A stretch of DNA of 53,508 nucleotides from a virus. Location of the stretch: the IMG/VR virus record IMGVR_UViG_3300006028_000005, positions 1 through 53,508 of that record; one strand, written 5' to 3'. Positions 1 to 53,508 of this stretch are shown here, piece by piece; position 1 is the stretch's first letter; every line of letters begins with the position of its first letter. The notes beneath the pieces were generated by a model. It did no database searches and was not told the DNA's origin. It saw only the letters and a program-made list of their open reading frames with translations. The position numbers and the translations under genes were made by a program.

Positions 1-30
1 AGAATTTATCACAACCATGAAAAATGGGAA
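1..30. repeat. 30-bp terminal direct repeat (left copy)
   Basis: The first 30 bases are identical to bases 53479-53508. A reading frame that starts at 53473 runs through the repeat into the gene ending at 591, so the two ends join to make an intact gene. The simplest reading is a circular assembly with 30 bp of overlap (unique length 53478 bp). A true short terminal repeat is less likely. Confidence 0.95.
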
Positions 31-591
31 GATTTGGGAATGTGGTTTAAACGACCGTTCGACCTGCAAGCTGCAATAGATTTTACCGGAAATACAGAAT
101 TATATGGCGAATATATGTGGCGTGTAATTTGCCAATGGCCTTTAACTTGCGAACACAACCTGACAGCTAATGGTAACAGGCAAGCTTGGTTAGGTCATGC
201 AGCCGCATATATGGCAATACAAGCCCCTGAATCAGTTACCCGTAAAGCGTGGAGTTTCTTAACAGAAATACAGCGAATTGAAGCAGATAAAAAAGCCGCT
301 GAATGTATTGAAACATGGGAATGGCAGCACAACCATAGTCTAGGTGTTAAGTCTGTGAGTGGCCCGTATATTGACGCTTATTTAAAACGCGATTACGATT
401 ACATACCGGATGAATTGCCAGGCTCATTACAGGATTTGGCACCGGCTTATAAATTTATTTGCGCGGCAATTCTTAAAAACGATCTACATCTATCATCATT
501 AGGATACTCAAAACCAAAATCAGAATATTACTCACTTTTAAAGAAAATAGAAATAGATGAACGTTTACGAAGCAAGCAACAACCGGCTTAA
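1..591 (+). CDS. DUF3440-like companion of the PAPS-reductase-like protein (5' end at 53473)
   Basis: The protein is about 197 residues once the junction is closed. The ATG at 53473 adds a short N-terminus in the same frame, and there is no ATG nearer than codon 14 of the window. The last 45 residues (AILKNDLHLSSLGYSKPKSE region) align by eye with the C-terminus of the next protein (CILKNDHLMKYAGFSLTKNE), which is the C-terminal part of IbrA/DUF3440 proteins. The N-terminal 140 residues are not recognised and carry no nucleotide-loop motif. The gene overlaps the next by 35 nt, so the two are probably translated together. A role as accessory subunit of the IbrA/IbrB pair is inferred. Confidence 0.75.
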   Translation, partial: RIYHNHEKWEDLGMWFKRPFDLQAAIDFTGNTELYGEYMWRVICQWPLTCEHNLTANGNRQAWLGHAAAYMAIQAPESVTRKAWSFLTEIQRIEADKKAAECIETWEWQHNHSLGVKSVSGPYIDAYLKRDYDYIPDELPGSLQDLAPAYKFICAAILKNDLHLSSLGYSKPKSEYYSLLKKIEIDERLRSKQQPA

Positions 592-1822
592 ATACATATT
601 TGATAATTTCGATAACGTTTACTTATCGTTTAGCGGCGGTAAGGATTCCGGTGTAATGTTAAATCTTACTATTGATTGGATGCGTAATAATGTTCCTGGT
701 AGAACGTTGGGAATTTTCCACTTGGATTATGAATGTCAGTACACCATGACTACTGAATACGTAAACAAAACCCTTTCTGAAAATACAGATATTTTGGATA
801 TTTACCGGGTGTGCGTACCTTTTAAGGTAACAACCTGTACATCTATGACCGAAAGCTATTGGAGACCATGGGATGAAAGCAAGCGCGAATTATGGGTATC
901 CCCTATGCCTGAAAATTCCAAAACGTATTTTTCATTTTATGATGAAGAAATGTGGGATTATGAATTTCAGGAAAAATTTTCACTTTGGTATCATAAAATT
1001 AAAGGCTCAAAACGAACCGCTTGCTTAGTCGGTATCAGGACACAGGAGTCTTTAAACAGGTGGAGGGCTATTCATTCAGACAGAAATTATAATAATTTCA
1101 TGGGCAAGGATTGGACTAAAAAAATGTATAATAACGTTTTTAACTGTTACCCTATTTTCGATTGGACTACACAAGATATTTGGACAGCTAACGGTAAGTT
1201 TGGTTGGGATTACAATAAGCTGTATGATGTGATGTACCAGGCTGGAATACCAATAGATCAACAACGGGTTGCGTCTCCATTCATAAGTACCGCAATATCT
1301 TCACTTAAAATGTATAAGGTCATAGAGCCTAAAACATGGGGTAAACTTATAGGCCGCGTCAACGGCGTTAACTTCGCCGGTTTATATGGCGGTACTACCG
1401 CTATGGGTTGGCAATCAATAAAGTTACCACCGGGTCATACATGGAAATCTTATATGTTTTTTTTGCTTGATACATTACCGAAAAATACCGCTGATAATTA
1501 CCGCGCAAAACTTTCTGTATCACAGGAATTTTGGCGTACTAAAGGTGGCTGTTTGTCAAATGAAGTAACTGATAAATTAGTTTCAATGGATGTTCCCATA
1601 ACAATACAGCCAGCAGGAAATTACAAAACTGACAAGCTGCCTGTAACGATGGAGTATTTAGATGATTGCGATATTAAAGAGTTTACACAGATACCTACTT
1701 ATAAAAGGATGTGTATTTGCATCCTAAAGAACGATCACCTGATGAAGTACGCAGGTTTTTCACTAACAAAAAATGAAGAAATTTACAGACAAAGAATATT
1801 AAAAAGATATGAGCAACTTTAA
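557..1822 (+). CDS. IbrA-like phosphoadenosine phosphosulfate reductase-family protein (DUF3440)
   Basis: The 421-residue protein has the PP-loop SFSGGKDS at residues 24-31, used in this family to bind and activate ATP or PAPS. A large aromatic-rich middle follows, and a DUF3440-like C-terminus lies at about residues 375-421. E. coli IbrA and YbdN have the same build and length. The family resembles DndC but its reaction is not established. The stop overlaps the start of a ParB-like gene by 14 nt, the same pairing as ibrA-ibrB. ibrAB was named for control of prophage eib genes. A role in DNA modification or gene control is inference. The family call is firm, the function is not. Confidence 0.88.
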   Translation: MNVYEASNNRLKYIFDNFDNVYLSFSGGKDSGVMLNLTIDWMRNNVPGRTLGIFHLDYECQYTMTTEYVNKTLSENTDILDIYRVCVPFKVTTCTSMTESYWRPWDESKRELWVSPMPENSKTYFSFYDEEMWDYEFQEKFSLWYHKIKGSKRTACLVGIRTQESLNRWRAIHSDRNYNNFMGKDWTKKMYNNVFNCYPIFDWTTQDIWTANGKFGWDYNKLYDVMYQAGIPIDQQRVASPFISTAISSLKMYKVIEPKTWGKLIGRVNGVNFAGLYGGTTAMGWQSIKLPPGHTWKSYMFFLLDTLPKNTADNYRAKLSVSQEFWRTKGGCLSNEVTDKLVSMDVPITIQPAGNYKTDKLPVTMEYLDDCDIKEFTQIPTYKRMCICILKNDHLMKYAGFSLTKNEEIYRQRILKRYEQL

Positions 1823-2318
1823 AAGTCCGGTTTACAATGTTATCGCTGTTCCAATTGATGAAATACAGGCAAACAGCTATAACCCTAACAGTATACCAAC
1901 CCCTGAAATGAACCTGTTAGAGGTGTCAATTTGGGAGGATGGTTATACGATGCCAATAGTTTGTTATCGCCTTGAAAATGGCAAATATGAGGTTGTAGAT
2001 GGGTATCATAGGTTAACAACTATGCGACAATCAAAACGCATATTCGACCGGGAAAACGGGCTTTTGCCAGTGGTTGTGATTGATAAAGATGAAGCTAACC
2101 GTATGGCCTCAACAATACGCCATAACCGGGCACGTGGTAATCACTCAATTGAGCTAATGAGTAATATAGTGGTGGAGTTAACTCAATCTGGTATGAGCGA
2201 TGCCTGGATATTAAAACATATTGGTATGGATGCAGATGAACTAAACCGACTTAAGCAAATAACCGGTTTAGCTTCACTTTGGGCGAATAATGAATTTAGT
2301 GAAACTAATTACAACTGA
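1809..2318 (+). CDS. IbrB-like ParB/Sulfiredoxin-fold protein
   Basis: The 169-residue protein has a ParB N-terminal-type domain, with the conserved VDGYHR motif at residues 63-68 and a following RHNRARG segment near residue 100. The C-terminal 50 residues are helical and probably bind DNA. Partition ParB proteins are much longer. The size and position directly after the PAPS-reductase-like gene (14-nt overlap) match IbrB. No ParA gene is present, so a partition role is unlikely. The pair probably acts together on DNA or nucleotides, which is inferred from the conserved pairing. Confidence 0.85.
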   Translation: MSNFKSPVYNVIAVPIDEIQANSYNPNSIPTPEMNLLEVSIWEDGYTMPIVCYRLENGKYEVVDGYHRLTTMRQSKRIFDRENGLLPVVVIDKDEANRMASTIRHNRARGNHSIELMSNIVVELTQSGMSDAWILKHIGMDADELNRLKQITGLASLWANNEFSETNYN

Positions 2319-2319
2319 T

Positions 2320-2523
2320 ATGTATAACAAAGCTCATTGGGATAAAACCAAAAAAAACGCACTATATCGCCACGCTGAAATAATAGAGTCGTTTATTAAA
2401 AACAATTACTCAACCACAAAAACTATGGCAGAATGTAAATGTAGTTCGCCATCTGTTTCAAAAGCTCTGGCAAGATATTTATGCAAACCAAAAGAATCAA
2501 TTGTTTTAATGTCAAAAATTTAG
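2320..2523 (+). CDS. Small helix-turn-helix protein
   Basis: This is a 67-residue basic protein. The segment from about residue 29 (YSTTKTMAECKCSSPSVSKAL) has the spacing of a helix-turn-helix with a short turn. An upstream ATG at 2290 would add 10 residues but lies inside the ParB-like gene. The ATG at 2320 begins just after that gene's stop and is preferred. It probably binds DNA and may regulate the ibrAB-like operon or the replication gene downstream. The family is not recognised. Confidence 0.6.
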   Translation: MYNKAHWDKTKKNALYRHAEIIESFIKNNYSTTKTMAECKCSSPSVSKALARYLCKPKESIVLMSKI

Positions 2524-2537
2524 TTAAATTTAAACCC

Positions 2538-2708
2538 ATGAAACAATTAAAGGAAAAAATCCAAAAATCAGGATTGAAGCAAAACTTTATAGCTGAAAAG
2601 GTGGGGGTAGGAAACTCACATCTTACCATGATGCTTAACGGTAATGCTGTTATGCCGGAAGATGTTAGGAATAAGATAAACGAGCTACTTTCAAAGGTAT
2701 CTGTTTAA
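2538..2708 (+). CDS. Cro/C1-type HTH protein
   Basis: The 56-residue protein is almost exactly one XRE-type HTH domain. LKEKIQKSGLKQNFIAEKVG forms helices 1-2, followed by the recognition helix NSHLTMMLNG and a short helix (PEDVRNKINELL). An ATG at 2481 in the same frame lies inside the previous gene and gives an unrelated N-terminus, so 2538 is preferred. It is a candidate repressor for the replication gene or for the operator-like sequences near 35 and 48 kb. The fold is well supported; the target is unknown. Confidence 0.75.
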   Translation: MKQLKEKIQKSGLKQNFIAEKVGVGNSHLTMMLNGNAVMPEDVRNKINELLSKVSV

Positions 2709-2740
2709 TTTTTAGGCTGTAAATTTTTATAAAAAGTTAA

Positions 2741-3829
2741 ATGTCAATAGTTACAATTGATGCTAAAATTATCGTACCTGATACGGTTATACAGCTTACA
2801 CCAATTCAGGAAAAATTTAATTCTGCTATAATTACGGCACATGAAAATATTGATGTTCCACCGATTTGTATTGAAATAAAAGAGGGCGAATTTTCGTCTG
2901 AAATTGGCACGCTTGGTAACATATCATTATTTATAGGCAAGGCTAAGCAGGGTAAAACTTTCGCAATATCAATGGTAATGGCAGCGGCCGAAACCGGTGA
3001 GTGGTTGATGGATAAAATAAAAGTTAATTTACCAATTGATAAAAAAACTGTTTTATACATTGATACCGAACAAAGCCGATACCATGAACAGCGAGTGCTT
3101 AAGCGCATATTGAAACTTGCCGGTCGCGATGATGCTGTTAATCTAATTGCCTTAAACCTTAGAAAATATTCACCAAATGAACGCCTTGAAATTGTAGAGC
3201 ACGCTATTTATGAACTTGAAAATTTAGGTTTGGTTATTTTAGACGGTGTTCGTGATCTTATTAGTTCAATAAATGACGAGGAGCAAAGCAGTATGATAAC
3301 TTCTAAGTTGCTTAAATGGAGCGAAGAAACTAATTGTCACATTTGCGCCGTGCTTCATACTAACAAAGGCGATAACAATGCCAGGGGGCATTTAGGAACT
3401 GAATTAACCAATAAGTCTGAAAGCGTTATATCAGTACAAAAAGATACTGAAAATAAAGACAATATTATCGTTAAACCTGAGTATTGCCGCAACCGGGAAT
3501 TTGAAGAATTTACTTTTTATATTGATGATTTTGGCATGCCATTTATAACGGAAAATAGTCAACCATCCATTGCAAATAAACGAAAATCATTGAGCCCGGT
3601 TGACATTGATAAAACAACACATGGATTAGCATTATCACATGCTTTTAAATCATCACATGAATTACTTTACAAAGATTTAGTTGCAAATGTTAAGGATTAT
3701 TTTATGAGGTATGGAGGTCAATTCGGTGATAATAAGGCAAAGGATTTTGTTGTTTTTTATACTAATGAGGGCTTAATTTTAAAGGAAAATAACGGTGGAA
3801 AATACCCTGTTTACATAAAAAAGACTTAA
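2741..3829 (+). CDS. RepA-like / AAA_25 replication ATPase
   Basis: The 362-residue protein is a RecA/DnaB-fold ATPase. It has a Walker A motif GKAKQGKT at residues 66-73, the YIDTEQSRYHEQR segment typical of RepA-like ATPases at 106-118, and a Walker B motif LVILDG at 164-169. A conserved HTNKGDNNARGHLGTE motif lies near 205-220. The family includes plasmid and mobile-element replication helicases. Its stop codon lies within the first of nine 9-bp iterons (3828-4019), the usual arrangement of a Rep protein beside its origin. The C-terminal 80 residues probably form a winged-helix or DNA-binding region. An origin-loading or helicase role is inferred. Confidence 0.85.
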   Translation: MSIVTIDAKIIVPDTVIQLTPIQEKFNSAIITAHENIDVPPICIEIKEGEFSSEIGTLGNISLFIGKAKQGKTFAISMVMAAAETGEWLMDKIKVNLPIDKKTVLYIDTEQSRYHEQRVLKRILKLAGRDDAVNLIALNLRKYSPNERLEIVEHAIYELENLGLVILDGVRDLISSINDEEQSSMITSKLLKWSEETNCHICAVLHTNKGDNNARGHLGTELTNKSESVISVQKDTENKDNIIVKPEYCRNREFEEFTFYIDDFGMPFITENSQPSIANKRKSLSPVDIDKTTHGLALSHAFKSSHELLYKDLVANVKDYFMRYGGQFGDNKAKDFVVFYTNEGLILKENNGGKYPVYIKKT

Positions 3830-4019
3830 ACCGATTAAACCGATTAAAGTTAATAACAAAACATTAATAAAATTATAAATATCATAACAAAACATGTAAA
3901 ATACCAATCAGTTTAATCAGTTTAATCAGTTTAATCAGTTTAATTAACAACCGGTTTAATCGGTTTACCCGCCTATGTAAATAAGGCGGGAGTAAACTGA
4001 TTGGTTTAATAAACTGATT
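3828..4019. repeat. Iteron cluster with hairpin, candidate replication origin
   Basis: Nine copies of the 9-mer AATCRGTTT or its reverse complement are present. Two reverse copies lie at 3828-3836 and 3837-3845, four tandem forward copies at 3906-3941, one forward copy at 3958-3966, and reverse copies at 3994-4002 and 4011-4019. A hairpin (CCCGCCT at 3968-3974, AGGCGGG at 3984-3990) sits between the last three and is extended outward by inverted iterons. The rest is very AT-rich. Iterons beside a Rep-type ATPase suggest an origin. An operator array or terminator is the alternative. Confidence 0.75.
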
Positions 4020-4061
4020 AATTAGTCTAAAATAAAAAATTACATTATAAACTAAATTTGT

Positions 4062-4069
4062 TATATTTA
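4062..4069 (+). promoter_or_regulatory. -7 promoter box (TATATTTA)
   Basis: TATATTTA ends 4 nt before the ATG of the endonuclease gene. This is the same spacing as at 15578, 24356 and 25265, so the transcript is probably leaderless. A second box, TAAATTTG, lies at 4053-4060. No clear TTTG -33 element is present. Confidence 0.45.
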
Positions 4070-4073
4070 AACC

Positions 4074-4517
4074 ATGAAAACAAAAAAATGCTTTAGATGC
4101 CAAACAGAAAAGAAAATTTCTGAATTTGGAAATAACAAACAAAAAAGAGATGGTCTTTCTGTTTATTGCAAGCCGTGCTTGATAAACGCAATAAATGAAT
4201 CAAGGGAAAGAAATGGTAAAAAGCCATTTATACCAAAAGAAAAAAAAGAAAAAATGTCTCCGGAAGATAGAAATAAATCAAATCATCTTCGAAAATTTAA
4301 TCTTTCATTACCTGCATATAAATCAATGTTATTAGATCAAAATAATTGCTGTGCTATATGCAAAGACAGTTTTATTGGGGTTAGGATTTATGTAGATCAT
4401 TGCCATAAAAATAAAAATGTTCGAGGCTTGCTTTGTTTAAATTGCAATATAACACTTGGTCATGTAAAAGATAATATTGAAACATTAAAAACTATGATTA
4501 ATTATTTATCAGTATGA
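4074..4517 (+). CDS. Recombination endonuclease VII-like HNH nuclease
   Basis: The 147-residue protein has an N-terminal zinc knuckle (C6, C9, C32, C35) and a C-terminal endonuclease VII-type HNH core. The core has CAIC at 93-96, VDHCH at 107-111 and CLNC at 121-124, followed by the conserved LGHVKDN segment. T4 endonuclease VII resolves branched DNA before packaging. Small free-standing relatives may be Holliday-junction resolvases or homing nucleases. It follows the iteron region and overlaps the primase-like gene by 4 nt, so a role in replication or recombination is likely. Confidence 0.85.
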   Translation: MKTKKCFRCQTEKKISEFGNNKQKRDGLSVYCKPCLINAINESRERNGKKPFIPKEKKEKMSPEDRNKSNHLRKFNLSLPAYKSMLLDQNNCCAICKDSFIGVRIYVDHCHKNKNVRGLLCLNCNITLGHVKDNIETLKTMINYLSV

Positions 4518-5353
4518 AATCAATTTTAGACCGTCAAGTAAGCTGTTACAAATCATACACTGACCCTAATCCGGTTGAGATAAATATTCAGACTTTTTTA
4601 AATAGCAGAAAGTTTGCAAGCCAGGTTGATGAAATCAGATTAACCGATGACAAAAAGGAACGAGATCGATTAAAAGCATTATTGCCAGCTATAACACCAA
4701 GCGGTATTTTTAAATATCGTAATGAAGCTGGATTAATTAAACATTCATCATTAATTCAGTTTGATATTGATTATAAAGGAAATGAGCATATTGATAATTT
4801 TGAAGATTTAAGAACGGAAATTGGTAAGTTATCATTTGTAGCTTATTGCGGTTATTCAACAAGCGGTATGGGAATATGGGGACTTGTTCCGATAGCTTAT
4901 ATCGAAAAACATAAACTTCACTTACAGGCCCTTAAAACCATATTTAAAGGGTATGATATAAAAATGGATAATGCCCCATCCAATGTTGCATCATTGCGCG
5001 GTTACACTTATGATGATGAAGCGTATATTAATACAAATGCTACCGTTTTTACTTATATTCATAAAAACGAGCCTATACGAATTCACACCACCAACCACGA
5101 ACAATCAATTGAAAAAAGGTTTGAACGTGCCATTAAAAAAACACAGGAGAATGAATTGTTTGTTGACGGTTCAAAGCATTGTTTTTTAGTTAAATTGGCA
5201 GGGTATTGTAATGCAGTAGGTATCGCACATGAAGATTGTATAGATTTGGTAGAGCAAAATTTCAGATCATTAACCGGTAGTGATATTGATTTAGCCAAGC
5301 CTGTTCATAATGTTTATAAATCATATAAAAATCAATTTTCAGAATATGCCTAA
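4514..5353 (+). CDS. BT4734/VirE N-terminal-like primase-related protein
   Basis: The 279-residue protein carries the segment QFDIDYKGNEHI near residue 78 and CGYSTSGMGIWGLVPI near residue 115. These match the BT_4734-like N-terminal domain common on Bacteroidetes mobile elements and related to primases. The acidic FDID pair is the likely metal site. The C-terminal third (ERAIKKTQ onward) is a helical region that often follows this domain. It is coupled to the endonuclease by an ATGA overlap. Primer synthesis for the RepA-like ATPase is inferred from family and position. Confidence 0.75.
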   Translation: MKSILDRQVSCYKSYTDPNPVEINIQTFLNSRKFASQVDEIRLTDDKKERDRLKALLPAITPSGIFKYRNEAGLIKHSSLIQFDIDYKGNEHIDNFEDLRTEIGKLSFVAYCGYSTSGMGIWGLVPIAYIEKHKLHLQALKTIFKGYDIKMDNAPSNVASLRGYTYDDEAYINTNATVFTYIHKNEPIRIHTTNHEQSIEKRFERAIKKTQENELFVDGSKHCFLVKLAGYCNAVGIAHEDCIDLVEQNFRSLTGSDIDLAKPVHNVYKSYKNQFSEYA

Positions 5354-5393
5354 TTACAAAAAATACGCAAAACCAGTAACGACAAAACCATGA
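5346..5393 (+). pseudogene. 15-codon remnant of the YKKYAKPVTT gene
   Basis: The short frame overlaps the end of the primase-like gene and reads MPNYKKYAKPVTTKP. Ten residues (YKKYAKPVTT) match the N-terminus of the gene at 5894 exactly at protein level, while the DNA differs at several third positions. It looks like the truncated older copy of a duplicated start. It could instead be a short leader peptide. Confidence 0.5.
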
Positions 5394-5557
5394 CAGTATA
5401 AGACCTAATCGACAAGCTACAGTTAGCTAAAGACAAAAACCAACAAGTTGAGGTAATAAGCCTCAATATAAATTGCGGAGTAGTATGCTCTGTTTTTCAA
5501 TCACCAAACGCAATAGTTTTAAAAGCGTTTATAGATAATACTGAATATGAAGACTAA
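5390..5557 (+). pseudogene. 55-codon gene interrupted by TAA at codon 4
   Basis: From the ATG at 5390 the frame reads MTV, then TAA at 5399-5401, then 51 further open codons (DLIDKLQLAKDKNQQVEV onward) to the stop at 5555-5557. The start MTVxDLIDKLQ looks like an ordinary small phage protein with one sense codon changed to TAA. No ATG, GTG or TTG follows early in the frame to rescue it. Possible explanations are a recent nonsense mutation, a sequencing error or readthrough. Confidence 0.6.
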
Positions 5558-5894
5558 ACCCAACGTAACCCTATACATATGCCAGCATTGCCGTAAACCA
5601 TATCAGGTAAAGCACGCATGTGAAAGACATGAACCTATATGTATTAAAAACCCGGAATATAAATCAGCATGTGGCGGCTGTACTTTTTGTCAGGAAGTAG
5701 AAAAAGAATATTATTTTGACGCTTACGATGGCGAGCATACAAAAGTTACGAAAGGCTTTTTATGCACTAAGCTAAATCAAAAAATGTATCCGCCTAAAGT
5801 TGTAAGAAAAGGTATACTAGATAATTATCCTGAAAGTTTTGAAGGGGAAGTTTGTATGCCGAAAGAATGTGAACACTTTGAATTTACTTGGTAA
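5547..5894 (+). CDS. Cys-rich zinc-finger-like hypothetical protein
   Basis: The 115-residue protein starts with a C2H2-like finger: CQHC at residues 12-15, then H23 and two further possible ligands (C25, H28). A second Cys cluster, CGGCTFC, lies near residues 42-48, with more cysteines at the C-terminus. Zinc binding is likely. The ATG lies inside the tail of the interrupted 5390 gene (11-nt overlap), and the stop overlaps the next start (TAATG). The function is not recognised. Confidence 0.75.
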   Translation: MKTKPNVTLYICQHCRKPYQVKHACERHEPICIKNPEYKSACGGCTFCQEVEKEYYFDAYDGEHTKVTKGFLCTKLNQKMYPPKVVRKGILDNYPESFEGEVCMPKECEHFEFTW

Positions 5895-6034
5895 TGGCAA
5901 AGTCTTACAAAAAGTACGCTAAGCCGGTCACCACGTTCGATATGTTCACAGGCAACATGACCACTGCCGAGCCCGACACACCGCGTTATAAAGCCAAGCC
6001 GAAGCCTAAAGTGCCTTATGTTCATCCGCCTTGA
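5894..6034 (+). CDS. Small basic Pro/Lys-rich protein (YKKYAKPVTT)
   Basis: The 46-residue protein starts MAKSYKKYAKPVTT and ends in a Lys/Pro-rich tail (PRYKAKPKPKVPYVHPP). The start overlaps the previous stop by 1 nt. After its TGA (6032-6034) the same frame stays open for 30 more codons with protein-like content. The gene may therefore have been longer and truncated by the TGA. The function is unknown. Confidence 0.65.
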   Translation: MAKSYKKYAKPVTTFDMFTGNMTTAEPDTPRYKAKPKPKVPYVHPP

Positions 6035-6037
6035 CTG

Positions 6038-6127
6038 GTGGAGTATTTGACGAAAAGGGATAGACTTTTGTGGAAAACAGCGAGTGAATCAACAAAATTG
6101 GAATTGAAGGAAAAATATAAAGTTTAA
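6038..6127 (+). other. Open extension after TGA, or small GTG-started ORF
   Basis: In the frame of the preceding gene the codons after TGA read LVEYLTKRDRLLWKTASES and continue to a TAA at 6125-6127. GTG at 6038 would give a 29-residue peptide. The charged helical content looks coding. It may be the severed C-terminal part of the 5894 gene. Confidence 0.4.
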
Positions 6128-6131
6128 AATT

Positions 6132-6398
6132 ATGAGCGCATACGAAGGTAGTAAAATGCAGGAAAATGATGAGAATAGGAAACAAGGTTTCTTAGGTCAC
6201 ATCAAAATAAACAAAGGCGAAACCAGAAAGGAAAAAGCTGAACAACAATTACACGATGCTATAATGCAAAAGATGGATATACCATTTGAGCAGCAGGCCG
6301 AAAAGAAGATGCAGGTTCACGAGGCCGCGCGTAGGCTTGAACTTGCTGCATTCATCGAATGGATGCACGATAAAAACTATTTTATTGGAAAGTTATGA
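6132..6398 (+). CDS. Hypothetical charged helical protein
   Basis: The 88-residue protein is rich in Glu, Lys and Gln with no Cys or membrane segment. Residues 30-85 are predicted helical (EKAEQQLHDAIMQKM and following). The stop overlaps the nuclease start by 4 nt, which suggests coupled translation and perhaps joint function. No family is recognised. Confidence 0.7.
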   Translation: MSAYEGSKMQENDENRKQGFLGHIKINKGETRKEKAEQQLHDAIMQKMDIPFEQQAEKKMQVHEAARRLELAAFIEWMHDKNYFIGKL

Positions 6399-6970
6399 TA
6401 GACCGCTATCCATTCACCCCAATCGAACCAACCTACTTCGCCAACGAAGCCCAACTCCAATCCCACCTAATCAAATGGATAAAACACAATTGGCCTCGTC
6501 TTCATTTCCGCTGCGATTGGTTCGCCGACCATTATTGCCCGCCGCATATCAAAGAGCAATACCAGGCAGCGCAAAGCGGTAGTGATGAATTTGAGGGTAC
6601 TGGCTATCCAGATTTACATATAGTTCATAATAACGGGATATATCCTGGGTTGTATATTGAGACGAAGTTAAGCGCTGATAAGGCATTCAGAAAAGACGGG
6701 GTGACATTATTGAGTAGTCAACACCTATGGAATCAATTCACGTACCACACCTATTTAAAAGCCCAAGGTTACGCAGTTATATTTGGTTTGGGTGAATTAC
6801 ACATAAAAAGTAATATCGTGGCTTATATGGCAGGAAATAAGATTGGGCAAAAAATTATTGCTGTTCCTTATGCGGACAAACACCGCGCCGCATCAGACAA
6901 GGCAGCGGAGGAATTTCAGAGGCAATATGATTTGGATAATCCTGACTTCATGGCAACACCTTTCGGATAA
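6395..6970 (+). CDS. VRR-NUC-type PD-(D/E)XK nuclease
   Basis: The 191-residue protein has E18 and the helix LQSHLIKWIKHNW, then GTGYPDLHI with the catalytic D at residue 73. IETK follows (E89, K91), and a Gln at 109. This order matches VRR-NUC restriction-like nucleases found in many phages and proposed to act on branched or modified DNA. Length is slightly above a minimal VRR-NUC domain. It is the last gene before the terminase, so repair or DNA processing for packaging is plausible. Confidence 0.8.
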   Translation: MIDRYPFTPIEPTYFANEAQLQSHLIKWIKHNWPRLHFRCDWFADHYCPPHIKEQYQAAQSGSDEFEGTGYPDLHIVHNNGIYPGLYIETKLSADKAFRKDGVTLLSSQHLWNQFTYHTYLKAQGYAVIFGLGELHIKSNIVAYMAGNKIGQKIIAVPYADKHRAASDKAAEEFQRQYDLDNPDFMATPFG

Positions 6971-6980
6971 ACAATAATTA

Positions 6981-7012
6981 TTTGACATTGTAAAAAATAG
7001 TTGGTAGATTAG
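6981..7012 (+). promoter_or_regulatory. Promoter before terminase genes
   Basis: TTTG at 6981-6984 and TAGATTAG at 7005-7012 are separated by 20 nt, close to the Bacteroidetes pattern. The -7 box is imperfect. It ends 5 nt before the ATG at 7018, so the mRNA may be nearly leaderless. Confidence 0.5.
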
Positions 7013-7017
7013 CGGGT

Positions 7018-7509
7018 ATGGCAGCACCGAAAGGCAATAAGTTTTGGGAGAATAGAAGTAAACATGGCAGGGATATTTTATTTGCCACGCCTGAATTACT
7101 TTTAGAGGCTGCGTGTGAGTATTTTGAATGGTGTGTTGCTACACCACTAATTGAAGTTGATTTCAAAGGTAAAGATGCTGATAGGGTTGAGATACCAAAG
7201 ATGCGCCCATTTACCATACACGGGCTATGTTTATATATCGGTTGCGGTACTTCTTATTTCAGAAACTTTACTCCACCTACAGAAGATTTTAAGGCAGTCA
7301 TAACACGCATAGAGGAAATTATATATTCTCAAAAGTTCGATGGAGCCGCCGCAGGATTCTTAAATCCAAACATAATAGCACGTGATTTAGGCTTAGCTGA
7401 AAAGACTGAAACTAAAGATACTACCGAAAAATCAGCAGAATTTGATAATCTTTCAGATGACGAATTGATGAAACTTGCTGAAATGATGCAAAAGCTAAAT
7501 GCAAATTGA
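7018..7509 (+). CDS. terS: Terminase small subunit (DNA-packaging gp3-like)
   Basis: The 163-residue protein begins APKGNKFWENRSKHGRD, followed by the helical PELLLEAACEYFEWC segment and later GCGTSYFRNF. These are typical of the gp3-like DNA-packaging family in Bacteroidetes phages. The C-terminal 40 residues are acidic and helical, as expected for contact with the large subunit. It lies directly upstream of terL with an 11-nt overlap. The protein should recognise phage DNA and start packaging. Confidence 0.85.
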   Translation: MAAPKGNKFWENRSKHGRDILFATPELLLEAACEYFEWCVATPLIEVDFKGKDADRVEIPKMRPFTIHGLCLYIGCGTSYFRNFTPPTEDFKAVITRIEEIIYSQKFDGAAAGFLNPNIIARDLGLAEKTETKDTTEKSAEFDNLSDDELMKLAEMMQKLNAN

Positions 7510-8968
7510 CCCCTCAAAATTACCATCCTTAGATAAAATACAGGCCGAACTATGCAGACGGTCTTTTTTTTATTTCGTTCAACAATTTTGGAGTATAATA
7601 ATACCTGAAAAACCGGTATGGAATTGGCACATAAAGGCATTATGCGATGACCTACAACCTGTATTGCTTAGAATATGCTCATATCAAATAGGTAAAGACA
7701 AAGACGGTAAACCCATAATAAAGCCGCGTGAGGATAAATTATTTGACGGCATTACAAATATACCACCCGGCACAAGTAAATCAACTATATACACCATAAT
7801 GGCTCCGGCGTGGATATGGACTATTGACCCAACCATAAGAATTTTAACATCAAGCTACTCCGCATCGCTTTCTACAGACCACGCCCTAAAGTCGCGTGAT
7901 ATAATTCGAAGCGATAATTATAGAAAATGGTTTCCAAATGTTGCTATAAAAACAGACCAAGACAATAAAACACATTATAAAAATACTAAATCAGGTGAGC
8001 GGTATGCAACATCCGTAGGCGGTACTGTTACTGGTTTCCATGCGCATTTAATAATGATTGATGACCCTATAAATCCGACAGAGGCAGAAAGTGAAGCTGA
8101 AAGGTTGACAGCTAATAATTTTGTAACAAATACGCTTAGTACCCGAAAGGTTGATGAACGCATAACGGTTACATGGTTGATTATGCAGCGGCTTAATGAC
8201 GACGACCCTACTGGCAAGATGTTAGAATTAAACCCGGGTATACACCATGTTTGCTTACCGGCAGAAATTGATGATAATGTTAGCCCGGCATCGTGGAGCG
8301 GATTTTATATTAATGGGTTGCTTGACCCATTACGAAAGGGAATTGAACAACTAACAAAGCAAAAAGTAATTTTAGGCTCTTACGGATATTCAGGACAATA
8401 TGGGCAAAGACCAACGCCAAAAGGTGGTAAGATATGGCAAAAGTGGTTTATTGAAATTGATGATAATTTATTTCCATCATTAGACGACATGATTGATGTA
8501 GGCAATGATTGGGATTTAGCTTATACTAAAGATGATGACAATGCGGCATCTGCTTATATCCGAACAGGTAAAATTGGAACTAAAATGTATATTGACGGTT
8601 TTGATTTCGCTTATAAGGAAATGCCGGAATTACTACAATGGATGCGATTGCAGTACCCGATACATTACATAGAGGCTAAAGCAAGCGGTAAATCAGCAAA
8701 GCAAATGCTGACGTTTAGCGGAATACCAGCAATTGAAGTTGAGGTAAAAGGCGGTGATAAAGTTGCACGTGCAAGAATGTCAACCCCATTTGCGGAAAGC
8801 GGCATGGTATATATTCGTAAATCAATATCTGATAGATTATACAATGATAAAGACCAGGGATTATTGAATTTCCCAAACTCAAAAAAGTTAGATGTTGCCG
8901 ATACGGTAGCGCAAGCAATACAGAGACATTTTAGCAGTACGTTCTATCATCACGAAGCGCTATGGTAA
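7499..8968 (+). CDS. terL: Terminase large subunit
   Basis: The 489-residue protein has an ATPase half with a Walker A-like PPGTSKST at residues 89-96 and Walker B LIMIDDP at 184-190. The RNase H-like nuclease half has DWDLAYTKDDD at 337-347 and IEAKASGKSAKQML further on. Length is normal for the family. It cuts concatemeric DNA and drives packaging at the portal. The Walker A motif deviates from GxxxxGK[ST], as is common in terminases. Confidence 0.95.
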   Translation: MQIDPSKLPSLDKIQAELCRRSFFYFVQQFWSIIIPEKPVWNWHIKALCDDLQPVLLRICSYQIGKDKDGKPIIKPREDKLFDGITNIPPGTSKSTIYTIMAPAWIWTIDPTIRILTSSYSASLSTDHALKSRDIIRSDNYRKWFPNVAIKTDQDNKTHYKNTKSGERYATSVGGTVTGFHAHLIMIDDPINPTEAESEAERLTANNFVTNTLSTRKVDERITVTWLIMQRLNDDDPTGKMLELNPGIHHVCLPAEIDDNVSPASWSGFYINGLLDPLRKGIEQLTKQKVILGSYGYSGQYGQRPTPKGGKIWQKWFIEIDDNLFPSLDDMIDVGNDWDLAYTKDDDNAASAYIRTGKIGTKMYIDGFDFAYKEMPELLQWMRLQYPIHYIEAKASGKSAKQMLTFSGIPAIEVEVKGGDKVARARMSTPFAESGMVYIRKSISDRLYNDKDQGLLNFPNSKKLDVADTVAQAIQRHFSSTFYHHEALW

Positions 8969-8974
8969 TGGTAA

Positions 8975-9006
8975 TTTGCAAAAACCAAACCGTAAAACTA
9001 TATTTA
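8975..9006 (+). promoter_or_regulatory. Late-type promoter before portal gene
   Basis: TTTG at 8975-8978 and TATATTTA at 8999-9006 are 20 nt apart. The same pair occurs before the tube gene (23108) and the fibre gene (35475). Confidence 0.7.
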
Positions 9007-9022
9007 CGAAAATATTTCATCA

Positions 9023-10516
9023 ATGGGTATATTATCAGCGTTTGGATTAGCTAAAAAAGAAGAGGTTGAAATAGTTGCCTTTGAGAAATCTTTAGAAGTT
9101 ACACGTGTTGAGGGCGAACTTAAGCGGGTAAATCAGCAGTTGGAAGTAATAGCCAACCTTAACACATCATACCAAACGGCGCTGTATGGATTTCTGAATA
9201 ACGGACAGCCGGTACAATTAGGTGATAATGCTTTTACGTATATACAGCAAGGCTACCAATTCAATGCCGATGTTTATTCATGCGTTGATCTGATATTACA
9301 AAAATTGGTTGCATGCACACCGGTTGTTTATGAGGTTACAAAGGATAAATTAGGAAGTGTTCAAAAGTACCGTAATTTACTACAGGCAAATACAGACGAG
9401 GCAAGGATAAAGGCCAAGGCAATTGAATTAAAGGCGATGAAAGAGGTTTACATGCCGGAGATAAGCGATTTGCTATATAAGCCTAATCCATATCAAACTT
9501 ACGGTGAATGGCTTAAGCATTATGCCGGGTTTTACTTATTGACAGGTAATACGTATAATTATTATAACTACCTAATACCGTCATCTCGTAAGCCAAAAGA
9601 GATGTTCGTATTGCCAGCGCCGTTTATATTGATTATGTCTGGCGGTGCGTTGCAACCAATCAAGGGTTACCGCGTAATTAACCAGCGTTTCTTTGGAGCG
9701 GCTGAATATGATTTTCCGGCTGACCAAGTTTCTCATTTAAAGACATTCAATCCTAACTATACTAACTACGGCTCACAGCTATATGGGCAATCGCCGTTAA
9801 TGGCTTACCGATTAACACTGCAAAAGAACCACGATAGTCGTATTGAGGCCAACAAGCAAATGAAAAACGGCGGCGCTATGGGTATCCTGACTCCTAAAAC
9901 GGGTGCGCCGCCATTAAATCCTGACCAGGCACGCGATTTGAAAGAACAGATAGCCAGCAAGCATCGTTCATCTGGTGATTTGATTGAACGCATATTCGCC
10001 GGGGCATCACCATTGGATTGGCAACAAATTGGATTGCCTGTAGGCGATATGATGCTAATTGAGTCGCTAAACTTTGATACAAAGGATATTTGCAACGCTT
10101 ACCACGTTCCTATTACATTAATGAACAATATGGATGCTTCAACAGATAACAACGTTGCAGCGCACATGAAACAGTTTATTTACAATGTTATCACCCCATT
10201 GGCAAATATCATATCCGACCGTTTAACCCGCGATATTTGCCCGGCCTATGCTAACGGAAACAAAACCTACGTCATCCAGCTTGACCCGTCAACATTGCCG
10301 GATATGCAGGAGGATATGAAAAATGTTGCTGAATGGATGAACGCGGCATGGTGGCTAACTCCAAATCAGAAATTACAGGGCATGGGATTTGGAACATCGT
10401 TAGAGCCAAATATGGATAAGGTTTTAGTGCCAAACAATATGATGCTGATTGATGACCTTTCAATAACAGACCAGCAATTCACACAAGCCGGACAAAATGC
10501 AAACGGTACGCTTTAA
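9023..10516 (+). CDS. Portal protein (HK97 family)
   Basis: The 497-residue protein has the phage-portal core: FNADVYSCVDLILQKL near residue 83, LLTGNTYNYYN near 170, and the region AMGILTPK...DQARDLKEQ near 290-315. These are seen in HK97-type portals. It forms the dodecameric ring through which DNA enters and leaves the head. It stands between terL and the MuF-like gene and overlaps the latter by 20 nt. Confidence 0.93.
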   Translation: MGILSAFGLAKKEEVEIVAFEKSLEVTRVEGELKRVNQQLEVIANLNTSYQTALYGFLNNGQPVQLGDNAFTYIQQGYQFNADVYSCVDLILQKLVACTPVVYEVTKDKLGSVQKYRNLLQANTDEARIKAKAIELKAMKEVYMPEISDLLYKPNPYQTYGEWLKHYAGFYLLTGNTYNYYNYLIPSSRKPKEMFVLPAPFILIMSGGALQPIKGYRVINQRFFGAAEYDFPADQVSHLKTFNPNYTNYGSQLYGQSPLMAYRLTLQKNHDSRIEANKQMKNGGAMGILTPKTGAPPLNPDQARDLKEQIASKHRSSGDLIERIFAGASPLDWQQIGLPVGDMMLIESLNFDTKDICNAYHVPITLMNNMDASTDNNVAAHMKQFIYNVITPLANIISDRLTRDICPAYANGNKTYVIQLDPSTLPDMQEDMKNVAEWMNAAWWLTPNQKLQGMGFGTSLEPNMDKVLVPNNMMLIDDLSITDQQFTQAGQNANGTL

Positions 10517-11309
10517 CTCACAGCAATGGGCTATAGATTGGCGCAGGCAACACCACCGGTTAGAGCAGCAGCAATATCGTAACTTTAAAGCCGCGTTGGA
10601 TGCACAGGTTAAGCCGGTTGTTGAATGGGCGCGTATATATGGGGTTGCTGATTTAAGTAGTCACCTTACCGTATTGGTATCAAAACAACCCATGCAAGCC
10701 GCGTATTTGAAATGCTATACGCAGGTTGGAATAAAACAAGCAGCATGGATAATGACTCGCGTTAACAGTATGGGTAGACGCGCCGAAAAGAGTGGCCCCG
10801 GTTTTTTCTCACAAGCATGGCATAAATTAATGTCGCTGTTTTACCATACCGAAGCCGCTGACCGGGTACAGGGTGTGACTGATACTACGCGAGATAGGAT
10901 ACAGACGTTATTAGATGAGTCTCAAAATATGCCAATTTCAGAACGGGCAACGTATATTGAAAAACAGTTAGACGACCCTGATTTTAACCGCGCACGTGCT
11001 TTGGTAATTGCGCGTACTGAAACGACTACGGCGGCAAACAAAGGCGCGTTTTTAGGTGCTGAAGATAGCGACTATGAAACTGGTAAACAGTGGTTGCCTA
11101 TTGTAGATATGAACACGCGACCCGATCACGCGGACATGGACGGGAGTTTGCCTATTGGTATGGATGAGTCTTTTGAAGTTGGTTCGTCGCTGATGCAGTA
11201 CCCTGGCGATGCGAGTGCTCCAGCTAACGAAGTAATTAATTGCAGATGCGCTTTGGCTATTGTGCCTTTGATTGGGGGTAATGGGTTGCCGGTATTGAAA
11301 AACAAATAG
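10497..11309 (+). CDS. Head morphogenesis protein (MuF / SPP1 gp7 family)
   Basis: The 270-residue protein carries the MuF signature. It includes ARTETTTAANKGA, then QWLPIVDMNTRPDHADMDG, then PANEVINCRCAL close to the C-terminus. The start overlaps the portal gene by 20 nt. The N-terminal 150 residues are helical. MuF proteins are minor capsid components that bind the portal. No toxin domain is fused here. Confidence 0.9.
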   Translation: MQTVRFNSQQWAIDWRRQHHRLEQQQYRNFKAALDAQVKPVVEWARIYGVADLSSHLTVLVSKQPMQAAYLKCYTQVGIKQAAWIMTRVNSMGRRAEKSGPGFFSQAWHKLMSLFYHTEAADRVQGVTDTTRDRIQTLLDESQNMPISERATYIEKQLDDPDFNRARALVIARTETTTAANKGAFLGAEDSDYETGKQWLPIVDMNTRPDHADMDGSLPIGMDESFEVGSSLMQYPGDASAPANEVINCRCALAIVPLIGGNGLPVLKNK

Positions 11310-11329
11310 CGGCTATTACACCGCTATTT
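11304..11329. terminator. Bidirectional terminator hairpin
   Basis: AAATAGCGG (11304-11312) pairs with CCGCTATTT (11321-11329) over an 8-nt loop. It overlaps the MuF stop and separates it from a convergent minus-strand gene. The minus strand has a T-rich tract after the stem; the plus strand has a weaker one. Confidence 0.75.
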
Positions 11330-11333
11330 AACT

Positions 11334-11579
11334 TTATTTTGTTGGAGCCTGAATATCACAGCCGTTTAATTCAGACTTAATATCTTTCGGGTTTATTTTC
11401 TGTTCCCCAACAGCGACGCGTCCATCGTCAAACCATTTTCCATCTTTATAATCACCGTCTTTTGCTTGGGGTTGTAAAAGTAATTGATTACAGCCGGTTA
11501 AATAACTTACAACGCCCACAATTGTACCTTCAAATCCGGTTACGGCATCCCTGCCTGATTTTCCTAATAAATCATTCAT
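11334..11579 (-). CDS. Hypothetical protein with SH3-like N-terminus
   Basis: The 81-residue protein reads GRDAVTGFEGTIVGVVSYLTGCNQLLLQP. A beta-rich core like this recurs in small Bacteroidetes phage proteins. No function is known. It is the last gene of the minus-strand island inside the head operon and ends just before the bidirectional terminator. Confidence 0.75.
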   Translation of the reverse strand: MNDLLGKSGRDAVTGFEGTIVGVVSYLTGCNQLLLQPQAKDGDYKDGKWFDDGRVAVGEQKINPKDIKSELNGCDIQAPTK

Positions 11580-11597
11580 ATATTTGTTTTTTTTAAA

Positions 11598-11801
11598 TTA
11601 TTTCTTCTTAGGCGGCTTAATATCAGTAATATGCGCACTTGGTATAATCGACGGTGTGCCCATATCATGCGCAACCTCACCATCTTTTTCAACTATTGTC
11701 CCGGTGCCTGTATTTTCCATATATTCAGCCATTCCACTTGATACCTCTATTGTTTCGCCGCCATTACTGTAAGGGTGCGAAGCGTCTACTTTTACTTTCA
11801 T
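11598..11801 (-). CDS. Hypothetical small protein
   Basis: The 67-residue protein has a Gly/Thr-rich middle and a basic tail (ITDIKPPKKK). It contains no Cys, membrane segment or recognised motif. It belongs to the five-gene minus-strand island 11334-12524. The Met start matches the spacing of its neighbours. Confidence 0.65.
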   Translation of the reverse strand: MKVKVDASHPYSNGGETIEVSSGMAEYMENTGTGTIVEKDGEVAHDMGTPSIIPSAHITDIKPPKKK

Positions 11802-11820
11802 GTTGGATGTGTAGCAAATG

Positions 11821-12057
11821 TTATTCCAGACTTGCGTTAAGTTTTAAATCGGTTACATGTATATAGTCAAAATCAAGCTCAACCACAAACTCGCATTCTT
11901 TTTTAACAGAACTGAAATAACAAGACTTTTGACCGTATATATAATTACTCCATATAGGGCTTAAATCATTATTAACCCAATAAATACGCGGTTCTTCTTG
12001 GTTTTCATCAAGTATGCCGTAATCACCACTTGCGACATATTGGTATATATTTCTCAT
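11821..12057 (-). CDS. Hypothetical acidic protein
   Basis: The 78-residue protein is rich in Tyr, Asp and Glu, and its C-terminal half alternates hydrophobic residues (FVVELDFDYIHVTDLKL), suggesting a beta sheet. It lies 3 nt after the stop of the upstream gene. No family is recognised. Confidence 0.65.
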   Translation of the reverse strand: MRNIYQYVASGDYGILDENQEEPRIYWVNNDLSPIWSNYIYGQKSCYFSSVKKECEFVVELDFDYIHVTDLKLNASLE

Positions 12058-12060
12058 AAC

Positions 12061-12258
12061 CTAATCTTTAAAATCTACAGGTGGTATTTGTTGTTTTTTG
12101 TCGATGTGAATAATAGCGCGGTTATATTGCGCTATCCTACGCTTTAATGACTCTAAAATCATTGCAGGGGCAAACTTAAAACCCTCAACATCTTTTTTAA
12201 ATTCAGCAGCATATAGCCATTGGTATTGATGCAAAGTATTATCAGACAGTTTGTACAT
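12061..12258 (-). CDS. Hypothetical small helical protein
   Basis: The 65-residue protein has a helical middle (EFKKDVEGFKFAPAMILESLKRRIAQYNRAI). Basic residues are spread along it. It is in the same minus-strand island, immediately upstream of the 11821 gene. No family is recognised. Confidence 0.65.
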   Translation of the reverse strand: MYKLSDNTLHQYQWLYAAEFKKDVEGFKFAPAMILESLKRRIAQYNRAIIHIDKKQQIPPVDFKD

Positions 12259-12332
12259 AATGCCTATACCACCGGCAAAAACTTTTTGAAATTAATCCAA
12301 AACCGCCGGAGTAAAGCTAAAATCGATAAGGG

Positions 12333-12524
12333 TTATTTTTTCTCCCATTGTTCAATGCTTTTAATATACCCGAACTTACCCATAAAGTCATCGATTGTTT
12401 TTGGCTTCGCAAAACCAAACTTAATGGCCTTTATGGTATTACTAAATGTACCCTGTAGCATTCCGACGTCTAAATATGGCTTGCTTCGCGATTGTATTTC
12501 GTTCAATGCGTCAGTTATATTCAT
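12333..12524 (-). CDS. Hypothetical small protein, first gene of minus-strand island
   Basis: The 63-residue protein reads MNITDALNEIQSRSKPYLD at its start. On the minus strand TTTG, 19 nt and TATATTGC precede the ATG by 3 nt, so this is probably where the island's transcript begins. No family is recognised. The 74-nt gap to the next gene holds only a weak GC hairpin. Confidence 0.65.
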   Translation of the reverse strand: MNITDALNEIQSRSKPYLDVGMLQGTFSNTIKAIKFGFAKPKTIDDFMGKFGYIKSIEQWEKK

Positions 12525-12624
12525 GCCGCAATATACATAATTAAATTAAATATTCAAATACGTACGTTTTTTTTATTTAGTCTAATAGCTTTCATTATTT
12601 TATTTTTATACGCAAATCAACCCA

Positions 12625-13551
12625 ATGGCAAAAATCGTAGGCAATTTTAAAAAGGCAGGTGCAAATCTAATACCAATCCCAAAAGGGCTGTTAGAGGAAA
12701 AATACACCGCAGAGCCGGGCTTAATAATGGATGCCGACCCCGAAAAGAAAAGCTGGACAGGGTACGCAGCAGTATTTGGCAATAAAGACCTTGACGACGA
12801 TGTAACGATGCCGGGCGCGTTTACTAAAACGCTAAAAGAAAACGGCCCATTAGGTAATAACTCAATCCTTTGCCTTAATCAACATATCACATGGCAGGTG
12901 CTTTGTAAGCCGTCTGTTTTGATTGAAGATACTAAAGGCTTATACTATGAATGCAAGTTAGAGGCTGATACATCATTTGGAGTTGACGCGGTTAAACTTA
13001 TCGCAGCCGGTTTAGTTGAGGAAAACTCATTCGGTTTTCAAACGGTTAAATCTGCAATCCAACAACCATCAGATGATTGGGAAACATGGTACAGGGAATT
13101 ATACGAAGTTAGCCTTTACGAGATATCCCCTGTAACATGGGGAGCTAACCCCGAAGCAAGGATGCAGGGGATGAAGTCACGTGGTAAAGACTGGTTAAAA
13201 CAGCGCGAGGTTAAATTACTAAAGGCTTTACGTGAGCCAAATATGAGGGATGAAACATATCAAGCCCTTGAAATTGAAATCAAACAAATAAATACCGAAT
13301 ACTATAATTTAGGCAAGGGAGTTTCACTTGAAGAAAAGGGAGCCGCTATGATAACATGCCCAAATTGCAAATCGGCAATCGATACTGAACCGGACGGCGA
13401 CGAAAACGCGCTAACAGGTGATGATATGGAATGCCCGAACTGCAAATGTATGTTTACAAAAAGCACTCTACTGATTACAAGCCGAAAAAGTTTAATGAGT
13501 GGGTTCGACTTTAAATCAACACAATTAAATTACACAGGCTTTAACTTTTAA
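12625..13551 (+). CDS. Prohead protease (HK97 family) with C-terminal zinc ribbon
   Basis: The 308-residue protein has the U35-type fold: GYAAVFGNKDLDDDVTMPGAF near residue 47, the catalytic His in NQHITW (H87) and the Ser in EENSFGF (S135), then EVSLYEISPVTWGANPEA. It matures the capsid by cleaving the scaffold domain. Unlike usual proteases of about 200 residues it carries an extra C-terminal zinc ribbon at about 250-285 (CPNC twice). A similar knuckle ends the methyltransferase at 16363. It sits directly before the capsid gene. Confidence 0.9.
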   Translation: MAKIVGNFKKAGANLIPIPKGLLEEKYTAEPGLIMDADPEKKSWTGYAAVFGNKDLDDDVTMPGAFTKTLKENGPLGNNSILCLNQHITWQVLCKPSVLIEDTKGLYYECKLEADTSFGVDAVKLIAAGLVEENSFGFQTVKSAIQQPSDDWETWYRELYEVSLYEISPVTWGANPEARMQGMKSRGKDWLKQREVKLLKALREPNMRDETYQALEIEIKQINTEYYNLGKGVSLEEKGAAMITCPNCKSAIDTEPDGDENALTGDDMECPNCKCMFTKSTLLITSRKSLMSGFDFKSTQLNYTGFNF

Positions 13552-13554
13552 AAA

Positions 13555-14826
13555 ATGGAACAGAAATTTGCTATAGAAGCTAACGATTCACCCGAGGTAA
13601 AATCGGTAAAGGAAAAGTTTAACGAGGTTTACTCCGACCTGTCAAAAAAAGGAGACAACGATAAAAAGGCGTTGCAGGATGAGTTTAAAGAAGAAGTTAA
13701 AAAACTCATAGCCACCAATGGCGAGACAAAAACTGCGCTTGACACACTGCTTTCAGATTTCAACACGAAATCAAAAGAGCACGAAGACGCAATACTTGAA
13801 ATCAACCGTTTCCGCTCAAACGCACAAGCCGAAGCATCAAAAGGCATCTCATTCACCGAAGCCCTAAACAAAGGCATCGACGAACACGAAGAAGCAATTC
13901 TGAAATTCGGCCAAAAGAAAGGCGCTGCGGTTCAGTTTGAATTAAAGGCTGTTGGCGATATGGGCTTGAGTTCAATCTCAAACTTAACAACCGCCAACGT
14001 GCAAACCGCGCCCGGTATTGTAATGTTGCCAAATCGTAACGTCCACATGCGTGATATTTTAGCTACTGGCCGTATGTCAACATCGTTATACAACTTCTTA
14101 AAGGAAATTGGCTTCGATGGTTCGATTGGCGTATGGCAGGAAAACAGCGGTGCAAAACCACAGTTTGACGTTCGTTATACTGAAGCGAGCGCGCCATCTC
14201 AATTCATTGCCGGTTATGTTAAAATTTCCCGCAAATCATTGGATGATATTCCTGCGCTTAAGTCTTCTTTGGCTGCAAGGTTGCTGCAAAAATACCTTGA
14301 TGCTGAAGATACCCAAATATTGAGCGGTACAGGCGCAAACGGGCAGTTGCTTGGCTTGTACGCTTCGGCAAACTCAATCGCTTATGTACCTGGCCGCACT
14401 AAATCAGTCGAGATGCTGGTTGACGCAATGAGCGTTGTTGAGGAATTAAACCACAATGTTACCGGCGTTCTGTTACGCCCTCGCGGTTATAACGATATAC
14501 TGTTATCTCAATCGAGCGGCTCAACAAGTGGTATCTATTCATTACCGGGTTTAGGCATGGTTTCAATGCAGAATAACCAGCTTAATATTGCCGGTGCGCC
14601 TGTTTGGAAATCAACTGCGCAGGTTGATAATACATTTTTAACTGGCGACTTTGATAAAGGCGCTATGTTGCTATTCCGCGAAGACCCAATTGTTGAGTTC
14701 TTTGAGCAGGATGGTGATAACGTTAAGAATAACCAGATCACCGTGAGAGTTGAAGGTCGCGTTGCCTTGCCTGTTTTTTATAGCGATAGTTTCATTCATG
14801 GAACATTTGTGAACCCCGGTTCATAA
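13555..14826 (+). CDS. Major capsid protein (HK97 fold)
   Basis: The 423-residue protein has a highly charged, coiled-coil N-terminus (about residues 1-110) that resembles the built-in scaffolding delta domain. The HK97-type body follows, with SISNLTTANVQTAPGI, a ySARLLQKYLDAEDTQILSG-like helix and a C-terminal RVEGRVALPVFYSDSF strand. Cleavage by the upstream protease probably falls near residues 100-130. It follows the protease after 3 nt. Confidence 0.92.
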   Translation: MEQKFAIEANDSPEVKSVKEKFNEVYSDLSKKGDNDKKALQDEFKEEVKKLIATNGETKTALDTLLSDFNTKSKEHEDAILEINRFRSNAQAEASKGISFTEALNKGIDEHEEAILKFGQKKGAAVQFELKAVGDMGLSSISNLTTANVQTAPGIVMLPNRNVHMRDILATGRMSTSLYNFLKEIGFDGSIGVWQENSGAKPQFDVRYTEASAPSQFIAGYVKISRKSLDDIPALKSSLAARLLQKYLDAEDTQILSGTGANGQLLGLYASANSIAYVPGRTKSVEMLVDAMSVVEELNHNVTGVLLRPRGYNDILLSQSSGSTSGIYSLPGLGMVSMQNNQLNIAGAPVWKSTAQVDNTFLTGDFDKGAMLLFREDPIVEFFEQDGDNVKNNQITVRVEGRVALPVFYSDSFIHGTFVNPGS

Positions 14827-14834
14827 ATAATTCG

Positions 14835-14842
14835 TATATTTG
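14835..14842 (+). promoter_or_regulatory. -7 promoter box (TATATTTG)
   Basis: TATATTTG matches the TAnnTTTG consensus exactly and lies 9 nt after the capsid stop. The -33 element is poorly spaced. It would start a transcript carrying the 14857-14933 RNA structure in front of the HNH gene. Confidence 0.5.
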
Positions 14843-14856
14843 TTTTAAGATATTGC

Positions 14857-14933
14857 CGTGCAGGGCATATTAAAAAACATTAAAAGCCTTAGTTTCGGGG
14901 ATAGCCTGCACGCTTGAACCGAGATTAAGGCTT
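14857..14933 (+). ncRNA. Predicted H-type RNA pseudoknot in leader of HNH gene
   Basis: Stem 1 pairs CGTGCAGG (14857-14864) with CCTGCACG (14905-14912), 8 bp. Stem 2 pairs 14884-14898 with 14919-14933, 15 bp with only two G-U pairs. The 3' strand of stem 1 lies inside the 20-nt loop of stem 2, so the stems interleave. Stem 2 ends 8 nt before the ATG of the HNH gene. It may control translation, act as a riboswitch-like switch or block transcription. A long simple hairpin is the alternative fold. Confidence 0.65.
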
Positions 14934-14941
14934 CTTTATTT

Positions 14942-15442
14942 ATGGAAATTTGGAAAGAAGTACCAAACACATACGGCTATTATAAGGCAAGCAATCAAGG
15001 CCGTTTTCAATCTAAAAAATCAGGTGACTGGAAGATAATAACAGCCTTTAAAACGAAGCTTATATATTTAGGCATAGACTTTCAGGTTAACGCAAAAAGG
15101 AATAGGTTTAAGGCCCATTTTGTAATCGCTACTTTATTTGTACCCAACCCCAACGGGTATAAAATGGTTAATCATAAAGACGGCGATAAAACCAATAATA
15201 ACGATTGGAATTTGGAGTGGTGTACCGCCGCTATGAATATTCAACATGCATGGGATACAGGGTTAAAAGTAAAGAAGTATGGCGAAAGTAACCCGTTGGC
15301 TATTTTAACGCAAAAGCAAGCTGACGAAATCAGGGCATTAAGAAAGCAAAAAGTTAAGCAGCTTGATTTGTGCGTAATGTTTAATATATCACGCGCAACG
15401 TGCCAACGAATACTATACAATAAGATTTATAAATCAGCATAA
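14942..15442 (+). CDS. HNH homing endonuclease (NUMOD4-HNH-HTH)
   Basis: The 166-residue protein has an N-terminal NUMOD4 motif (EIWKEVPNTYGYYKASNQGR). The HNH core has VNHKDGDKTNNNDWNLEWCT near residues 76-95, followed by NIQHAW. A C-terminal DNA-binding helix-turn-helix includes LTQKQADEIRALRKQK. This is the standard build of free-standing phage homing nucleases. It stands between capsid and connector genes, a usual site of such insertions. Loosely similar AT-rich sequences flank it (14827-14861 and 15440-15478). Confidence 0.9.
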   Translation: MEIWKEVPNTYGYYKASNQGRFQSKKSGDWKIITAFKTKLIYLGIDFQVNAKRNRFKAHFVIATLFVPNPNGYKMVNHKDGDKTNNNDWNLEWCTAAMNIQHAWDTGLKVKKYGESNPLAILTQKQADEIRALRKQKVKQLDLCVMFNISRATCQRILYNKIYKSA

Positions 15443-15505
15443 TTCCGTATATTCGTTTTCTAAGCGGCTGGTTACCGTGTTTTCATAATAGGTGTTTTTG
15501 TTTTT

Positions 15506-15541
15506 AATGGCTGTGCTTTGAGAAGCGCGGCCATTTTTTTT
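15506..15541 (+). terminator. Rho-independent terminator
   Basis: The stem at 15506-15518 pairs with 15523-15535 (13 bp, two G-U) over a TGAG loop and runs into eight Ts. A TATATTCG box at 15448 lies about 55 nt upstream, so a short transcript of about 80 nt between them is possible. Confidence 0.85.
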
Positions 15542-15552
15542 ATGAGATTTAA

Positions 15553-15585
15553 TTTGCAAATGTGTAACATAATGTGTTACCTTTG
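15553..15585 (+). promoter_or_regulatory. Consensus Bacteroidetes promoter
   Basis: TTTG at 15553-15556, 21 nt, then TACCTTTG at 15578-15585 match TTTG-N19-21-TAnnTTTG fully. The box ends 4 nt before the ATG at 15590, predicting a leaderless mRNA. Confidence 0.8.
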
Positions 15586-15589
15586 GAAT

Positions 15590-15844
15590 ATGGCAATCGA
15601 TTGGGCTAAATATGAAAAAGACTGTGAGTTTTTAAAGTCATTAGGATTTGTAAAAACTAATTTCGCTTATGCTACAGGTGGCGGCGAGGATGAAAACGAT
15701 GAAGACTTATTCATTAAGGGTAATATTGCTCTTGAATGGGATTATTCAACAGATAGGTGGTCAAAACACGATATAAACCTAATTGATTATTCAAACTTTG
15801 CCTATAGAACAGGTCGTATAATAAACATTTACAATTTAAAATGA
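15590..15844 (+). CDS. Hypothetical protein
   Basis: The 84-residue protein is acidic with an aromatic-rich C-terminal half (DYSTDRWSKHDINLIDYSNF). A longer frame from 15518 would include the terminator and promoter, so the ATG at 15590 is chosen. The stop overlaps the next ATG. No family is recognised. Confidence 0.75.
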   Translation: MAIDWAKYEKDCEFLKSLGFVKTNFAYATGGGEDENDEDLFIKGNIALEWDYSTDRWSKHDINLIDYSNFAYRTGRIINIYNLK

Positions 15845-16005
15845 AAAAAGAACGCATAACCGCATATGTGGATAGGCCAACAAAAGAGGCGTTGGATGCT
15901 GAAAAAGATGGGCGCTCACTAAGCAACCACGCCGGGCATATCCTAACCAAACACGTCAGCAAACAAGAGGGTAGACCTGTAGAAAAGAAAGAGTATGGAA
16001 AGTAA
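15841..16005 (+). CDS. Small RHH-like protein
   Basis: The 54-residue protein starts KKERITAYVDRPTKEALDAEK and continues SLSNHAGHILTKHV. A strand followed by two helices is the layout of ribbon-helix-helix DNA-binding proteins. It overlaps the previous stop by 4 nt and the next start by 11 nt. It may repress this small operon. The fold is a guess from the pattern. Confidence 0.6.
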   Translation: MKKERITAYVDRPTKEALDAEKDGRSLSNHAGHILTKHVSKQEGRPVEKKEYGK

Positions 16006-16198
16006 ACCAACCTACGGCGTATCGCCATTAATACAACTTTGCAAGGCTATTGAAAATATCAAAACGTCATTGTACGCCAAGTATATTTTAAAGCGCCCGG
16101 CAAAGCCAGTTAATTATGACGAATGGAAAAACAACCCCGAAGTTAACGCGGCGGTATCTGAAATAGTTAAACATTTTAATAAACAACCGATAAATTGA
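15995..16198 (+). CDS. Hypothetical small protein
   Basis: The 67-residue basic protein has a helical N-terminal half (PLIQLCKAIENIKTSLYAKYIL). It overlaps the previous gene by 11 nt and ends 1 nt before the next ATG. No family is recognised. Confidence 0.65.
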   Translation: MESKPTYGVSPLIQLCKAIENIKTSLYAKYILKRPAKPVNYDEWKNNPEVNAAVSEIVKHFNKQPIN

Positions 16199-16199
16199 T

Positions 16200-16361
16200 A
16201 TGAACGAGACAGAAAAAGCATTTAGAGAGGATTTAGAAATCCTGCTAAAAAAGTATAATGCAACGATAGAGGCTGTATATAATGGCGCATCCGATTTAGC
16301 TATTGAGGTTGATTGTAACCCTGACGGGGATTGTGTACCATGTGCTAACTTTGAATTATAA
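16200..16361 (+). CDS. Hypothetical small acidic protein
   Basis: The 53-residue protein has an N-terminal helix (NETEKAFREDLEILLKKY) and a C-terminal Cys/Asp cluster (DCNPDGDCVPCANFEL) with three Cys, a possible metal site. It fits exactly between its neighbours. No family is recognised. Confidence 0.65.
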   Translation: MNETEKAFREDLEILLKKYNATIEAVYNGASDLAIEVDCNPDGDCVPCANFEL

Positions 16362-16362
16362 G

Positions 16363-17349
16363 ATGCCCCTAAACTTCATCACTCACCAAAATAAAAAATA
16401 CCCACAATGGCAAGCCGAAGGCAACGCGGCACGATGGATATTGCCATTAGCACAATACCACTGCATAGGCAAAGGCTACGACATCGGCTATTCAAAAGAA
16501 GCATGGATGTTACCCGGCGCAATAGGTATAGAACCGTCAATAGATGCGCAATGGGATGCAATGAAATTACCAGCGGGAGAAGTTGATTATATATTTTCTT
16601 CGCATTGCTTAGAGCATGTACAGCGTAATTGGTATGATGTTATTGATTACTGGCTTTCAAAAATCCGCATCGGCGGCATACTATTTCTTTACCTGCCACA
16701 CGCCTCACAGTCCTATTGGCACCCGTCAAGCAATCGCAAGCATATTCATAGTTTTGATGGCAGTGAAATCGAGGCGTATTTAGACGGATTAGGGCATAAG
16801 GTTTATGTTTCAGGCGCTGATTTTAATAATAGCTTTGTGGTTATTTGTGAGAAAGTGGATAATAAACCGAAATTTAAATTTAACATCGAATCACGTGAAG
16901 GCAATCCCGATAAAATTGCAAATAAATCAGTTACCGGTGAATTATTATATGGCGTTCCAAATGCCCACAGCGATGTACTTATGCATGGTTGTTTTGGTAA
17001 GTCAATTAAAGATGGCAAATTTCATTTAGATAACCATGACATCCCCACCGGCCATTACCCTGTAAAAGATAGTTTGTTGTATGGATTTACGGGGGATAAG
17101 AAAATGAAACCACCAGTTGATAATGTGTTTCATGAAAATAAAAGCACCGATTTCACAGATACCGAAAATATTTGCGACTGTATTGTTTGCAAAGAAAAAT
17201 TCAAGGTAGGGTTTTCAAGGTTTTCAGACCGTGAAAATAAACCAACAATCGGTGATATGGTTACATGCCCTAACTGTAATACTATGTTTATTTTTATGGG
17301 CGAAGATATTTTATATAAGCCGAATATCTTTAATTCAAAGTCGGTATGA
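16363..17349 (+). CDS. SAM-dependent methyltransferase with C-terminal zinc ribbon
   Basis: The 328-residue protein has motif I GKGYDIGYS, then IGIEPS, the acidic loop and FSSHCLEHVQRN typical of class I methyltransferases (Methyltransf_11-like). GGILFLYLPHA is the post-motif strand. Residues 270-320 hold a zinc ribbon (CDCIVC...CPNC). The ATG at 16363 is chosen because the earlier in-frame codon at 16303 lies in the previous gene. It overlaps the next gene by 4 nt. With the two glycosyltransferases it probably modifies a glycan on the virion or host. The substrate is unknown. Confidence 0.85.
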   Translation: MPLNFITHQNKKYPQWQAEGNAARWILPLAQYHCIGKGYDIGYSKEAWMLPGAIGIEPSIDAQWDAMKLPAGEVDYIFSSHCLEHVQRNWYDVIDYWLSKIRIGGILFLYLPHASQSYWHPSSNRKHIHSFDGSEIEAYLDGLGHKVYVSGADFNNSFVVICEKVDNKPKFKFNIESREGNPDKIANKSVTGELLYGVPNAHSDVLMHGCFGKSIKDGKFHLDNHDIPTGHYPVKDSLLYGFTGDKKMKPPVDNVFHENKSTDFTDTENICDCIVCKEKFKVGFSRFSDRENKPTIGDMVTCPNCNTMFIFMGEDILYKPNIFNSKSV

Positions 17350-19268
17350 AAGTAGCACTTTTACTTACAACCTATAACCGCCCCCAATACCTAAAAGAGT
17401 GCCTTTGGAGTTTAGAACGTGCTGATTTGAGCAGGGTTGATGAAGTATTGATAGTTGATGATTGTAGTACCGATAAAGAAGCAATCCGATTAATAACTGA
17501 TTTCAATTCTAAGTTTGCAGGAAAATGCGGCGTTGCTTTATTAGATGAAAATGGGGGTATAAAAAATTCCTTACTTACAGGGTATAGCCATTTTTTTATT
17601 GATAAAGGTTGCGACATCGTCATAAACCTCGACAGCGATGCAATTGTTAGGCCGGATTTTGTGGATAGGCTGTTGGAAGATTACAAGCTAATTCCTACCC
17701 GATTACTAACCGGGTTCAACTGCAATACACTTAATGCAAATGGCAGTGAACGGCATAAGATACTAGGTGAAGATAAAACGCATTATTATAAAAAGTCAGT
17801 TGGTGGTATAAACTTTTGCATTGATAAAGAAGCATACGAATCATGGCTTAAACCAGCATTAAATATGCCCGGCAATTGGGATCACAACGCCTGTATATTA
17901 GCAGGCGGCGCTTACTGCCTCAAACAATCCGTCATCCAACACATCGGCTTCGATAGTTCAATGGGACACACCGAATCCCCTGATGTTGCTGATGATTTTT
18001 ATTATTGGGATTTGCCGGATGTTACATTGATAGGAGTTGACTCACAACCAAACCGACTCAAAACCGCAATAGATATTTGCACAAAATGGATTAAGTTTGG
18101 CGATGTTAAGCAAATCACCCATTCAATAAGCAGTAAAGAGCAATACAGCGAGTTTTGCATAAAAGAACTTTACAAGCACGTTAAAACCTCGCACATACTC
18201 ATTTGTCAACATGACGGTTATGTTAATAATTGGCAAGCATGGGATAACGATTGGTTGCAATATGATTACATCGGCGCTCCCTGGCATTATATGGATGGAA
18301 TGGCAGTAGGCAATGGTGGGTTTTCATTGCGTTCAAGGCGTTTAATGGAAATAGTTGCTACAGACCCGAATATCCAATTCAAACATCCCGAAGACCACCA
18401 TATTTGCCGTACGTACCGGCCTTATCTTGAATCTAAGTACAGGATTAAATTTGCGCCTGTTGATGTTGCAGAACGATTCTCTTTTGAGGGTTATTTACAG
18501 CCGGATAAGCAACTAAGCGACCAGTTTGGAAAACATGGGAGTAGGGTGATAAAGCCATCACCGACACGCCGAACGTATATCCCTAATCAGTTTCGCGGAT
18601 TGGGTGACATTATATTTTTAATCCCTATGATACGCGAGTTAATGAATGAGGGCAATGCTGTTATCTGGCCGATTGTTAGCGAGTATATGAATATCGCAAA
18701 ACATTTTCCCGACATAGACTTTCGCGATATGGATACACTTAATTTGCCGTATGATAGTCGGAATATGACGCATACTAATTATGGACAATTAGTTCCGTAC
18801 CGTTTCGCCTCTGAAAATATGCACCGGGATTTAACGCGATGTATGCAAAGCAAGTATGAATTATACGGTCATAACTATTTAACATGGCGCAATTTACATT
18901 GGCATCGCGATAGAGTTTCTGAATCGGCATTATTGATGTATTTGAATTTAAAACCCGGCGATAAGTTCACGCTTGTTAACCGTAATTTTGCAGCAAAAGA
19001 ACACGGATATAAAGTAACTACAATTATTAATTCGATTTATCCAATTGTTGAAATGCGTGAAATTGACAGATTTTCGCTAATTGATTGGTTATATATTTGC
19101 GAATTAGCACAGGAAATACACACCGCAAACACAGCAATAATGTATTTACTGGAGTTAATGACGCTTAATAAGCCAGTATATGTGTACAAGCGCAGAACGT
19201 GGGGAGAGCGCGACTTTGAGCACACCAGAGAATTGTGGACTAATAAGGATTTTATATTTGAAAAATAA
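17346..19268 (+). CDS. Three-part glycosyltransferase (GT2 + DUF5672 + GT-B-like)
   Basis: The 640-residue fusion begins with a GT-A family 2 domain: LLLTTYNRPQYLKECL at the start, IVDDCST near 36-42 and the metal-binding DSD at 96-98. Residues 220-390 resemble DUF5672 (LICQHDGYVNN, YDYIGAPWHY, GNGGFSLRS). Residues 410-640 look like a GT9-type GT-B domain (GLGDIIFLIPMIREL, then HTANTAIMYLLELM). A protein of this size suggests two or more sugar transfers by one chain. It overlaps the methyltransferase by 4 nt. The acceptor may be the capsid, tail or host surface. Confidence 0.82.
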   Translation: MKVALLLTTYNRPQYLKECLWSLERADLSRVDEVLIVDDCSTDKEAIRLITDFNSKFAGKCGVALLDENGGIKNSLLTGYSHFFIDKGCDIVINLDSDAIVRPDFVDRLLEDYKLIPTRLLTGFNCNTLNANGSERHKILGEDKTHYYKKSVGGINFCIDKEAYESWLKPALNMPGNWDHNACILAGGAYCLKQSVIQHIGFDSSMGHTESPDVADDFYYWDLPDVTLIGVDSQPNRLKTAIDICTKWIKFGDVKQITHSISSKEQYSEFCIKELYKHVKTSHILICQHDGYVNNWQAWDNDWLQYDYIGAPWHYMDGMAVGNGGFSLRSRRLMEIVATDPNIQFKHPEDHHICRTYRPYLESKYRIKFAPVDVAERFSFEGYLQPDKQLSDQFGKHGSRVIKPSPTRRTYIPNQFRGLGDIIFLIPMIRELMNEGNAVIWPIVSEYMNIAKHFPDIDFRDMDTLNLPYDSRNMTHTNYGQLVPYRFASENMHRDLTRCMQSKYELYGHNYLTWRNLHWHRDRVSESALLMYLNLKPGDKFTLVNRNFAAKEHGYKVTTIINSIYPIVEMREIDRFSLIDWLYICELAQEIHTANTAIMYLLELMTLNKPVYVYKRRTWGERDFEHTRELWTNKDFIFEK

Positions 19269-19271
19269 ATT

Positions 19272-19544
19272 ATGAACCTATACGAAGTAAACTCAAGAAA
19301 TATAAATAATGTTAAATATAAGTATCTGATTTATGCAGATGATATGAAATTTAACGAGGTTGGCAACGCTGTGAAATTTTACAAAGAAGAAGTGTCAATA
19401 GCCATATTTAAAAATTATTCTTACGTATTATTATTAACAGACGAAAGGTTTAAAATAGCATATGAGGGATGGTTAAAGTATCCAGGCACATCGGTAGAGA
19501 CTATTATGGATGCTGTTAACCGAACATTTTTAGATGCTATATGA
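19272..19544 (+). CDS. Hypothetical protein
   Basis: The 90-residue protein is mostly polar and alternates strand-like and helical stretches (YKYLIYADDMKFNEVGNAVKFY). It lies between two glycosyltransferase genes, 3 nt after one and overlapping the other by 4 nt, so it is probably co-translated with them. No family is recognised. Confidence 0.7.
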   Translation: MNLYEVNSRNINNVKYKYLIYADDMKFNEVGNAVKFYKEEVSIAIFKNYSYVLLLTDERFKIAYEGWLKYPGTSVETIMDAVNRTFLDAI

Positions 19545-20545
19545 ACATCCTCCTCCTCCCCTACAACTGGTTTCACCAACACGAACCAGATACAGCCGGA
19601 ATATCAGGCGGCGAAGTTTACCTATCCCGCTTATGTACTTACCTACAGCAGCAAGGCCATACCATACGCGCAATAGTTGGCAGCGAAAATCCATATACCC
19701 ACAACGGCATTGATTGCATACCGCAAGGTTCACCACATCAAATGTTTATCACCAACACCGAACATTACGAATGGGCTGATATAATGGTAACGCAATTATT
19801 AGGGACTCCGTTGGGCTATAACATGGCATTCCGGCATAAAAAGCCATTAATATTTATTGCTCATAACAACTCAACAGGTTACCCTACAAAACACAGCCCT
19901 GAAAATATGCTGCATGTTATTTACAACTCCTATCAATTGCGGGATGATTTGCGCTTGACGTTTGGGCAGTATGATGGAATTGTAGTGCATCCGGTGATAA
20001 CGCAGCCGAAGCCAGCCAAGCCGAAAAGAGGCAAACAACCCGTAAAGACAGTAACCCTAATCAACTGCTCCCTAAACAAAGGCGGTCATGTATTAGTTGA
20101 GTTGGCAAAGCTACTGCCAAACGTACAATTTTTAGGCGTATTAGGCGGTTATCAAGACCAAGTGGTGCATGAGGGATTGGCAAACTTACGGTATTTGCCT
20201 AACGGTACCGATATGGGCGAAGTGTACCGGAACACCCGCATACTTATCGCCCCCTCACAATTTGAGAGCTACTCACAGGTTTGCGCCGAAGCATTGACTT
20301 ATGGAATCCCGGTTATTGCGAATAAAACGCCGGGGATTGAAGAAAATCTATCATACGCCGGGATATTTATTTCACGGGATGATATACAAGGTTATGCAAA
20401 TAAAATTATATATTTGATAGAAAATGAAGCCGCATATAATTTAGCCTCGCAGTTAAGTAAACAAAGGGCTGATTTTTGCGCTCATGGTAGTTCGAATGAG
20501 CTGGTTAAATTGAATGAGTGGATTAGTAAGGTAAATGCATGGTAA
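19541..20545 (+). CDS. Glycosyltransferase family 4-like (GT-B)
   Basis: The 334-residue protein has an N-terminal GGEVYLSRLCTYLQQQGH, the usual acceptor-domain helix of GT4 enzymes. The C-terminal donor domain has IAPSQFESYSQVCAEALTYGIPVIANKTPGIEENL, with the conserved E-x7-E type Glu pair. The length is slightly short for the family. It works in the cytoplasm with a nucleotide sugar. It is one of three modification enzymes in this block. Confidence 0.88.
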   Translation: MNILLLPYNWFHQHEPDTAGISGGEVYLSRLCTYLQQQGHTIRAIVGSENPYTHNGIDCIPQGSPHQMFITNTEHYEWADIMVTQLLGTPLGYNMAFRHKKPLIFIAHNNSTGYPTKHSPENMLHVIYNSYQLRDDLRLTFGQYDGIVVHPVITQPKPAKPKRGKQPVKTVTLINCSLNKGGHVLVELAKLLPNVQFLGVLGGYQDQVVHEGLANLRYLPNGTDMGEVYRNTRILIAPSQFESYSQVCAEALTYGIPVIANKTPGIEENLSYAGIFISRDDIQGYANKIIYLIENEAAYNLASQLSKQRADFCAHGSSNELVKLNEWISKVNAW

Positions 20546-20697
20546 AAATCATCATAATCATAATAGCCTGTTTATTGGCAACGTTCCTAACAGGGTATAT
20601 GGGGACACACATGCCTAATGAAATAGCCCGTTATGTTTGCCAATTTATTCTATTTTTAATCATCGTAGTTATTGCGATTAAAACACCGTTTGAATAA
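20539..20697 (+). CDS. Small membrane protein, two TM segments
   Basis: The 52-residue protein has two hydrophobic segments, residues 2-20 (isoleucine-rich) and 32-48. It overlaps the previous stop by 7 nt and the next ATG by 1 nt. Its role is unknown; it is too early in the operon to be an obvious holin. Confidence 0.65.
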   Translation: MVKIIIIIIACLLATFLTGYMGTHMPNEIARYVCQFILFLIIVVIAIKTPFE

Positions 20698-20879
20698 TGG
20701 AAAAATCACTTGAAGAATTCGCAAAAGGATGTTGTTTGATTATTGATGAAAGTGATAAAAATAATAATATATTATTAGTTCCCAATAACAGCATTGAATT
20801 ACGTTTAGGGGATATTAAGTTTGAAACGAAGGATAATTTATTATCTGTTACAATTAATAGTAAATTAGTTTATAAATGA
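20697..20879 (+). CDS. Hypothetical small protein
   Basis: The 60-residue protein has a short helix then beta-like alternation (IKFETKDNLLSVTINSKLVYK). The start overlaps the previous stop by 1 nt and its own stop overlaps the connector start by 4 nt. No family is recognised. Confidence 0.65.
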   Translation: MEKSLEEFAKGCCLIIDESDKNNNILLVPNNSIELRLGDIKFETKDNLLSVTINSKLVYK

Positions 20880-21430
20880 CCCCACTCGACATCATATCCC
20901 TATCAGACGCTAAAAACTACATCAAAGTAGATTTTGGCGATGATGACGCACTGATAACTTCGCTTATATCTGCGGCTATTGCAATGGTTGAACAGGCGAC
21001 GAATTACCGGCTATATCATCGTGACGAATTGATTTATACGTCAAAAGTTTTTTACGAAGCATATCAATACCCATTAAACGGCTATTCAGTTATTAACCAT
21101 GACAGTGCCGATACAAATACTTATACTGTTAAGTTTAAATGGATGTCATTGCGTACGGAATTGTTTTGGGGTAATGGCTATTGGTATACTGATTATAATA
21201 ATCAATTCTTTGCTCCGGATGTATATAATTTGTCGGGATGCATGCGGAATTATGTTTTGACGCTTGATGTTGGTTACACTATGGTTGGCGATATTCCAAA
21301 CGATTTAATTACCGCAGCAAAAGAAATCATAGCCAGCGCATACGAAAATAGGGAGGCGACAAAGGAGGAATTGTTGAGTAGCGTGAGTTTATTATTAACT
21401 AATTATAGGAGGTTTGCAACAATATTATGA
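20876..21430 (+). CDS. Head-tail connector protein (HK97 gp6-like)
   Basis: The 184-residue protein opens with ISLSDAKNYIKVDFGDDDALITSLISAAIAMVEQATNYRL, the signature of the gp6-like connector family. Its C-terminus has the ITAAKEIIASAYENRE helix. It forms the ring under the portal. The position, just before the stopper and completion genes, agrees. Confidence 0.9.
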   Translation: MTPLDIISLSDAKNYIKVDFGDDDALITSLISAAIAMVEQATNYRLYHRDELIYTSKVFYEAYQYPLNGYSVINHDSADTNTYTVKFKWMSLRTELFWGNGYWYTDYNNQFFAPDVYNLSGCMRNYVLTLDVGYTMVGDIPNDLITAAKEIIASAYENREATKEELLSSVSLLLTNYRRFATIL

Positions 21431-21561
21431 AACCAGTAGCGCCGACAGCACCTCCAATTAAAACAGGACATGACGAGCCAAAATGGTTACCCGTTGTTTA
21501 CGCTATTGCAACAATGGTTATAGTTATAGAATTAAGTTACATAATAGGTAAATCATTATGA
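21427..21561 (+). CDS. Small single-TM protein
   Basis: The 44-residue protein has a Pro-rich start and one membrane segment (WLPVVYAIATMVIVIELSYII). It overlaps both neighbours by 4 nt (ATGA), so it is almost certainly translated. A membrane peptide between connector genes is unusual and its function is unknown. Confidence 0.65.
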   Translation: MKPVAPTAPPIKTGHDEPKWLPVVYAIATMVIVIELSYIIGKSL

Positions 21562-21962
21562 ACCCCGCAAAATTCAACCACCGCATACGCTTTGCGAAAC
21601 TCAATAGCACTACAGACCAGTACGGCGGCGCTACAGCAGCCGAGTCGCCTGTAGTGGTTACTGATACCGGTGGCGATGTAACATGGGGAGGATTAGAGCC
21701 TATACGCCAATATCAACAAGCGAGTTTGGAAGCATACGCATCTGTATTGAATGAAAGTAAGATTTTAACAATCCGTTTTCGCTCATTTTTTACCCCTACA
21801 AAGGATATGATATTTGAGGACTTAAACACACCGGGTGATATTTACACGGTTCATTCGATTTTACCATATTGGCCGGGCGCAAAGGTGACTTTTCAGAATT
21901 TGGATGATAAGGTTTATAAGGATAGAAATTTTGTATTTATATTGGGGGTGAAAAGGTCATGA
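21558..21962 (+). CDS. Head-tail stopper (SPP1 gp16-like)
   Basis: The 134-residue protein starts FNHRIRFAKLNSTTDQYGG and continues with WGGLEPIRQYQ and ILTIRFRSFF. These mark the phage head-tail adaptor family, small beta-barrels that close the head. The length is typical. ATGA overlaps link it to both neighbours. Confidence 0.85.
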   Translation: MNPAKFNHRIRFAKLNSTTDQYGGATAAESPVVVTDTGGDVTWGGLEPIRQYQQASLEAYASVLNESKILTIRFRSFFTPTKDMIFEDLNTPGDIYTVHSILPYWPGAKVTFQNLDDKVYKDRNFVFILGVKRS

Positions 21963-22594
21963 GCGTAACCATCACAGGCATCCCCGAACTAATCAGCGAC
22001 CTTAAACGCATAAGTGTTGACGGCGCGAGGTATGCTAATGCTATTGTTGGCGCGGTGGCAGATATGATAGTTGTCGATGCAAAAATTAACGCCCCGGCAG
22101 ACTTGGGTAGCATCCGGCAAATGATTGCAAAGGATATGGTTGTTACCGATACGGGCGCAATTGCAACGATTAACGCTAACGCACCGGAAAGCCCGTTTCA
22201 AGAGTTTGGCACAGGTGGTAAAGTAATAGTACCACCGGAAATGAGCGAGGTAGCAAGTGAGTTTAAAGGCGCAAGCGGAGGTGATTTTGCCGCTTTTGTA
22301 TTGGCGCTAACAGGATGGGTAAAACGACATGGTTTAAACCCTATTGGTGCATACCAGGTTAGCACACGCACGCGAATAGGTAGGGGTAATAAACGGGACT
22401 TGGATGAAACAACGGCTTATTTAATTGCGCGTTCAATCCTGAAAAACGGGTTAAAACCACAGCCATTTTTGTACCCGGCGTATGTTAAGAATATTGTAAA
22501 ACTTGAGCCGATGTTAGCTAAAGCATTTACACAATTGCAATTTCAGTATACAAACGCGCCTACACCGAGTGTGGCGGATAGTGAGTTTTATTAA
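21959..22594 (+). CDS. HK97 gp10-like tail completion protein
   Basis: The 211-residue protein has the gp10 pattern: GIPELISDLKRIS, an early helix, VVDAKINAPADLGSIRQMIA and PFQEFGTGGKV. The C-terminal part with LKPQPFLYPAYVKN is conserved in the family. It is longer than the usual 130-150 residues because of a middle insertion (about residues 95-150). It joins tail to head. Confidence 0.85.
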   Translation: MSVTITGIPELISDLKRISVDGARYANAIVGAVADMIVVDAKINAPADLGSIRQMIAKDMVVTDTGAIATINANAPESPFQEFGTGGKVIVPPEMSEVASEFKGASGGDFAAFVLALTGWVKRHGLNPIGAYQVSTRTRIGRGNKRDLDETTAYLIARSILKNGLKPQPFLYPAYVKNIVKLEPMLAKAFTQLQFQYTNAPTPSVADSEFY

Positions 22595-22606
22595 TTATCT
22601 TTGAAT

Positions 22607-22666
22607 ATGCCAAGAGAAATAGTAATAACAACGGTTGATAAGCCAACAACATCGGTAAGGAGATAG
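22607..22666 (+). CDS. Putative 19-residue leaderless peptide
   Basis: MPREIVITTVDKPTTSVRR is read from an ATG 3 nt after TATCTTTG (22596-22603), a full TAnnTTTG match. The spacing equals that of other predicted leaderless genes here. It may instead be a promoter plus leader for the tail terminator gene. Confidence 0.35.
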   Translation: MPREIVITTVDKPTTSVRR

Positions 22667-22667
22667 C

Positions 22668-23102
22668 ATGCAAAACCCCTCAAAATTCATCCGCAAAGCC
22701 TATCTAACATTGTTAGCAGATATTGGTGTGCCTATATATGACAGGCGCGTACCGAAGGACGTTACGCCTATCCCGGCAACACGTGTTATAATTTCGTCTC
22801 AAACAAACTCCCCGTCATCACAGACAAATTGCGGCAGGGGGTGGACATGCTCAATACTTTTGGATATTATAAACGAGCAACCTACAGGCTTTGTAAACAG
22901 TGCGACAATTGATGATATTGAAGAATTGATTAGCAACAGGATTGACATTTGGACTGCATCACATACCGACATTTCAATACCGCCTTTTACTGTATATCAA
23001 ACTAACTTTTCTGATAGCCACGATATTGAAATTGAAACACAAACCGTAACAATTGCAAGGCGTGTTGTGAGGTATACGCATCGATTGAATGGGTTGGATT
23101 AA
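22668..23102 (+). CDS. Tail terminator-like protein
   Basis: The 144-residue protein has VPIYDRRVPKDV near residue 22 and ends in TVTIARRVVRYTHRL. This resembles the DUF3168/gpU-type tail terminators in fold pattern. It lies between the gp10-like gene and the tube gene, the expected position. The call rests mainly on order and size. Confidence 0.7.
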   Translation: MQNPSKFIRKAYLTLLADIGVPIYDRRVPKDVTPIPATRVIISSQTNSPSSQTNCGRGWTCSILLDIINEQPTGFVNSATIDDIEELISNRIDIWTASHTDISIPPFTVYQTNFSDSHDIEIETQTVTIARRVVRYTHRLNGLD

Positions 23103-23107
23103 AATAA

Positions 23108-23137
23108 TTTGCATTTACGGAATTTTAACTATATTTA
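23108..23137 (+). promoter_or_regulatory. Late-type promoter before tail tube gene
   Basis: TTTG at 23108-23111 and TATATTTA at 23130-23137 are 18 nt apart. It is the same type as at 8975 and 35475. Confidence 0.65.
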
Positions 23138-23155
23138 TAAAAAATATCAAAGGCA

Positions 23156-23599
23156 ATGGCAACAGATTACATACAAGGCAGGAATTTCTTTGTTTACAAT
23201 GGTACTACCCCGATAGGGTGTGCTAAAACGCTAACAGCAGAATTAACAACTGCAACATCAGATGCCACTACTAATTGCGACGTTGCGGATGATGGCACGC
23301 TTTGGCAGCATAACGTACCTCAAAAAAACAGTTTCAAAATTACTGTTAATGGACTTATGCCAATTCAATCATCGGCGCAAATGTTAACGCAGCAAACAGG
23401 GCTGGCTTTAATGAAGCTACAAGCCGCACAAACAAAGTTATATGTTACGTTCCAAAACGCAACCGCTGGTGGGTTGTGGATGGGCGGTGACGTTTATATT
23501 TCATCAACAAAGTTATCTGCAACAACCGATAGTGAGGCTACATTTGATGTTACATTCGACAGCGCTGGCGGTAAACTTGCATTCTTACCCGTATCATAA
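23156..23599 (+). CDS. Major tail tube protein
   Basis: The 147-residue, Thr/Ala-rich, beta-patterned protein starts YIQGRNFFVYNG and ends with the strand ATFDVTFDSAGGKLAFLP. Position before the frameshifted chaperone genes and its own strong promoter fit the most abundant tail protein. The protein at 30033 shares its layout and is probably a paralogue. Confidence 0.85.
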   Translation: MATDYIQGRNFFVYNGTTPIGCAKTLTAELTTATSDATTNCDVADDGTLWQHNVPQKNSFKITVNGLMPIQSSAQMLTQQTGLALMKLQAAQTKLYVTFQNATAGGLWMGGDVYISSTKLSATTDSEATFDVTFDSAGGKLAFLPVS

Positions 23600-23605
23600 C
23601 TAAGT

Positions 23606-24007
23606 ATGGTTGACGCAATATCCCTCAATTTTGGCGGCAAAGACCGTATATTTCATTTTAATAATTACGCCCTGATTGAATTGGGTAAAGTGCTACAATG
23701 CGATCCAATAAACGCCCATGTTGAATTAATGAAAGTTACCGGTGATAACCTATTAACCGGAATGGCAGCATTATTGTACGCCGGGTTTATTGGATATGAG
23801 AAATCACAATTCATATTGCGCCCAACCATTACCGTGCAAGAGGTTGCGGCCATTATAGGAAACATGGAAAACCTTGATGAGTTTTCGCCAATATGGGAGA
23901 ACTTTAAAAAGGTTAATGGTATTACTGAATTTTTAGAAGCACAGGCGGCGAAAGAACAACCGCCAACCGAATCAAAAAAAAAGCGGACACTTTCCGCACA
24001 GTCGTAG
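23606..24007 (+). CDS. Tail assembly chaperone (gpG-like)
   Basis: The 133-residue protein lies between the tube and tape measure genes. It has ISLNFGGKDRIFHFNNYALIELG at its start and a Glu/Lys-rich end. An A9 run 25 nt before its stop allows a -1 shift into a long open frame (to 24309). A longer second product like lambda gpGT is therefore expected. It guides tube assembly on the tape measure. Confidence 0.85.
   Translation: MVDAISLNFGGKDRIFHFNNYALIELGKVLQCDPINAHVELMKVTGDNLLTGMAALLYAGFIGYEKSQFILRPTITVQEVAAIIGNMENLDEFSPIWENFKKVNGITEFLEAQAAKEQPPTESKKKRTLSAQS
23974..23983 (+). promoter_or_regulatory. -1 ribosomal frameshift site (A9G)
   Basis: Nine As followed by G are read TCA AAA AAA AAG in frame 0. 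A slip of one base back gives AAA AAA AAA GCG. The frame entered is then open for 108 codons, while frame 0 stops 24 nt later. Confidence 0.8.
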
Positions 24008-24309
24008 AGTTTGCTACCGGCGAACTTGGTTTAAAATCACACGAATTTTATTGTTTAACATGGTATGAGTATAGCTGCATTGTTAGTGGCTATATTAAAC
24101 AAACATGCCGCGAATGGGAGCACACTCGTTATATTGGGTGGTGGTTATATATTGTCAACTCTACTGAAACAAATAAGAAAACCCCGGCTGAATTAATGCC
24201 ATTGGCAACAGATATTGCCGCGCCTGTAGTTGTTGTTACCCCCGAAGATAAAGAGGAATTAATGCGGATGGCTGTTGAGAGGGCTGCGTTGATACCTCGT
24301 GGAAAATAG
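23983..24309 (+). CDS. Tail assembly chaperone extension (gpT-like), made by -1 frameshift
   Basis: The frame has no ATG at its beginning but reads as good protein after the shift: ADTFRTVVEFATGELGLKSHE, a WYEYSCIVSGYIKQ segment, WWLYIVNSTE and a helical C-terminus ending at the TAG at 24307. The 108 codons would give a fusion of about 234 residues with the gpG-like protein. A separate gene is unlikely because there is no start codon near its beginning. Confidence 0.8.
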   Translation, partial: ADTFRTVVEFATGELGLKSHEFYCLTWYEYSCIVSGYIKQTCREWEHTRYIGWWLYIVNSTETNKKTPAELMPLATDIAAPVVVVTPEDKEELMRMAVERAALIPRGK

Positions 24310-24355
24310 TTTAATTATTTACGGTTAACCGTATTGTAATATGAAATCAGGTTTG

Positions 24356-24363
24356 TATATTTG
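24356..24363 (+). promoter_or_regulatory. -7 promoter box (TATATTTG)
   Basis: TATATTTG, with ATTG about 19 nt upstream, ends 4 nt before the ATG at 24368. This predicts a leaderless mRNA. Confidence 0.6.
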
Positions 24364-24367
24364 TTTT

Positions 24368-24580
24368 ATGAAAGTTAAAGACTTGATAATTCAGTACTTA
24401 CAATTCGGATATACACAGGCTGAAATTGCTGACATATTTAAACAGCAGGGTATTGAACCAAACAGTTTAAGTAGTATTGAAAAGATACTAAAAGCTATTA
24501 GAAAAGAACATAACGCCAAAACCATGTTCCATTTAGGGTATATTTTGGTTGAAAAGAAATTGAGCAATGTCGCTCAATGA
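24368..24580 (+). CDS. Small HTH protein
   Basis: The 70-residue protein has FGYTQAEIADIFKQQGI followed by SLSSIEKILKAIRKEH, a LuxR-like helix-turn-helix pattern. A start at 24341 would place the promoter inside the gene, so 24368 is chosen. A regulator in the middle of the tail operon with its own promoter may time late expression. Confidence 0.7.
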   Translation: MKVKDLIIQYLQFGYTQAEIADIFKQQGIEPNSLSSIEKILKAIRKEHNAKTMFHLGYILVEKKLSNVAQ

Positions 24581-24596
24581 TAAATAAACGCTAAAA

Positions 24597-24878
24597 ATGC
24601 AAACAGATGTAAAAGCGGAAAAGAGGCCATTTGAGCCGCAATTCCTAAAGAACGTATTTCCTGGATTAAAAATTCATGTTAAAGGCAATGTAAGCCGGGT
24701 TCATGTAGATGTGCTCAATGGTGGTGACTTGCTAAACCTTATTGGCATTTACCTTGATTGCCGGGTTGACTTATTCTTAAGTCGCTACAATAAGGGGATA
24801 ACTATTAAGGTAACAAGGCATCCTGATAATTACGAGGGCGCTGTCGTTTTGAAAACCATACCATTAGAGATCGCGTAA
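24597..24878 (+). CDS. Hypothetical protein
   Basis: The 93-residue protein has strand-like segments (LKIHVKGNVSRVHVDVL, RVDLFLSRYNKGITIKVTRH). It is part of a four-gene block (24368-25183) placed between chaperone and tape measure. No family is recognised. Confidence 0.7.
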   Translation: MQTDVKAEKRPFEPQFLKNVFPGLKIHVKGNVSRVHVDVLNGGDLLNLIGIYLDCRVDLFLSRYNKGITIKVTRHPDNYEGAVVLKTIPLEIA

Positions 24879-24879
24879 C

Positions 24880-25071
24880 ATGGCAAAGCAAAAGAAAACG
24901 CTCGACATTCAGCGCAGTTTTAACAAGCGTTCATTCGTTCTTTCAAAAGAAAAAATGGCTGAAATATTCAAACGCCATGATTTAACGTGGTGGCTCGAAC
25001 AAGAAAGCCATTATGATAACGGCGAAAGCGAATTAGTAATAAGGTTACATATTGCTAAAAACTTAGATTAA
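24880..25071 (+). CDS. Hypothetical basic protein
   Basis: The 63-residue protein has a Lys/Arg-rich N-terminus and a helix EKMAEIFKRHDLTWWLEQE. It begins 1 nt after the previous stop. No family is recognised. Confidence 0.65.
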   Translation: MAKQKKTLDIQRSFNKRSFVLSKEKMAEIFKRHDLTWWLEQESHYDNGESELVIRLHIAKNLD

Positions 25072-25072
25072 C

Positions 25073-25183
25073 ATGAAAGAGTTTCTACACAATGCAATAG
25101 GTCATCCGCTATTGGCTATTTGCAACGCTATAGGAGCGTACAGATTAGGTACTTTTATACATGATAAAGTGTTTAAGTTTTAA
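25073..25183 (+). CDS. 36-residue peptide
   Basis: MKEFLHNAIGHPLLAICNAIGAYRLGTFIHDKVFKF is amphipathic with a moderately hydrophobic centre. It begins 1 nt after the previous stop and is followed by a terminator. Its function is unknown; it may be membrane-active. Confidence 0.5.
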   Translation: MKEFLHNAIGHPLLAICNAIGAYRLGTFIHDKVFKF

Positions 25184-25217
25184 AAACATTTAGCTCAAAC
25201 TAAATTTAAAAGGTGAG

Positions 25218-25249
25218 GCCGTGCGATTCCCAGCGTACGGCTTTTTTTT
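25218..25249 (+). terminator. Rho-independent terminator
   Basis: GCCGTGCG (25218-25225) pairs with CGTACGGC (25234-25241), one G-U, then eight Ts. It separates the small-gene block from the tape measure. Confidence 0.85.
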
Positions 25250-25264
25250 GTCCTTTAATATTTA

Positions 25265-25272
25265 TACCTTTA
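25265..25272 (+). promoter_or_regulatory. -7 box before tape measure (TACCTTTA)
   Basis: TACCTTTA ends 4 nt before the ATG at 25277. It restarts transcription just after the terminator at 25218. The -33 element is not clear. Confidence 0.5.
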
Positions 25273-25276
25273 AGCC

Positions 25277-27241
25277 ATGTCATTAAACGTACAAGTCGGA
25301 GCAGATGTAAGCGCGTTTCAAGCCGGGATGAAGCAGGTTGAGGCCGGTGCAAAGAGTGCTGCAAATACAGTCAGTCGCGAGTTATCAGATGCAGCGATGC
25401 AAACAGATAAGTTAGGCGGTGCTGCATTGTCATCCTCAATGAAAATGATGCAGATGCGTTCTGGGATATCTGCGGCAAGGGATGGTGTATTAGCATTTAC
25501 CGTTGGTGGGCAGGCGGCTGAAAGGTCGCTATTAGCAATGGGTCACCACATTAACTCTCTTGTTAATGAAACAGGATCATTTAAAGGCGCAATGCAAGCA
25601 ATGGGTTCATCCCTACTTGGTCCCGGTGGTATAATATTAGGGCTGTCATTGGCTGTTGAATTGTTTTTAAAATGGAAAGACCGCCAAAAAGAGGCCACAC
25701 AAACTCAAACCGAGTTTCAAAAAGCATTAGAAAGCAGTGTAAAAACAGCGGCAGACGAACTTTCGCATTTAACTATACTTTACCAAGCATCACAAAACGA
25801 TGCACTGTCAAGACAGCAACGTTTAGAGGCCGTAAGGGAATTACAAAAAGAATACCCGGCGTATTTTGGTAATATGTCTAAAGAAGCGATATTGGCGGGA
25901 GAGGCAGCCGGGGCGTATGATAGACTATCGAACTCAATCATTAATTCAGCGGCGGCAAAGGCCGGACAGGACGCATTAGCCGAACAAATAAAACCATTAA
26001 TTCAATTGCAAGCCGCGCTTCAAACAAACGAACGTGAGGCAAACGAATCATGGGCGCGTAGAAAGCGAATGTATGACGAGCAAAAAGCGGCAGAAGAAAA
26101 AGCTAAGGCCGCTGCCGACAGTACCGGACTAAGAACACCAACAGCGCCTAATACAATGCCTGGATTTCGCCCGGTAAGTAATAAAGGGCTGCCATTATTT
26201 AATAACCAAAATACGGGTTTTATAACATTGCAAAATGGTGATGTGCAATCGTTGGATGATTATAAAAAAGAAATTCAGAATAAGATAAAAGATAACGCCG
26301 CTGCCATACAAGCAATGATTGAACAGTATGGTATTCAAACTTTGATTAAAAATCAGGGGTTAAAGGACGAAAAAGCGAAACCGGAAAAGTCGGCGCTTGA
26401 ATTACTACAAAAAGAATTAACTGCTGCCGAAACAGCTTTGCAAAACTCAATTTTTGCCGGCAAAACATCCGCCGAAGACGCTACATCCCCGTTAGTTCGC
26501 CGCGTTAATGCCGCAACCGAAGCTATACGCAAGTTTAAGGCCGAAATGGAACAAGCTACAGAGGGAATTGGGGCGCATAACTTTACTTTGGGGGATAGCA
26601 GGAACGCGGTTAAGCCATCAACTGCCGGAGACACATTCGGTAACGGAGCAAGCGATATTACAAGTATGCAAAAAACCATTGCAGCATATAAAGAATATGG
26701 CGATATGCTTGTTTCCGGCAGGACAAAGCAAATTGCGTTTGATAAGGAATTAAAGAATGACGCTAAGGCAGGGCAAGAAGTCGCCCGCGTTTTTGGCGAT
26801 GGACTTATGAACGCGTTCCAACAAGCACTAAGCGGCACAGCTTCTTTTGTTTCGGCTATGGGGCAATTTCTATTACAACTGATTGAGAAACTAATCGCAG
26901 CCGCCGCAGCCGCCGCAGTTTTAGCGGTTCTGTTGAAAGCGACTGGTTTTGGTGCTGCATTAGGCGGCGCTGGTTCTTTCGGTTCGCTGTTTGGCTCACT
27001 AAGCGGTTTAACGGCGCTTATACCACAACACGCAAGCGGCGGCATCTTCACACAAGCCCACGTTGGCATGTTTGGTGAGGCTGGCCCCGAAGCAATAGTA
27101 ACACCCAAACACTTACAGGACTTTGCAGGGATATCGGGTGGCGGTTCTCAAAAGGTACAAATTGAACCATTTCAAATCGGCGCTGAAATGTGGTTTAGGC
27201 AAACATCTCGCACAAATAAACGCATAGGCAGGACATCATAA
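25277..27241 (+). CDS. Tail tape measure protein
   Basis: The 654-residue protein has an Ala/Lys/Glu-rich helical body, a start VQVGADVSAFQAGMKQVEAGA typical of tape measures, a hydrophobic Ala/Leu-rich stretch (about 530-585) and the common C-terminal HVGMFGEAGPEAIVTPKHL. It sets the tail length. At about 1.5 angstrom per residue the tail would be near 100 nm. It is the longest gene before the tip. Confidence 0.93.
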   Translation: MSLNVQVGADVSAFQAGMKQVEAGAKSAANTVSRELSDAAMQTDKLGGAALSSSMKMMQMRSGISAARDGVLAFTVGGQAAERSLLAMGHHINSLVNETGSFKGAMQAMGSSLLGPGGIILGLSLAVELFLKWKDRQKEATQTQTEFQKALESSVKTAADELSHLTILYQASQNDALSRQQRLEAVRELQKEYPAYFGNMSKEAILAGEAAGAYDRLSNSIINSAAAKAGQDALAEQIKPLIQLQAALQTNEREANESWARRKRMYDEQKAAEEKAKAAADSTGLRTPTAPNTMPGFRPVSNKGLPLFNNQNTGFITLQNGDVQSLDDYKKEIQNKIKDNAAAIQAMIEQYGIQTLIKNQGLKDEKAKPEKSALELLQKELTAAETALQNSIFAGKTSAEDATSPLVRRVNAATEAIRKFKAEMEQATEGIGAHNFTLGDSRNAVKPSTAGDTFGNGASDITSMQKTIAAYKEYGDMLVSGRTKQIAFDKELKNDAKAGQEVARVFGDGLMNAFQQALSGTASFVSAMGQFLLQLIEKLIAAAAAAAVLAVLLKATGFGAALGGAGSFGSLFGSLSGLTALIPQHASGGIFTQAHVGMFGEAGPEAIVTPKHLQDFAGISGGGSQKVQIEPFQIGAEMWFRQTSRTNKRIGRTS

Positions 27242-27265
27242 CAAACACCGAACCGACAGTATAAC

Positions 27266-30007
27266 ATGGCATACGTAACCCTTTACACTTTTTTCCGCCC
27301 GGCTTCATATCTTGGCCCCGATGCGCTTGTTACTGTTATTCGTGATGATACTGATTTAACATTCATTGATTTTTACACAACATCGGCAATAGGAGGGCCG
27401 GGACAGCCGCCCGAAGGAACGACAATTAGTGTTATTTGCGAGGGAACTACAAAGTACACATATAAAGTCAAATCAACGTTCCCATACGCTACTTATGAAA
27501 CAGAAGTAAACTCATACTATTGCGGATATACACCGCCAACTTGTGATATATTCATAAAGTCGTTTAAAAAGACTGATGAAACAGGTGTTGGCGCTAATGA
27601 TGGAACTGCAAATTTATTCGCAGTTAGTTCTTTTGCGCCGATAACTTACTATTTATACGACCATTTAGGGGTGCTTATCACAAGCAATGCAATCGGTTTA
27701 TTCGCAGGACTTGCCCCCGGAGATTATTCGATTAAAGCAGTAGATACCAACCCATGCACAGTTGAACAGTTTTTTACTATCGTTGCTTATGATCCGTCAT
27801 TGACCCGGTGTAAATATCGCATGCAATTCAAGTCAATATTGGGCGGCGTTACTTACAGGCTTGATTTTTTAGACCAAAAACACCAATACGACCCGGCGAC
27901 ACATCCTATATATTTAGATGGTACAGATACGCCATTGAAAAAAACCACTGCCAATCCTAACGAAGATAAAACCGAGCCGATATTAGCGACAACGCTTGAT
28001 ATTAATATTTGGCATACCGGTATAATTAATGTTGAGAATGAATTTGCAAAGGTTGATGAGCGTACATGGTTTATGCAGTTGTATAAAAATAATGTTTTAG
28101 ATTTTCAAGGCTGGCTATTGCCAGACCAAATTAATGATAACTACGCAGATCCAAACTATCCGCTATCGTTTACGGCAACAGACGGGTTGGCATCGTTGAA
28201 GGGTTCTAATTTTGGCGACCCTACAATATTTACCATTGATAGCAACGGCAATAAGGTTTATACGCAGCTTTACGGGCTGTTTGGGTGGTCTTATCTTGTT
28301 CGCGTGTGCCTTGACTGGCTCAACTATGATTACGGCAATACAACGATTGTAAGCTCGTTGCAGAACGCCGGTGCATATGATGAGCAGTTTTGGTCGAACG
28401 TGTCAACATGGGGGGATAATTACTATGACAGCAGTGGTAATCCGTTAGATGTTTATTCGGCGCTTTCAAATTTGTTAAAATCAGTTAAGCTCACAATATG
28501 CCAAGTTAACGGCGCGTTTGTGCTTTGTAATTGGAATGACCTTTGGTATATAGATAAAGGATTGCAGGCGGCTGATTATAATTTAGCGTTCTATACTTTC
28601 AATGCTGATATGTCGGGGATTATTAACACCGGAGTTAATCAACCAGCGTTAATGCCTATTGGTGCAACTAGAATATTAAAGCCAATTAAACCCATGCAAA
28701 CCATTAATTATGATTTGTCATTCGGCATTATGAAAGCCGTTGTTGATTTCTCAATACTGGCTTTGTTATACGAAAATCCATCTTTTGAGATTGGCGCTGT
28801 GCAAGGCGACTTACCGCCGGATTATAATCATTCGGAGGGAACTATAACGGCTTACTTAAACCACGACCCGGTTACATCAACTATCGGTAGCGGGGCGTAT
28901 GATGGTGAATGGGAGATAAAGGTGCAAGGAAGCGGTATTCCATCACCTGTAAATAGCTTCTTTGAAAACCCATCGCCGTTTTTTAATGTTGACCAGGCTA
29001 ATAAGTTATTGAATATTTCTTTTGTTTGGAAAGTTCCGCCAAATAGTAATACTTTGTTTGGTAACGCTATGGGTTATGTGTTTTCGTTCGTTGCAATATA
29101 CATCGATGCAAGCAGTGGTAATGCGTATTTCTTAAAGCCAACACCGGCTAAATCAATTTCGTACTTTGACTATGCAAGCAACGGGCATCACCCGCCTAAT
29201 CAACCATCTCAAACAATATGGGAACATTTAAGCGATACGTATTATACCGAAGGCGATGCGTGTAGTATTAAGGGTATACCAACTACTGATTATATAGGCT
29301 GGCAGTCATATTCTATTACCGCACCTATATTTCCGGAGTCGCAAATTGGAACGGTAAGCGTTCGTTTTTACGGTGTTAAGGCTCAGTTATATGACACCTC
29401 TAAGTATTTGCTATTGGGATTTGATAACCCGATATTCAGGGATAGTTTCTTTATTGATGTTGACACAACAGACCCCGGTTATTATTTGTTAGACCAATTA
29501 AATATAACATTGAGCGATGCGTCAACCTCAACCAATCTTCAAATTGGTGAAACGCATACGGTAACGAACGTGACCAACTATAGCAAGGCTGAAACAAAAC
29601 AAATTGATTTAACGCTATTCACATACTCTCCAAATAAACGCTTAGCCGGGCAGTTTATGTACGGGTTGACTTATGATACTGCTGTTACCATGAATGCGCT
29701 AAAGTTTAAGCTGCAAACTACGGCGTTAAAAGGCCGTTTACCGATGGCTGTAATCAATTCATGGGCGCGGACATATCAACAGCCGATGAACATTTTTGAA
29801 GGGGAAATTAAGGCGGATAACGTGCCATTTTACGGTGTTTACCAATTGGATGGCTATGATGGATTATTGTTTTATCCATTTAGCGTATCGGCTGATTTAC
29901 GAAATTCAGAAGTTCATATTGTTATAGTCGCCTTTGATGATAGCGATGCACAGGTGATTTATAATTATACGGCGAAATACCAGAGAAATTCCCGCGAAAA
30001 TGGTTAA
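27266..30007 (+). CDS. Large tail tip / baseplate protein
   Basis: The 913-residue protein is beta-rich throughout with no membrane segment. Residues 90-175 look like a small Ig- or SprB-type domain (ITYYLYDHLGVLI, LAPGDYSIKAVDTNPC). The region near 260-300 (ERTWFMQLYKNNVLDFQGWLLPDQINDNY) recurs in tail proteins of Bacteroidetes phages. It comes right after the tape measure, where Dit/Tal-type proteins lie. It probably carries distal tail and host-contact functions. Confidence 0.75.
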   Translation: MAYVTLYTFFRPASYLGPDALVTVIRDDTDLTFIDFYTTSAIGGPGQPPEGTTISVICEGTTKYTYKVKSTFPYATYETEVNSYYCGYTPPTCDIFIKSFKKTDETGVGANDGTANLFAVSSFAPITYYLYDHLGVLITSNAIGLFAGLAPGDYSIKAVDTNPCTVEQFFTIVAYDPSLTRCKYRMQFKSILGGVTYRLDFLDQKHQYDPATHPIYLDGTDTPLKKTTANPNEDKTEPILATTLDINIWHTGIINVENEFAKVDERTWFMQLYKNNVLDFQGWLLPDQINDNYADPNYPLSFTATDGLASLKGSNFGDPTIFTIDSNGNKVYTQLYGLFGWSYLVRVCLDWLNYDYGNTTIVSSLQNAGAYDEQFWSNVSTWGDNYYDSSGNPLDVYSALSNLLKSVKLTICQVNGAFVLCNWNDLWYIDKGLQAADYNLAFYTFNADMSGIINTGVNQPALMPIGATRILKPIKPMQTINYDLSFGIMKAVVDFSILALLYENPSFEIGAVQGDLPPDYNHSEGTITAYLNHDPVTSTIGSGAYDGEWEIKVQGSGIPSPVNSFFENPSPFFNVDQANKLLNISFVWKVPPNSNTLFGNAMGYVFSFVAIYIDASSGNAYFLKPTPAKSISYFDYASNGHHPPNQPSQTIWEHLSDTYYTEGDACSIKGIPTTDYIGWQSYSITAPIFPESQIGTVSVRFYGVKAQLYDTSKYLLLGFDNPIFRDSFFIDVDTTDPGYYLLDQLNITLSDASTSTNLQIGETHTVTNVTNYSKAETKQIDLTLFTYSPNKRLAGQFMYGLTYDTAVTMNALKFKLQTTALKGRLPMAVINSWARTYQQPMNIFEGEIKADNVPFYGVYQLDGYDGLLFYPFSVSADLRNSEVHIVIVAFDDSDAQVIYNYTAKYQRNSRENG

Positions 30008-30032
30008 ATATTTTTTATATCTTTAAACCGAA

Positions 30033-30626
30033 ATGAGCAAGTTACTAACCGGGCAGGATTTTTTTCTATATTATGTCATAAACGGCTATAATCAACTTGC
30101 TGCCCATGCTACCGATGTAACACTTTCTTATACCTCTGAAACGACTGAAACAACAACAAAAGACGGGTTAAAAGGCAAGACCTATGACTATAGGGGGAAG
30201 TATGGTTATACGGTATCACTCAAAGGCATCACCAACTTTATTGATATTGCTAACATAGGCCAATTTCAATTAGCTCTGATGCAATCAGTTAAAATGCCAT
30301 TTATATTCCGGGATGCAAATGAGGTGCAATATACCGGAACTGTATTAATTACAGGTGTTGACCTTGATACGCCAAATGCAGCAATGAGTACGTTTACAAA
30401 TAACATGCTTGGTGATGGTGATATTGTTCCTATATTTTACGATATACCGCCAACACCTCCGGGTTCGTCCGTTTCAATTATTGACCAATTTGGGGCGTTG
30501 ATTGCGTCGGTTTTAGCGCCGGGAACTTATGGGGTGTTAAGGTTTGATACGATTGATTTACACAGCTTTAACCCAGGAACTGATACTGAAATAATCCCAC
30601 CATTAATTATAATGCAAGCATCATGA
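30033..30626 (+). CDS. Second tail-tube-like protein
   Basis: The 197-residue protein starts LLTGQDFFLYYVING, comparable to GRNFFVYNG in the tube protein. It continues with TSETTETTTKDGLKGKTYDYRGKYGYTVSLKG and the strand VQYTGTVLITGVDLDTPN, the same order as in the tube protein. An extra C-terminal domain follows from about residue 140. It is probably a paralogue placed at the tail tip. TATCTTTA at 30018-30025 precedes the ATG by 7 nt. Confidence 0.7.
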   Translation: MSKLLTGQDFFLYYVINGYNQLAAHATDVTLSYTSETTETTTKDGLKGKTYDYRGKYGYTVSLKGITNFIDIANIGQFQLALMQSVKMPFIFRDANEVQYTGTVLITGVDLDTPNAAMSTFTNNMLGDGDIVPIFYDIPPTPPGSSVSIIDQFGALIASVLAPGTYGVLRFDTIDLHSFNPGTDTEIIPPLIIMQAS

Positions 30627-31069
30627 GTATAGTAATTGAGGGTAGGCTTTTAGAAAACAGATTTACAACGGCTCAATGGGCTGCATCAACTGTTATTTTA
30701 AAAGATAGGGTATGGGGGCATGAAGTAGATGATTCTGGCAATCCGGTAGGTTCAAAAATGGGGAACGGGGTTGATTTATGGGCTGCGTTGCCATATTGGT
30801 ATACAGGTGCAGGGACTAACGTTGTTCAAAAATCATTTACAGCGCAAACGGGGTTGACTATTAACTGGCAGACTGATTTAGCTGATGGTGTTCATACTTA
30901 CGCTGCTTTGTTAGGTAATTATTTCCCGCGTCCTGTAGTTGCTTTGCTATCATCTGGTAGTGATTATGTTTATCCTGGTACTTTACCGGCTGTCAACTAT
31001 TCATCGGGGTTGATTAACACGGTAGTATTTGACTGGGGAGTTTCATCCGACGGATATATTCGCTTCTAA
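30623..31069 (+). CDS. Minor tail protein with Mtd N-terminal-like motif
   Basis: The 148-residue protein starts RLLENRFTTAQWAAS, then GHEVDDSGNPVGSKMGNGVDLWAALPYW near residue 32-62. This is the pattern seen at the start of many tail fibres (Mtd_N-like; TAAQWAA...GDGVTxWxxLPY). A beta-rich C-terminus follows. No reverse transcriptase or variable repeat was seen, so it is not evidence for a diversity system. Confidence 0.7.
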   Translation: MSIVIEGRLLENRFTTAQWAASTVILKDRVWGHEVDDSGNPVGSKMGNGVDLWAALPYWYTGAGTNVVQKSFTAQTGLTINWQTDLADGVHTYAALLGNYFPRPVVALLSSGSDYVYPGTLPAVNYSSGLINTVVFDWGVSSDGYIRF

Positions 31070-31071
31070 AA

Positions 31072-31103
31072 ACCCCGCCATATCACTCGCTGACAGGCGG
31101 GGT
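31072..31103 (+). terminator. GC-rich terminator hairpin
   Basis: ACCCCGCC (31072-31079) pairs with GGCGGGGT (31096-31103) over a 16-nt loop, 2 nt after the tail gene stop. It lies between convergent transcription units and lacks a long T run. Confidence 0.65.
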
Positions 31104-31150
31104 AAACCAATTTAACATTATGAAGTGCGCTTAGGACAGCGCGGGATGAG

Positions 31151-31351
31151 CTATAATATTGAAATTACTTTTTTAAGTGCGTAAGCAAAGCCATTATCTT
31201 CACTATCAGCGATAATACCCATATTTCCGTTACGGGGTAAATTGTAATCGCTGTATTGTAATTTTAGTATCTTGCTTACAAGTTGCTCTTTGTAATTATC
31301 AATTACATGTTTTTTGAACTTTTCCAGTTCTTCAAATTCGTTAATATTCAT
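31151..31351 (-). CDS. Hypothetical small protein
   Basis: The 66-residue acidic protein has a helical start (INEFEELEKFKKHVIDNYKE). It is the last gene of the minus-strand island. Its ATG overlaps the stop of the next upstream ORF by 1 nt. No family is recognised. Confidence 0.65.
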   Translation of the reverse strand: MNINEFEELEKFKKHVIDNYKEQLVSKILKLQYSDYNLPRNGNMGIIADSEDNGFAYALKKVISIL

Positions 31352-31446
31352 TATCTTCTAAATTTAAATTCTTTTTCAATCAAAAACATCCCCACCAAAC
31401 AAATTAGGGTGAGGGCGTAGGCTTGTAGTGTAGTGAGTGGTTTCAT
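31351..31446 (-). CDS. 31-residue membrane peptide
   Basis: The peptide has one hydrophobic stretch (AYALTLICLVGMFLI) and a basic tail. It overlaps the 31443 ORF by 4 nt at its start. It is one of three consecutive tiny membrane ORFs, which supports translation. Confidence 0.5.
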   Translation of the reverse strand: MKPLTTLQAYALTLICLVGMFLIEKEFKFRR

Positions 31447-31568
31447 ATTAGCCCCAGGCAAATTAAAATTATCAAAACCCAACCTAATATAAATATTGGT
31501 ATAAAGGTGACTTTAGCCCATAACGGGTAATTGCCTATGTTTTGTCGGAAGTCCGTTGCTGCTTTCAT
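31443..31568 (-). CDS. 41-residue membrane peptide
   Basis: The ORF has a polar N-terminus and a hydrophobic C-terminal segment (FIPIFILGWVLIILICLGLI). ATGA overlaps tie it to both neighbours. The function is unknown. Confidence 0.55.
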   Translation of the reverse strand: MKAATDFRQNIGNYPLWAKVTFIPIFILGWVLIILICLGLI

Positions 31569-31666
31569 AACTCCTCCCTCACAAACTTCCAACAAGTTTT
31601 AAAAGCGATACAGAATACCGGTATCATTTGTCCAATAGCGCCGAGTAGGATTAGGGTTGTTCTCAT
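31565..31666 (-). CDS. 33-residue membrane peptide
   Basis: It has a hydrophobic core (TLILLGAIGQMIPVFCIAF) and a basic C-terminus. ATGA overlaps tie it to both neighbours. The function is unknown. Confidence 0.5.
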   Translation of the reverse strand: MRTTLILLGAIGQMIPVFCIAFKTCWKFVREEL

Positions 31667-32052
31667 GATAGTTCGAGTGTTGGTGATTTGTGAATATCCG
31701 ATATATTTATAGTTTCAATAACTGAATTTGGTAATGTTATTTCAAAATCAATAAGAGTCATTCTAAGACGTTTTTTAGGCTCACTATACTTAGCGTCAAA
31801 GCGAGTTATAAAGTCTTTTGCGCGTTTTGGAAGCACAATTGTTGTGGTTTCACTATCGTAGATTAAAACTGATGTCCCCGGATAATATTTAGGGAACGGA
31901 TTAATATAGTCACACTCAACAACCGCATCCGGCATTATATCCCTAATGGCTAATGAAATAGCACAGTTTTTATTTATGTCGGTTATTCCTGTAGTGCCGC
32001 ACATCATTGACTGTCTTAATATTTCCCTTGTTATTTTGATTTTAAGTTTCAT
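31663..32052 (-). CDS. Hypothetical protein
   Basis: The 129-residue protein has a helical N-terminal third (CAISLAIRDIMPDAVVECDYINPF) and a C-terminal part with alternating hydrophobics. It resembles unnamed proteins of Bacteroidetes phages. The 70-nt gap upstream holds nothing recognisable. Confidence 0.7.
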   Translation of the reverse strand: MKLKIKITREILRQSMMCGTTGITDINKNCAISLAIRDIMPDAVVECDYINPFPKYYPGTSVLIYDSETTTIVLPKRAKDFITRFDAKYSEPKKRLRMTLIDFEITLPNSVIETINISDIHKSPTLELS

Positions 32053-32122
32053 TTTATCTCGTTTTTAATTTTCCTTACTTTCCCCACCTTTACCACCTCA
32101 TTACAAATGGTGCAGTGGGTTG

Positions 32123-32419
32123 TTATAAATCGTTGTATTTTTTTATTATCTGTAACATAGCAGTGAAGTATTCAGATTTTTGTTCATTAGACATATCTGA
32201 ATTTTCCTTTATTATTTGCTTAATTTCGCTAAGCCCAATAGATAGGTCAGATTTGTTTTTTAAAAAATCAGTCACTATAAGATGTGCTTGCAACGCTCCT
32301 TCAACAGCTATTTTATTGGCTATTGAAATGCAATCTTCTCTTGAAATGTGTATAAACGAGCCATCCTCTAATTTAAAAGACATTAGACTGTTTAGCGTAG
32401 TTATTGGGGTTGTGTTCAT
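32123..32419 (-). CDS. Hypothetical protein
   Basis: The 98-residue protein is helical (ANKIAVEGALQAHLIVTDFL, IKQIIKENSDMSNEQKSEYF). It overlaps the upstream gene by 4 nt. No family is recognised. Confidence 0.65.
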   Translation of the reverse strand: MNTTPITTLNSLMSFKLEDGSFIHISREDCISIANKIAVEGALQAHLIVTDFLKNKSDLSIGLSEIKQIIKENSDMSNEQKSEYFTAMLQIIKKYNDL

Positions 32420-32574
32420 ATCAATTGTAATCGTTTAAATTCGTTCGACTTCTTTAATGTACATCCCGGATAGTAAACGTGTATCATTGCGCGTAAACAT
32501 TCCTTTGCAATTTTATTTTCATCCAATTTCCTCACCCATTTTTCATGGGCTATTTTGCAGGCGGTTGGGGTCAT
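32416..32574 (-). CDS. 52-residue hypothetical protein
   Basis: The protein is basic with HEKWVRKLDENKIAKECLRAM helical content. It is linked by ATGA overlaps to the gene on each side, which supports it as real. No family is recognised. Confidence 0.6.
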   Translation of the reverse strand: MTPTACKIAHEKWVRKLDENKIAKECLRAMIHVYYPGCTLKKSNEFKRLQLI

Positions 32575-33080
32575 AATAGTTCGGGGTGTTGGTAGATGTT
32601 TCCGATTAAGCGAAGATTTTTATTTGACAGATATCTCAAAAAATGAATAGCATCGCCTTCTTTTTGGAAATACGGTTTGTTGCCATTTTCAACCTCGTAC
32701 CCAAACCATTCGTTTTCTGTTATCTTATTGCCTTTTTTTAGGAAATAGATTAAGATTTTGGTTTGCAGGTATTCAGAGGGAACAATGTGTATAAGTAATT
32801 GGTCTGCGCCTTTTTGCTTCATTATTTCACCAGCGGTAGAATTATGAAAACCGTCTTCGACATAATCGAATAAGAGTATATCATCTTCATACCACTCATC
32901 TACTCCGTTTTTGTCTTTCAGGCCAGTGAATTGCATTAACTCTACTGGTTGGCCTTGTGCCGCATAGCCTAAGCAATCGCCTATTTTATCATCATAAAGC
33001 ATCCGTGGTTCTATGGCGGTAAATTTACCTTTTGCGGAATATCCTTTATGCCACGCCCTAAATTTTATTTCTCTTTTCAT
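32571..33080 (-). CDS. YopX-family protein
   Basis: The 169-residue protein starts KREIKFRAWHKGY, has MQFTGLKDKNGVDEWYEDDI near residues 49-68 and ends IGNIYQHPELL. These are the YopX signature. Length is normal. YopX proteins are common in Gram-positive and Bacteroidetes phages, with no proven function. A second copy lies at 42773 on the other strand. Confidence 0.88.
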   Translation of the reverse strand: MKREIKFRAWHKGYSAKGKFTAIEPRMLYDDKIGDCLGYAAQGQPVELMQFTGLKDKNGVDEWYEDDILLFDYVEDGFHNSTAGEIMKQKGADQLLIHIVPSEYLQTKILIYFLKKGNKITENEWFGYEVENGNKPYFQKEGDAIHFLRYLSNKNLRLIGNIYQHPELL

Positions 33081-33238
33081 ATAAACAAATCAGCATAAAT
33101 CATCAATAGTCTCCTAAACTTTGTCACCGGAGGAAACATTTCAGGGTAGTCGTTAATTGCGCCTGCGAGCGTTTGCACATCTTCAAGGCAATTGGCGTTG
33201 TCGAGCAGGTCGAGAACTTCGTCGTGGCGGTATTTCAT
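33077..33238 (-). CDS. 53-residue hypothetical protein
   Basis: The protein is helical (KYRHDEVLDLLDNANCLED). ATGA overlaps link it to YopX downstream and to the 33235 gene upstream. No family is recognised. Confidence 0.6.
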   Translation of the reverse strand: MKYRHDEVLDLLDNANCLEDVQTLAGAINDYPEMFPPVTKFRRLLMIYADLFI

Positions 33239-33432
33239 GATATAAGTTTTTCGTAAATTGCATCATTACTCATTTCTGCATTACCTTGAATTGATTCCAT
33301 ATTGAAATCCTCGGTGGTATTTTGGAATGAGTACATAATGGCATCTCTTACCAAATCTTCAAGGTCTGATTTGCAACCAACCCAAAGATTATCTATGCAA
33401 GCATCTTCAATTAATCTTTTTGGTGTTTTCAT
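33235..33432 (-). CDS. Hypothetical protein
   Basis: The 65-residue acidic protein starts MKTPKRLIEDACIDNLWVGC. A longer frame to 33477 runs into the previous gene with low-complexity sequence, so 33432, with its ATGA overlap, is chosen. No family is recognised. Confidence 0.6.
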   Translation of the reverse strand: MKTPKRLIEDACIDNLWVGCKSDLEDLVRDAIMYSFQNTTEDFNMESIQGNAEMSNDAIYEKLIS

Positions 33433-33686
33433 GATATAATCCCTTTCACCTCGTCCACCACCATTTCTGGGCGGCAAGCATAAAGTTCAACCTTAAAATA
33501 TATTTTAGCACACTCAAGCATTGTTGATGGGCTTGTAAGCATACCGTTTTCAAGTTTACGCTCCATATCCTCAATGAATGCCATTGCGCGTTCCTGCGGG
33601 GACAGGATTGAGTAGTATTCATTTCCGCGTACTTTATAGGCATCTCCACTAAATGGATACGCTTTGCCTTTTTTTGATGTGCTCAT
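33429..33686 (-). CDS. Hypothetical protein
   Basis: The 85-residue protein has a polar start, a helix SPQERAMAFIEDMERKLENG and a C-terminal helix. It lies 2 nt after the stop of the wHTH-like gene. No family is recognised. Confidence 0.65.
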   Translation of the reverse strand: MSTSKKGKAYPFSGDAYKVRGNEYYSILSPQERAMAFIEDMERKLENGMLTSPSTMLECAKIYFKVELYACRPEMVVDEVKGIIS

Positions 33687-33688
33687 GG

Positions 33689-33925
33689 TTATTTAATGGT
33701 TTTAATGCCCCGGTTTGTAATTGTGTAGTAATCGGTTTTATTTTCCTGATTAGTTCTGCTAATCATCCCTAAACCAAGCAATTTATAAAATGTTAAATTA
33801 CTCATTGATGTTGGCACATCATTTATAACCAAAAAAGATTTTTGTTTTCGGCTACTTATGTTTTCAACTTTTATGTGCGCGCCATCTTTCATTTTTGATA
33901 GCATCCATTCTTGTGTAATTGTCAT
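33689..33925 (-). CDS. Winged-helix-like small protein
   Basis: The 78-residue protein ends FYKLLGLGMISRTNQENKTDYYTITNRGIKTIK. A helix followed by a beta hairpin rich in basic and Tyr residues resembles the wing of winged-helix regulators. DNA binding is a possibility only. Confidence 0.6.
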   Translation of the reverse strand: MTITQEWMLSKMKDGAHIKVENISSRKQKSFLVINDVPTSMSNLTFYKLLGLGMISRTNQENKTDYYTITNRGIKTIK

Positions 33926-33927
33926 AG

Positions 33928-34128
33928 TTAATCCTCTCCGTACTGATAATATCCAAACTCTTCATACAAACTAAAACGGGTGGATAGTTCCCGGTCTTCC
34001 GTGTCGCGAAATCCGCGATTGCGGGATTGGAAGTCTTCTATTTCCGCCATCTCAAACGGCGTGTAATCGGCTATTGACTTCGCCTTCGTTTGCGCCGGGA
34101 TAGTTGTGGGGGTGTGTTGTGGTCGCAT
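33928..34128 (-). CDS. Hypothetical small protein
   Basis: The 66-residue protein has a Thr/Pro-rich start and an acidic C-terminus with aromatic residues (FSLYEEFGYYQYGED). It lies 2 nt after and 2 nt before its neighbours. No family is recognised. Confidence 0.6.
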   Translation of the reverse strand: MRPQHTPTTIPAQTKAKSIADYTPFEMAEIEDFQSRNRGFRDTEDRELSTRFSLYEEFGYYQYGED

Positions 34129-34130
34129 GG

Positions 34131-34301
34131 TTAGTTGTTTATTTTGTTTGCTAATCGACTGCGGTACACAGCAAGTCTTTTATCTAAATCTGCATGTTTT
34201 TGCAATATAGCTTGCTTTTCTTCTTCTGTTAACGGCCTCGACTTCATACCGAATCCTATTTGCGTAGGTTCATCAGCCATTGGTTTTGATTTATATTTCA
34301 T
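34131..34301 (-). CDS. 56-residue hypothetical protein
   Basis: The protein is basic and helical (TEEEKQAILQKHADLDKRLAVYRSRL), with coiled-coil spacing. It fits exactly between neighbours on the minus strand. No family is recognised. Confidence 0.6.
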   Translation of the reverse strand: MKYKSKPMADEPTQIGFGMKSRPLTEEEKQAILQKHADLDKRLAVYRSRLANKINN

Positions 34302-34327
34302 AATCTTATCTAAACAATTCAGGGTGA

Positions 34328-34456
34328 TTAATATTTAGGAAAGCAAATAACTCCGGTTAACTGTAATGCAACCAATATAACAACTACGGCTATAAAGGCT
34401 ATGCAAAAATACTTTGCTGTGTGTGTTCCGTTTTGGAGGTTCTGTAAAGTGTTCAT
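34328..34456 (-). CDS. 42-residue single-TM protein
   Basis: The protein has one hydrophobic segment (YFCIAFIAVVVILVALQLTGVI). The 15-nt leader before its ATG is the same as that before the 34644 gene. A 100-residue frame at 34335-34637 overlaps it and the repeats but is judged a shadow. Confidence 0.55.
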   Translation of the reverse strand: MNTLQNLQNGTHTAKYFCIAFIAVVVILVALQLTGVICFPKY

Positions 34457-34484
34457 TCTGATAGTTTTTAATTACCCAACATCG

Positions 34485-34640
34485 GGCACCGCCAAACCCC
34501 GCAAGCCTAATTAAAAGCGTTGCGGTTATACCATTCCAAGTTTGCTGCCGATGGTATCGTACGGGGACGTTTGGCACCGCCAAACCCCGCACACTTTTCA
34601 GAGGCGGGGCGGCAGTCCGTGAACTATCACGAAACACGGT
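34485..34640 (-). repeat. Repeated structured GC-rich intergenic element
   Basis: A 19-mer (GGCACCGCCAAACCCCGCA) occurs at 34485-34503 and 34573-34591. The second copy continues into GGCGGGGCGGCAG and can fold into stems CCGCC/GGCGG and CCGC/GCGG. The block 34571-34640 resembles 47741-47804, sharing ACCGCC, CCCCGC, GGCGGCAG and TATCA-GAAA-ACGG. Both lie just after a minus-strand stop. It may be a processed leader, terminator or small RNA. Confidence 0.5.
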
Positions 34641-34643
34641 GTT

Positions 34644-34988
34644 TTATCCGGCGGCACCTGTTAGATATTTATCATATCGTGAAGTCCGTGGGCTAAACCA
34701 ACTTTCATGACGGTTACGTGAAAACTCACCTAAATCATGAATTATGGTTGTAAATACGCTTGATGCTTTTTGGTTAGTCATTGATGCCCATACAATGAAT
34801 CCACGTAACCCGTCAATGAATTTACGGTCGGGGTCAGATGTCATAATAACAGTTGTAAGGTCAATTGAAATATCAGCCATTTCCCTATCGTTCGGGTAAA
34901 CTTGATGGCAAATATTCATAATTTCACTGATAAGATCATCCCTGTCAACTACATATTGATTTGGGCTTTTTTTTGTTAAGTCGCTCAT
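34644..34988 (-). CDS. Hypothetical protein
   Basis: The 114-residue protein reads MSDLTKKSPNQYVVDRDDLI and has mixed helical content. It is preceded on the minus strand by an operator-like promoter at 35015-35035. It is the first gene before the structured repeat. No family is recognised. Confidence 0.7.
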   Translation of the reverse strand: MSDLTKKSPNQYVVDRDDLISEIMNICHQVYPNDREMADISIDLTTVIMTSDPDRKFIDGLRGFIVWASMTNQKASSVFTTIIHDLGEFSRNRHESWFSPRTSRYDKYLTGAAG

Positions 34989-35014
34989 TTTTGATAGTTT
35001 TTAATTCTTTTGTC

Positions 35015-35035
35015 GTTATTGACATAACAAAGGTG
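35015..35035 (-). promoter_or_regulatory. Minus-strand promoter with shared operator-like motif
   Basis: On the minus strand CACCTTTG is followed by TTATGTCAATAAC. The same order (-7 box, then YATTGTCAAT) occurs at 48093-48113 and 48213-48234. It probably drives the 34644 gene. Confidence 0.55.
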
Positions 35036-35081
35036 CAAATTAACTTTCACTTTCACAAGTAAAAGAACAAATAAATTTAAA

Positions 35082-35258
35082 CTATTTTATAACTTGTTGA
35101 TTATCAGTCACAATAATTTTTCTTTTACCTACTTCAAGTCGTTCGCCATTGTACTCAACAAAGGTAGGTAACTCAACAATGGTTAGTTTTTTCATTTGGC
35201 TAATGGCCTGTGTTTTAATGTCGCGCTCGGTGGCGTACTGTTGGAATGTTTGTATCAT
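35082..35258 (-). CDS. 58-residue hypothetical protein
   Basis: The protein has a helical N-terminus (QTFQQYATERDIKTQAISQMKK) and a strand-like C-terminus with VELPTFVEYNGERLEVGKRK. Its ATG overlaps the upstream stop by 4 nt. No family is recognised. Confidence 0.6.
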   Translation of the reverse strand: MIQTFQQYATERDIKTQAISQMKKLTIVELPTFVEYNGERLEVGKRKIIVTDNQQVIK

Positions 35259-35437
35259 TTTGCAAATTCTATGTATCTAAATTCAAACCCTTTTGACTTC
35301 GCATATTTGCAAAGTTCTTTATATTCGTCCGGTTTGACCTCATTGTCTTTAATGGCTAAACCTAAGGCTATGCCTGTTTGTATATTATCGCCATAGTCAA
35401 TAATATCCCCGTAGTGGTAAAATTTCATATTTATCAT
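35255..35437 (-). CDS. Hypothetical protein
   Basis: From ATG 35437 (MINMKFYHYG) it is 60 residues; an internal ATG at 35428 is also possible. A longer frame to 35494 overlaps the divergent fibre promoter, so it is not used. The C-terminal part (DEYKELCKYAKSKGF) is helical. No family is recognised. Confidence 0.55.
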   Translation of the reverse strand: MINMKFYHYGDIIDYGDNIQTGIALGLAIKDNEVKPDEYKELCKYAKSKGFEFRYIEFAK

Positions 35438-35474
35438 TTTATACTTTCTCTTTACAAAGCTAAAGAATTTACTT

Positions 35475-35506
35475 TTTGTTTCAAAGCGTTTCACAAACTA
35501 TATTTA
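35475..35506 (+). promoter_or_regulatory. Late-type promoter before fibre gene
   Basis: TTTG at 35475-35478 and TATATTTA at 35499-35506 are 20 nt apart. The spacing matches the portal promoter exactly. Confidence 0.7.
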
Positions 35507-35514
35507 CACATAAT

Positions 35515-38500
35515 ATGAAAAAACTATTATTAGCCCTCATCCTATTCCTCCCCCTACTCGCAATGGGGCAAACCGGAACGCTGCCATCGGGTAGCGTCAT
35601 AACCACCGCGCCAACATCGTATTGGAATCCAACAACGCACCGATGGACTCCGAAAGTCGGGAGTTATTGGTATGAGATATTAACAATTCAGGATACGGCG
35701 GGTATCGTACCGTCATTTTACCGTATATTTCATGGCAATAATGAATGGTATGGAACACAAAATTTTCATAATACACTTACTGTTTCAAATGCGTCAGGGT
35801 CTATTGCTTATTTTTCAGTTGACCCTACGCAAACGATTGTCAATAATATATTAAACCTTCAAAACGGTTTTGAAATGTTTTCCGGGGTTGGTAAATATAG
35901 AACGGGCACTTCTGAAGTATTTAACAGTGCCTATACATCAGGCAATGATATTACGGTGTCGCATGGAGATGAAGGGTCTTTTTCAAACCCGCCATGGTTA
36001 AATATTGCAGAGGGAAGTTCAGGAAGTTTGCGTTTGTTTGGTAATAATATCACCAGAACATCAGATAGTTCGCCGGTGCTTTGGCGTTCAGATTTAACAG
36101 GAGCAACAAGATCACTGATAGGGGTTGACTCCACATCAACACAAAACACATACAGTCATTTAATGTCAGGCTTTACACCTGGTACTATTGCTGGTAATAA
36201 CGGATGGACATTGGCCGGTTCGGCGGTGGGTGTTAACAGCGGCACACAAAGCACGACTATTACAGCGGCCTATACTACAGGAACAGACTATGCTCTATGC
36301 CCAGAAAGGTTTAATCAGGGTAAAATGCGTTTCCTATGGCATCAGGCATCAGAAAAGCCGATGGTTACATGGGGTGGGTTGTCAACTTATTTTTCAATAT
36401 CCCAAACAGGAGGTACAGCGACATTCGGCACTGTTACAGGCGGTGTTTTAACGTCATTGGGAACATTTACAATCCCGTTCACTACTGACACCTATGTGCA
36501 GGTTAATTACACAGGGCAAACAGCCGGAAGCATATTATCAGTGAAAATATGGCCTATTAACGGAACTTATCCATCATCAAATGTTTTCACCTATACTTTT
36601 ACAGGTTCTGAAACGGCGGTAACCGGTGACCAGGTTACTTTGCGTACACTTGACGGTACAGCATCTCAAATCAATAGCCTTGATATTAAGGATGAATATA
36701 CAATACTTGCTACAAAAGCAACATTTACCGGTGACTGGTTTAAAGTATCGAGGGGCACGCACGTTTATCAATCCGTAATTGCACAGGGGGCTTACTTCGA
36801 TTTTGTTGTTAAATCAGCTACATACGCCAACCTTAAAGTTTATGCCGATAGCAGAGCGGCTTATCAACCTCAATTAGAAGTAAGTATAGATGGCGGTGCG
36901 TATAACCTGGTGACATGGTCATCTACCGGTGACATTGTTGTGCCTATTGCAGCGGGTATGGATGCGACAAAAGACCACCGCTTGACCGTCTATGTTAAAG
37001 GGGTTCACGAATTAGATGACCTTTGGAACTCACAAGAGGGTTTTCTGTTTAATGACATTGTGACCGATGGGCATGTAACGCCTTATAATAATTATACCGG
37101 GTTAACTGCTTGGTATGGAGATAGCATCGTAGCCGGAATTGTGGCATACGGTTACGCTGCATCTCCGCCAAATTCACAGCCTTCGCAATCAGCAGGGCAT
37201 TTATCATTCCCACAGATAGCAGGTAGGAGATTAAACCAACGGGTTTATATGAAAGGATTTGGTGCAGCAGGGTTAATTAATCCTGGCCACGGAAATGTGC
37301 CAATTGCTGTTACCAATCTTGCAAGTTTCGCAAGCGGCTATCCGAAGTATAACAACGAGCAACCAAACACGATATTCTTAAACTACGGTACAAATGACGG
37401 TAGTGCGTCATCCGCATCGTACATAGCGGCTTATAACACTTATATCGCAGCGGTACAAGCTGCGTACCCGAGGGCTAAGATATTCCTTATTGACCAATTT
37501 AACGGGGTTAGAACATCTGATAACAGTACGGTTGCTTTAAACAGTACCGTTACGTTTATCCCTACTCAACAGTTTGTTGGTAGCATGACATTTATTGCTG
37601 ATGGATTGCATCCTGATATTAACGGGCATGATGTAGCAGGGAATGCGCTGTATAGCCTTATTGTGCCGCAAATACAGCCCTCACAATGGGCTAACGTTAA
37701 CGGGAAGGGTATAAGCTATGTCGGCGGCTCTGCGATGGTTTACGCCAACAATAACGTGATACGGAACTCTGATGGTGGTAGTGATTTTACTACGCCTTTG
37801 ATAACGGGCTCTCCGGTTTCAACTCAACTTACATCCGGTAGTATTTCACCCGGCGCAAGCGGAACATCGTTTGATGTAAATAAAATTAATACCAATTCAC
37901 ATAATGTTAGATCACTTGCTTTGTTAGGGGTGATTGACAGTCACACAGTTGGTTCGGAAACATCGCATTGGGAAATGTACTCACAACCGGGTACGGGAAC
38001 ACTAACAAAGGAATTTACTTTTGGTGGAACTGGAAACTTCACAGCAGTAGGGACATTAAGCGGAACGGCACTATTACTTGGAACAGGCACCAGCGCAACC
38101 GTAAAGGATTTTAATATAGTATCTGGCTCAAAGGCAAATGTTACATTACCAAGTCGTTCAACCCTTACATCTGGCACAAATGGTATGCTACATTATTTGA
38201 ATGATGGAACTAATAATTATGGTATTGCATCATTAGTTGACAACCCTAACAACGCGGTTGGATTTTCTATTCGGTATAGTTCGACACAACCGGCTTTTGT
38301 TGTGCAGGCAAATAGCACTGAATTATTAAGATTTGACAGCGGTTCAAGATTGGGTTTAGGTGTTACATTACCAACAGCATATATCCATTTAAAGGCCGGT
38401 GTTGCCGCAGCTAAGGGCGCTCCAATAAAGTTTTCAACCGGAGGTATAGTTTTGACTACACCTGAGGCGGGAGCATTAGAGGCGACTAATGCAGCCTTAT

Positions 38501-38973
38501 TTTATACTGATACGGTATCAACAGTAAAGACAAGGCGGGAGGTGATTTTAGATACCAAAACGCAGACGTTAACAAATAAAACTTTAACATCGCCACAGTT
38601 AAATACGCCGTTGCTTAACACTACATCGGTGGTAGGGCAATATTGGGTTGCTACAAATACCGCTGGTGCGGGAACGTGGACGACACCAACAGTAATAAAT
38701 CGTTCACATACAATATTTACCCCGGCAACCGGTGGAACTGTCACATTAGTAACAGGGCAAATAAATATAATTAACCCAGCCGGTACAATAGCGACTTTAA
38801 CATTAACGTTACCGTCATCACCGGCAAATAATGATATTGTTAGCCTTACATTTACGCAAGCAGTAACAGCGATTACATATAGCGGTGGGACTGTAGTAGG
38901 TAGTCCAACAACGGCATCATTAGGCGGTCAATGGTATTTAACCTATGACAGTGGTACAACAACATGGTATTAA
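35515..38973 (+). CDS. Tail fibre/spike with signal peptide and SGNH esterase domain
   Basis: From ATG 35515 the protein has 1152 residues. The start MKKLLLALILFLPLLAMGQ looks like an export signal, which is unusual for a virion protein. A large beta-rich region follows. Residues about 530-725 form an SGNH hydrolase: GDS at 535-537, GTND at 625-628 and DGLHPD at 696-701, with D696 and H699 as likely catalytic residues. The C-terminal part has APIKFSTGGIVLTTPEAGALE and TLTNKTLTSPQLNTP, common in phage fibres. It probably deacylates a host glycan during adsorption. Starts upstream of 35515 lie within the promoter. Confidence 0.82.
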   Translation: MKKLLLALILFLPLLAMGQTGTLPSGSVITTAPTSYWNPTTHRWTPKVGSYWYEILTIQDTAGIVPSFYRIFHGNNEWYGTQNFHNTLTVSNASGSIAYFSVDPTQTIVNNILNLQNGFEMFSGVGKYRTGTSEVFNSAYTSGNDITVSHGDEGSFSNPPWLNIAEGSSGSLRLFGNNITRTSDSSPVLWRSDLTGATRSLIGVDSTSTQNTYSHLMSGFTPGTIAGNNGWTLAGSAVGVNSGTQSTTITAAYTTGTDYALCPERFNQGKMRFLWHQASEKPMVTWGGLSTYFSISQTGGTATFGTVTGGVLTSLGTFTIPFTTDTYVQVNYTGQTAGSILSVKIWPINGTYPSSNVFTYTFTGSETAVTGDQVTLRTLDGTASQINSLDIKDEYTILATKATFTGDWFKVSRGTHVYQSVIAQGAYFDFVVKSATYANLKVYADSRAAYQPQLEVSIDGGAYNLVTWSSTGDIVVPIAAGMDATKDHRLTVYVKGVHELDDLWNSQEGFLFNDIVTDGHVTPYNNYTGLTAWYGDSIVAGIVAYGYAASPPNSQPSQSAGHLSFPQIAGRRLNQRVYMKGFGAAGLINPGHGNVPIAVTNLASFASGYPKYNNEQPNTIFLNYGTNDGSASSASYIAAYNTYIAAVQAAYPRAKIFLIDQFNGVRTSDNSTVALNSTVTFIPTQQFVGSMTFIADGLHPDINGHDVAGNALYSLIVPQIQPSQWANVNGKGISYVGGSAMVYANNNVIRNSDGGSDFTTPLITGSPVSTQLTSGSISPGASGTSFDVNKINTNSHNVRSLALLGVIDSHTVGSETSHWEMYSQPGTGTLTKEFTFGGTGNFTAVGTLSGTALLLGTGTSATVKDFNIVSGSKANVTLPSRSTLTSGTNGMLHYLNDGTNNYGIASLVDNPNNAVGFSIRYSSTQPAFVVQANSTELLRFDSGSRLGLGVTLPTAYIHLKAGVAAAKGAPIKFSTGGIVLTTPEAGALEATNAALFYTDTVSTVKTRREVILDTKTQTLTNKTLTSPQLNTPLLNTTSVVGQYWVATNTAGAGTWTTPTVINRSHTIFTPATGGTVTLVTGQINIINPAGTIATLTLTLPSSPANNDIVSLTFTQAVTAITYSGGTVVGSPTTASLGGQWYLTYDSGTTTWY

Positions 38974-38984
38974 AAACAAATTAT

Positions 38985-39200
38985 ATGGCAACAATTTTAG
39001 ACGACAAAGAACACAAAGGCAATCATTTTTTATCGCTGTTTTTAAACGGGATAGTAATGTTGGGCGAGGATGCAATTGAACAGGCTATTGCGCATTTGAT
39101 TGATAAGAAAGCGGCTATTAAGCCGCTTGATACGCACCCATGCCAACAGGGGCAACATTGGAGTGACTCATTGCAAAAATGTGTTGACGACATAGGCTAA
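38985..39200 (+). CDS. Hypothetical protein
   Basis: The 71-residue protein starts MATILDDKEHKGNHFLS and ends with a Cys-containing QQGQHWSDSLQKCVDD. The ATG at 38985 is preferred over 38964, which overlaps the fibre stop. It overlaps the next ATG by 1 nt. No family is recognised. Confidence 0.65.
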   Translation: MATILDDKEHKGNHFLSLFLNGIVMLGEDAIEQAIAHLIDKKAAIKPLDTHPCQQGQHWSDSLQKCVDDIG

Positions 39201-39565
39201 TGGCAATATTAAATCTATTGGCCTTATTACTATATACCGGATTTAACAACCTGTATATTTATGAACTTTTTTACGGTTCGTGGGAGTATCGGCTCACGAA
39301 AGGTTTTTTTTATTTTTTTACATCTATTTTTGTTTTGTTTTTAATTGTCGGAGAGGGAACAGGATACCGCTCAAACAGGGAGTTTCAAACGAACTTAATA
39401 TGTAAAATAACTTTGTTAGCGTGTTTTATAATTTTTGCTTTTACACAACTTGATATTTTTATGCCTAAACCTCGAATGTATTTTTTATCGCTTAATGGCA
39501 GTGTTTTTGCCATTAGTATAATTATTCTCATTAGCGGATTACGGCATGACTACTTCAAGGATTAA
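39200..39565 (+). CDS. Multi-TM membrane protein
   Basis: The 121-residue protein has about four hydrophobic segments, near residues 2-20, 36-50, 68-83 and 96-112. It belongs to a run of four membrane genes after the fibre, the usual place of lysis genes. A holin or accessory role is possible. Confidence 0.65.
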   Translation: MAILNLLALLLYTGFNNLYIYELFYGSWEYRLTKGFFYFFTSIFVLFLIVGEGTGYRSNREFQTNLICKITLLACFIIFAFTQLDIFMPKPRMYFLSLNGSVFAISIIILISGLRHDYFKD

Positions 39566-39833
39566 AACTCAAACAATGGCAGCACCTCATCAGGAATGGT
39601 GGACACCGATATTTAATTGGATAACCAGCAATACAATAGTTTTTGCTTCTTTCGCTTTGGCGTGGAAGGGAATTGATAAAGTGTTTAAATTTTACTCTGA
39701 AAGCCGGTTAAACGAATTACGCGCCATTGTAAAAGAGGAATTGGCTAACCATACTAATCCACAGATTGAAAAGCTGTCTACTTCTATAGACGAATTGCGT
39801 GAAAGTATTTGGGCGTTAAAATCTAATAAATGA
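39546..39833 (+). CDS. Membrane protein with TM and coiled coil
   Basis: The 95-residue protein has a membrane stretch WITSNTIVFASFALAW near residue 25-40 and a coiled-coil tail (ELRAIVKEELANH, KLSTSIDELRESI). An internal ATG at 39576 gives a start without overlap. It may be a holin or spanin-like partner. Confidence 0.6.
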   Translation: MTTSRIKTQTMAAPHQEWWTPIFNWITSNTIVFASFALAWKGIDKVFKFYSESRLNELRAIVKEELANHTNPQIEKLSTSIDELRESIWALKSNK

Positions 39834-40051
39834 TAGCCGAAGCCACCGAATTAACAGCATGGGGCGTGCCGGGAGCTATTATAGTTGCCTTAGCAGGATA
39901 TATACTATTAATTGAAAAGCGCCATAGAGAAGAACGGTCGGACTGGGCAAAAACAAACGAGCGCCAGGTTGACGAGCAAAATCGTAATTTAAAAGAAAAT
40001 ACCTCTGTGTTATCAGCGTTAAAAACACTTTTAGAGAATAGAATAAGATGA
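39830..40051 (+). CDS. Membrane protein with one TM and charged tail
   Basis: The 73-residue protein has a TM segment GVPGAIIVALAGYILLI near residues 12-28 and a charged coiled-coil tail. The layout is like Rz-type or holin-accessory proteins. ATGA overlaps link it to both neighbours. Confidence 0.6.
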   Translation: MIAEATELTAWGVPGAIIVALAGYILLIEKRHREERSDWAKTNERQVDEQNRNLKENTSVLSALKTLLENRIR

Positions 40052-40323
40052 TTGACTGGGACGTAATATTTGTAATATTTTGCTTAACAATAACGCTGTT
40101 ATCGGCTTTTATAGCATGGGAGTTTTGGCGGTCGCGTGACGGGCGTTTAAGGGTTTTGATTATACGGCTATTCTTGGCTAAAATATTCGTTTATGGCGGC
40201 GCTGCAGCATTATTAATCTTTCACGGGGCAAACTATCACACTTGGTTAAAGGTCGCTTTAAACGCCCCTATGTTCTTTGTAATGATACAGCTTTATTCTT
40301 TTATTAGGATGAGGGATAGGTAA
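40048..40323 (+). CDS. Candidate holin
   Basis: The 91-residue protein has three predicted TM segments, near residues 6-24, 38-58 and 68-84, and a basic C-terminus (IRMRDR). Size and topology fit a class I holin. It lies about 3.2 kb before the endolysin, not beside it, so the call is tentative. Its stop is immediately followed by a convergent gene. Confidence 0.5.
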   Translation: MIDWDVIFVIFCLTITLLSAFIAWEFWRSRDGRLRVLIIRLFLAKIFVYGGAAALLIFHGANYHTWLKVALNAPMFFVMIQLYSFIRMRDR

Positions 40324-40866
40324 TTAAATCCAACCCAAATTAGCAGAACGCCAAAGTACTATATCAACCACACTAACCTTATCCCCGGTTTCTTTACTAA
40401 GTTGCTCGCACATATCATTGCAATTCATATTGAACTTTCCTGCAATCCTCACCAAATGTCTATCAGGTTTTATACAGTCATGCCCTAAATTTTTTGCTAG
40501 GTGATATTTAGTAATACCGCCAATAAACGGTATTGATTGTAGATATTCAATTTTGTCATCAGATTGCATATACTCACTAAATAACCGGTTATAAGACGAT
40601 AAAATGTGTTTAATGGCTGCAACCTTACCTTTATGACCGAATGCGGTTGAAATGTCTTTCCCGTTAGCTATAGCCATAAATATTTTGTCTTTTATAATTC
40701 GCGCAATTTGTTCCCTCATGCCACTGTTAAGAATTACCCAAATAGCTTCATTACGAAATTGAATAGCACTCATACACGGCTCTAATTCTGTTTGCCATTG
40801 TATTTCATCAGCGTAACCCTCTTCTATTAGCTGCGATTTTAAATGTAGGTATGTTTCTTTTTTCAT
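40324..40866 (-). CDS. HhH-GPD-like DNA glycosylase
   Basis: The 180-residue protein has SIPFIGGITKYHLAKNLGHD at residues 111-130 and KPDRHLVR at 133-140. This is a helix-hairpin-helix followed by the Asp of the GPD motif (D135, with K120 in the hairpin). The N-terminal helical half fits the family. Such enzymes remove damaged or modified bases. A phage copy may repair its DNA or counter host or phage base changes. It lacks an iron-sulfur cluster. Confidence 0.75.
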   Translation of the reverse strand: MKKETYLHLKSQLIEEGYADEIQWQTELEPCMSAIQFRNEAIWVILNSGMREQIARIIKDKIFMAIANGKDISTAFGHKGKVAAIKHILSSYNRLFSEYMQSDDKIEYLQSIPFIGGITKYHLAKNLGHDCIKPDRHLVRIAGKFNMNCNDMCEQLSKETGDKVSVVDIVLWRSANLGWI

Positions 40867-41318
40867 ATCTTTTTCAAATTATTATTCGCCGGGAATGGGG
40901 TTAATGTTAGTTCCGTATTGGTAAGCACAAAGTATAAATTTTGTAGTTGGTGCACGAAATCAATCTGTAACGGTAGCCATTCTTTAAATTCACGATGTAA
41001 CCAAATATTTTCGCCCTGTTGCCAAAACTCAAATATTCCAAATTCGTAAATAACAACCCCGTCATGAAAATGACGCTGTGATTTTGATAGTTTAAATAGT
41101 AGTTCAGAAGTTAATGGGGTTGGCCCAAACCACCATCCACGCGAGAATTGGTCAGTGTATCGGTCAATCTCGTATTCTACCTGTGTTTTCAACCAATCCG
41201 CATCCACAGTCACAATACTTTCACTTTCTTCATGAATAGCCCATATAATATTCCCTATCCTTAATTCGCTTGCTTTAAGCGGGTATAGGTTTAAATCATA
41301 ATCTGCGTCTTTTATCAT
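40863..41318 (-). CDS. Hypothetical Bacteroidetes phage protein
   Basis: The 151-residue protein has the ASELRIGNIIW start, PLTSELLFKL middle and FVHQLQNLYFVLTNTELTL end of a well-spread Bacteroidetes phage family without known function. It overlaps the glycosylase gene by 4 nt. Confidence 0.75.
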   Translation of the reverse strand: MIKDADYDLNLYPLKASELRIGNIIWAIHEESESIVTVDADWLKTQVEYEIDRYTDQFSRGWWFGPTPLTSELLFKLSKSQRHFHDGVVIYEFGIFEFWQQGENIWLHREFKEWLPLQIDFVHQLQNLYFVLTNTELTLTPFPANNNLKKI

Positions 41319-41319
41319 T

Positions 41320-41631
41320 TTACTTCTTAATATATTCGTTTTCTTTCAAACCAAACACGTTGTAGTGGTCGGCAAGGAGTTTGTTCCAAATGCAAACCGG
41401 TATCAATTTGTTTTCAATGCCGTAAATAAATTCTGATTGGTCTACATATCCATAATTGCGAGAGTATAACTCACTTAACGGGCGCAAAACTAACATCGCA
41501 GTAGTGCTGCCATCTAAAAAGTTTGGTAAGCTTTGAGGCGTTAATTTGCCGCGTAAATCTCCAAACGTAGAATGAGTTAACGTATCTACATCAAAAGGCA
41601 AATACGCCGCTAATATTTCAAGTGTTATCAT
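41320..41631 (-). CDS. Hypothetical protein
   Basis: The 103-residue protein has MITLEILAAYLPFDVDTL at its start and DGSTTAMLVLRPLSELY in the middle. It lies 1 nt before the next gene. No function is known. Confidence 0.7.
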   Translation of the reverse strand: MITLEILAAYLPFDVDTLTHSTFGDLRGKLTPQSLPNFLDGSTTAMLVLRPLSELYSRNYGYVDQSEFIYGIENKLIPVCIWNKLLADHYNVFGLKENEYIKK

Positions 41632-41652
41632 TTTTATTCATGGGGTTGGGGG

Positions 41653-41856
41653 TTAAAAAGTCGGTGAACATTTAGGACATGGACAGCTAATCATGTGAAT
41701 GCATGTCGAACCATCGTGCTTTATTCCAGTACCATGGCATGACGTACAAGCATCATGCATACATGGTCGCCAATTAACATTTTGGTGTTTATTAATATTA
41801 ACTAAGTGTACCCTTTGACGCTCTGCTAATTCTTTTTCATATTGTTCTTTTTCCAT
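41653..41856 (-). CDS. Cys-rich DnaJ-type zinc-binding protein
   Basis: The 67-residue protein has CTSCHGTGI and CPCPKC with CMHDAC before them, the CxxCxGxG layout of DnaJ-type zinc centres. The N-terminal half is a charged helix. Zinc binding is likely; the role is unknown. Confidence 0.7.
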   Translation of the reverse strand: MEKEQYEKELAERQRVHLVNINKHQNVNWRPCMHDACTSCHGTGIKHDGSTCIHMISCPCPKCSPTF

Positions 41857-41881
41857 TTTTCAAATCGTTGTCGAGAGTTGG

Positions 41882-42073
41882 TTAAGGTCGTTCCATTTGT
41901 GCAAGGTAGTCTCGGTAATGATCGCTCATTACAGGAACTTGTTTAAGGTCATTTGAAATAAGAACCCTAACATACCCTGCTAAACTGATGTTTTCAATCT
42001 TGCCGCTTTTTGTTAGTTGCTCCATCATATCATCAGATATGCCGACATTGTACTGTTTTAGTTTTTTTGACAT
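41882..42073 (-). CDS. Ribbon-helix-helix-like protein
   Basis: The 63-residue protein reads KQYNVGISDDMMEQLTKSGKI, then ISLAGYVRVLISNDL: strand, helix, turn, helix as in CopG/Arc-type regulators. It lies 2 nt after the 42076 gene and is probably co-transcribed with it. Confidence 0.65.
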   Translation of the reverse strand: MSKKLKQYNVGISDDMMEQLTKSGKIENISLAGYVRVLISNDLKQVPVMSDHYRDYLAQMERP

Positions 42074-42075
42074 TG

Positions 42076-42342
42076 TTAAAAAGGTTGCATTTGTTTATCT
42101 TCTATTCTATCAGCCATTAACATAATTGAGTAGTCATCAAGGGTATTTATTGATCTATCAGCGCCATCGTTTCTGAAAAATATATTTTCACCTCTTTTTA
42201 CAAGACCATAACAGCTAAAAGTTTCAATGGCATTCGATACAGAAAACGGCTCTGCAAATCGCTCATAATCCGACAGACAGTATTTCTTAATACTATTGAC
42301 GGCTTCGTTTCTCAACTCGGTTAATTTAAATAAGTAACTCAT
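42076..42342 (-). CDS. Hypothetical protein, first gene of minus-strand operon
   Basis: From ATG 42342 it has 88 residues (MSYLFKLTELRNEAVNSIKK) with a small beta C-terminus. A longer frame to 42408 runs through the promoter and a hydrophobic AT-rich leader, so it is rejected. TATATTTG ends 4 nt before this ATG. No family is recognised. Confidence 0.65.
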   Translation of the reverse strand: MSYLFKLTELRNEAVNSIKKYCLSDYERFAEPFSVSNAIETFSCYGLVKRGENIFFRNDGADRSINTLDDYSIMLMADRIEDKQMQPF

Positions 42343-42346
42343 ACTG

Positions 42347-42354
42347 CAAATATA
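42347..42354 (-). promoter_or_regulatory. Minus-strand -7 box (TATATTTG)
   Basis: On the minus strand TATATTTG ends 4 nt before the ATG at 42342, as in other leaderless genes here. It lies about 75 nt from the divergent promoter 42426-42433. Confidence 0.6.
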
Positions 42355-42401
42355 ACATTTATATCTTAAATATAAATAAATATTAAAAAAGATTATTTTT
42401 A

Positions 42402-42433
42402 TTTGCAACTATCCCCCAATTAATATACCTTTG
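42402..42433 (+). promoter_or_regulatory. Consensus promoter
   Basis: TTTG at 42402-42405, 20 nt, and TACCTTTG at 42426-42433 match the Bacteroidetes consensus fully. A purine-rich GAAAGAGGA follows before the ATG at 42450. Confidence 0.8.
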
Positions 42434-42449
42434 GGGAAAAGAAAGAGGA

Positions 42450-42761
42450 ATGATATTAAGCAATATTAAATATGGGAAAGTGATTATACCGACACTTTTA
42501 GAGTTTGGTAAAGGGGATATAGCTGTTACATGGGGCGTAAACGAAACCGAAACCGAAAATCATGTAGCCGTAATTTTTAAAAACCAATCCCCGCGCGAAA
42601 TTGGCGAAATTGGTGACCTATTAAAAGGTCAAACAACCGATGAAACATTTACGGATATGGTAATGGTATTTGATAATGAAAATTCAATCGATGTGGTAAT
42701 GCGCAAATTACAGGCCGCTAAAGATGAACTGCATAAAATCATTTTAACCCCCACCACTTAA
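42450..42761 (+). CDS. Hypothetical protein
   Basis: The 103-residue acidic protein has beta-patterned (YGKVIIPTLLEF) and helical (IDVVMRKLQAAKDELHKII) parts. It leads a three-gene operon with YopX that ends at the 43330 terminator. No family is recognised. Confidence 0.7.
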   Translation: MILSNIKYGKVIIPTLLEFGKGDIAVTWGVNETETENHVAVIFKNQSPREIGEIGDLLKGQTTDETFTDMVMVFDNENSIDVVMRKLQAAKDELHKIILTPTT

Positions 42762-42772
42762 ACAAAGAAAAG

Positions 42773-43129
42773 ATGAAAAGAGAAATAAAGTTTCGGGCAT
42801 ATATTAATGGTGCAATGATTAATGGTGATAGCCTTGCATTTGAACAGTATGAACCGATTAGTATGTTACTTACCAACTGTGAAAATATAATGCAATACAC
42901 TGGCTTGAAAGATAAAAACGGTGTTGAAATTTATGAGGGGGATATTGTAAGGGCAAAAAGGCGAAACAAAGAAACATTTGCTAACGGTATAGTTGAAATG
43001 CCAAAGTCATGTTGGGTTTTAAGGTTTAAGTCTAACATAGGCAATGACCACATGTATAGGACTGCTGAATTTTCAGAATTTGAAGTCATCGGAAATATTC
43101 ATCAACACCCCCATTTAGTAAGCAAATAA
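42773..43129 (+). CDS. YopX-family protein (second copy)
   Basis: The 118-residue protein begins KREIKFRAYINGA, has MQYTGLKDKNGVEIYEGDIV in the middle and ends IGNIHQHPHLVSK. It is a full YopX match, shorter than the copy at 32571. The two share the start and end motifs but little else by eye. Confidence 0.88.
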   Translation: MKREIKFRAYINGAMINGDSLAFEQYEPISMLLTNCENIMQYTGLKDKNGVEIYEGDIVRAKRRNKETFANGIVEMPKSCWVLRFKSNIGNDHMYRTAEFSEFEVIGNIHQHPHLVSK

Positions 43130-43137
43130 AAAGAGAT

Positions 43138-43317
43138 ATGAATATGAAAAAATTAAAATTAACAACAGAACAAATTGAAGTATTTAAAAAGGCACTACAT
43201 GAGGCGTCAAACAAAGGCGCACAAGACGCTACATTTTTAGCCAATAGTATGTATCAGTTGATTGAAACCGAGGGCAAGTACATACCTAAAATAATTGAAA
43301 AGTATACAGAATGGTAA
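43138..43317 (+). CDS. 59-residue hypothetical protein
   Basis: The protein has a helical start (LTTEQIEVFKKALHEASNKG) and a basic C-terminus. It is followed by a terminator, closing the 42450 operon. No family is recognised. Confidence 0.65.
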   Translation: MNMKKLKLTTEQIEVFKKALHEASNKGAQDATFLANSMYQLIETEGKYIPKIIEKYTEW

Positions 43318-43329
43318 CTTAACTTTTTT

Positions 43330-43355
43330 AGCCCCTCAACAACAGGGGCTTTTTT
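43330..43355 (+). terminator. Rho-independent terminator
   Basis: AGCCCCT (43330-43336) pairs with AGGGGCT (43344-43350) over a 7-nt loop and runs into six Ts. It ends the 42450-43317 operon. Confidence 0.9.
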
Positions 43356-43391
43356 ATTTCTGTGTAATTACCAAGAATAAGGAAAGTTTTG

Positions 43392-43470
43392 TATGTTTGT
43401 AATGTGATTCGCGATTCACTCCAAAGCGTAATTGTCGGGGCTATGACCCTTAACGGCATTGCGCTTTTTT
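43392..43470 (+). ncRNA. Candidate small RNA (promoter box to terminator)
   Basis: TATGTTTG (43392-43399) fits the -7 consensus. A hairpin follows: AAAGCGTAAT (43423-43432) pairs with ATTGCGCTTT (43458-43467, one G-U), an inner GGGG/CCC stem lies in between, and a T run follows. No ORF lies between. A transcript of about 65 nt is predicted, upstream of the lysis genes. It could also be an attenuator for them. The -33 element is weak. Confidence 0.5.
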
Positions 43471-43498
43471 ATTTCCCAATAGTTTTGTAAATTGCGGT

Positions 43499-43576
43499 AT
43501 GATTTACTTCATTTGTTTAATGCTTTTATCAATTGCTGTCATGGCCGCAATGGTGTTTACTAAACGGGTTGACTAA
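43499..43576 (+). CDS. 25-residue membrane peptide
   Basis: The ORF (MIYFICLMLLSIAVMAAMVF then TKRVD) is one TM segment. Its stop overlaps the endolysin ATG by 1 nt. It could be a tiny holin-like or leader peptide. Confidence 0.45.
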   Translation: MIYFICLMLLSIAVMAAMVFTKRVD

Positions 43577-44067
43577 TGTATGATATGGAAAAGCACTCAC
43601 TCCAACAAATCGCATTACTACATGCCGCAATAAGGGATAAAGCCAAACAAGCCTATTTAGAGGCCGTAAAAGCAACTCCAGCACTTGTACACCCTTACAT
43701 AGACCAAACGTACCGATCGTTTGAGGAAAGCGATAAATTATACGCACAAGGCAGAACTACACCGGGACAAATAGTGAGCAATGCTAAAGGCGGTCAAAGT
43801 TGGCACAATTACGGCCTCGCGCTTGACTTTCATTTAATTGTTAATGGGAAAGATGTTTGGGATGTTAACCATGATTGGATGACTGTAGTAAATATTTTTA
43901 AGGCACATGGATTTACCTGGGGCGGTAATTTTTCGGGTTTGTTTAAGGATTACCCGCATCTTGAAATGAAGTGTGGTTTAACGCTGGCGCAGGCTCAAAA
44001 ATTGTATACTGATAAGGACTTCATACCCGGCACACAGTTCATTAAAATAAACAACGCGGCTGTTTGA
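43576..44067 (+). CDS. Endolysin, L-alanyl-D-glutamate peptidase (M15 family)
   Basis: The 163-residue protein has SNAKGGQSWHNYGLALDFHL at residues 68-87, with zinc ligands H77 and D84, and DYPHLEM near 125-131 with H128. This is the M15C/CwlK-type peptidase. It cuts the L-Ala-D-Glu bond of peptidoglycan to lyse the host. There is no signal peptide, so a holin is needed. Length is typical for single-domain phage endolysins. Confidence 0.93.
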   Translation: MYDMEKHSLQQIALLHAAIRDKAKQAYLEAVKATPALVHPYIDQTYRSFEESDKLYAQGRTTPGQIVSNAKGGQSWHNYGLALDFHLIVNGKDVWDVNHDWMTVVNIFKAHGFTWGGNFSGLFKDYPHLEMKCGLTLAQAQKLYTDKDFIPGTQFIKINNAAV

Positions 44068-44081
44068 GGGCAGACCGCGTT
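44053..44081. terminator. Hairpin between convergent genes
   Basis: AACGCGG (44053-44059) pairs with CCGCGTT (44075-44081), with a short CTG/CAG inside the 15-nt loop. It overlaps the endolysin stop and lies before a convergent gene. No T run is present. Confidence 0.5.
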
Positions 44082-44111
44082 GAGTTAACCGATAGGATAA
44101 CGCTAATCAAC

Positions 44112-44564
44112 CTAAACGGTTAATTCTTTTACAAAAAGACTTTTGGCCTCTTTTATTTCTTCATTTGTTGCTTCGTGAATTTGCATGAGGGTGTCGCATA
44201 CGGACATGAGGCCGTTGAACATCCATTCATCGCCATAACAACCTTTATCAGCGGTTTCAAAAGCCTTTTCTATAGCGGCCAATTGATATAAACTATACCC
44301 TGTTAAATCTATAACTTTTTTAACATTCCCCCTGTAATAAAGTGGTTCAATGTGTTGAATGCCTTTATTAGTACCGAATGCATATATCCAAATAGCATTA
44401 TTAAAATCATCTTCCGATACTGATTTACCTTTTAGGATAGGAACGTAATTAGCGCATATGTTTCCTACTGCACATGCGGCGCAATCGCCGTGTGCTAATT
44501 TGCCTTTAAAATAAGCATTAACTAAAATGCCAATTGTTTTGTGGAATAATTCTGGATTTTTCAT
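44112..44564 (-). CDS. Hypothetical Bacteroidetes phage protein (GDCAACAVGNI)
   Basis: From ATG 44564 it has 150 residues. HGDCAACAVGNICAN near residue 27 and a helical C-terminus mark a small family seen in Bacteroidetes phages. The Cys cluster may bind metal or a cofactor. An upstream ATG at 44600 lies within the leader. The function is unknown. Confidence 0.75.
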   Translation of the reverse strand: MKNPELFHKTIGILVNAYFKGKLAHGDCAACAVGNICANYVPILKGKSVSEDDFNNAIWIYAFGTNKGIQHIEPLYYRGNVKKVIDLTGYSLYQLAAIEKAFETADKGCYGDEWMFNGLMSVCDTLMQIHEATNEEIKEAKSLFVKELTV

Positions 44565-44609
44565 TTTTTTTAGCGTTTTTAATGAACTACTAATATACAA
44601 TTAATTTTA

Positions 44610-44617
44610 TATATTTG
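44610..44617 (+). promoter_or_regulatory. -7 box (TATATTTG)
   Basis: TATATTTG lies 14 nt before the ATG at 44632. No good -33 element is visible. Confidence 0.45.
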
Positions 44618-44631
44618 GAATAAAAAAGCGT

Positions 44632-44919
44632 ATGAAATCAAGTTGGTTAAGCGATAACGTGAAATCCATAATAGGCGTAATTGTGGTAACAGGTGTAATT
44701 GGCTATCTATTTATGGTAACGCTGATTAGTATTGATAACACTATACGATCACAAGCCTTAATTGCTATGGTTTCACTTGCTACGGGCGTTATTTCGTATT
44801 ACTACGGGTATTCACAGGGCGCAAGTAAAAAGGATGATGCACAGGCTGTATTGACGGCTAATAGTCAAACATCTGTTATATCACCCGCGCCGGAACAACC
44901 TGTGAATACCAACACCTAA
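44632..44919 (+). CDS. Two-TM membrane protein, holin-like
   Basis: The 95-residue protein has TM segments near residues 11-30 and 40-58, with a polar Ser/Pro-rich tail. Size and topology suit a small holin and it lies near the endolysin, but on the far side of a convergent gene. It is an alternative holin to the 40048 gene. Confidence 0.55.
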   Translation: MKSSWLSDNVKSIIGVIVVTGVIGYLFMVTLISIDNTIRSQALIAMVSLATGVISYYYGYSQGASKKDDAQAVLTANSQTSVISPAPEQPVNTNT

Positions 44920-45303
44920 CTACCAATCTGAACTTGACGAGCCTGAATCGCTTGAACTGCTGCCACTGTCATAAGATGATGAACCGCTATCGTAGCTACT
45001 GCTACTACCCGAATCGGATGACGAACTTGAACTACTGTCAGAACTTGATGAACTATTACTATCATCGCTCCAACTTGCAGATGAACCGCCGCCGCCGAAA
45101 TCACCGCCGCCAAAGCCGCCAAATGTAGTGATATCGTCTGTTACAGGAGGTGTATAGGGCTCATCGGTAATTATCCCGATTGACGGCTGTTCTATGAATG
45201 AATTATTGGTTGAATAATCCTCGACGCTATCAATTGCCGGAGCATACTCCGTTTCATCGTTTTCATGCTTATAATGGCTTGCTTCGTCGGGCGACAATGC
45301 CAA
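44920..45303 (-). CDS. Ser/Asp-rich low-complexity protein, start uncertain
   Basis: A frame of up to 137 codons (open to 45333) ends in an Ser/Asp/Tyr repeat (SSSSYDSG and similar) after a GGFGGGDFGGGG stretch, closing with W. The only start candidate is TTG at 45303. The frame continues without ATG to a stop at 45334-45336 and looks coding there (ISDNTYLALSPDE). The gene may be N-terminally truncated. Similar tails end surface or envelope proteins in Bacteroidetes. Confidence 0.5.
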   Translation of the reverse strand: MALSPDEASHYKHENDETEYAPAIDSVEDYSTNNSFIEQPSIGIITDEPYTPPVTDDITTFGGFGGGDFGGGGSSASWSDDSNSSSSSDSSSSSSSDSGSSSSYDSGSSSYDSGSSSSDSGSSSSDW

Positions 45304-45397
45304 ATAAGTGTTGTCTGAAATGCGTTCGGCATATTAGGATTCGCAAAGTGTAGGAATTTTAAAATGTACATATTGCTTGTTTTAAATTGTTTACTAA

Positions 45398-45682
45398 TTA
45401 ATCATCAGGAAATAACTCATACTTATGGCAAATGTCAACCATTGCGGGGATGCCGCGAAATACATATCCATTGCCGTCATATATCCCGTATTGATGAACG
45501 TAGGTTTCACCTTTAAGTATCTTAAACCCGTGTTCCTTTGCCAACTCATAGGCTTGCTTTTCCTCTAATGGCAAAGCGTTTATATCAGCATCATTCCACG
45601 CACATTGGATATGTTTGCATGCATGACAATGATAGTCTTGTTTAGCCTTTGGCGTTGTTGATGGATAGAAAAAATCGCTCAT
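45398..45682 (-). CDS. Hypothetical protein with CxxC motif
   Basis: The 94-residue protein has CHACKHIQC near residue 19-27 and a folded C-terminus with Gly/Tyr strands (YGIYDGNGYVFRGI). Its DNA is ordinary for the region. The 94-nt gap downstream holds only the uncertain start of the Ser-rich gene. Confidence 0.7.
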   Translation of the reverse strand: MSDFFYPSTTPKAKQDYHCHACKHIQCAWNDADINALPLEEKQAYELAKEHGFKILKGETYVHQYGIYDGNGYVFRGIPAMVDICHKYELFPDD

Positions 45683-45710
45683 AATCTTTTAATTTGGTAA
45701 TGGGCATTAA

Positions 45711-45935
45711 TTAATCTAATGATTTAACTTCGCTGTAAACCATACACATATCGCTAAAGTTATCTGTATGGCAATCAGGGCAATCGCAATTCCAATCATA
45801 ATCCCATGATATTAGCCTACCATCAGTAGCTTTGAAAACATGATCGCCGTCATGATTACTTTCTTTTAAACACCCGTCCTTATCTTTAGGGTCAGTATAC
45901 ATGTGACCTGTAAATAACTTGCCGCAAATATCCAT
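45711..45935 (-). CDS. Cys-rich hypothetical protein
   Basis: The 74-residue protein has Cys at 4, 22, 49, 51, 54 and later, including CDCPDC. A metal-binding fold is likely. It lies 3 nt after the 45939 gene. No family is recognised. Confidence 0.65.
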   Translation of the reverse strand: MDICGKLFTGHMYTDPKDKDGCLKESNHDGDHVFKATDGRLISWDYDWNCDCPDCHTDNFSDMCMVYSEVKSLD

Positions 45936-45938
45936 TTT

Positions 45939-46139
45939 TCAATCCTCATTTAAATATCTCGGTTCAATAAACCATTCTGCGTGGATTTCAGAATGCATCG
46001 TTTGGGTGGTATCATCGATACGTTGCTGAAAGTCAATTTCTTCCTGCTGTTTCGCAGTTGGTGTAATATGGCAAACAAATGCCAGCGTCATTACCAGTCC
46101 TATGAAAAACAGGAGGGTTAGTTTTGTTTCGGGTTTCAT
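45939..46139 (-). CDS. Small single-TM protein
   Basis: From ATG 46139 it has 66 residues with one TM segment (LTLLFFIGLVMTLAFVCHI) and an acidic exposed tail. A longer frame to 46151 overlaps the upstream stop. The role is unknown. Confidence 0.6.
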   Translation of the reverse strand: MKPETKLTLLFFIGLVMTLAFVCHITPTAKQQEEIDFQQRIDDTTQTMHSEIHAEWFIEPRYLNED

Positions 46140-46140
46140 A

Positions 46141-46311
46141 TCAACTTTCAATTTTAAAAGTTACATCATTTTCATTATAGGCCGTCCATTGCGGTAGTGA
46201 TTTACGAACGGCTATATATGCTTGTTTTGCTGCTTCTTTTGCCTCGTGTTCTGTCAAGTCTCCAAACTTTTCGGTAACTGGTATATCGATGTTTATTATC
46301 ATGTGTTTCAT
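46141..46311 (-). CDS. 56-residue hypothetical protein
   Basis: The protein has a beta-like start and a helical middle (LTEHEAKEAAKQAYIAVRKSL). It overlaps the 46308 gene by 4 nt at its own ATG. No family is recognised. Confidence 0.6.
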   Translation of the reverse strand: MKHMIINIDIPVTEKFGDLTEHEAKEAAKQAYIAVRKSLPQWTAYNENDVTFKIES

Positions 46312-46565
46312 TTTATGTTGTTTATTTCGGTTAAAACATCTGTTAGGGCTTGGTTATACATACTGCCTGCCGATGTTGGCGATTGTATTGATAGCAACTT
46401 GACAATGTATTCGATTTTACTTTTACTCACCATACCTTCTGATGCGGCGGTGTGACCGGCGATGAAGTCCCGTTTACATGGCTCTAATAAATGGTTATTT
46501 TCGTTACTAAATCCTATTGTATTATCGGCATATTCTTCCGCCAACTGTTCAATCGTTTTTTCCAT
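46308..46565 (-). CDS. Hypothetical protein
   Basis: The 85-residue protein reads IEQLAEEYADNTIGF, then CKRDFIAGHTAASEGM, a pattern common in small Bacteroidetes phage proteins (EYA...FIAGY-type). No known function. It overlaps the upstream gene by 17 nt. Confidence 0.7.
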   Translation of the reverse strand: MEKTIEQLAEEYADNTIGFSNENNHLLEPCKRDFIAGHTAASEGMVSKSKIEYIVKLLSIQSPTSAGSMYNQALTDVLTEINNIK

Positions 46566-46926
46566 TATCTTTCCTTTTAAAATTAGTGTATAGTTGTTTG
46601 ATGTTGATACCCCTGATTGATTCCATTATCTCAAATGGGTCTATTGTGCAGTGGGAATTGTGAACTGCTTCTTTTTTAACCTCATTTCCAAACTCCACCA
46701 TCCTCTCCGCCTCTTTCTCCGCTATCACATCGAACTTTGTTTCCGCATCGAGTAGTAAGCCGGATAATCGGGTTATCTTGGCTTGTATGGCATCTATTTC
46801 AGATTGGCGCAGGTCGTAGGCGCGTTGCATGGAAAGCAGTATACTATCATGTGAGTTATACCCGCTTATTTTCGCATATTCCTCTTTCAGTATCGCCTCA
46901 AATTGGGCTTTTAGGGTTGGGTTCAT
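46549..46926 (-). CDS. Hypothetical helical protein
   Basis: The 125-residue protein is a charged coiled-coil type chain (EIDAIQAKITRLSGLLLDAE, then KEAERMVEFGNEVKKEA). It overlaps its neighbours by 17 and 4 nt. No family is recognised. Confidence 0.65.
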   Translation of the reverse strand: MNPTLKAQFEAILKEEYAKISGYNSHDSILLSMQRAYDLRQSEIDAIQAKITRLSGLLLDAETKFDVIAEKEAERMVEFGNEVKKEAVHNSHCTIDPFEIMESIRGINIKQLYTNFKRKDNGKND

Positions 46927-47189
46927 TTTGCTATAGGATTAGGCCAATTACGGCGGAGTGATTGTTGAGCATAAACAGATAAAGACGAGCCGCGTGTGTA
47001 ACCTGGCATAGTACCCTCTAATTCCTCACTGGCTCTTTTGTCGCAATTATAGCTGCAAACATATCCGCCATATTGATTGACTGGGCACTGTTCCATTGTG
47101 CCGGGCATAAACGCACCACCACCCATATAATAGGGCTTGCCGATTAACTTTTTGCCGCATCCGCGACATGTCGCCGTTTCTTCTTTCAT
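46923..47189 (-). CDS. Zinc-ribbon-like hypothetical protein
   Basis: The 88-residue protein has CRGCGKKL near residues 8-15 and CSYNC near 45-49, a four-Cys zinc centre, then a basic C-terminus. No family is recognised. Confidence 0.65.
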   Translation of the reverse strand: MKEETATCRGCGKKLIGKPYYMGGGAFMPGTMEQCPVNQYGGYVCSYNCDKRASEELEGTMPGYTRGSSLSVYAQQSLRRNWPNPIAK

Positions 47190-47190
47190 A

Positions 47191-47292
47191 TCAATTCATT
47201 TTATCAATCCGTTTCTCCTGTCGTTGATTGTGGCGAGGAGGATTAGGGGGGAGAAGCAGCAAGAGGGTGAGCAATGCTGTAAGCCGTATCAT
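47191..47292 (-). CDS. 33-residue Leu-rich peptide
   Basis: The ORF begins MIRLTALLTLLLLLPPNPPRH, which looks like a signal or membrane anchor, followed by a basic tail. It overlaps the 47289 gene by 4 nt. Its ATG has the coupling spacing of its neighbours. Confidence 0.45.
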   Translation of the reverse strand: MIRLTALLTLLLLLPPNPPRHNQRQEKRIDKMN

Positions 47293-47516
47293 TTCAGTAA
47301 TAGTTTGCTAAACTTTCCATCCACAAAATCACTTAACGGCCTTTCTGTTTGTGTTACCAGGGTGTTAAGCACATCAATTTCAGTAAGCCGATTACTGTCG
47401 GTTTTCATCATTCTGTACACCGCGTTTTCAGAAACAGCTAATACCTTTTGAATTTCAATAAACAATCCCCGGTCGCCCTTAATTGCCTCTTTACCTATTT
47501 CGTTTAATTTTATCAT
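47289..47516 (-). CDS. Small HTH regulator-like protein
   Basis: From ATG 47516 it has 75 residues: IKGDRGLFIEIQKVLAVSENAVYRMM then TEIDVLNTLVTQTERPL, an XRE-like helix-turn-helix pattern. A frame to 47588 crosses a structured leader and is rejected. It is a candidate regulator of the divergent region 0.6 kb away. Confidence 0.6.
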   Translation of the reverse strand: MIKLNEIGKEAIKGDRGLFIEIQKVLAVSENAVYRMMKTDSNRLTEIDVLNTLVTQTERPLSDFVDGKFSKLLLK

Positions 47517-47792
47517 AGTTGTTAATTTGTTAGTGGAACTGTGCGGTAACGATCCGCAGTCAACCCGGTTCCCAGCTCTTATATACACCTTGTACTTCGG
47601 TTTAAATAAGTTTAATATTTATCGCTATATGCCTAAGTTTGTAATGCCCTTATACTATCAGTCCCTTTTAAATAAGTCCGGCAAACCTCGCGTCTACCGG
47701 ACTATAAACCTAAACCTTAGGTAGGGTGAGAGTTTTGCCCTGTACCGCCGAATCCCCGCGTGTTAGGCGAGGCGGCAGACCCTGAAACGTTA
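47517..47792 (-). other. 276-nt non-coding region with structured elements
   Basis: It contains a copy (47741-47804) of the element at 34571-34640, a GGAAC/GTTCC and TGCGG/CCGCA nested hairpin (about 47535-47572), and a 7-bp AGTCCGG/CCGGACT hairpin on either side of 47685. A plus-strand frame ending at 47724 has no clear family. It is probably the leader of the 47289 gene. Confidence 0.45.
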
Positions 47793-48068
47793 TCAAGAAA
47801 ACGGATTTAAAGGCTTCAAAATATAATCTTCATCAACCCTTTTGAACTTAAAGTTCTTAGTCCAAACCTTTGCACGAACAAAATATTTTTCGTTAGTGGT
47901 TCTGCCCGGCCTGTTAATCCACATTGTTTTATCATCTACGTGAGACTCAAAAATGTATTCGTCACCAGTAGAATCAATAGCAACCAAAACAGGCTTAATT
48001 TCTAAAGTCCTTTTTACAGGGTTATTGTAGATACTTTCTGATGCTGATAACATTTTAACTAATCCCAT
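47793..48068 (-). CDS. Hypothetical protein
   Basis: The 91-residue basic protein is beta-patterned (PVLVAIDSTGDEYIFESHVDD, YFVRAKVWTKNFKFKRV). It is first on the minus-strand side of the divergent promoter region, so it is probably early. No family is recognised. Confidence 0.7.
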   Translation of the reverse strand: MGLVKMLSASESIYNNPVKRTLEIKPVLVAIDSTGDEYIFESHVDDKTMWINRPGRTTNEKYFVRAKVWTKNFKFKRVDEDYILKPLNPFS

Positions 48069-48246
48069 GATTTACGTTTTTTTTAATTTGCCTTGATTGA
48101 CAATACAAGTGTACGGACTATATTTGATACTTGCAAATATTTTATCATTTATTTTACATTTATAGCAAATTAATTTATTTTCACTTTTATTTGCACATCT
48201 CCAAAATAAAAGTAATATTTGCATTGTCAATTAAAAAGAACAGATT
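48069..48246. promoter_or_regulatory. Divergent promoters with paired operator-like motifs
   Basis: On the minus strand TTTG, 20 nt and TACACTTG lead into YATTGTCAATCAA (48093-48113). On the plus strand TAATATTTG leads into CATTGTCAATTAA (48213-48234), with TTTG at 48190-48193. The two are mirror images 100 nt apart. The same order occurs at 35015-35035. No protein is encoded between. It is probably the control point for the two outward operons. Confidence 0.65.
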
Positions 48247-48537
48247 ATGACTGAACAGGAATATAACCAATCGCTGTCTGACCTTAAAGATAAGTACGAA
48301 AGCGATAAGCGCAAAATAGACGGCCAGTATGCAATCGGCCTAAATCCCTATAATATAGGTGATATAATAAAAGACCATAATTCTATTTTAAAAATAGAAA
48401 AAATTGGCTGGTCTTATTCTTATAGCGGCCCAACATGTTTATATAAAGGCATTGAATTAAAGGCCGATTTGAATCCATCTAAAAAACAGTCGTGTACAAC
48501 GATGTATCTTAGCAATGTCAAGCAAAAACTTAATTAA
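48247..48537 (+). CDS. Hypothetical protein
   Basis: The 96-residue protein has a charged helical start (QSLSDLKDKYESDKRKI) and a small beta C-terminus with conserved Gly. It is first on the plus-strand side of the divergent region. No family is recognised. Confidence 0.7.
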   Translation: MTEQEYNQSLSDLKDKYESDKRKIDGQYAIGLNPYNIGDIIKDHNSILKIEKIGWSYSYSGPTCLYKGIELKADLNPSKKQSCTTMYLSNVKQKLN

Positions 48538-48557
48538 CCCCCGTTACACTTAAAAAG

Positions 48558-49016
48558 ATGAAAACACCAACACAAGAACAGTTTCAAGTTGTCATTGATA
48601 ATTTGGAGAAAGCGCTAAAAATATCAAAAAACAATGCGCCCGTAGATATGATGTCTGTGGATATTGCAATTAACAAAAAATACGCGTGCGGAACGCCAAT
48701 GTGCCATGCTGGATGGTATTTAATAGCAACATCAAAGGTTACTTCGCATACAAGCTATTCAGACGGAGCAGAACTAATGGCAGAACACCTTGGTTTTGCC
48801 AATGACTTTTATTTGAAATTATGGGCAAAACAAAATAGTGATATTTGGGGAAACAGAGAGGGAGAAAGTATGTTTTGCAGCGAAAACGCGTTTTCTACTT
48901 CTGAACCATTTGGCTTGAAAACAATAATCGACCATTGGAAAGCCGTAAAAGAACGCGCTGGAACAGCCCCCGACGAAGATACCCCGCAGCCGGAAAATGA
49001 GGGGGATGGGGAATGA
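48558..49016 (+). CDS. Hypothetical protein with CGTPMCHAGW motif
   Basis: The 152-residue protein has YACGTPMCHAGWYLIA near residue 37-52. This motif marks a conserved family of unknown function in phages and bacteria. It overlaps the next gene by 4 nt, and its C-terminus is acidic and Pro-rich. Confidence 0.75.
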   Translation: MKTPTQEQFQVVIDNLEKALKISKNNAPVDMMSVDIAINKKYACGTPMCHAGWYLIATSKVTSHTSYSDGAELMAEHLGFANDFYLKLWAKQNSDIWGNREGESMFCSENAFSTSEPFGLKTIIDHWKAVKERAGTAPDEDTPQPENEGDGE

Positions 49017-49252
49017 AAACATTAAAACAATGGCTATCTGAACTGCCTAAAAAAGCAAAAACGTACACTGAATTGGTAAAATTCACAGCACGTGATACTG
49101 AAAATTACCCCGAAATTGCCTTTGATAAAAATTACATTAAGTTCTTTCCGCCAAGTGAAACAGCATGGTGCTATAGGATAATGTGTGACTTGCCGGGTGG
49201 TAGTACTAAATATCTTTGGTTGTCAATTAACGAAGCAGAAAATTACGCATGA
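49013..49252 (+). CDS. Hypothetical protein
   Basis: The 79-residue protein has a helical start (KTLKQWLSELPKKAKTYTEL) and aromatic strands after. ATGA overlaps link it to both neighbours. No family is recognised. Confidence 0.65.
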   Translation: MKTLKQWLSELPKKAKTYTELVKFTARDTENYPEIAFDKNYIKFFPPSETAWCYRIMCDLPGGSTKYLWLSINEAENYA

Positions 49253-49380
49253 AACATAGAAGTATCAAAAACACCGTAACGCCGCCAACATACAGGCCGC
49301 AAACATGCCCGAAAAAATTAACGGAAAGTTTTAACAAGTGGGCAAAGTATATTCATAGGGAAAACAAAAAGTTGAAATAA
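49249..49380 (+). CDS. 43-residue basic protein
   Basis: The protein is highly basic with a central PPTYRPQTCPKKL and a helical Lys-rich tail. It overlaps the previous stop by 4 nt, and the next gene starts 1 nt after it. It may bind nucleic acid. Confidence 0.55.
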   Translation: MKHRSIKNTVTPPTYRPQTCPKKLTESFNKWAKYIHRENKKLK

Positions 49381-49381
49381 G

Positions 49382-49669
49382 ATGGAAAAATTAACAGAAG
49401 AAAGGCTCGAAGAGATTTTCGAGAACGATGATTACAGTTTAGACGGTGGCGACAATGCAATGCAAGGGTTGCTAATAATGGCAAAATATCTTGATCCGTT
49501 TGAAAAAAAGACTACATTAATTCAAGGTGCAGACCATGATATTATTTATGGCCCTGAAAAACATGAATTATTAGAGGCTGGATTAACCGAAGAAGACGCG
49601 ATTAAACTTCGAAATCTTAATTGGGGTATTGATGGTGAAATGTCAGATGGATTTTACTGCTTTGTTTAA
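49382..49669 (+). CDS. Hypothetical acidic protein
   Basis: The 95-residue acidic protein reads TEERLEEIFENDDYSLDGGDNAM, then mixed helical content. It closes the 48247 operon. The 116 nt after it hold two AT-rich repeats and no gene. Confidence 0.7.
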   Translation: MEKLTEERLEEIFENDDYSLDGGDNAMQGLLIMAKYLDPFEKKTTLIQGADHDIIYGPEKHELLEAGLTEEDAIKLRNLNWGIDGEMSDGFYCFV

Positions 49670-49725
49670 CACCGCCATGCAATCGCTTAATGGGTGATTG
49701 GGAGGGGAGAAAAACTTCTTAAATA

Positions 49726-49781
49726 ATTTAATAAAAATTAAATAATCTCAAATATTAACCGTATATTTAATAAAAATTAAA
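49726..49781. repeat. Two copies of a 17-bp AT-rich repeat before the Sak4 gene
   Basis: ATTTAATAAAAATTAAA occurs at 49726-49742 and 49765-49781. The same 17-mer occurs reversed at 53450-53466, at the other end of the recombination gene cluster. The sequence is near-palindromic, so the orientation means little. Confidence 0.7.
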
Positions 49782-49785
49782 CAAC

Positions 49786-50655
49786 ATGACACTACGTAAA
49801 GCCACGAGGCAAAAGTCAAAAATCAGATTAGGATTATCAGCCGTTTCAGGCGGCGGTAAAACCTACAGCGCAATTTTAATAGCCAAAGGATTGGCTAACG
49901 GTGATTTATCAAAGGTAGCTTTGATTGATACCGAAAATGGTTCGGGGGATTTATACTCCCATTTAGGGGATTACAATGTATTGCCGTTGGAAGCGCCGTA
50001 CACCCCGGAAAACTACGCAAAAGCAATTAAAACCTGCGAGGATGCCGGGATGGATGTTATTATCATTGATAGCATTACCCATGAATGGGATGGCAAAGGC
50101 GGTATACTGGAAATTCATTCCGCGATGACCGGAAACTCTTTTACCAATTGGGCATTATTAACCCCGCGTCACCAAAAATTCATTGATGCTATTTTGCAAT
50201 CAAAATGCCACATTATTACTACCGTTCGCCGTAAACAGGATTATGAATTAGTAACTAACGACAAAGGCAAATTAGAGCCTAAAAAGGTAGGATTAAAAGA
50301 GGTTACCCGAGAGGGATTTGATTACGAATTAACCTGTAACTTAAACCTGGACACTAACCACATGGCTACCGCTTTAAAGGATCGTACGGGGTTGTTTATG
50401 GATGAACCCGATTTTATACCTACGATTGAAACGGGTCAATTAATTTACGATTGGTGCGAGAAAGGTATTGAACCTATAAAATTCGATGCCGAACGTGAGT
50501 TGAAAGCCGCTAAAAATTTGGTTGATTTACAGGCTGTTTGGTTATCGTTATCGCCGGTCGACAAAGAAAAATATGTCGGTGTTAAGGATGCTGTTAAGGT
50601 TGAATTGCAGAAACCGGCTGCTGAACATAAGGTAAAAACCACTAAAACTAAATAA
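49786..50655 (+). CDS. Sak4-like RecA-fold ATPase
   Basis: The 289-residue protein has Walker A SGGGKTYSA near residue 21-29, IDTENGSGDLY near 48 and the Walker B IIIDSITHEW near 92-101. These are typical of the AAA_24/Sak4 group, whose members act as single-strand annealing recombinases or recombination mediators. The length is normal. It heads the 49786-53437 recombination operon, with nuclease and SSB-like genes following. Confidence 0.85.
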   Translation: MTLRKATRQKSKIRLGLSAVSGGGKTYSAILIAKGLANGDLSKVALIDTENGSGDLYSHLGDYNVLPLEAPYTPENYAKAIKTCEDAGMDVIIIDSITHEWDGKGGILEIHSAMTGNSFTNWALLTPRHQKFIDAILQSKCHIITTVRRKQDYELVTNDKGKLEPKKVGLKEVTREGFDYELTCNLNLDTNHMATALKDRTGLFMDEPDFIPTIETGQLIYDWCEKGIEPIKFDAERELKAAKNLVDLQAVWLSLSPVDKEKYVGVKDAVKVELQKPAAEHKVKTTKTK

Positions 50656-50656
50656 T

Positions 50657-50860
50657 ATGTCGCAGGAGCTCGAATTATTGAAAAGAACTTTGGTTGGCGC
50701 AACTATATTAGATATAGAATATGAGCCAAAAAACGATTGCCCATTAACTTTAATATTGGATAATGGCGATACCTTACAATTGACAGCTAATGGCGACGAT
50801 ATGACTTATTTAAATATTAACGTTACCAATGAATTTGGTATTAATACCATAAACTTATGA
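50657..50860 (+). CDS. Hypothetical protein
   Basis: The 67-residue protein is beta-patterned (ATILDIEYEPKNDCPLTLIL, then GDTLQLTANGDDMTYLNINV). It overlaps the next gene by 4 nt. No family is recognised. Confidence 0.65.
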   Translation: MSQELELLKRTLVGATILDIEYEPKNDCPLTLILDNGDTLQLTANGDDMTYLNINVTNEFGINTINL

Positions 50861-51363
50861 GCAAAGAATTAGCACTCCACCACAACGAACAAAGATTTAG
50901 CCTTTCGGGGCTAAATCTTGAATTGGATAATTTCATTAACCGGGATAAGGCCGGTATAATAGAGGTTGCACAAATAGCCGCTGCATCCGTATCAGACGGC
51001 GAAGTTGATGCCTTAGATGCACTTATATTTGTAAAAAAAGGTAGTGAGTTATTTGAGGAAATGAACAAACGCATTCGACCAATGGCTGAAAGTAAATCAG
51101 TAGGTAAGGATTACACTAAATTTGGTGTTAAAATTACCGAAGCTATGGCCGGGGTTAAGTATTCGTTTGATGAATGCGAAGACCCTATTTACGAACAACT
51201 AAACGCCACTTTTGAAGCTGCTAAAAAGGAATTGGAAGACAGGAAAAACTTTTTAAAATCTGTTACTAAACCGATTGATATTGTGGTAAATGAAGCTGAA
51301 GTTTATACAATTCAACCACCTATCAAATCCGGCAAACTTGGTTTTACTTTAACTATAAAATAA
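50857..51363 (+). CDS. Hypothetical recombination-operon protein
   Basis: The 168-residue protein is helical in the middle (about 35-85 and 125-145) with beta at the ends. It lies between the Sak4-like ATPase and the exonuclease, coupled by 4-nt and 1-nt overlaps. The position is where single-strand-binding or annealing partners often lie. Its family is not recognised. Confidence 0.65.
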   Translation: MSKELALHHNEQRFSLSGLNLELDNFINRDKAGIIEVAQIAAASVSDGEVDALDALIFVKKGSELFEEMNKRIRPMAESKSVGKDYTKFGVKITEAMAGVKYSFDECEDPIYEQLNATFEAAKKELEDRKNFLKSVTKPIDIVVNEAEVYTIQPPIKSGKLGFTLTIK

Positions 51364-52010
51364 TGGAAAAAGTAAAATACCAAATATACCCGACATTATT
51401 GGATTCATTCTACTGGTACAAACGCGGGTACAATGAAAAAGAAGAGTTTATAAACAAGATTAACCGCGTCAAATCAGAAATGCCGGAAGCAGCACGCAAA
51501 GGCGTTGCGTTCGAGTCATGTGTTAATAACCTAATAAAAACAGGCGTAGTAAATGAGCCATTAATGCAGGCATCGTTTTTTGAAATGGATGGTTTTTCAT
51601 TCAAAGGCGATATTGTTTTGAAAATCGCTAAAAAGCTACAGAATGCCAAAAATATACAGGAATATATCCAGGCTAATGTTCACACGCCAGCCGGGTTAAT
51701 TAAGGTGTACGGGTTTATTGACTTTTCATATCCTGATATGCAGGTGGATTTAAAAACCACAGGTTCTTATAAGCCTTCAAAGTACGCAATTAATAACCAA
51801 CATAAATGTTACCCGTTGTTAAATCAATTAAACGGTGGATCAGTTAGTAAATTCAATTATGTGGTTACTGATTTTGAGCAAATGTACATTGAGCCTTATG
51901 TACATTCAAAATCAATGATTGACGAGTTTATTTTTAACCTGGTTGAGTTTACGGAGTTTTTGGAGGCGAATAGGGGGATTATTACTGATAAAAAAATATT
52001 CAATTTATGA
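51363..52010 (+). CDS. PD-(D/E)XK exonuclease (lambda-exonuclease/Cas4-like)
   Basis: The 215-residue protein has ARKGVAFESCVNNLI (E57-type helix), YGFIDFSYPDMQVDLKTTGSY near residues 117-137 with the D-(x)n-DxK catalytic set, and a following Q in NNQHKCYPLL. This is the layout of RecB-like phage exonucleases. It probably makes 3' single strands for Sak4-type annealing. Confidence 0.85.
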   Translation: MEKVKYQIYPTLLDSFYWYKRGYNEKEEFINKINRVKSEMPEAARKGVAFESCVNNLIKTGVVNEPLMQASFFEMDGFSFKGDIVLKIAKKLQNAKNIQEYIQANVHTPAGLIKVYGFIDFSYPDMQVDLKTTGSYKPSKYAINNQHKCYPLLNQLNGGSVSKFNYVVTDFEQMYIEPYVHSKSMIDEFIFNLVEFTEFLEANRGIITDKKIFNL

Positions 52011-52543
52011 AAAACATCATGATAGATATAGAAACGATGTGTAATAGATCAACCGCCTCAATAGTATCAATAGGCGCTGTACAATTCGATCTTAAAACCG
52101 GCGAAACGGGTAAGACATTTTACCAAAACATCGACCTGCAAAGCTGTATTGATGCCGGGTTAACATTATCAGCATCCACAATAATGTGGTGGATAGATAA
52201 GGATAAAGAAGCGCAAAATTCATTAAAATCAATGCCTGTAAAACTTACAGTCGCTTTAAATAGCTTTGAAACATGGCTTGAAGAATGCGGCGGTATATAT
52301 TGCGATATTTGGGCAAATTCCCCTTCATTTGATTGCGTTATTTTAAAGAACGCTTTTAATGCTTGCGATATTGAATTGCCTTGGCGTTATTACAATGAGC
52401 GCGATTGCCGTACATTGGTGCAATTCAATCCTGAAATCAAAAAACAAATGATTAATGATTTGGCGCATGATGCCTTATCAGACTGCCTTTACCAAATAAA
52501 ATATTGCAGCGCGATTTATAATACAATTAACATAAATAAATAA
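52007..52543 (+). CDS. 3'-5' exonuclease (DnaQ-like, DEDDh)
   Basis: The 178-residue protein has IMIDIETM (D7 and E9), a middle Asp in WANSPSFDCVIL and AHDALSDCLYQI with the conserved His and Asp. This is the DEDDh exonuclease set seen in exodeoxyribonuclease VIII/RNase T-like phage proteins. It overlaps the previous gene by 4 nt. It may process recombination ends or proofread. Confidence 0.85.
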   Translation: MKNIMIDIETMCNRSTASIVSIGAVQFDLKTGETGKTFYQNIDLQSCIDAGLTLSASTIMWWIDKDKEAQNSLKSMPVKLTVALNSFETWLEECGGIYCDIWANSPSFDCVILKNAFNACDIELPWRYYNERDCRTLVQFNPEIKKQMINDLAHDALSDCLYQIKYCSAIYNTININK

Positions 52544-52564
52544 CAATTAAAATTAACAACGAAA

Positions 52565-52879
52565 ATGGCAAAAGGACAGAGCTACTACGGTAGCATTGAT
52601 GTAACAACATTATTAGCGCAAGCTAAATTACCTCATTCGGCATTCGTAAGGGCAGGTAAACAAAACAAAATATTCGCACAGGTTACGGTGTGGGTAAATG
52701 AAGAACCTGATCAATACGGTAATTCATGCTCGATTAAACTAAACAGCAAAGATGCTGAAATGGCAAAGGCCGAAGGAAACGTTTACCTGGGTAATCTGAA
52801 AAAATCAGAGGCTAAAGCACCGGAACCGGTTGAATCAAATGCGGCTGAATTAGAAATCGAGGATGATCTTCCTTTTTAG
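52565..52879 (+). CDS. Probable single-stranded-DNA-binding-like protein with SSB-type tip
   Basis: The 104-residue protein has a beta-rich N-terminal 75 residues and an acidic flexible end finishing EIEDDLPF. Bacterial SSB proteins end DDDIPF, the site bound by many repair proteins. The N-terminal half is too different from OB-fold SSB to recognise. It follows two exonucleases and an ATPase, so an SSB role fits. The tip is seen, the fold is inferred. Confidence 0.65.
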   Translation: MAKGQSYYGSIDVTTLLAQAKLPHSAFVRAGKQNKIFAQVTVWVNEEPDQYGNSCSIKLNSKDAEMAKAEGNVYLGNLKKSEAKAPEPVESNAAELEIEDDLPF

Positions 52880-52882
52880 GCT

Positions 52883-53098
52883 ATGAAAAAGACTTTATCG
52901 ACACGTTTAAGAGAACGTACAGAAACAATCGAATTTCGTGCTATAAAGGCTAAGTTAATGGTAGTTGCCCAAAATAAGGGCAACTCCATTTTGCTTATGC
53001 AAATAGCTCCCGAAACAATAACCATGTTACAAAACGAATTATTAACCGTAGAACAAATTGAAGATCATGGCTACAAAAAATTCAAAATCTCCTGGTAA
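52883..53098 (+). CDS. Hypothetical protein
   Basis: The 71-residue basic protein has a helical start (LSTRLRERTETIEFRAIKAKL) and a C-terminal helix. It overlaps the next gene. No family is recognised. Confidence 0.6.
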   Translation: MKKTLSTRLRERTETIEFRAIKAKLMVVAQNKGNSILLMQIAPETITMLQNELLTVEQIEDHGYKKFKISW

Positions 53099-53273
53099 TC
53101 TAATACAGGGCCAAACGCGTGAATATTGGGTAAATGCTGCCAAACAGTTTATTTGGCCTATTGATTTTACAGATCTGCAAATATTAGTGCCTGAAAAAGA
53201 TTTGCAATTAGCTAATGATGATTTAATGGTTTGTCACTTTCGCGCAATGAAAAGGAACAATTATTTAGATTAA
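53067..53273 (+). CDS. Hypothetical protein
   Basis: From ATG 53067 it has 68 residues (ATKNSKSPGNLIQGQTREYW). An ATG at 53058 would add three. It overlaps the previous gene by 32 nt, a large overlap that supports either start. No family is recognised. Confidence 0.55.
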   Translation: MATKNSKSPGNLIQGQTREYWVNAAKQFIWPIDFTDLQILVPEKDLQLANDDLMVCHFRAMKRNNYLD

Positions 53274-53437
53274 ATCAGAAATTTCGCATACCATCAACCG
53301 GGTGCGAATTAACATTAATCGATATAACTTCAAAGTCATTGATATTAAAATATACCAACCGTGACAAACCAAATATTCCAACTACACCAGAAAACCTATC
53401 AAAATCCTTGAAAATGGGTATTTGGTTGAAAGTTTAA
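53231..53437 (+). CDS. Hypothetical protein, TTG start
   Basis: The 68-residue frame starts at TTG 53231 and overlaps the previous gene by 43 nt; no ATG lies near its beginning. NEKEQLFRLNQKFRIPSTGCELTLIDITSKSLILKY looks like real protein. The first codons may be coupled translation after the 53273 stop. Confidence 0.45.
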   Translation: MSLSRNEKEQLFRLNQKFRIPSTGCELTLIDITSKSLILKYTNRDKPNIPTTPENLSKSLKMGIWLKV

Positions 53438-53469
53438 TTTGCATAATTATTTAATTTTTATTAAATTTA
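53438..53469 (+). promoter_or_regulatory. Promoter of the IbrA/IbrB operon
   Basis: TTTG at 53438-53441, 20 nt, and TAAATTTA at 53462-53469 fit the Bacteroidetes pattern. The box ends 3 nt before the ATG at 53473, so the mRNA is probably leaderless. It contains the 17-bp AT-rich repeat (53450-53466). Confidence 0.65.
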
Positions 53470-53472
53470 TAC

Positions 53473-53508
53473 ATGCTAAGAATTTATCACAACCATGAAA
53501 AATGGGAA
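53473..53508 (+). CDS. 5' end of the DUF3440-like gene (continues at 1)
   Basis: The ATG at 53473 is in frame with the gene at 1-591 once the ends are joined (MLRIYHNHEKWEDLG). A promoter lies immediately upstream. Confidence 0.8.
   Translation, partial: MLRIYHNHEKWE
53479..53508. repeat. 30-bp terminal direct repeat (right copy)
   Basis: Identical to bases 1-30. See the left copy for the reading as circular overlap. Confidence 0.95.

Follow-up and report, generated by a model that had tools for sequence, protein, structure and literature searches.

The left end of the window, which is an entire virus record of 53,508 bases, carries IbrA and IbrB together with an upstream gene that joins a helical domain, X, to a homologue of the IbrA C-terminal tail, Y, and X–Y–IbrA–IbrB is a real module. 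Judging from sequence comparison, there is about an even chance that this locus is an X–Y form of IbrA–IbrB in which X–Y would be an adaptor that brings the predicted enzyme to a nucleic-acid target, replacing the role of an SNF2-type helicase. Three overlapping open reading frames (ORFs) lie on the + strand at 1–591 (open on the left), 557–1822 and 1809–2318, encoding, in this order, the X–Y fusion (gene 1), IbrA and IbrB. ORFs and domain matches confirmed what an earlier, sequence-only reading had described here: three overlapping genes, one of them PAPS-reductase-like with SFSGGKDS and one ParB-like with VDGYHR. The overlap between the IbrA and IbrB genes is 14 bases. The start of gene 1 was inferred from its closest relative (locus L003), which reads MLRIYHNH.. 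where the window reads RIYHNH.., so that Met-Leu precedes the window's first residue there. The features are:

1–591, + strand: gene 1, X–Y fusion protein; the contig end cuts its 5′ end, about 2 codons missing
1–366, + strand: X domain, residues 1–122; an all-helical family, not DUF3440
367–588, + strand: Y domain, residues 123–196; by profile comparison a stand-alone homologue of the IbrA C-terminal tail
557–1822, + strand: IbrA, 421 aa; PP-loop/PAPS-reductase-like domain plus DUF3440
626–649, + strand: PP-loop SFSGGKDS of IbrA, residues 24–31; sequence motif
1661–1813, + strand: IbrA tail, residues 369–419; by profile comparison homologous to Y
1809–2318, + strand: IbrB, 169 aa; ParB/sulfiredoxin-fold protein (ParB_N, phrog_2159)
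1995–2012, + strand: VDGYHR motif of IbrB; sequence motif

The second protein matched PAPS_reduct (E = 3.3e-14) and DUF3440 (E = 4e-84), both above cut-off, which identifies it as IbrA; its neighbour is an adjacent ParB-like IbrB, with a ParB_N match barely above cut-off (E = 6.6e-6) and a phrog_2159 match at E = 1.5e-74. A PP-loop and DUF3440 IbrA followed by a ParB-like IbrB is also the arrangement of the known IbrA/IbrB pairs (E. coli ibrAB and ybdNM, and phage copies), but these are described as two genes, whereas the window adds the upstream X–Y fusion gene. The papers found give no explanation of IbrA/IbrB; X, an X–Y partner and the SNF2 exchange were likewise not described in the sources searched, mostly those outside subscription journals. 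ParA was not named among the first 25 families listed for the window. Downstream of IbrB, positions 2481–2708 encode a small helix-turn-helix protein, with a weak HTH_3 match slightly below cut-off.

The sequence-only reading had further claimed that gene 1 and IbrA share a C-terminus and had proposed a profile comparison of the two. The claim holds: BLASTP aligned the C-termini with E = 1e-5, and a profile of 17 Y domains matched 25 IbrA tails significantly in hhalign (69 columns, P = 99.5%, E = 3.7e-22), as did the window's Y alone against the IbrA-tail profile (E = 3.9e-10). Both share the pattern PD..........PSWK.....ILKND....LG, and their predicted helices come in the same order in the two structure models. 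By these comparisons Y, which makes up the C-terminal ∼70 residues of the gene 1 protein, is homologous to the IbrA tail, far past chance. Against DUF3440 (PF11922) itself, gene 1 residues 135–175 matched positions 139–179 of 182 (E = 5e-4) with 20.4 bits, below the curated cut-off of 25, so that gene 1 is not a member of the family although it is tail-homologous by profile comparison. The description of gene 1 as a DUF3440-like protein is thus accurate for its C-terminal ∼70 residues, whereas residues 1–122 form the separate family X; likewise, the idea of an accessory protein made of the DUF3440-like tail applies to the last third of gene 1, most of which is an unrelated helical domain. As the last third alone matches, we rejected gene 1 as a DUF3440 protein. 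We also rejected, as a general rule, that Y is a recent copy of the tail of its own IbrA, because 50 of 51 Y domains scored better against tails from the X-only IbrA clade than against the short tails of the IbrA proteins beside which Y domains occur, and because the Y domains group together on the tail tree (support 83; a weak tree, built on 73 columns). For the window's Y the margin was small, 33.9 versus 28.2 bits. The alignment that places Y rows on the IbrA tail (A7) was left out of folding.

X had no match in Pfam, NCBIfam or PHROG. The AlphaFold model of gene 1 (92 rows) showed X as helical, with pLDDT mostly 96–98 over residues 1–100 and about 92 over residues 101–110, falling thereafter into a loose linker that leads to a moderately well predicted Y. 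The X model had no fold match in the PDB (best E = 1.8) and a single match below 1e-3 in a viral structure library, the unnamed A0A649V0K8 (116 residues, 40% identity); on these results we rejected a known fold for X. No DNA-binding signature was found in X, and its median pI is 6.5. Among loci fetched by IbrA only, most relatives of gene 1 come as a pair of overlapping ORFs, one for X (about 120 residues) and one for Y (about 70 residues); the fused X–Y form was found solely in the window and its close relative L003.

A virus-contig search with X alone returned at least 545 relatives among at least 600 stretches. In 79 of the 80 X-fetched loci kept, IbrA and/or IbrB (A and B in the orders below) lay beside X on the same strand, and the contig of the single exception ends inside X. 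The gene orders in these 80 loci were ABXY (48), BXA (11), XAB (7), XYAB (5), BXY (3) and BXYA (3), plus singles, and AXYB occurs among loci fetched with IbrA; the X and Y genes overlapped or abutted in 152/152 pairs. Where X occurs without a separate Y, either IbrA carries a full-length Y-type tail, as in Amjad_SA and Mwe-JY13, or Y is joined to the IbrA N-terminus while IbrA keeps its own tail. The latter applies to three cases (L163, L235 and L249, the last from a metagenome-assembled genome); Y was poorly predicted in the model of this fusion (pLDDT near 50). The remaining two X loci that lack a separate Y, L031 and L152, are both cut at a contig end. Since X and Y are fused in some loci and Y and IbrA in others, contact between X, Y and IbrA is the simplest reading. 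It is the 79/80 linkage, the Y-type-tail rule and the Y–IbrA fusions that make X–Y–IbrA–IbrB a module, probably a complex held by the tail domains. The variable gene order could also fit an X–Y that is an unrelated neighbour, travelling with IbrA–IbrB owing to compact phage early regions, but we disfavour this as highly improbable: the linkage spans very different phages (Mycobacterium, Pseudoalteromonas, Pseudomonas and Microcystis) and comes with at least five gene orders, overlapping genes, a domain in common and two kinds of fusion.

The sequence-only reading had also suggested a count of genome contexts and would have been refuted by absence of gene 1 from all other IbrA–IbrB loci, but the count found its relatives beside the pair: X was present in 46 of 80 IbrA-fetched phage loci when the set was broad and in 57 of 80 when it was close. 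Given the significant C-terminal match and the presence of gene 1 relatives in over half of the sampled loci, an accessory subunit that bears the IbrA tail as a protein of its own is real and widespread. Outside viruses, X was found in 3 of 84,980 prokaryote species genomes, with IbrA adjoining in all 3, in a search whose narrower alignment could miss divergent X; in 388 sampled genomes of one phylum, DUF3440 occurred in 18 and X in the seed genome only, and plasmids gave no match to X. X is therefore close to phage-only, an undescribed family that stands always or almost always beside IbrA and/or IbrB. Among isolates, X was detected only in Gaia and Nebkiss (Mycobacterium), XCL1123 (Pseudoalteromonas), Amjad_SA (Pseudomonas) and Mwe-JY13 (Microcystis), and all have IbrA. 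Gaia and Nebkiss are temperate, and Gaia integrates (PMC10865867); X is therefore not confined to lytic phages, a restriction that we rejected, and the lack of an integrase to which the sequence-only reading had pointed does not characterize the module. In Gaia, the module is flanked by genes for a polymerase/primase, an exonuclease and a helicase, and in Mwe-JY13 it stands ahead of YqaJ and RecT genes.

X and an SNF2-type helicase nearly exclude each other. In a neighbour census of 80 non-redundant loci (IbrA <75% identity), the helicase was present in 26 of 35 X-negative versus 0 of 45 X-positive loci; directly upstream of IbrA, in non-redundant loci with complete flanks, the counts were 19/28 versus 0/31 (Fisher p = 5e-9, a value that overstates the case because the loci are not independent). 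Over all 249 loci it was found in 40 of 61 X-negative versus 1 of 188 X-positive ones, that one downstream and not adjacent. About one third of X-negative loci have neither X nor SNF2, and a lenient search of X-negative loci for divergent X gave nothing convincing, so we rejected the idea that one had been missed there. SNF2 and XY states interleave on the IbrA tree, with at least six and at least five changes forced by well supported branches; the exclusion is clustered on this tree, and of the 6 pairs in an independent-pairs test, too few for significance, 4 were opposite and 0 the same (p = 0.125). In a small sample of bacterial genomes, 4 IbrA loci had the helicase upstream, and the seed's locus was the only one with X. 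We observed SNF2 genes upstream of IbrA, with X absent, in L004–L006, L171, L172, L174 and L178–L182, and further in L184–L186, L188, L190–L192 and others; the IbrA–IbrB copies of Streptococcus phage PY3 and Lactobacillus phage AQ113 also have one upstream. X(–Y) and SNF2 may thus be interchangeable targeting subunits of a putative ATP-using, DNA-directed IbrA–IbrB enzyme. The earlier suggestion that the accessory subunit sets target or substrate fits this exchange, from which we infer it.

The PP-loop residues F25, S26, G28, K29, D30 and S31 of IbrA were invariant across aligned relatives, and a DGxHR-type motif was kept in 240 of 246 IbrB matches. Among 54 aligned IbrA rows, C86 was the only near-invariant cysteine; we detected neither a conserved CysH-type C-terminal catalytic cysteine (ECG[I/L]H) nor an iron-sulphur cysteine set. 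Because the PP-loop is invariant while the reductase cysteine and the iron-sulphur set are absent, IbrA more probably adenylates a substrate than reduces sulphate or transfers sulphur in the manner of DndC. The solved structures nearest to the IbrA model were CysH (PAPS reductase), CysD (ATP sulfurylase), FAD synthase, TilS and tRNA thiolases. These fold relatives act on the ATP alpha-phosphate or a related nucleotide. CysH shares the fold of the PP-loop domain, but IbrA differs from this sulfonucleotide reductase in the catalytic cysteine and in carrying DUF3440. The DNA phosphorothioation systems with DndC/DndB (Dnd), SspD and BrxP likewise have a PP-loop PAPS-reductase-like enzyme, and in Dnd the DndC-type enzyme has a ParB-superfamily partner, DndB (PMC10853773, PMC12839542). 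The window's IbrA differs from these systems in its cysteines and has other accessory proteins; no DndA/DndD/DndE-like partners were identified at the IbrA–IbrB locus, and IbrA scored 18.2 bits against TIGR03183 (cut-off 290) and so falls outside the DndC family. PADLOC returned weak DndC and BrxP matches for IbrA (DndC at 9e-6 over a short stretch) and none for gene 1 or IbrB, so a defence family was rejected for the latter two; nothing supports the anti-defence role that had been raised.

Several further genes accompany IbrA and IbrB in relatives. In many X-positive loci an ectoine-synthase-like cupin (PF06339) stands beside IbrB or is joined to it: it lies between IbrA and IbrB in L007 (3020–3508) and L083 (4069–4461) and forms the IbrB N-terminus in L010 (6281–7231). 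A GNAT acetyltransferase-like gene occurs in or beside the module in L006 (6751–7251), L197, L237 and L248. These variable neighbours look like decorating enzymes. Upstream of tail-less IbrA relatives (about 393–408 aa) lies a second IbrB-like gene in L070, L073, L074, L075, L078 and L081, and a short PAPS-reductase-like paralogue in L070, L075 and L082. A thiamine-pyrophosphate enzyme gene adjoins chromosomal full-tail IbrA in two genomes (L285, 2301–4187; L286, 6197–8149, − strand); these two cases were treated as unrelated to the module.

To our knowledge, the only experimental claim in the literature is that IbrA/IbrB activate transcription in E. coli. Phage records annotate the pair as co-activators of prophage gene expression, two papers use the same term (PMC4490671, PMC8813620), and E. 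coli ybdNM is under CitR regulation (PMC9068703). The pair might accordingly be a transcriptional co-activator of phage or host genes, with X–Y contacting a promoter or RNA polymerase, but we consider this unlikely, as the catalytic-looking conserved PP-loop and DGxHR motif, the exchangeable SNF2 helicase and the cupin and GNAT neighbours are more in keeping with an enzyme than with a simple activator. If the module is an enzyme, its substrate could be RNA (tRNA) or a small metabolite recognized by X–Y: the fold relatives include the tRNA-modifying TilS, NcsA and TtuA as well as the metabolite enzymes CysD and FAD synthase, and the ectoine-synthase-like cupin is frequent at X loci. The alternative partner, an SNF2-type helicase, belongs to a class that acts on double-stranded DNA, and we regard an RNA or metabolite substrate as rather improbable. 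DNA would be the likeliest target, given the SNF2 exchange and the replication and recombination neighbours in Gaia and Mwe-JY13.

For the adaptor reading of the window, we propose that IbrA may be an ATP-pyrophosphatase-type PP-loop enzyme that most likely activates its substrate by adenylation, with IbrB as a putative ParB/sulfiredoxin-fold nucleotide-handling partner. In gene 1, the predicted adaptor, Y as a copy of the IbrA tail would dock on IbrA, and the helical X domain would supply the target contact, so that X(–Y) would do the job of the upstream SNF2-type helicase elsewhere: it would deliver the enzyme to a nucleic-acid target, most likely DNA, early in infection. All parts would then act as one complex, with X as its targeting part and a modification reaction as its output.

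IbrA/IbrB and DUF3440 are widespread and unexplained, and with the X–Y partner, the rule linking X to a Y-type tail and the SNF2 exchange, what was an orphan pair becomes a system whose parts can be tested. As Gaia and Nebkiss infect the laboratory strain Mycobacterium smegmatis mc2 155, direct testing is possible. More tentatively, and with rather less than even confidence, IbrA–IbrB may be a modular phage nucleic-acid-modifying enzyme with exchangeable targeting subunits, either an SNF2 helicase or X, the latter linked to the enzyme by a detached copy of its tail; if this is true, X would be the founding member of a new target-recognition family.
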